From a virus: a DNA stretch of 21,448 bases. The stretch covers positions 1 through 21,448 of the IMG/VR virus record IMGVR_UViG_3300017743_000166; one strand, given 5' to 3'. The notes under the pieces were generated by a model. It was not told the origin of the DNA. It saw only the letters and a program-made list of their open reading frames with translations, and searched no databases. Shown piece by piece: positions 1 through 21,448 of this stretch; position 1 is the first letter of the stretch, and every line of letters begins with the position of its first letter. The position numbers were made by a program, and so were the translations under genes.

Positions 1-3000
1 AGAACTTGGAATTTGGTTTAAGACCTTCTGCTCGGAAGTAAACTGCCTTTGAGCGTGCGTATGGACGAATCTTAACATCTGTTACAAATTCACCAAGGGA
101 TTGTTCAATTCGCTCCTGAACAATCTCTGTCTCCGTGACTGTTCTTTCTTCCACCCGCATCGTATTCCTCCTCCGGGCCCCAATGGTTCTCCATCCTCCA
201 CCAAACTGAGTATTTGTTCTTTGCTGAGTAAGACCAACACGCTCGTTAAGGTCGCGGATTGAATCAAATAAACCTGTTCCACCAAAAATATCGAAATCAA
301 TTTCTGGAGCGGTAATTGTATCATTCCATGTATCAACCTCCGGAGCAAGAATCATAGAACCAAGTGTTGCAACATATTCATAGGGTTGAACACTTACAAA
401 TTGTGTAGCAAAAGGTTGATTGGTATACACAACCTCGTTATACGGAAGTGTTAATGCTTCATTGCTAAGGCCGCTATTAGTAAATTGAGAATCAGCATTG
501 ATATCAATCCCATTTGTTTGAGTTAATTCAAAGGGAATGCTATAAGCAGAAAATGCAGGATAAAGATGCCCTCGTTCTCTTTCATAGTGACAAATAAATT
601 CGCTATTTAGCACATCACCAATTGTAAAGTTTCTAAATCCTTCTGCAACAAGACCATTTTTAAACCTTGCTGTTCCATCATCATCAAAGATACTTTTATC
701 ATCCGCGCTTTTTTCAAGAAGTGAAAGAGCTGTATAATATTCAAGGTTTGACACTCGCGTATCAATTCTTCCAATATCGCTCATTGTATAACGCTGATGA
801 CGGAATGATTCAACATCAATATTGGTAGCTTTAAATGTATAAGCAGGAATATTTAAATTATGAAGTACTAAACCGTTTGATGAAGCATTTGCCGCAACAG
901 GTAAAAGACTTGGTATTCCCTTTTCAATAGAGAATTCGCCATTAGACAAAATTACTATTGAATCAACCCGCGGTAAAAAGTAATCAATATCGCCGATAAT
1001 TGGACTATAAGGATCCAGTGAAAGAACATCTGTTGTAGATGGATAAGGACGAATGTCAAAGAAGTCTCCCAAACGATTTCCATTGTAAAGAGGAATATCA
1101 TCAAGATCAGATTGACCACCACCAGAATTTCTATAACTATTTACCGTATAAAAATTACCTCCACTAAATTTCCAATGCACAACATTTACATTTGTTTCAC
1201 CAGCTTTAAGGCACCGCACCTTAGCAGTTTCGTATTGCGTCGATGTTTGGCCGTCGGTAACAAGTTCAAAGTTTTCGTCGGGAACACTAATCAAATGAAA
1301 GACACCAGGCAATTCAACAATATCGCCAAGAGCTGGAGTTCCAGCCAAAGTTATTGTTTCGGTAGTTTCTGTTTTAATGCCAAGAGAGTCAAGATTTTTG
1401 GCAACAGTAGCAATAATACTAATAGTATCACCTGAATCCGCAGCAGAAGGTGAATCTCCTGAAAAATCTAAAGTTAAAGTTCCCGCAGAAGTATTAGAAA
1501 CAATAGTAAAATCGGTTGATTCCAGTACTTCGTCTTTGGTTGCGTTGTAAACAATAACTGAAGAAGGACTTTTATCAAATGTTGAGCCAGTAACGCTAAA
1601 AGTTACAGTCTTATCGGAAGCGACCGTGATGGTTTCTGTATCAGGATCTTGCGGGAAGTTAACCTTTTCAGATACTTGAATTGAGTTAAATGTTTTAACC
1701 GCGGTGTTTGGTAATTCAAAAAGAGTAGAATTGATATTTGTATCGTGCAGCTTTATTCCATTTCTTTCTTGAACTTCAAAATTAACATCACCTAAATTGG
1801 TAATCGCAGCACCTTTAATTGTAGCTACATTGTCAAAAATCTTTCCTGCATTGAGAGAAATTTCACGAAGAAACAAACGAAATCTATTACCGCTTATAAA
1901 TTCAACAGAAAGAATCTTACAAGTACCAATCGTCGCGGATGTGGAATCAACTAGATTATATGTTAAAGTATTACTGTCAAGAAAAGGAAGACCACCACCG
2001 GTATGCGGTGAGCCAAGATTTCTAAAATTACCTTCAACATAGTTACCCATACTTGCAACCGTTGAACCATCTTCCAAAACACCGTTTTGTAAATCAGCAG
2101 CAGATACCCGTGCTTTATCTCCTAAAAGAGTAAGTGGGCCGGCAAGCTCAATTCTTTTTCCACGTACGTATGCAACAGAAGGAGAAAGCGTTGCTGCGTA
2201 TTTTTTATTTGCTTCTGTCTGGGAAAGATCATTGGCTGCTGTGCTATTTTTATAACGGCCGGTGTAAGAATCTTCGCTTAAAACTTCTTGAATTTCAACA
2301 TTAAATTTATCAACAACATAACTTCCACTTTCTTCAAAGGTTCTTTCTGCAAGAACTTTTTCTAAAGTTGTATCGCTGTTGTCAATGGGATTTTCAATAA
2401 CAATAACTTCGTTATCTTTAATCTCTAAAAGAGCTACAAGATTTTCTTTTTCACTAAAATTTTCAACAAGATCAAGTTTAAGATTTATTTGATAGCGGTC
2501 TGCGCCTGGAGCCGCAAAGTTCGGAAATCCATTTGCGTTATCAAATAAAGTTGAATCTTCGCCCGAAGTAATTTGCTTTTCATCAATTTGCAATACCGCG
2601 AAACCGTCAAAAAGCTCGTCTTCACTTAAAGCTCTACACGTATATTGTTCTGCAGTTGATGCCAAGCATCCTTTAACAAAGAAAACACCCGTTGTAAGAT
2701 TCGCGCTAATTGCTTTTCCATTATTGATAACCAATCCCTCAACAATATTTTGCTGTGTAAGGCCTTGAATAGAAACATTACCACCAACAATTTCATTTGC
2801 ACTTCCAACACCCGTACTGGAATTACCAGCTCGACGATATTGAATAAAAAGACGGTATGAAAGAGAATTTAATTCTTCAATCTTGACTAGACTTGCTGAA
2901 ACAGCAGATTCCGTAGAAGTTATTGAAATACCTGTTAAATCCACAGTCAAGTTTTCAAAAGCAGTAGCATCTTCTGAACCATTGAATTGAACGTCAATAA

Positions 3001-3247
3001 ATCTTAATGTATTATCAAAAGTACAATCACCGCCAACAATACCGGTATTCGGCTTAAATAAACTTTGACCTAAACGATCAAGCTGGGCTTGAAGAATTGA
3101 CTGGGCCTGATTTAATTCTCTGGCCTGAACAGTTCTTCCTGGCTGAAATAAAACCCTTAAATAATTTTTATCGTCCGGCGTTAAACCGGAAGTATCCGGT
3201 GTATTAATGTCGTCGAAATATTTTGATGTGTAAGCGGTGATTGCCAT
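1..3247 (-). CDS. DUF4815-type baseplate/tail structural protein (C-terminus beyond window)
   Basis: The frame is open for 1082 codons from the ATG at 3247-3245 to the left edge, so the C-terminus is missing. The N-terminus (about residues 8-65) has the signature of the DUF4815 family seen in marine T4-like phages: KYFDDI, then YLRVLFQPGRTVQARELNQ, then a Q-rich helix. Around residues 320-335 comes PSVAYVRGKRIEL. Residues about 520-620 look like an inserted Ig-like beta domain. Near residue 820 is a YTMSDIGRIDTRVSNLEYYT helix, followed by segments typical of large baseplate-periphery proteins. The visible end (YARSKAVYFRAEGLKPNSKF) is the usual entry to a further beta domain. The start overlaps the gp8 stop as TAATG, which implies coupled translation. 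Its place after gp8 is where T4 carries genes 9 and 10, but I cannot equate it with either. An outer baseplate or fibre-attachment role is inferred from position. Confidence 0.75.
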   Translation of the reverse strand, partial: MAITAYTSKYFDDINTPDTSGLTPDDKNYLRVLFQPGRTVQARELNQAQSILQAQLDRLGQSLFKPNTGIVGGDCTFDNTLRFIDVQFNGSEDATAFENLTVDLTGISITSTESAVSASLVKIEELNSLSYRLFIQYRRAGNSSTGVGSANEIVGGNVSIQGLTQQNIVEGLVINNGKAISANLTTGVFFVKGCLASTAEQYTCRALSEDELFDGFAVLQIDEKQITSGEDSTLFDNANGFPNFAAPGADRYQINLKLDLVENFSEKENLVALLEIKDNEVIVIENPIDNSDTTLEKVLAERTFEESGSYVVDKFNVEIQEVLSEDSYTGRYKNSTAANDLSQTEANKKYAATLSPSVAYVRGKRIELAGPLTLLGDKARVSAADLQNGVLEDGSTVASMGNYVEGNFRNLGSPHTGGGLPFLDSNTLTYNLVDSTSATIGTCKILSVEFISGNRFRLFLREISLNAGKIFDNVATIKGAAITNLGDVNFEVQERNGIKLHDTNINSTLFELPNTAVKTFNSIQVSEKVNFPQDPDTETITVASDKTVTFSVTGSTFDKSPSSVIVYNATKDEVLESTDFTIVSNTSAGTLTLDFSGDSPSAADSGDTISIIATVAKNLDSLGIKTETTETITLAGTPALGDIVELPGVFHLISVPDENFELVTDGQTSTQYETAKVRCLKAGETNVNVVHWKFSGGNFYTVNSYRNSGGGQSDLDDIPLYNGNRLGDFFDIRPYPSTTDVLSLDPYSPIIGDIDYFLPRVDSIVILSNGEFSIEKGIPSLLPVAANASSNGLVLHNLNIPAYTFKATNIDVESFRHQRYTMSDIGRIDTRVSNLEYYTALSLLEKSADDKSIFDDDGTARFKNGLVAEGFRNFTIGDVLNSEFICHYERERGHLYPAFSAYSIPFELTQTNGIDINADSQFTNSGLSNEALTLPYNEVVYTNQPFATQFVSVQPYEYVATLGSMILAPEVDTWNDTITAPEIDFDIFGGTGLFDSIRDLNERVGLTQQRTNTQFGGGWRTIGARRRNTMRVEERTVTETEIVQERIEQSLGEFVTDVKIRPYARSKAVYFRAEGLKPNSKF

Positions 3248-5232
3248 TATAGTTGAATGATAAGTTTAAGCTCTTCGTTTTGACCTTCTGCACGAGTAAT
3301 TGTTGCACGGTTGTCAATAAAAACAACATCCCCAGATCCTTGTTTATAAGTTGACTGGACTCTGGTAGATGGAATAAGACTGGTAACAACCGATGAAGCT
3401 CCTAGCTCGTCATCTTTAGGTGGATTAAACGTTAAAGCAGTAGCTATATCGGTTTCAGACGATACAAGAATTGACTCGTATCCATAAAAATGATCAGTGT
3501 AATAATAATATCTAAATGGATCTAAAGCAAGTCCATTTTCAACCGTTTGTACGTGAGAAATAACACCAACCTTTTTACCATTTTGAACGATTTGCCACCC
3601 AGCTCCAATTGGATTTGAGCCGTCTGCAGGAATTACTTGAGTTCCTGGGAATGTAAAATACTTCAAAGGTTGAATATAAGGATCGGTAAGATTGGTATCA
3701 GAAGTTGTTAAAGGATTTCTAATAACTGAAACCTGGTGATATTCAGTAGCATTAGGAATAAAAGTAGCATTACCGGTATCTGCAAAAAGACCAAGATAAA
3801 ATGCCGGAAGGGTTTCAAACTTCTTAGACCCAAATCCATCAACCGACCCAATCTTTGGAATTGCAATTGCGTCTCTTCGTAAGCTTGCTGCGACGTATGT
3901 TGCAGAACCATCAGTAAAATCCAAAAGGCCTGTTCCACCGTTAGCTGGGCGAAGATTTTCAATATCGCTAATATCAACTCTACAGTTTTTCCATCTGCGC
4001 AATCCAATCGATCCGTCCGTGGGATCAACTAAAGTTGTGTAATGAGTATCCGTTAAACGAATTTCAGAAATGGATTTCTCTGAGATGTTTACAATATAAT
4101 CAGCGTTTGTAAGAGTCAGACTGCGAGAGTTTCCAGTTTCATCAACGCCATGAACAGTTACATCAGCTTGTAAAGTAGTGGTTGTATCGCCCGCGCCAAA
4201 TGTACCAGACGGCTCGTAAACGTTACCTCCGTTAATCAGGTTAAAACCGTAAAGAAGTCCACCGGTCTTTTGCTTAATATAAGTAGGAAGATCGTTACTT
4301 CCACTTAATGTAAATAGTGAAGGGGAATCAACTAGATTTTCAATATCAGCAAGTGTACTTCCTCCAGAAATTGTAGAAGCAGTAACCAACGTAGAAGCCG
4401 GGGAAGAACTAAGTGAATCCCTAATTGCTTGAGCCAATTGATCTATTGTAAGATCAACTGTGCCGGCAGGACTATCGGAATTTGTCGGAACTGTAATTGT
4501 AACAGCGTTTCCAACTTCGGTAACGCTAATCCCACTTATAAAGGGGCTTGTATCATCAAGATTAAATTCAACCGTAATATTATTTCCAGATATTCCAGCT
4601 GTTACGGCTTCCAGTTTTAAAACACCGTCAGTAAATTCAACAAATGCAAATGCTGAAGAACTGTTATCTCTTGCAGAAGTAGTACTTGAACCATCACCAA
4701 TATCAACAAATTGCGAACTATTAATATCACTGTTAATTTCGTATCTTCCAAGATAGGTAAATACGTAACCCGAAGAAGTTGAAAGTACTCCGTAATCAAA
4801 AAATGAATTTCCGAGTCTGCTTATCACATCCGCGTCAACCGCAGATCCATCAGCGGGGGCTTGTAAAACCAAAAAGATTTGGTCACCTGCCATAACGTAA
4901 CAAGGATTAACGTTGTTAACATTATCAGCATAAAAACAAGTTGGATCAAGAGGATCGTATTGTTTATATTTTGTTGATGCTTGAACGTCGTTTCTTGGAA
5001 TCACACGAGAAGTATTTGTGGAATTAATTCTAAATAGTCCAGTAATGTGATCTAAAACACGTTGATTATCTTTAAATGTTCCAACCGGAAATGGAGAAGT
5101 TGCAGAAGTACCTGCTACATCGTCCCATGTATCTTGTTGGCCGATAGCGATATAATATGAATTATTCGTAATATCAGAATCCAAAAGATCCGTGGAATTT
5201 CTTCGGAATTGTTCTGTAATAATGGCTGCCAT
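3247..5232 (-). CDS. 8: Baseplate wedge protein gp8
   Basis: 661 residues. The N-terminus MAAIITEQFR, then NSYYIAIG and a W-containing segment, matches the opening of gp8 in marine T4-like phages. Residues 498-508 (YHQVSVIRNPL) parallel T4 gp8 FRQISIITNPL, and the last 26 residues (VVFIDNRATITRAEG through LKLIIQL) parallel the T4 C-terminus. It is about twice the length of T4 gp8 (334). Part of the excess is a Thr/Ser-rich beta insertion at about residues 200-300, with a GNNITVEF start and an alanine-rich helix (IDQLAQAIRDSL). In T4, gp8 dimers join gp10, gp7, gp6 and gp53 in the wedge. A TATAAATA element lies 5 bases upstream of the ATG. The stop overlaps the next start by one base. Confidence 0.88.
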   Translation of the reverse strand: MAAIITEQFRRNSTDLLDSDITNNSYYIAIGQQDTWDDVAGTSATSPFPVGTFKDNQRVLDHITGLFRINSTNTSRVIPRNDVQASTKYKQYDPLDPTCFYADNVNNVNPCYVMAGDQIFLVLQAPADGSAVDADVISRLGNSFFDYGVLSTSSGYVFTYLGRYEINSDINSSQFVDIGDGSSTTSARDNSSSAFAFVEFTDGVLKLEAVTAGISGNNITVEFNLDDTSPFISGISVTEVGNAVTITVPTNSDSPAGTVDLTIDQLAQAIRDSLSSSPASTLVTASTISGGSTLADIENLVDSPSLFTLSGSNDLPTYIKQKTGGLLYGFNLINGGNVYEPSGTFGAGDTTTTLQADVTVHGVDETGNSRSLTLTNADYIVNISEKSISEIRLTDTHYTTLVDPTDGSIGLRRWKNCRVDISDIENLRPANGGTGLLDFTDGSATYVAASLRRDAIAIPKIGSVDGFGSKKFETLPAFYLGLFADTGNATFIPNATEYHQVSVIRNPLTTSDTNLTDPYIQPLKYFTFPGTQVIPADGSNPIGAGWQIVQNGKKVGVISHVQTVENGLALDPFRYYYYTDHFYGYESILVSSETDIATALTFNPPKDDELGASSVVTSLIPSTRVQSTYKQGSGDVVFIDNRATITRAEGQNEELKLIIQL

Positions 5233-5237
5233 AATGT

Positions 5238-5245
5238 TATTTATA
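5238..5245 (-). promoter_or_regulatory. T4-type late promoter element before gp8
   Basis: An exact TATAAATA on the minus strand in the 30-base gap between the gp7-position gene and gp8, ending 5 bases before the gp8 ATG. The 5-base spacing is identical to that before gp48. Confidence 0.6.
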
Positions 5246-5262
5246 CGTTAAAAAATTATTTA

Positions 5263-7686
5263 TTAAGTTTGTGTATATGTAAAAGAATTAAAAAATGGGG
5301 TTTTTGTATCATAAGTGTATCCCGCTTCAAAATCTAATCCACCCAAAAAGCTTCTTAAATTTAAAGGTGAATCATAAGGTGAAGAATCATCGGTCCAGCC
5401 AAGGTCAAAGGTTAAGTTAGTAAATCGAAAACCAGAGTTAATATGAAGTTGAGCAACAGTAGAATCATCATATACTTGCCATGCCGTATTAAGTTCATTA
5501 ACTTCAGGAATATACGGAAAGATTGTCCAATTGTCATTACTGCTTTGTAAAAGTTCATCTTCTGGACTAGCGTCAGAATCGTATAACGCCCAGTAACCTT
5601 CCGATTCAAAAAACTTAAAACAAAGTCCAGAAGATTGAGAATTAAATCTATGAACGGTATCAATAACATTAGCAGGACTACTGTCGTCTAATATATTGGA
5701 AGATGCTGCAAGTAAAAAGTTTTCAGTAACAGTCGGAGACGCATCGGGATCAAGAAGAAGATCAAATGAAGTAAGCGAAAACGAATCAGTAAAAGACCTT
5801 GTATAAAAATCAATTAAAGTGCCGCTACTGAAGTTATTAAAATGTGTATTGAAACTAACATCAAACGCCGCCGGAACATCAGAAAATTTTGGTGTCCCTT
5901 GTATTCTACTAAGTAAATCTGGAAGGTTAGATCTAAATTTAATAATGTTTAAATCATCTCTAGAAAACGCTTCGGGCTTATAAAATGCTCTAAATTGCGG
6001 ATCAACCCCGCCTTCTCCAGTAATTGTACCGGTTGGAAGCTTCCATTTAACTTTGATTAAAACGTGTTTCCATCCTCCTTCAGCAAGTGGTAATAGGTAA
6101 TCAAGTGTTGCATCGGTATTGGAATATGCCGATTCATTACGATCAAGAACACGGTCACCGTTTACATATACATCACCAACTTGAATCAAATCATCACCAA
6201 ACTCGATACGGTCACCATAAAGATCAATAAAACTATTACTACTTGGGCTGTCTGAAGTCGAGTATTGAATTAATGTTTGATCAAGTTGTGCCGGGGAATA
6301 ATCTGAATTTCCTCCAGCAAAGAAAACAAAACTAAGCCAACCTTCTGTGTAAGTAGAACTATTTAAGTATGATGGTGCATATACAATAGGTGAGTCGGAA
6401 GGTTCTCTAAAGTCTTCGGTAATTAAATCGTCAAGAATAAAATCCAAAAACGGTTCTGAAGACTGGTCAATTTGTTCAAATGCAATAGGAAATCTAAATG
6501 CTCCGTCGGAATCTTTGGTATACTCTGCATCTCCTTGAGAGATTAAAAGATTTCCGTATTCACCCCAACCTGCGTTATCAACAAACTTGCCGTCTTTATT
6601 CCATGTTTGACGATACGCGGTTTGAATTGTATTTTCGTTTATTGTAGATCGTGAAAGAATAAAGTTAAAGAAAAAAGCTTTAATCAAATTTCTATCTGAA
6701 ATAATATTTCCTCTTTTATCAAAAATAGATCTGACGTGAGTTAAGTAATGAAACCCACCATCTCCCATTAACACTTTAATTAAGAACGTAAATGCAATGT
6801 TTAAGTATTGATGATTTGGCGTGTGTTGACCGAAAAACGTACTCCAGTCAATTCGGTCTGCCAAAGCAGTGACATTTTCTACTTCGTTCCAAACCGGGGG
6901 TGAAGCAGTCGCGTCGTATTGAAATACTTTCGAAATATTTCCATACGAAATAGTTGTACTGCCACTATCATCCCCATCAGTTACAAGATAAAGCGTATCA
7001 TTGGCGGGGGCAGAAGAACCGGTTGGTAATTCAGAAGTAAGTTTGACAACCTTTTCAACATCAAGATAAAATTCCAACGCTTCTTTAACCCAGTCATTAT
7101 CTGCAAAAATTTCAAGTGTTAGCGAGATAAAAAATTTAAGTCCAGCTGGGTGAACAAATTTAAGATATTCATTTTTCCAATTTGCTTGATCAGATTCGGA
7201 TTTGATTACATAAGAAAATTCTTGATAACGAAAACTATCACGAACCCGGTTTTCGGTTGAAACGATTCCCTTGTCGGGATCGCCCACTGTAAATAAAACT
7301 TCTTTTGGATAAATTAAAGTTACAAACTCATCATAAAAAATACGAAAGAAAGCGTAAACACTTTCTTCTGATCCTCGGCTATTGTAATAATCTGCAATAA
7401 CTTTGTAAAGCCTTACTCGATCAAGTGATCGACTTTGCGGAATTGCCGCGCCAATCATTCTTTCAATTGCATCCAAGTACTTATCACTTGCGGTATCAAC
7501 GTCATGCTGGCGAATCAAGTTATTTAACTCGAAAGAAGGAGAAAGTTCTTTATTAAGATGGCGATAATAAGCCTTAAGCAGCTTAATCAATTCCGGTGCA
7601 CCAAGCTCAAAGTGCTCGGGAAGAACAGATGCAACCGTCTGTGTTTCAACCGCGGTTGCGGTGCCTGTTGCTATACTTAACTCCAT
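5263..7686 (-). CDS. Virion structural protein in the gene 7 position (probable baseplate wedge)
   Basis: 807 residues. It sits between gp6 and gp8, where T4 has the wedge organiser gp7. The N-terminal roughly 200 residues have a pattern common in myovirus structural proteins: LPEHFELGAPELIKLLKAYY, then NLIRQHDVDTASDKYLD, IPQSRSLDRVRLYKVIADYY, GSEESVYAFFRIFYDE and IYPKE. The rest is beta-rich with aromatic and Asp/Ser-rich segments (YFYTRSFTDSF-like and SDASP repeats), as in wedge or receptor-binding modules. T4 gp7 is 1032 residues, and I cannot claim recognisable full-length similarity, so the gp7 role rests on synteny. It starts 11 bases after the gp6 stop with no clear Shine-Dalgarno sequence. 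It could instead be a lineage-specific wedge or tail-spike connector. Confidence 0.6.
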   Translation of the reverse strand: MELSIATGTATAVETQTVASVLPEHFELGAPELIKLLKAYYRHLNKELSPSFELNNLIRQHDVDTASDKYLDAIERMIGAAIPQSRSLDRVRLYKVIADYYNSRGSEESVYAFFRIFYDEFVTLIYPKEVLFTVGDPDKGIVSTENRVRDSFRYQEFSYVIKSESDQANWKNEYLKFVHPAGLKFFISLTLEIFADNDWVKEALEFYLDVEKVVKLTSELPTGSSAPANDTLYLVTDGDDSGSTTISYGNISKVFQYDATASPPVWNEVENVTALADRIDWSTFFGQHTPNHQYLNIAFTFLIKVLMGDGGFHYLTHVRSIFDKRGNIISDRNLIKAFFFNFILSRSTINENTIQTAYRQTWNKDGKFVDNAGWGEYGNLLISQGDAEYTKDSDGAFRFPIAFEQIDQSSEPFLDFILDDLITEDFREPSDSPIVYAPSYLNSSTYTEGWLSFVFFAGGNSDYSPAQLDQTLIQYSTSDSPSSNSFIDLYGDRIEFGDDLIQVGDVYVNGDRVLDRNESAYSNTDATLDYLLPLAEGGWKHVLIKVKWKLPTGTITGEGGVDPQFRAFYKPEAFSRDDLNIIKFRSNLPDLLSRIQGTPKFSDVPAAFDVSFNTHFNNFSSGTLIDFYTRSFTDSFSLTSFDLLLDPDASPTVTENFLLAASSNILDDSSPANVIDTVHRFNSQSSGLCFKFFESEGYWALYDSDASPEDELLQSSNDNWTIFPYIPEVNELNTAWQVYDDSTVAQLHINSGFRFTNLTFDLGWTDDSSPYDSPLNLRSFLGGLDFEAGYTYDTKTPFFNSFTYTQT

Positions 7687-7697
7687 ACTATTTCTTA

Positions 7698-9716
7698 TTA
7701 ATAAGTTGTGCCGCCAATTGAACTTGAACTTCCACTACTACTTCCGGTGCTACCAGTGCTGCTACCCGTGTTATTTGAACTTGAAGTATTTGAATCTATA
7801 AACGTAGGTCCGCGATCTTTATTAAACGTTGAATAGTTAACCGAACGAGAACCTCCACCACGAGCAATCTCATCTGGAAATGCAGAGAACGTGGATTTAT
7901 CAAAATCAATACTTAATAAAAGATTTCTTTTTCCAACAATATCATTACTTTGGGTATTTGCAATAAAACACATTTCAGTTGTAGTGTCTACAAATAAATT
8001 AGATAATTGCATGACACCTGTAGCAAGATTAATTTGTCCTATTTGTGAAACTTTTTGTTCTGTTCCATCTTCGTTTCTTCTGCAAGTAAAAACTGTTCTA
8101 GTAAATTTATCAATACCCGGTTCGTCTTTAATAAAAAGAGATTCACCTCCAAGAGTAAAAGATGGAGTTGCAAAAACATCTACTAAAGTTTTACCATCAT
8201 CAGGACGAAGTGGTGTACCAAAATCAACCGTAAAATCTGAAATTGAACCATCGGCAGGAACTGTAATTTCTTGACTTACAAAAACCCGAACAAGCGAGTT
8301 CATAACAGCGCGATTAAAATTATCCACTTTCTTCTGAAACAGCGAATGTCGAAATATGGTATCAAACCCGTTAATGTCTGATTCAGCAAATGGAACAGCC
8401 ACATTATCTTTAATTGCAAGCTGTAATTCAGAAGCACTTAGCGATGAAATACTAGGATCATATTTAACAAGAACGTCAAGTACGATGTTTACAAACTGCG
8501 GATCAACAATTTGTGGTGTAATGGCAAGAATCTTTTTTGATTCGAGAAAGTCAAGAATGGAAACTTTATCAGCTTCGGAAACGGTATCAGTTGTATTTTC
8601 TGAGTTTGGTTTTAATGAAATAAATGCGGAACCAAACGTCGGTGGATCATTATCTTCCCCGCCCCAAGCACTTACACTTTGAACAAAAGAAAAGTTATTT
8701 GTAATTAAATTTTTGTAATCGTCTGAAGTAACAGCACGGTTTTGAGTAGTAAAACTATTAATCGCGTTATTCTTTAAACGCTCAACGGTTTCTTTATTAC
8801 TTCCCCCACTTGATCTCGCGCCGCCTTTAATAGAAAGTGAAGTTCCTGCTGCGGTGAAGTTCCCGCTTGTATCCCCGCTAATTGAAAAGGCAGTATTTAC
8901 TCCATTACCTCCTGCACCACTTGTTATGAGATATTGCATTTCAATTACATTGCCTGCATCAAGCTTAGCACCGTAAATGCCATTACCAAACGTAAGTTCG
9001 TATCGACCTGCGCTGTTTTCATTAATAAAATAAACCTTTGAATCTGCAGTCACATCAATATCACTAAATTGATTAAATCGTGTAGCTGTTCCTTCGCTTT
9101 TAGCTCCGGTTGGATAAACCAAAACGCGAAGAGTACTTATGTCAACATCTTCATCAGCTAATTCGTAACGTTGACCGGTATCAACCGCATTAGCTTCAAA
9201 GGTTGTTGTAACAAGACTTCCTTCGTATCCAATTAATGGCTGGTCTTCAGTAACGGTATAAAAATGCGATTCACCAACTGTGGTTTTACTAAGTGTAGTA
9301 ACATCATCAAGAACAACAAAAGAATAGTTTTCCGAATTATAAGTTGCTGTTAATCGCGTTCCTCGTGGAACTACATAAGTACTTGCGGAATCGGCCGCCG
9401 CGCCAATGGTTCCAACAATATCTACGCGAGATGCAGAAAAACTGCGAGGAATGTAACCAAGAAGTTTCGCTGCAGAAACTACACTGCTTCGCAACTGAGC
9501 CGAGTCAATGAAACTTTCATTCACCGCTACGTGAGCAAGCATTGCGTTATAGTGAGTATTGTATGCCAGCAGATCAACAATATTATTAAGGTTAGAACCT
9601 TCAAAATCCCAATCTGTAAATTCTGTTTCGCTGTTTTTAAAATAGTCAATTAGATTTGCTTTGATTTGTGCAAAGTCTAATTCAGAAACATCGAGTTGTT
9701 CTCCATTAATTGCCAT
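7698..9716 (-). CDS. 6: Baseplate wedge protein gp6
   Basis: 672 residues, close to T4 gp6 (660). The N-terminus has the gp6 hallmark: LDFAQIKANLIDYFKN, then FEGSNLNNIVDLLAYNTHYN, NESFIDSAQLRSSVVSAAK and LLGYIPRS. The middle is a baseplate-J-like beta region (RGTRLTATYNSENYSFVVLD, LTFGNGIYGAKLDAGN). Then come a Gly-rich turn (SIKGGARSSGGSNKETVERL) and the AVTSDDYKNLITNNF helix typical of gp6/J proteins. In T4, gp6 dimers knit the six wedges into the inner ring with gp7, gp25 and gp53. The last roughly 34 residues are a Ser/Gly/Thr tail described separately. It starts 4 bases after the gp25 stop, so the two are probably translated together. Confidence 0.92.
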   Translation of the reverse strand: MAINGEQLDVSELDFAQIKANLIDYFKNSETEFTDWDFEGSNLNNIVDLLAYNTHYNAMLAHVAVNESFIDSAQLRSSVVSAAKLLGYIPRSFSASRVDIVGTIGAAADSASTYVVPRGTRLTATYNSENYSFVVLDDVTTLSKTTVGESHFYTVTEDQPLIGYEGSLVTTTFEANAVDTGQRYELADEDVDISTLRVLVYPTGAKSEGTATRFNQFSDIDVTADSKVYFINENSAGRYELTFGNGIYGAKLDAGNVIEMQYLITSGAGGNGVNTAFSISGDTSGNFTAAGTSLSIKGGARSSGGSNKETVERLKNNAINSFTTQNRAVTSDDYKNLITNNFSFVQSVSAWGGEDNDPPTFGSAFISLKPNSENTTDTVSEADKVSILDFLESKKILAITPQIVDPQFVNIVLDVLVKYDPSISSLSASELQLAIKDNVAVPFAESDINGFDTIFRHSLFQKKVDNFNRAVMNSLVRVFVSQEITVPADGSISDFTVDFGTPLRPDDGKTLVDVFATPSFTLGGESLFIKDEPGIDKFTRTVFTCRRNEDGTEQKVSQIGQINLATGVMQLSNLFVDTTTEMCFIANTQSNDIVGKRNLLLSIDFDKSTFSAFPDEIARGGGSRSVNYSTFNKDRGPTFIDSNTSSSNNTGSSTGSTGSSSGSSSSIGGTTY
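7701..7802 (-). repeat. Ser/Gly/Thr low-complexity tail at the gp6 C-terminus
   Basis: The last 34 codons of gp6 encode a Ser/Gly/Thr/Asn-rich tail with imperfect GSS-TGS-type repeats (GSSTGSTGSSSGSSSSIGG), ending in TTY. The matching DNA shows runs of related AGT/GGT-type triplets. Such a tail is probably disordered and prone to length change. T4 gp6 has no comparable tail that I recall. Confidence 0.7.
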
Positions 9717-9720
9717 AAGT

Positions 9721-10152
9721 TTATCGTGTTCTTGTTAAAAGAAAAATAAATTCTACGTCGGTGCCATACGACATTTGAAAAGTTGTTGTAATACGGTAAG
9801 CGTTTCTTTCGTGATCATCAGCGACTTGAACCTCAAACCGCGAAATTCTTTTTTCAAATTTTGTAACTCCGCTTATAATCTCATCCTTTATCTGAGATGC
9901 TGTTATTGGACTAGCAAGTTCAAATAAAAGATTATTTACACGAGTTCCAAATTCTGGAAAGAATGGTCGTGTACCTTGTGGTGTTAATACAATATTCTTA
10001 ATGCTATTCTTAACAGCTTCAATATCAGTTGCAAGAATCACATCGCCTGTCGCAGGATGAATAAAACTAAAACTTACATCTTTAAAAACATCACCAGCCA
10101 CCACGGTTGGTTGATAATTGGGTTTATTAAAGTCTGAAAGAATACTATTCAT
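9721..10152 (-). CDS. 25: Baseplate wedge protein gp25
   Basis: 143 residues, close to T4 gp25 (132). It shows the family core: DVSFSFIHPATGDVILATDIEAVKNSIKNI, then TPQGTRPFFPEFGTRVNNLLFE, a helix, and the RISRFEVQV strand. The GTRPF-PEFG-LFE block is diagnostic for the gp25/W-like sheath-initiating wedge family shared by phage baseplates and type VI secretion (TssE). In T4, gp25 sits in the inner wedge core with gp6 and gp53 and nucleates the sheath. A TATAAATA element on this strand ends 10 bases before the ATG, so transcription of gp25-gp6-gp7-gp8 can start here. Confidence 0.93.
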   Translation of the reverse strand: MNSILSDFNKPNYQPTVVAGDVFKDVSFSFIHPATGDVILATDIEAVKNSIKNIVLTPQGTRPFFPEFGTRVNNLLFELASPITASQIKDEIISGVTKFEKRISRFEVQVADDHERNAYRITTTFQMSYGTDVEFIFLLTRTR

Positions 10153-10162
10153 TACTTGTTTC

Positions 10163-10170
10163 TATTTATA
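10163..10170 (-). promoter_or_regulatory. T4-type late promoter element before gp25
   Basis: An exact TATAAATA on the minus strand in the 28-base gap between the 497-residue hub-region gene and gp25, 10 bases before the gp25 ATG. It matches the T4 late -10 element, which is recognised by gp55-type sigma. No -35 element is expected for this class. Confidence 0.65.
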
Positions 10171-10180
10171 AAGTTTCTAC

Positions 10181-11674
10181 TTAGCTTTTTTGATTTTGAG
10201 CTAAAGAATACGCAGAGTTTTCTACATATCCTTTTTGTAAAACAATTGCGCGGACACCACCCAAATTAGAATCTTTATAAGCCTTATACGATTCTTTATT
10301 AAGAAAAATCGCAGGTCTATCAAATGTAAAATTAGAATCTCCAGTATCTGCAACCACCACCGTCGCATTAGGGTTAATTCCTGCTGGATCAAACAGACTT
10401 CCATCAGAATTTTGTAATTCCAAAATTGCTCCGCCACGATACTTGGTACTTGCCGCGGTAAAGCCAGAAACCAATTTATTACCATACGTTCCTATTCCAA
10501 CAGAATCTGATTTAAGAACTCCCGGCTTTCTTCCGGATTTCTTTAATTGGTTTTCTCCTTCTTCTATTTCAAATCCACGTTCTGTCCAATAATTGGTAAG
10601 ATCTTGTGGGCGTTCTTCAGGAATAATACTAAGAAACGTATCAAAATCCCAGTCAGGAGTTCCGTATATATTAATTCCTGCAGCAGGTTCGCTTTGCTGT
10701 GGAGAAGAATCGTTTATATTATTGTGCGCTCTTAAAACTCCTACATCGTTAGCAATTTGGTTAGTAACTAAACCGGCTCTTCTTCTAAATTCATCAAGTG
10801 TTTCACCCGGCCATTCATCCCGCTTGCTAGAAATAATTCTTTCAATTTCGCCGGCAGGATTTGCAGAAGAATTTTTTATCGCAGAGTCTTTCAATCTGTA
10901 ATAAAAACTTTGCAGCGCTGTAAGCATTGATTCATTTGCAGGCGTTGGATTAAGGTTAGCCTTTTCACTGATAATTTTTCCTGCATTATACGTATGAAGG
11001 TTAAACTCAGAATTAAATTCGCGCTCTTGCTGATTAAAGCGTAACAAAGGTTCAAACGGTTTCAAAGGAAGAGGAGTTTCAGTGGAAACGTTAGTCGCAG
11101 GGGAAAGAGCAACACCACTCTTATAGTTTGTCATACCACAGATATCAAAACTGTTCAGGTTAGAAATAATATCATTTAAGTTATCTACAACATTGCCAAA
11201 CTTATCATTAATGTCTTTAATAATTTTAACCTTATCAAGCAGACCCGCATTTCTTGCATCCACTAGAAGTTCGGCAAGAGATTTTTCCTTTAGCTCGCCC
11301 GCCTTGCGTAATAGATTTCCTCCTTCTTTAGCAATAGCAGAAATATTACCAAGCTTTTCAACAATTTCTTGCGCCGTGTCAGTTTCTAAAATTTTGCTCA
11401 TCACCTCTTGTTTAACCTTTTCAATTAAAAGGTCATCGAGATTTTTAACACAGTCGGCTATGTTTGCAATGCCTCCAAGATTTAAGTTTGCGCCTGTTAC
11501 ATTACGAACAACGTTTTGGATATTTGCAACCTTACTAATATCAAGAGAATTTGTTACACTACCGCCAAGCTGGTCTTCAAGCTGACCTAAACCTAGTTTG
11601 CCTAGATTGTTTTCTCCACTCGTGAGAGTATCAATCGCTCTTTGGATTTTTACTAATGTATTAAAATCTGACAT
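10181..11674 (-). CDS. Hub-region structural protein with possible double-psi beta-barrel C-terminus
   Basis: 497 residues, not recognised as a named T4 protein. Residues 1-180 are predicted helical and heptad-like (KVKQEVMSKILE, AQEIVEKLGNISAIAKEGGN, IIKDINDKFGNVVDNLNDII). Residues 200-330 are mixed helical. Residues about 392-485 look like a beta-barrel domain: GIGTYGNKLVSGFTAAST, then RGGAILELQN, PNATVVVADTG, FDRPAIFL and GVRAIVLQKG. The order GIG-yGN-L followed by a V-ADTG strand resembles double-psi beta-barrel (3D/RlpA-like) domains, some of which are lytic transglycosylases. I did not find a complete catalytic 3D triad. It lies between the needle gene and gp25, so a baseplate-hub role is likely. 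A wall-degrading function is only a hypothesis. Confidence 0.6.
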   Translation of the reverse strand: MSDFNTLVKIQRAIDTLTSGENNLGKLGLGQLEDQLGGSVTNSLDISKVANIQNVVRNVTGANLNLGGIANIADCVKNLDDLLIEKVKQEVMSKILETDTAQEIVEKLGNISAIAKEGGNLLRKAGELKEKSLAELLVDARNAGLLDKVKIIKDINDKFGNVVDNLNDIISNLNSFDICGMTNYKSGVALSPATNVSTETPLPLKPFEPLLRFNQQEREFNSEFNLHTYNAGKIISEKANLNPTPANESMLTALQSFYYRLKDSAIKNSSANPAGEIERIISSKRDEWPGETLDEFRRRAGLVTNQIANDVGVLRAHNNINDSSPQQSEPAAGINIYGTPDWDFDTFLSIIPEERPQDLTNYWTERGFEIEEGENQLKKSGRKPGVLKSDSVGIGTYGNKLVSGFTAASTKYRGGAILELQNSDGSLFDPAGINPNATVVVADTGDSNFTFDRPAIFLNKESYKAYKDSNLGGVRAIVLQKGYVENSAYSLAQNQKS

Positions 11675-11692
11675 TATTAAAATAAGTTAAAA

Positions 11693-12562
11693 TTAAGCCT
11701 GAGGCGGTTGGCCAGTGCCGGTTCCGCTTGAGCCGCCGGAGATCGGGTGATTGTGAGTACTAAGTGGAATTTCGTTACCAGTAATTTCGCCGACAGCTGT
11801 TATGGTACTTTCGGTATTAATCTCAGGTTTAATCGAAACCGGGCCGGATTCAATCTTAAAATTCGCGGAATCAAAAACGGTGTCAGCGTCGCTTTTAACA
11901 GCAAGAAGTCCACCACTGTGAATATCAACTCCTTCACTTTCTCCACCACCAAGAATTAATTTGTTGTCTCCAGCCAACATCGTATTGGTTCCACTGGTAA
12001 TATTCGTTCCAGCTTCTGCGTGTTGAGTTGAAATACTTCCAACTTGTGTATTAAAATTTTGGCCAATAGTTAAATCATTATCGCCGACAATGTTGGTGTC
12101 AAGTTTGGATTGAAATCGCTCATGCCCTTCACCCCCAACAGTTAAATTATAATTTGCACCGCTATTTACAGAAAAGTCATTGGAAGCTTCCATAATAATG
12201 TTGCTACCTGCTTTAAAGTTAATACTCTGCCTTGCTTGAAAATACATTGTTTGAGCCTCGGCAAACAGGTGTGCTCCAACATTAAGATTACAGTCACCGG
12301 TAACAGTTATATTACAATTCCCGCTAACTACAATACTTTCGTTTCCTACAATCGCAGTAAAGTTTTCGCCGTTAACAACTAGTGTTCTTCCGCCAGTAGC
12401 ATCCCATTCTTCAAATGTTCCTTTTGCGTGCGAGCGCTTTATTCTTTCATTTCCAACAGTATCATCAGTTTCAAATTGATGACCAGAGACAGTTTTTTCA
12501 ACCTTATTAAAAGAGCTGACACCTCCGGTATTTGGTTCGGGCGGGGTTATAGATGAACTCAT
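11693..12562 (-). CDS. Central spike needle: gp5 C-terminal beta-helix-like protein
   Basis: 289 residues. The N-terminus (about 25-75) carries the motif that follows the OB fold in gp5/VgrG proteins: SGHQFETDDTVGNERI, then a H-GTFEEWD strand and NGENFTAIVG. Residues 75-250 are short alternating beta strands with regular Gly/Asn turns (VVSGNCNITVTGDCNLNVGA and onward), as in the triple-stranded beta-helix of T4 gp5C. The C-terminus has THNHPISGG with H270-x-H272, like the HxH iron site at the tip of P2-type spikes, then a short Gly/Pro tail. In T4 this part is cleaved from gp5. Here it is its own gene, 19 bases after the OB-fold gene. A variant TATAGATA lies 6 bases upstream of the ATG. Confidence 0.82.
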   Translation of the reverse strand: MSSSITPPEPNTGGVSSFNKVEKTVSGHQFETDDTVGNERIKRSHAKGTFEEWDATGGRTLVVNGENFTAIVGNESIVVSGNCNITVTGDCNLNVGAHLFAEAQTMYFQARQSINFKAGSNIIMEASNDFSVNSGANYNLTVGGEGHERFQSKLDTNIVGDNDLTIGQNFNTQVGSISTQHAEAGTNITSGTNTMLAGDNKLILGGGESEGVDIHSGGLLAVKSDADTVFDSANFKIESGPVSIKPEINTESTITAVGEITGNEIPLSTHNHPISGGSSGTGTGQPPQA

Positions 12563-12568
12563 ACTAAC

Positions 12569-12576
12569 TATCTATA
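12569..12576 (-). promoter_or_regulatory. Possible weak late promoter element before the needle gene
   Basis: TATAGATA on the minus strand, one mismatch from TATAAATA, 6 bases before the needle ATG. That is the same spacing class as the exact elements before gp8 and gp48. It partly overlaps the end of the upstream gene region and may be chance in AT-rich DNA. Confidence 0.3.
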
Positions 12577-12581
12577 TCTTA

Positions 12582-14306
12582 TTAATCCTGCGGTAATAAC
12601 CCATCCGGCCAAATGCCCCCGGCGTCGCCACCTAATTTATAATCCGGCGGAATCGAACCACTCGGGTCGCCGCTATTGGGCAGACCGATCTCTTCACCGG
12701 GCAGGTCGCCGAAGGAAGGCCCAGTGGTCGATTCAAATGGTCCGTAATATGTAAGTTCCGCTGCTTCATCGCGAGGAATTTCCTCTTCAGTTAATCCTCC
12801 GACCGGCGTTATACCAGTGGCTCCTAAATTAAAAGAAATCCACCCACCCCAATTAACTGAATTCCACTTGATAAAGTCTGTAGGATTTGTTACGATCAAC
12901 CCTCTTTGGTTTTCCGGTGATGCCCCAAACATTGACTTATTTATAAAAATGGTTCCTTCCTGAACATTATGATTACTTCCGGAATTTACCGTAATACCAG
13001 AAACACCGAGGGTTGTAGCCCAGCGATGAAAATTTTCCGCGGTTTGAATAATCCCCCCGCTCTTTGGGTCAATCGGTTGTTCAAGTTCGTTTTTATATAT
13101 ACCCTGACCTATGATCTGCTGAGAAATTTGGCCAATTGTAACTTCCCGAGTACCAAAGAAAATTTCTCTTGGAAGCGTGCCTGGAAGGGTTTCACCAGCT
13201 GCGTTTCGTCGGTCTCCTTTAGCAATGTAAGAATTGAAAGCGGGATTCATGCCCCAGGTTGTTTTGGACGAAAGATCAATATGAGCACCTACCCCACCCA
13301 TATATCCTGTACTTCCTGCTCCTATCCCTTGTGCCCCAAGCGCGCGAGCTTCTTCTAAAAATTTTCCTGCAAGAATAGTGTCTGAATTATTCGCACCGCC
13401 TGAAAGACTTATGCGCCTACCATCTTTATAGAGCCATATGTCTGCGGCTTGGCCGTTACCAAAGGCGTCGACATCATGGCGGGTTGTTCCTGTTCGAACT
13501 CTTTTACCGTCAAGTGTTTGATAGATTATTCCGCCCTCCGTCACCGATCCTTTTCGAGCATCTTCCTTTGAATTATACTCCGCCTCGGGCATTTGACCAC
13601 CGCTGAAAATACTTACGGTAAGGCCTGTTCTTGCGGCTGCAGTATTAATTATTGCTGCCAGCTTTGGATCTATCGGCCGATTGCGAGCTGCGCCTGCTTG
13701 GTTGTTTCTGACTAAAATCGGAGCAATATTTGGATTTTCTCTTAATGAATCTTCTATGTTTTTTGCAAAGTCGCTACCTATACCTATACCTCTGGATTCG
13801 AAAACAGTAGCCGATCCTATACTTCCACCGGATTCTCCTTGCAGAACTTGGGCCGATGCCGCTCTCGATGTTATGCGCTCATTATTTCCAACCTGTACGG
13901 TAATTCCGCTAGTATTAGATGAAGAGGGCTGATTTGCAAATGGTATTCCCTGACCGCTGGCAACATTCGCGGTACCAAAACCAAAATTAGTGTTGGGATC
14001 ATATTGTGAATCAGATAAATTTCCCCCTGGTAAAACCCCAAGAATCACCGCGTCTTGTGTATCGTTTCCATCGTAAAAAGCTCCGAAAACAATAGAATTT
14101 AGCAAAGGTGTTGAACTAGTACCAACTCCTCCAACCGCAGGGCCCGCAGTAACAGGATGAATTGTTTGCACATAAGGCAAATCTCGTGTAGGTAAAAGTT
14201 CGCGATCGGGATTGTGATAACCATAACAGCGAACCTTTACACGGCCGACGCCCTCAGGATCAAAATCATCCTCTACAACTCCCATAAACCAGTTTTGTAA
14301 ATTCAT
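12582..14306 (-). CDS. 5: Baseplate hub gp5-like OB-fold protein with M15-like peptidase domain
   Basis: 574 residues. Residues 1-95 are the gp5/VgrG OB fold: WFMGVVEDDFDPEGVGRVKV, RDLPYVQTIHPV, then SIVFGAFYDG and AVILGVLPGG. Residues about 210-355 resemble zinc-dependent M15/DUF882-type peptidoglycan peptidases: a helix with AAARTGLTVSIFSGGQMP, then TTRHDVDAFGNGQAADIW (H277, D289) and MGGVGAHIDLS (H342, D344) with W351. H277, D289 and H342 are candidate zinc ligands. I see no T4-lysozyme Glu-Asp-Thr motif, so the lysozyme of T4 gp5 appears replaced. A second domain (about 390-490) is unrecognised. Residues 500-574 are Pro/Gly/Glu/Asp-rich and the DNA there (about 12590-12720) is visibly GC-richer. 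It should sit under gp27 and breach the wall during tail contraction. Confidence 0.82.
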   Translation of the reverse strand: MNLQNWFMGVVEDDFDPEGVGRVKVRCYGYHNPDRELLPTRDLPYVQTIHPVTAGPAVGGVGTSSTPLLNSIVFGAFYDGNDTQDAVILGVLPGGNLSDSQYDPNTNFGFGTANVASGQGIPFANQPSSSNTSGITVQVGNNERITSRAASAQVLQGESGGSIGSATVFESRGIGIGSDFAKNIEDSLRENPNIAPILVRNNQAGAARNRPIDPKLAAIINTAAARTGLTVSIFSGGQMPEAEYNSKEDARKGSVTEGGIIYQTLDGKRVRTGTTRHDVDAFGNGQAADIWLYKDGRRISLSGGANNSDTILAGKFLEEARALGAQGIGAGSTGYMGGVGAHIDLSSKTTWGMNPAFNSYIAKGDRRNAAGETLPGTLPREIFFGTREVTIGQISQQIIGQGIYKNELEQPIDPKSGGIIQTAENFHRWATTLGVSGITVNSGSNHNVQEGTIFINKSMFGASPENQRGLIVTNPTDFIKWNSVNWGGWISFNLGATGITPVGGLTEEEIPRDEAAELTYYGPFESTTGPSFGDLPGEEIGLPNSGDPSGSIPPDYKLGGDAGGIWPDGLLPQD

Positions 14307-14315
14307 AATTTGCTT

Positions 14316-15839
14316 TTAACCGTAAAGTTGGTCGAATTTAATGTCTCGAGTATTCATCGCAACAATTTCACCACTTGGTAAGTGACTGTCTTTAATAATT
14401 CTTAGCTTATTTGTATAAATTCCATTTTCAAAAATATGAATGGAAACGGCAATAACATAAACACCGGACAGGCTTTCGTCAAGCGGTCCAGCGGCATTAT
14501 ATTTGGATGGATCTATTGCTTTAGGAATTTCAATTTTTATTTTCTTGGCTGCAGAAAGATTTGGATCACCATATACACCAATCTCGTGAGCCGTGGATTC
14601 CATATTTGCAATATATTTTCTAGCCTTAGGAAGCGCGTTGCGTTTTACACGAGCCGGCGAAATAAAACTTTTACCTTTTATTAAATCCCCACTGATTGGA
14701 TCAATGGAATATGAAGGATACGGATCATTTGAAAGATAATAAACTTTTCGGCTTGTAGTTGGATCGCTAAGGATATTTTTAATTAACGACTTGCTTTGTC
14801 CGTTTACGAAATCCAGATTTTGCAGATAATTAAAATCAAATTCCGACGAACCTTTATCTTCTCCATTAACATTTTTCGCTTGGTCGATAATTCGTGTTTT
14901 AGGAGAAAATTCCTTAAACTCGTTATAAGATCTACGTGCAAGATCAATTTCTTCTATAACGCTTCCAGTTCCTCCGGCTACCGCTTGTGATAATTTATCC
15001 AATGATATATCAGAGCTTAAAGAAATAATTTTAGATCGAAGTTCTCGTAAGTTTTCGGTCGTACCAACTTCTTCTTCAATAAAAGGTTTGTATTGATAAG
15101 AATCAGCAGTAGAAGATGGTTTGTATATATCATCCTGGCTGATAATATCAATCCAGCTTCTGGCAATAATTGAATCGTTTTGTAACGTAGTATAGATGAA
15201 GAATGGAGAATCCTCTGAATCGTAACATAAACCTTTAAGATATTCAACGGCCTGCAGAGGTGTTCTTTGAGTGATTACAGCTTTAAGGTTATGTGTTAAG
15301 CACGGATGCCGCTCTTTACTTTGATAGTCAAATTTAGGATAAGCAAGATAATTTTCAAATATTTTTTGTATGGCGATAACAGGATCTCCTACAATACTTT
15401 GAGAAATTTGTTGCAGCCTTGAAAGATATGCAAATGAACTTATTAAATTGAGTTCATATTCCTGAACATTAATACTTTCAGTTGTTTTTTCGAAAAGAGG
15501 ATAATCTGTTACAACAAATTGGTATGATAAAGTTTTTAAAGACGTCCTATCTTCAGGATTAAGAAGATAATCAACTTTAACTTTTATAATTTCCTGCCCA
15601 TCTATTTTAAAGTCTTCAAAGAAATTTTCATTATCACGAATAACAATTTTTGCTGTAAGTATCGGAGAAAAAATTTCTTCAGAAACAATAAAGGAAGTAA
15701 CAAGTTGTGTTATATTTTCTTTTTCACCGTATTTGTTTATCATTATGAATTCCCTAAATTCATAAACAGAAGGATAAAGAATATTACCATCTGCATCTAA
15801 ATTTTTAGATGTATTTGAATTTGGTATTGTTGAATCCAT
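14316..15839 (-). CDS. 27: Baseplate hub protein gp27-like
   Basis: 507 residues, longer than T4 gp27 (391). The N-terminal barrel segment (ITQLVTSFIVSEEIFSPILT, then AKIVIRDNENFFEDFKIDGQ and EIIKVKVDY) follows the layout of T4 gp27, where strands lead to KMDGNEIIQISV. Later, VITQRTPLQAVEYLKGLCYD, then SPFFIYTT and a C-terminal VYVIAVSIHIFENGIYTNKL strand, fit the tube-like hub fold shared with phage gpD and VgrG N-terminal halves. Residues about 255-330 are an extra helical, charged insertion. In T4 the gp27 trimer is the adapter between the sixfold tube and the threefold gp5 spike. Its adjacency to the gp5-like gene (9 bases) supports the call. Confidence 0.78.
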   Translation of the reverse strand: MDSTIPNSNTSKNLDADGNILYPSVYEFREFIMINKYGEKENITQLVTSFIVSEEIFSPILTAKIVIRDNENFFEDFKIDGQEIIKVKVDYLLNPEDRTSLKTLSYQFVVTDYPLFEKTTESINVQEYELNLISSFAYLSRLQQISQSIVGDPVIAIQKIFENYLAYPKFDYQSKERHPCLTHNLKAVITQRTPLQAVEYLKGLCYDSEDSPFFIYTTLQNDSIIARSWIDIISQDDIYKPSSTADSYQYKPFIEEEVGTTENLRELRSKIISLSSDISLDKLSQAVAGGTGSVIEEIDLARRSYNEFKEFSPKTRIIDQAKNVNGEDKGSSEFDFNYLQNLDFVNGQSKSLIKNILSDPTTSRKVYYLSNDPYPSYSIDPISGDLIKGKSFISPARVKRNALPKARKYIANMESTAHEIGVYGDPNLSAAKKIKIEIPKAIDPSKYNAAGPLDESLSGVYVIAVSIHIFENGIYTNKLRIIKDSHLPSGEIVAMNTRDIKFDQLYG

Positions 15840-15842
15840 ACT

Positions 15843-16772
15843 TTAGTTGAGAAGAAGAGAGCTATACTCGCTTTCAAACTGGCCTATTGCCGAAGGTTTT
15901 ACCACAATAAGGTCCCGCTTTTTGTTATTTATGATCTCTTCATATTCGTACCAAGTAATACGTTGAGTCGGTGGCTCGTCATTTTGCTCAATAACTCCGT
16001 AATGAGAAAGAGGTTGGTCAGGATCTGACTCAGAGAAAAACTGATAAGTTGAATTCTTTAAATGTGAATAAGAATAAGCGGGCAGATAGCTTAAAGGAAC
16101 AACCTTTGTACTCGCACTGTCTATTGTAAATGTTTGGGTCGGATAACCTGCAGCTTCAACACTTGCAAGCCATGCATCTCCTGCATCTCCATTCTTGGGC
16201 TTTATATAAATCTTTTTTTCCGCAGGACTAGCGGTAGCTCCAAGATCAAGTGTAATCAAATCACTATTGTTTGTAGGCCGGGTTAAAATTACTCCCATTC
16301 TTGTAAAGTCTTTGCGAACAAACTTAGCATCGGTTGTACTAAAAGTAACCTCGTCATCTGATACAAGAATTTCTACAGAGTCCGCATCCGTTTCTGAAAG
16401 CGGAAGAGTTGAATAATGAAAATCCGTAGTGGCATCTTCAATAAGTGTACCACCTAAAAACATATAAGGATCATATTCTGTTTCAATGTATTCTTCAAAT
16501 TCTGCGAGGCTCATAGGCCAACCACTCTTTCCTTCCTTTAAACTATCATTTAACAAAAAGAAAGTCCAGTGATATTTTGGATCACCATATAGCAAATCTG
16601 ATACAAGCTCGGGTCGGTCTCGATCTTTGATTTGATACTTTGTATAGTTGACAACATCGTCGGTGTTTACCGCAACAACTTGCTTTAAGAAGTTGGTCAC
16701 CAACGCTGTGCTATTATTTCCGGTAAAATCATAAAAGGTTTTACCAAACGTATTAAAGAAATCTATAGGCAT
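15843..16772 (-). CDS. 53: Baseplate wedge protein gp53
   Basis: 309 residues against 196 in T4. The diagnostic N-terminal block is clear: TKYQIKDRDRPELVSDLLYG, then DPKYHWTFFLLNDSLKEGKSGWPMS. T4 has RPEELANAIYGNPQLYWVLL followed by ND and GW. After residue 105 there is an inserted beta-rich stretch (about 110-230, with PTNNSDLITLDLG and KKIYIKPKNG). The C-terminus returns to a family-like end (RITWYEYEEIINNKKRDLIV), in which a YEYEEIINNKKR segment meets the final V-KPS. T4 gp53 clamps the inner wedge core against the hub. It starts 21 bases after the gp48 stop and ends 3 bases before the gp27-like start. Confidence 0.9.
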   Translation of the reverse strand: MPIDFFNTFGKTFYDFTGNNSTALVTNFLKQVVAVNTDDVVNYTKYQIKDRDRPELVSDLLYGDPKYHWTFFLLNDSLKEGKSGWPMSLAEFEEYIETEYDPYMFLGGTLIEDATTDFHYSTLPLSETDADSVEILVSDDEVTFSTTDAKFVRKDFTRMGVILTRPTNNSDLITLDLGATASPAEKKIYIKPKNGDAGDAWLASVEAAGYPTQTFTIDSASTKVVPLSYLPAYSYSHLKNSTYQFFSESDPDQPLSHYGVIEQNDEPPTQRITWYEYEEIINNKKRDLIVVKPSAIGQFESEYSSLLLN

Positions 16773-16793
16773 ATCTTATCGAGTAAAATTTAT

Positions 16794-17837
16794 TTAAGTG
16801 TCTTTTAGATCACCATTTTCTTCAAGTCTTTTTATATCTTCCCTAGTAAGAGAGCGAGTTTCCTTAAAGGATATGGTAATATCTGTATCAACTGGAAGAC
16901 CGTTTTCGTGAAAAGAATTACTTCCGTTATAGGTTGTTGCAAATGATTCTAAATAACATTGCGCGATGGCCGGAACACTAGGTATACGCTCTCCTCCGAT
17001 TTTTTTAAGAAGGCGAAGTTCCCATTTTGGAGGATATCTTAGAATTATTCCTCCTGTGGATCTTTCCTTCATAGGGTAAACACCTTGGCGAAAAAAGCGG
17101 GTGATTTCATCAATTACTTTACCCTCTTTTCTACTCGAGGGAACGAGTTTATACTGAAAAGAAAAGCTACGGGTTGCAACTCCAGTAAATTCCGTGGTTA
17201 CATTTTTATTTACTGCAATCCCTAAAGCGGTGGCCACTCCAGCTGCAGCACCTTTTAACGTATCGGTCGGTATATCTTCCCTAGCAAGTCCTAAGCCAGT
17301 CAGGACCGCTCCAGCAATACCCTGTCCTATTTTTCCACCAATAGACAAATTACTATCTGCCCCATACTGGTCGCGAAGTACATCTAAAACACCTTCCCCG
17401 GCCGTCTCGCTTCCTATAAATTTTTGAGTAACATTATTAGCGGCCTGACCAAATTGACCTAATTCAGTATCATTATAACTTGCGCCGTCGGTAACCCCAA
17501 ATCCAATCGGGCACGGAAATGTAACCTCTTTTTCATTATTTGGGCCGCCGATGCATTTAATTTGAAGTACAGGTCTAATATTTTCAATGGTATTTAAGAC
17601 CTCTGGAAACACCATCGCTGACGGGATACTTTCATCATTTTTAAAGTTTTGATTTTTAGCAACCGCGGAAATCACCTCAATACCAGCATTGGCCTCCGTT
17701 TTCACCTCCTGAAGAAAGTTGCTGCCGCGCTGCGGGAGAGTCAGATCGTTTGCGGGGATCGGGTTATTCTGTTCGAAAGTGTCGTTGACAGTTACTCTGC
17801 CGCCACCGCCAGTTGTTGTTGTATCTCCGTTTGCCAT
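16794..17837 (-). CDS. 48: Baseplate tail-tube cap gp48
   Basis: 347 residues, near T4 gp48 (364). Residues 1-50 are a low-complexity Gly/Thr-rich N-terminus, coded in GC-richer DNA than its neighbours. Residues about 160-215 form a Gly/Ala-rich apolar segment (GKIGQGIAGAVLTGLGLARE, LKGAAAGVATALGIAVNK), as in T4 gp48. The C-terminal half shows the tube fold: FSFQYKLVPSSRKEGKVIDE, ITRFFRQGVYP, ILRYPPKWEL, CYLESFATTYN and DTDITISFKETRSLTRE. This matches the arrangement of T4 gp48, with QSIRFD and LEITMREI at its end. In T4, gp48 caps the hub and starts tube polymerisation with gp54. It is the first gene of the minus-strand block, with TATAAATA 5 bases before its ATG. Confidence 0.8.
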   Translation of the reverse strand: MANGDTTTTGGGGRVTVNDTFEQNNPIPANDLTLPQRGSNFLQEVKTEANAGIEVISAVAKNQNFKNDESIPSAMVFPEVLNTIENIRPVLQIKCIGGPNNEKEVTFPCPIGFGVTDGASYNDTELGQFGQAANNVTQKFIGSETAGEGVLDVLRDQYGADSNLSIGGKIGQGIAGAVLTGLGLAREDIPTDTLKGAAAGVATALGIAVNKNVTTEFTGVATRSFSFQYKLVPSSRKEGKVIDEITRFFRQGVYPMKERSTGGIILRYPPKWELRLLKKIGGERIPSVPAIAQCYLESFATTYNGSNSFHENGLPVDTDITISFKETRSLTREDIKRLEENGDLKDT

Positions 17838-17842
17838 ATTAC

Positions 17843-17854
17843 TATTTATAAATA
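17843..17854. promoter_or_regulatory. Bidirectional late promoter palindrome between gp48 and gp4
   Basis: TATTTATAAATA is a perfect 12-bp palindrome. Read on the plus strand, 17847-17854 is TATAAATA, facing gp4. Read on the minus strand, 17850-17843 is TATAAATA, facing gp48. It fills most of the 28-base gap between divergent start codons. The minus-strand element is 5 bases from the gp48 ATG, and the plus-strand element is 11 bases from the gp4 ATG. Confidence 0.7.
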
Positions 17855-17865
17855 AAGTTGTAAAA

Positions 17866-18312
17866 ATGAAGTATTATAGTGGTTCTTTTAAACCAAAAAA
17901 TCGCGAGAAATACGCAGGGGATGTTACTGCAATAAAGTACCGCAGTATGTGGGAACGGCAAGTGTTTCGTTGGTGTGATGATAACAGCTCTGTTGTCAAA
18001 TGGAGCTCGGAAGAAATAGTCATACCTTATCGTTGCAGAACCGATGGCAAATCCCACCGATATTTTGTAGATTTATTTATAGAGTTTAAAGGCGGGAAAA
18101 GATACCTTATTGAAATCAAGCCAAAAAGTCAAACGGTTGAGCCTAAACCCCGCAGCCGTAAAACCAAAAAGTACATCACCGAGGTAATGACATATGTCAA
18201 GAATCAAAGCAAGTGGGAAGCTGCCACTGAATACTGCGCAGACCGTGGATGGACCTTTGAAGTTTGGCATGAAGATATAATAAAAGGCCTAGGAATTAAG
18301 CTACTTACATAG
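17866..18312 (+). CDS. 4: Head completion protein gp4 (PD-(D/E)xK nuclease fold)
   Basis: 148 residues from the ATG at 17866, matching T4 gp4 (150). The open frame extends upstream to 17719, but that extension would run antisense through the start of gp48 and across the promoter, so I chose the internal ATG. The sequence is that of the gp4/gp50 head-completion family: YYSGSFKPKNREKYAGDVTA, then YRSMWERQVFRWCD and SSEEIVIPY. It then has a nuclease core, RYFVDLFIEF followed by YLIEIKPK. E30, D69, E83 and K85 fit a TnsA-like PD-(D/E)xK active site. In T4 gp4 is needed to finish filled heads before tail joining, possibly by trimming DNA. It leads the plus-strand block. Confidence 0.9.
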   Translation: MKYYSGSFKPKNREKYAGDVTAIKYRSMWERQVFRWCDDNSSVVKWSSEEIVIPYRCRTDGKSHRYFVDLFIEFKGGKRYLIEIKPKSQTVEPKPRSRKTKKYITEVMTYVKNQSKWEAATEYCADRGWTFEVWHEDIIKGLGIKLLT

Positions 18313-18319
18313 ATTTCCA

Positions 18320-18327
18320 TATAAATA
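18320..18327 (+). promoter_or_regulatory. T4-type late promoter element before the gene at 18335
   Basis: An exact TATAAATA in the 22-base gap after the gp4 stop, 7 bases before the next ATG. No Shine-Dalgarno sequence is visible between it and the start. Confidence 0.6.
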
Positions 18328-18334
18328 TATATGT

Positions 18335-18937
18335 ATGCCAAGATTTCAATCATTCGAAAAGATTACTGAAGACGCAATCACATCAGGAGTTTACGAGAAA
18401 AACGTCGCAGATTCTTTATTGTGGTTTCGTAAAGAAGTCTCTAGAATGACTGGTATTACTCCAAATCGTATGGTTAAATCCGAAGATTTGGAACCAGTAA
18501 CTCGTGCGCTAAAAGGAAGAATGTATATGTATGGATACGATCCAAAACTTAAGAAGACACTTCCTTATTACGATACGTTTCCTCTTGTCATTATGGTTGG
18601 CTCAGCAAAAGGCGGATTCTATGGACTTAATCTGCATTATATAGATCTTAAACGTCGTGCATTACTTTTTGACGCACTTACTGAAAAGTTATTAAAAAAG
18701 GGAAGTACTGAAGAGTTTGATAGATTTATGCTTTCATTTGCAAAGCTTCAAAGAGGAGGAAACCTACGTTTCTTTGAACCGTGCTGGAAGCATTACTTAA
18801 AAAATAATATCAAGACTCGTATTATTAAAGTTCCAACTCGATATTGGAAAACTGCTTTATTTTTACCCACTGATAGATTTCAAAAAGAAAGCAAAAGAAC
18901 AGTTTGGCGAGAGTCTCGCAAAATACTTAATAAATAA
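18335..18937 (+). CDS. Conserved T4-like late protein (possibly gp2 DNA-end protector)
   Basis: 200 residues, basic. The N-terminal helical part has VADSLLWFRKEVSRMTG. A conserved core follows: GRMYMYGYDPKLKKTLPYYD, TFPLVIMVG and GGFYGLNLHYIDLKRRALLFD. After it come FFEPCWKHYLKNNIKTRIIK and TALFLPTDRFQKES. I recognise this GRMY-YD-LPYYD-FPL-GLNLHY pattern as common in T4-like phages next to head-completion and tail genes, but I am not sure of its name. Gene 2 (protects packaged DNA ends from RecBCD) is a candidate because T4 gene 2 lies beside gene 4. T4 gp2 is longer (274), so the symbol is left empty. Positive charge and position suggest a virion or head-tail joining role. It has its own late promoter element. 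Confidence 0.6.
   Translation: MPRFQSFEKITEDAITSGVYEKNVADSLLWFRKEVSRMTGITPNRMVKSEDLEPVTRALKGRMYMYGYDPKLKKTLPYYDTFPLVIMVGSAKGGFYGLNLHYIDLKRRALLFDALTEKLLKKGSTEEFDRFMLSFAKLQRGGNLRFFEPCWKHYLKNNIKTRIIKVPTRYWKTALFLPTDRFQKESKRTVWRESRKILNK
18929..18936 (+). promoter_or_regulatory. Possible late promoter element before the tube-fold gene
   Basis: AATAAATA, one mismatch from TATAAATA, overlaps the last codons of the upstream gene and ends 6 bases before the ATG at 18943. The spacing resembles the exact copies, but a coding overlap with AAT-AAA codons could explain it. Confidence 0.3.
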
Positions 18938-18942
18938 AAATT

Positions 18943-19560
18943 ATGTCAACACCACACACAAAATCGTCGATTAATAATATAAAAAGTATTATTCAGAAAC
19001 GCGGAGTTGCTAAAAGCAATAGGTTCGAAATTGATCTTACCGGCTTGCTTAATTTAAAGGGCCCGGCAATTGCAACGGAAAGCGAAATAAGAGATTTGGA
19101 ATCTTTGGTTATTAGTACCACCCTACCCGGCCGTCAGCTAACAACATTTGGTTACGATCTTTTTAGACATACAACCGATATGCCAACTGGTTATGTCAAT
19201 GAAGCTCTTGCAATGGAATTTCGTTTAACTGCAGACTATTTTGCTAAAAATATATTTGACCGATGGATTAATAAGGTTGTTCCAAAAAAAGAATATCTTA
19301 TGGCGTATGCTGACACATATAAGTGTGAAATTGGTATTAGACAGCTCGACAATAAAGACCGAATAATTTATGAAGCCAGGCTTGACGACTGTTTTCCAAA
19401 GGCAATCAGAGGTATTGGTTATAACTCCGAAACAGACACCATTTCCGCTCTTGGTGTTGAATTCGCGTATAACGATTTAAACTTTCCAACCGACCCAGAT
19501 CAACGCGCCTTATTGCCTCGCGCTGAGCCGTTATTGAGGCCAGGTGAAGAGATCGTGTAA
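18943..19560 (+). CDS. Tail-tube-fold protein, gp54/gp19 family
   Basis: 205 residues. The tube-fold pattern is present: KSNRFEIDL near residue 26, SLVISTTLPGRQLTTFGYDL, MPTGYVNEALAMEFRLTADY, FDRWINKVV, then DTYKCEIGIRQLDNKDRIIY, ARLDDCFPKAIRGIGYNSET and LGVEFAYNDL. LPGR followed by a strand and a WxNKV helix is typical of gp19 and gp54 proteins. The C-terminus is a short charged, Pro-rich tail. The major tube gp19 normally lies next to sheath gp18. This gene instead sits near gp48, gp26 and the tape measure, so I favour gp54, the tube initiator on top of gp48. It is shorter than T4 gp54 (320) and nearer gp19 (163), so the choice is uncertain. Confidence 0.72.
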   Translation: MSTPHTKSSINNIKSIIQKRGVAKSNRFEIDLTGLLNLKGPAIATESEIRDLESLVISTTLPGRQLTTFGYDLFRHTTDMPTGYVNEALAMEFRLTADYFAKNIFDRWINKVVPKKEYLMAYADTYKCEIGIRQLDNKDRIIYEARLDDCFPKAIRGIGYNSETDTISALGVEFAYNDLNFPTDPDQRALLPRAEPLLRPGEEIV

Positions 19561-19573
19561 TACGTGACATATA

Positions 19574-19581
19574 TATAAATT
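19574..19581 (+). promoter_or_regulatory. Possible late promoter element abutting the gp26 start
   Basis: TATAAATT (7 of 8 positions of TATAAATA) ends directly before the gp26 ATG at 19582, in the 21-base gap TACGTGACATATATA and so on. If transcription began 6-7 bases downstream it would start inside the gene. It may therefore be only an AT-rich unstructured leader. Confidence 0.25.
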
Positions 19582-20286
19582 ATGAATCTACCAAAATTAG
19601 AAACTCCAAAATACCAGCTAACGGTTCCTTCAACACAAAAGGAAATTGATTTCAGACCTTTTCTAGTAAAGGAAGAAAAGATTTTATTGATTGCTCAAGA
19701 ATCAGGAGAAGAACCTAATTTTATTAGGGCAATGAAGGACATTGTTAATTCTTGTACCTTTGGCGAAATTGATGCAGGGAGTTTAACTTCATTTGATTTA
19801 GAATATATCTTTCTCCAGCTTAGATCTAAAAGTGTTGGAGAAGATGCTGAATTAGGATTGAAATGTGAAAAGTGCGGAGAAGTAAATTCAGTTAAAATCA
19901 ACCTTGAAGCTATTGAAGTAACTAAAGAAAAACCTCTTCCAAATAAGGTTCAATTGACCGACGAAATTGGAATCATTCCGCAATACATTAAAGTAAATGA
20001 TTTAATTACAATTTCGGAAATAAAACAATCTGGAGACGTTCTTACTGAATCTATCACGTCAACGATCGCAAGCATTTACGATAAAAGTAATGTATATCCC
20101 ATGGCTGAAGCTTCACCAGAAGATAAAAGGGAATTTGTTGATAGCTTGAACAACAATCAAATGAAACAGATTGAAGAAGTATTTACTTCAGTACCGAAAC
20201 TTCAAGAAAAAATTTCCTTCAAGTGTAAAAGTTGCGGAGCTGATAACGAACAACTACTAACAGGAATTGAAAGTTTTTTCGTATAA
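19582..20286 (+). CDS. 26: gp26-family protein (T4_baseplate family), zero-frame product
   Basis: 234 residues, close to T4 gp26 (208). The N-terminus MNLPKLETPKYQLTVPSTQK, then DFRPFLVKEEKILLIAQES, CTFGEID and FDLEYIFLQLRSKSVGE, is the signature of the family annotated as T4 baseplate hub gp26. Two CxxC pairs (C95/C98 and C215/C218) probably form a zinc ribbon around a helical middle. The last codons, AGT TTT TTC GTA TAA, contain a -1 slippery heptamer, and the overlapping -1 frame continues for 56 codons. Position directly before the tape-measure gene is that of tail-assembly chaperones. The hub label is inherited from the T4 literature. A chaperone role is my inference from the frameshift architecture. 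Confidence 0.85.
   Translation: MNLPKLETPKYQLTVPSTQKEIDFRPFLVKEEKILLIAQESGEEPNFIRAMKDIVNSCTFGEIDAGSLTSFDLEYIFLQLRSKSVGEDAELGLKCEKCGEVNSVKINLEAIEVTKEKPLPNKVQLTDEIGIIPQYIKVNDLITISEIKQSGDVLTESITSTIASIYDKSNVYPMAEASPEDKREFVDSLNNNQMKQIEEVFTSVPKLQEKISFKCKSCGADNEQLLTGIESFFV
20262..20280 (+). promoter_or_regulatory. Programmed -1 frameshift site (T TTT TTC) with upstream SD-like AGGA
   Basis: The heptamer at 20274-20280 is read in the zero frame as AGT TTT TTC, an exact X XXY YYZ slippery arrangement. The zero-frame stop TAA follows at 20284-20286. AGGA at 20262-20265 ends 8 bases before the heptamer, near the spacing at which an internal Shine-Dalgarno stimulates -1 shifting in dnaX. A -1 slip would join residue 233 of the gp26-like protein to the 56-codon extension. 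Confidence 0.72.
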
Positions 20287-20450
20287 ATCTCTCTCATGAA
20301 ACACTGCTGAATTATTATCAAACAAACTTTGCTTTGATGCAGCATCATAAATACAGCTTAAGCGAGTTGGAAAATATGATACCATGGGAGAGAGAAATTT
20401 ACGTAGCACTACTTTTAAATTGGATTAAAGAAGAAAAAAAGAATTCGTAA
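20280..20450 (+). CDS. -1 frame extension of the gp26-like protein (tail chaperone C-terminal part)
   Basis: The -1 frame is open from after TGA at 20268-20270 to TAA at 20448-20450. Entered by slippage it adds 56 residues to residue 233, giving a 289-residue fusion. The added sequence begins RINLSHETLLNYYQTNFALM, continues QHHKYSLSELENMIPWEREI and ends YVALLLNWIKEEKKNS. It is amphipathic, helical and charged. The HH-S-LE-MIPWE-EIY-LL pattern looks like a conserved protein, not noise, and resembles chaperone C-termini such as lambda T. There is no ATG before codon 20327 (M20), and none of the later in-frame ATGs (such as 20376) has a ribosome site, which favours frameshift expression. It could instead be an independently started small protein. 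Confidence 0.7.
   Translation, partial: RINLSHETLLNYYQTNFALMQHHKYSLSELENMIPWEREIYVALLLNWIKEEKKNS
20305..20344 (+). other. Possible stem-loop downstream of the frameshift site
   Basis: TGCTG (20305-20309) can pair with CAGCA (20340-20344). ATCAAA (20317-20322) can pair with TTTGAT (20333-20338), leaving a 10-base apical loop and an asymmetric internal loop. It begins 24 bases after the heptamer, farther than the usual 5-9, so a stimulatory role is uncertain. No folding energy was computed. Confidence 0.25.
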
Positions 20451-20471
20451 ACCGTAGTTAATACCACCACA

Positions 20472-21448
20472 ATGAAAGAATTGCTTGAAAAACTAAATAA
20501 GATAAACGAAGAAGGTGTTCGTGCGCAACACGATACTACGGATGCTATTATACATCAATCGAGTCACTTAGAAAGCCTTGACAAAACTGCTAAAGAAAGT
20601 GGTAAATTTACCCGCATTAATTCAATTTTAGCTTCAGAGCAGGTTAATAAAATCAATCAGCTCAATAATATTGCTTTGGCCGGTTTAACTAGCGAACAAA
20701 GAAATATTTTAGATCAACAGCGAAGAAAAAAGGCAAACGATCAACTGCGCTATCAGCAGGGCTTAAGTGAAAGATCTAAGATTAACGAAGATAGAAGACT
20801 TCAATCTGCGCTTGCAAAAGATGCGGAACGGCTCAACAAGAAAAGCATTGCGCTACTAAAAACATCCGTAGGCATTGCTGCTAATCAGTTTAATATTAGA
20901 AAACTTGAAATCTTGGCCAATCTTGCGCGTTTCAATTCTCGAACGCGAATGATGCAATTGCAGGCGACGAAAGAGAAATTGTTACTCTCTAATGTTATTG
21001 CTATACGGGAACACATTGTAGGAGCAGTTACTCCTGAAATGGCAAAAGCGGAATTGAACGCACTTGATAATTTGGTTACCACGGTAACCATAATGGATAG
21101 TGGTTTTACCGACCGCTTTTTATGGAGAAAGGAATTAGCGAAGAAGGAAAGAAAGGATCTTCTGGATCGAGAAAGCAGAGATCGCCAAGTAAACAAAACC
21201 CGTGATCAAAGAAAAGAGTCTATAGACAATAAGAATAGGCGTGCAGCAAAAATAGATGCGGAAGAGGCGGCGCAAGAGCAGAAGAATCAAAACGGAAAGT
21301 TGCTGAATGCTCTCGACCAAAGTAAGGGGAAAGGTTTCGCAAACTCCGTCTTGGGTGATTCGAGCGGCGGTAAAGGTTTCTTGAAAACGGCGGGTGAGAA
21401 ATTTATTGACGTCGCAGAATTATTAACCGGTGCCGGTGCCGGTGCCAT
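20472..21448 (+). CDS. Probable tail tape-measure protein, N-terminal part (gp29 position)
   Basis: 325 full codons from the ATG at 20472 to the right edge, with no stop. The first roughly 285 residues are highly charged and predicted to be long alpha-helix or coiled coil: MKELLEKLNKINEEGVRAQH, ILDQQRRKKANDQLRYQQGL, then LAKKERKDLLDRESRDRQVN. Residues about 290-325 turn Gly/Ala-rich (SSGGKGFLKTAGEKF, then LLTGAGAGA), like the approach to the apolar segments common in tape-measure proteins. Position right after the frameshifted chaperone gene is the standard place for the tape measure. I see no T4 gp29 sequence motif, and length is unknown because the gene is cut, so the call rests on architecture and synteny. 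The start has no Shine-Dalgarno sequence and lies 21 bases after the chaperone stop. Confidence 0.65.
   Translation, partial: MKELLEKLNKINEEGVRAQHDTTDAIIHQSSHLESLDKTAKESGKFTRINSILASEQVNKINQLNNIALAGLTSEQRNILDQQRRKKANDQLRYQQGLSERSKINEDRRLQSALAKDAERLNKKSIALLKTSVGIAANQFNIRKLEILANLARFNSRTRMMQLQATKEKLLLSNVIAIREHIVGAVTPEMAKAELNALDNLVTTVTIMDSGFTDRFLWRKELAKKERKDLLDRESRDRQVNKTRDQRKESIDNKNRRAAKIDAEEAAQEQKNQNGKLLNALDQSKGKGFANSVLGDSSGGKGFLKTAGEKFIDVAELLTGAGAGA

Follow-up and report, generated by a model that had tools for sequence, protein, structure and literature searches.

Results

Comparative analysis gave strong evidence for a programmed -1 frameshift in the gene for a gp26 homologue on a 21,448-nucleotide stretch of viral DNA from IMG/VR (hereafter the window), by which gp26 would be joined to the C-terminal part of gp51. 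We consider it likely that short and long tail-assembly chaperones, encoded by two genes in T4, are made by frameshifting here; there are no protein or reporter data for this explanation.

The gp26 homologue ends on a conserved slippery heptamer

The zero-frame gene (19582..20286, + strand) encodes the short, G-like product of 234 aa. It matched the Pfam family T4_baseplate (PF12322) over residues 9-233 (E 2e-54), with 185 bits against a curated cut-off of 24.5, which satisfies the family criterion, and it matched PHROG_150 with an E-value of 3.3e-59. Upstream lies a tail-tube-like gene (18943..19560, +; PHROG_3629/45 tail tube, E 2.8e-26 / 2.5e-21), and downstream a long gene runs off the window (20472..21448, +). 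No direct profile match was found for this downstream gene in Pfam and PHROG searches. It sits where HTVC008M and Cr30 carry genes annotated as tail tape measure, and it shows N-terminal similarity to downstream genes in many related loci; its tape-measure label is an inference from where the gene lies and from how related phages are annotated. Positions 18082-21448 of the window differ from IMG/VR contig 3300022074_000074 (L006) at 2 of 3367 positions, and in L006 the downstream gene continues for 437 aa or more. Elsewhere in the window, a gene on the minus strand (12582-14306) encodes a homologue of the gp5-type hub/tail lysozyme, the middle of which (DAFGNGQAADIW...AHIDLSS) resembles, on visual inspection, a peptidase of the M15 type and not the T4 lysozyme domain.

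The gp26 gene ends AGT TTT TTC GTA TAA. The heptamer T TTT TTC (20274..20280, +) fits X XXY YYZ in the zero-frame phase, and the zero-frame stop (20284..20286, +) lies one codon past it. TTTTTTC occurs 12 times in the AT-rich window, where about 20 occurrences would be expected by chance; we therefore dropped the count within the window as evidence. The feature that exceeds chance is the conservation of the heptamer, not its mere presence.

This conservation was examined in 80 IMG/VR loci gathered with the extension alone as the query, which was used instead of the whole gp26 protein because the latter returned only 2 loci. T TTT TT followed by C, A or T stood at the junction in 79 of these 80 loci. 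The sole exception, L052 (~1492-1502), reads T GTT TTC, through error or because the site is broken; L051, with an otherwise very similar junction, has the site intact. In a scored set, all 98 of 98 loci had a T before TTT TT, with C (73), T (16), A (8) or G (1) as the last base. The scoring pattern demanded the five central T, the set includes the window itself or a near-copy (two of the 98), and the loci are related, so that these counts are not independent events. Isolated phages with the heptamer come from cyanobacteria, Pelagibacter, Vibrio, Aeromonas, Stenotrophomonas, Sinorhizobium, Caulobacter and Pseudomonas; they include phi-pp2, two KVP40-like records, Aeromonas P19, PX29 and their relatives, DLP6, Stenotrophomonas Moby/Yut3-type phages, phiN3, Cr30, pf16, RHph_I1_9 (TTTTTTG), HTVC008M, Mosig and Melnitz-3.

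The T in the codon before Phe-Phe is fixed: this codon is AGT, GAT, AAT, TCT or GCT (Ser, Asp, Asn, Ala), and its third base is always T. From codon usage, T plus TTT would be expected at 0.45 (mean per locus). In GC-rich phages the site goes against the gene's own codon usage; the DLP6 site is AAT TTT TTC, and elsewhere in DLP6 gp26 none of 11 Phe codons is TTT and none of 4 Asn codons is AAT. The zero-frame stop falls 0-2 codons past the heptamer in 87 of the 98 loci and 8-9 codons past it in the other 11. In these late-stop loci (L003, L022, L027, L030, L039, L051, L054, L055, L076, L080 and L082), the short product ends in a different tail.

The -1 frame is coding and encodes the C-terminal part of gp51

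From the heptamer, the -1 frame is open over 20280-20447 and closes with a stop at 20448-20450, giving an extension of 56 codons plus stop (20280..20450, +) and a predicted gp26-gp51 fusion of 289 aa. The extension, the putative T-like domain, matched PHROG_634 (baseplate hub assembly catalyst) with an E-value of 9.4e-27 and 94.6 bits over profile positions 58-111 of 121. A Pfam match to Stealth_CR2 (E 0.05) was set aside as chance. By tblastn, the extension was matched in 777 phage records, most often those of cyanophages, in which it is either labelled as a separate short gp51 or left unannotated; the S-WAM1, S-H9-1, ACG-2014d and metaG-MbCM1 records have no CDS for it.

We examined how translation could begin in the extension. 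Of 90 distinct loci, 62 have no ATG, GTG or TTG ahead of extension residue 12, and only 3 of the 90 have a start before residue 12 with at least 4 Shine-Dalgarno (SD) bases; in the window, start codons first appear in frame at residues 19-20, without an SD match. Residues 1-19 are nonetheless conserved (R-I/V-x-L-S-H-D/E-x-L-x-N-Y-Y-x-x-N-F-A-L), and over residues 4-19 the mean entropy at -1-frame codon positions 1/2/3 is 0.80/0.55/1.40, the third position varying most. The beginning of the extension is therefore translated, which requires entry from gp26. These results showed protein-coding selection on the -1 frame, beginning at the shift site.

A first-pass annotation, made without database searches, had described the AGT TTT TTC GTA TAA end, an AGGA 8 bases upstream of the heptamer, 56 open -1 codons and predicted products of 234 and 289 residues, all of which held at the level of sequence. 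Its statement that the extension ends just before a tape-measure-like gene held by position, the next start being at 20472. It had left the 56 residues unidentified, and the profile match to the C-terminal part of T4 gp51 corrects this.

T4-type gp51 is a gp26 domain with the extension in frame

Residues 1-201 of T4 gp51 matched PF12322 (E 3.9e-52), and residues 147-246 matched PHROG_634 (E 1.2e-23). Eight T4-type gp51 proteins (avDM3, E 7.7e-19) were matched by a profile made from the predicted gp26-gp51 fusions, and in the alignments that were printed in full, those of avDM3 and KpV477, the match was a single ungapped domain spanning the junction. T4-type gp51 is thus the full gp26 domain joined in frame to the extension, with collinearity maintained over the shift site, and a paralogue of gp26. 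The heptamer was absent from all nine T4-type gp26 loci that we read; Phe-Phe is kept in most members, spelled GAG/GAA TTC TTT. In a phylogenetic tree, T4-type gp26 and T4-type gp51 each formed one group (100/100), beside the frameshifting gp26 proteins. The tree is unrooted, so the duplication cannot be dated relative to the frameshifting lineages. Within the Straboviridae, Vibrio phi-pp2 and Aeromonas P19/PX29 retain the frameshift arrangement. T4 thus apparently encodes as two paralogous genes what its relatives would make from one, a reading that we regard as likely, the shift itself being inferred.

Sequences flanking the heptamer

The putative stimulator in the window is an SD-like AGGA (20262..20265, +), with 8 bases between it and the heptamer; it is a modest match. 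Across loci, anti-SD pairing of the stretch 5-19 bases upstream averages -6.2 kcal/mol, compared with -4.9 kcal/mol in synonymous shuffles, and the pairing is stronger than in shuffles in 70 of 90 loci; at a control site the values were -0.3 and -0.7 kcal/mol. The Glu codon ahead of an invariant Gly is GAG in 32 of 43 cases, against a background of 27%. These data indicate that the upstream SD-like element is enriched past the needs of the protein, which satisfies the criterion of a stimulatory element for a programmed -1 site. Downstream, the RNA of extension codons 6-35 is more stable than synonymous shuffles (mean z -1.5), and codons 21-45, taken as a control, gave -0.1. RNAalifold gave no consensus structure common to the loci in this downstream region. 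In many loci, for example L002 and L004, hairpins of local stability but differing shape were seen just past the shift site (extension codons 6-35).

Departures from the canonical site

A recognisable -1 extension (LLSYF...SIFEISESMPWHLD) is kept in 18 Ackermannviridae loci. Around the gp26 stop (at 2002/2005), these loci (L116-L133) have a strongly conserved ATT TTC ATT TAA and no canonical heptamer. Any shift there would need a single-codon slip at T TTC, and a non-canonical shift or some other mechanism is possible. An in-frame ATG lies at or just after the gp26 stop in DLP6, Cr30, RHph_I1_9, Yut3 and P-SSM2, and separate initiation could conceivably supplement or replace the fusion in these phages. 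The record of Stenotrophomonas phage IME-SM1 (L144, 1550-1560) has five T rather than six, and 15 near-identical records match the six-T form; the five-T site is probably a homopolymer sequencing error.

Discussion

We propose that one gene gives rise to two nested tail-assembly proteins. Most ribosomes would terminate after gp26 (234 aa), and some would slip by -1 on T TTT TTC to make the 289-aa gp26-gp51 fusion. The SD-like element upstream would aid the slip, as would RNA structure downstream of the site in some relatives. The two forms would act as non-virion chaperones for assembly of the tape measure and baseplate hub, as lambda gpG and gpGT do, and T4-type phages would make the same pair from the paralogous genes 26 (short) and 51 (in-frame long). 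That the slip is ribosomal, how often and how efficiently it occurs, that the fusion is produced in vivo, and that the two forms divide their labour as G and GT do are all inferred. Tape-measure binding, absence from virions and a chaperone role are likewise inferred for the window proteins; the absence of T4 gp51 from the particle is taken from the literature only. The order of a tail tube-like gene, gp26/51 and a tape-measure-like gene fits the position of G/GT, from which we infer the chaperone role.

Several other explanations of the frame relation were considered. The extension could be a separate small gene, a short gp51 translated by reinitiation or from its own ribosome site; a separate gp51 of 40-60 aa is annotated in many records, and an ATG overlaps or closely follows the gp26 stop in some phages (for example P-SSM2, DLP6, Cr30 and RHph_I1_9). 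However, a start before residue 12 is lacking in most loci and an SD in almost all, 19 conserved residues would be lost with the annotated starts, many of which lie near residue 20, the heptamer is retained even where such an ATG is present, and both parts are fused and collinear in T4-type gp51. We consider this explanation very improbable, and we say the same of a fusion message made by transcriptional slippage. In favour of the latter, a run of six to eight T is present in nearly every locus, but six T and then a C make a short run for RNA polymerase to slip on. Moreover, the run stays in register with X XXY YYZ, its last base being a wobble position, and the SD-like element suggests that ribosomes are involved. 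It can be virtually ruled out that the frame change is a homopolymer error of sequencing or assembly within one continuous frame. Homopolymers are error-prone, and the five T of IME-SM1 and the T GTT TTC of L052 could be cited in favour, but roughly 100 contigs and isolates share this frame relation, and L006, a near-identical contig, shares the site.

A frameshift could also be real while the long form is a structural protein of the hub or baseplate rather than a G/GT-type chaperone. Genetic studies cited in a review place T4 gp26 in the hub (PMC3004832), and databases label the family "baseplate hub." Against this, the same review lists T4 gp26 and gp51 as hub assembly chaperones, with gp51 required yet absent from the particle, and the gene order matches the G/GT position. 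We regard the structural alternative as unlikely and retain the frameshift-made chaperone pair as our preferred reading.

The first-pass annotation had proposed a -1 programmed frameshift, and the comparative data support this. It had also named relatives lacking a slippery site and carrying the extension as a separate gene with its own ribosome site as the result that would refute it; our survey favoured frameshifting almost everywhere, the departures being the Ackermannviridae, without a canonical heptamer, and T4-type phages, which use two genes. Its suggestion that a chaperone reading would change the annotation held only in part, as T4 reviews already class gp26 and gp51 as hub assembly chaperones. 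The new element is the link between gp26 and gp51, not the chaperone label. We found no prior report of frameshifting in gp26/gp51 in the literature searched, which did not cover bioRxiv/preprints and most subscription papers.

The frameshift arrangement explains why gene 51 has seemed cut short or missing in relatives of T4. In 2010, cyanophage gp51 was noted to be only ~20% of full length and gp51 to be missing in Aeh1, without a frameshift explanation (PMC3037559). Both oddities are probably accounted for if gp26 is the part that gp51 seemed to be "missing", joined to it via a -1 frameshift; for Aeh1 this is inferred from its Aeromonas relatives (P19, PX29 and L139-L141) and not from its own sequence. 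Hundreds of phage records may need re-annotation, given the 777 with a match to the extension. T4 genes 26 and 51 also offer a clean system for asking why the short-to-long ratio matters. G-T frameshifting is described as conserved, with T4 a listed exception (PMC5009743). A bolder reading is that T4-like phages, too, have the G/GT strategy from their ancestors, in the guise of a protein family that looks unrelated, and that the T4 lineage swapped the frameshift for a gene duplication, 26 and 51 being fixed short and long paralogues; we consider this view fairly likely. If it is true, the T4 exception vanishes, and the genetics of T4 genes 26 and 51 test the need for two chaperone forms at an unequal ratio.

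Comparison with known systems

Structural comparison did not establish homology at the level of fold. The AF2 models of the window gp26 and of a T4-type gp51 were confident (pLDDT 94 and 92, respectively), and searches of PDB folds with both gave nothing significant; gp51 matched no known tail assembly chaperone. The best phage PDB match of the gp26 model was the HK97 tail assembly chaperone 2ob9, a weak local match (Foldseek prob 0.35, E 2.0, 53 columns) that we took as a lead only and did not use as proof of kinship, and we do not claim descent from the lambda chaperone family.

Known frameshift systems resemble the window in different respects. The -1 frameshift of Escherichia coli dnaX uses A AAA AAG, an upstream SD-like element ~10 bases away and a defined downstream hairpin. 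It shares with the window the heptamer and the upstream SD-like element, whereas the downstream structure is variable in the window family. The first-pass annotation had drawn analogies to lambda G/GT and to P2 E/E′, the latter described as having a T-rich site, and both held. P2 E/E+E′ is a -1 shift in a contractile-tail phage on the T-rich site TTTTTTG, without known downstream structure (PMC3091744). Its proteins are different from those of the window family, in which the heptamer mostly ends in C, T or A and is preceded by an SD-like element.

In lambda, gpG and gpGT bind the tape measure and T recruits tube subunits; both forms are needed for assembly and are absent from virions (PMC5009743). 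The slippery site of lambda G/GT is GGGAAAG, in contrast to T TTT TTC in the window, and there is no detectable sequence homology with the zinc-ribbon-like gp26 family of 230-280 aa. As predicted for the window, lambda G/GT has a short and a -1-extended form, a shift near the 3′ end of the gene, an adjoining tape measure gene and a tail tube-type gene nearby. The window thus shows the arrangement expected of lambda-type tail assembly chaperones, in architecture only, with the identity of the window's tape measure being positional. Another counterpart is T4 itself, where gp26 corresponds to the zero-frame product here and gp51 has a gp26-like domain with the same C-terminal extension as in the window; T4 differs in having two genes, 26 and 51, on opposite strands and without a frameshift site.
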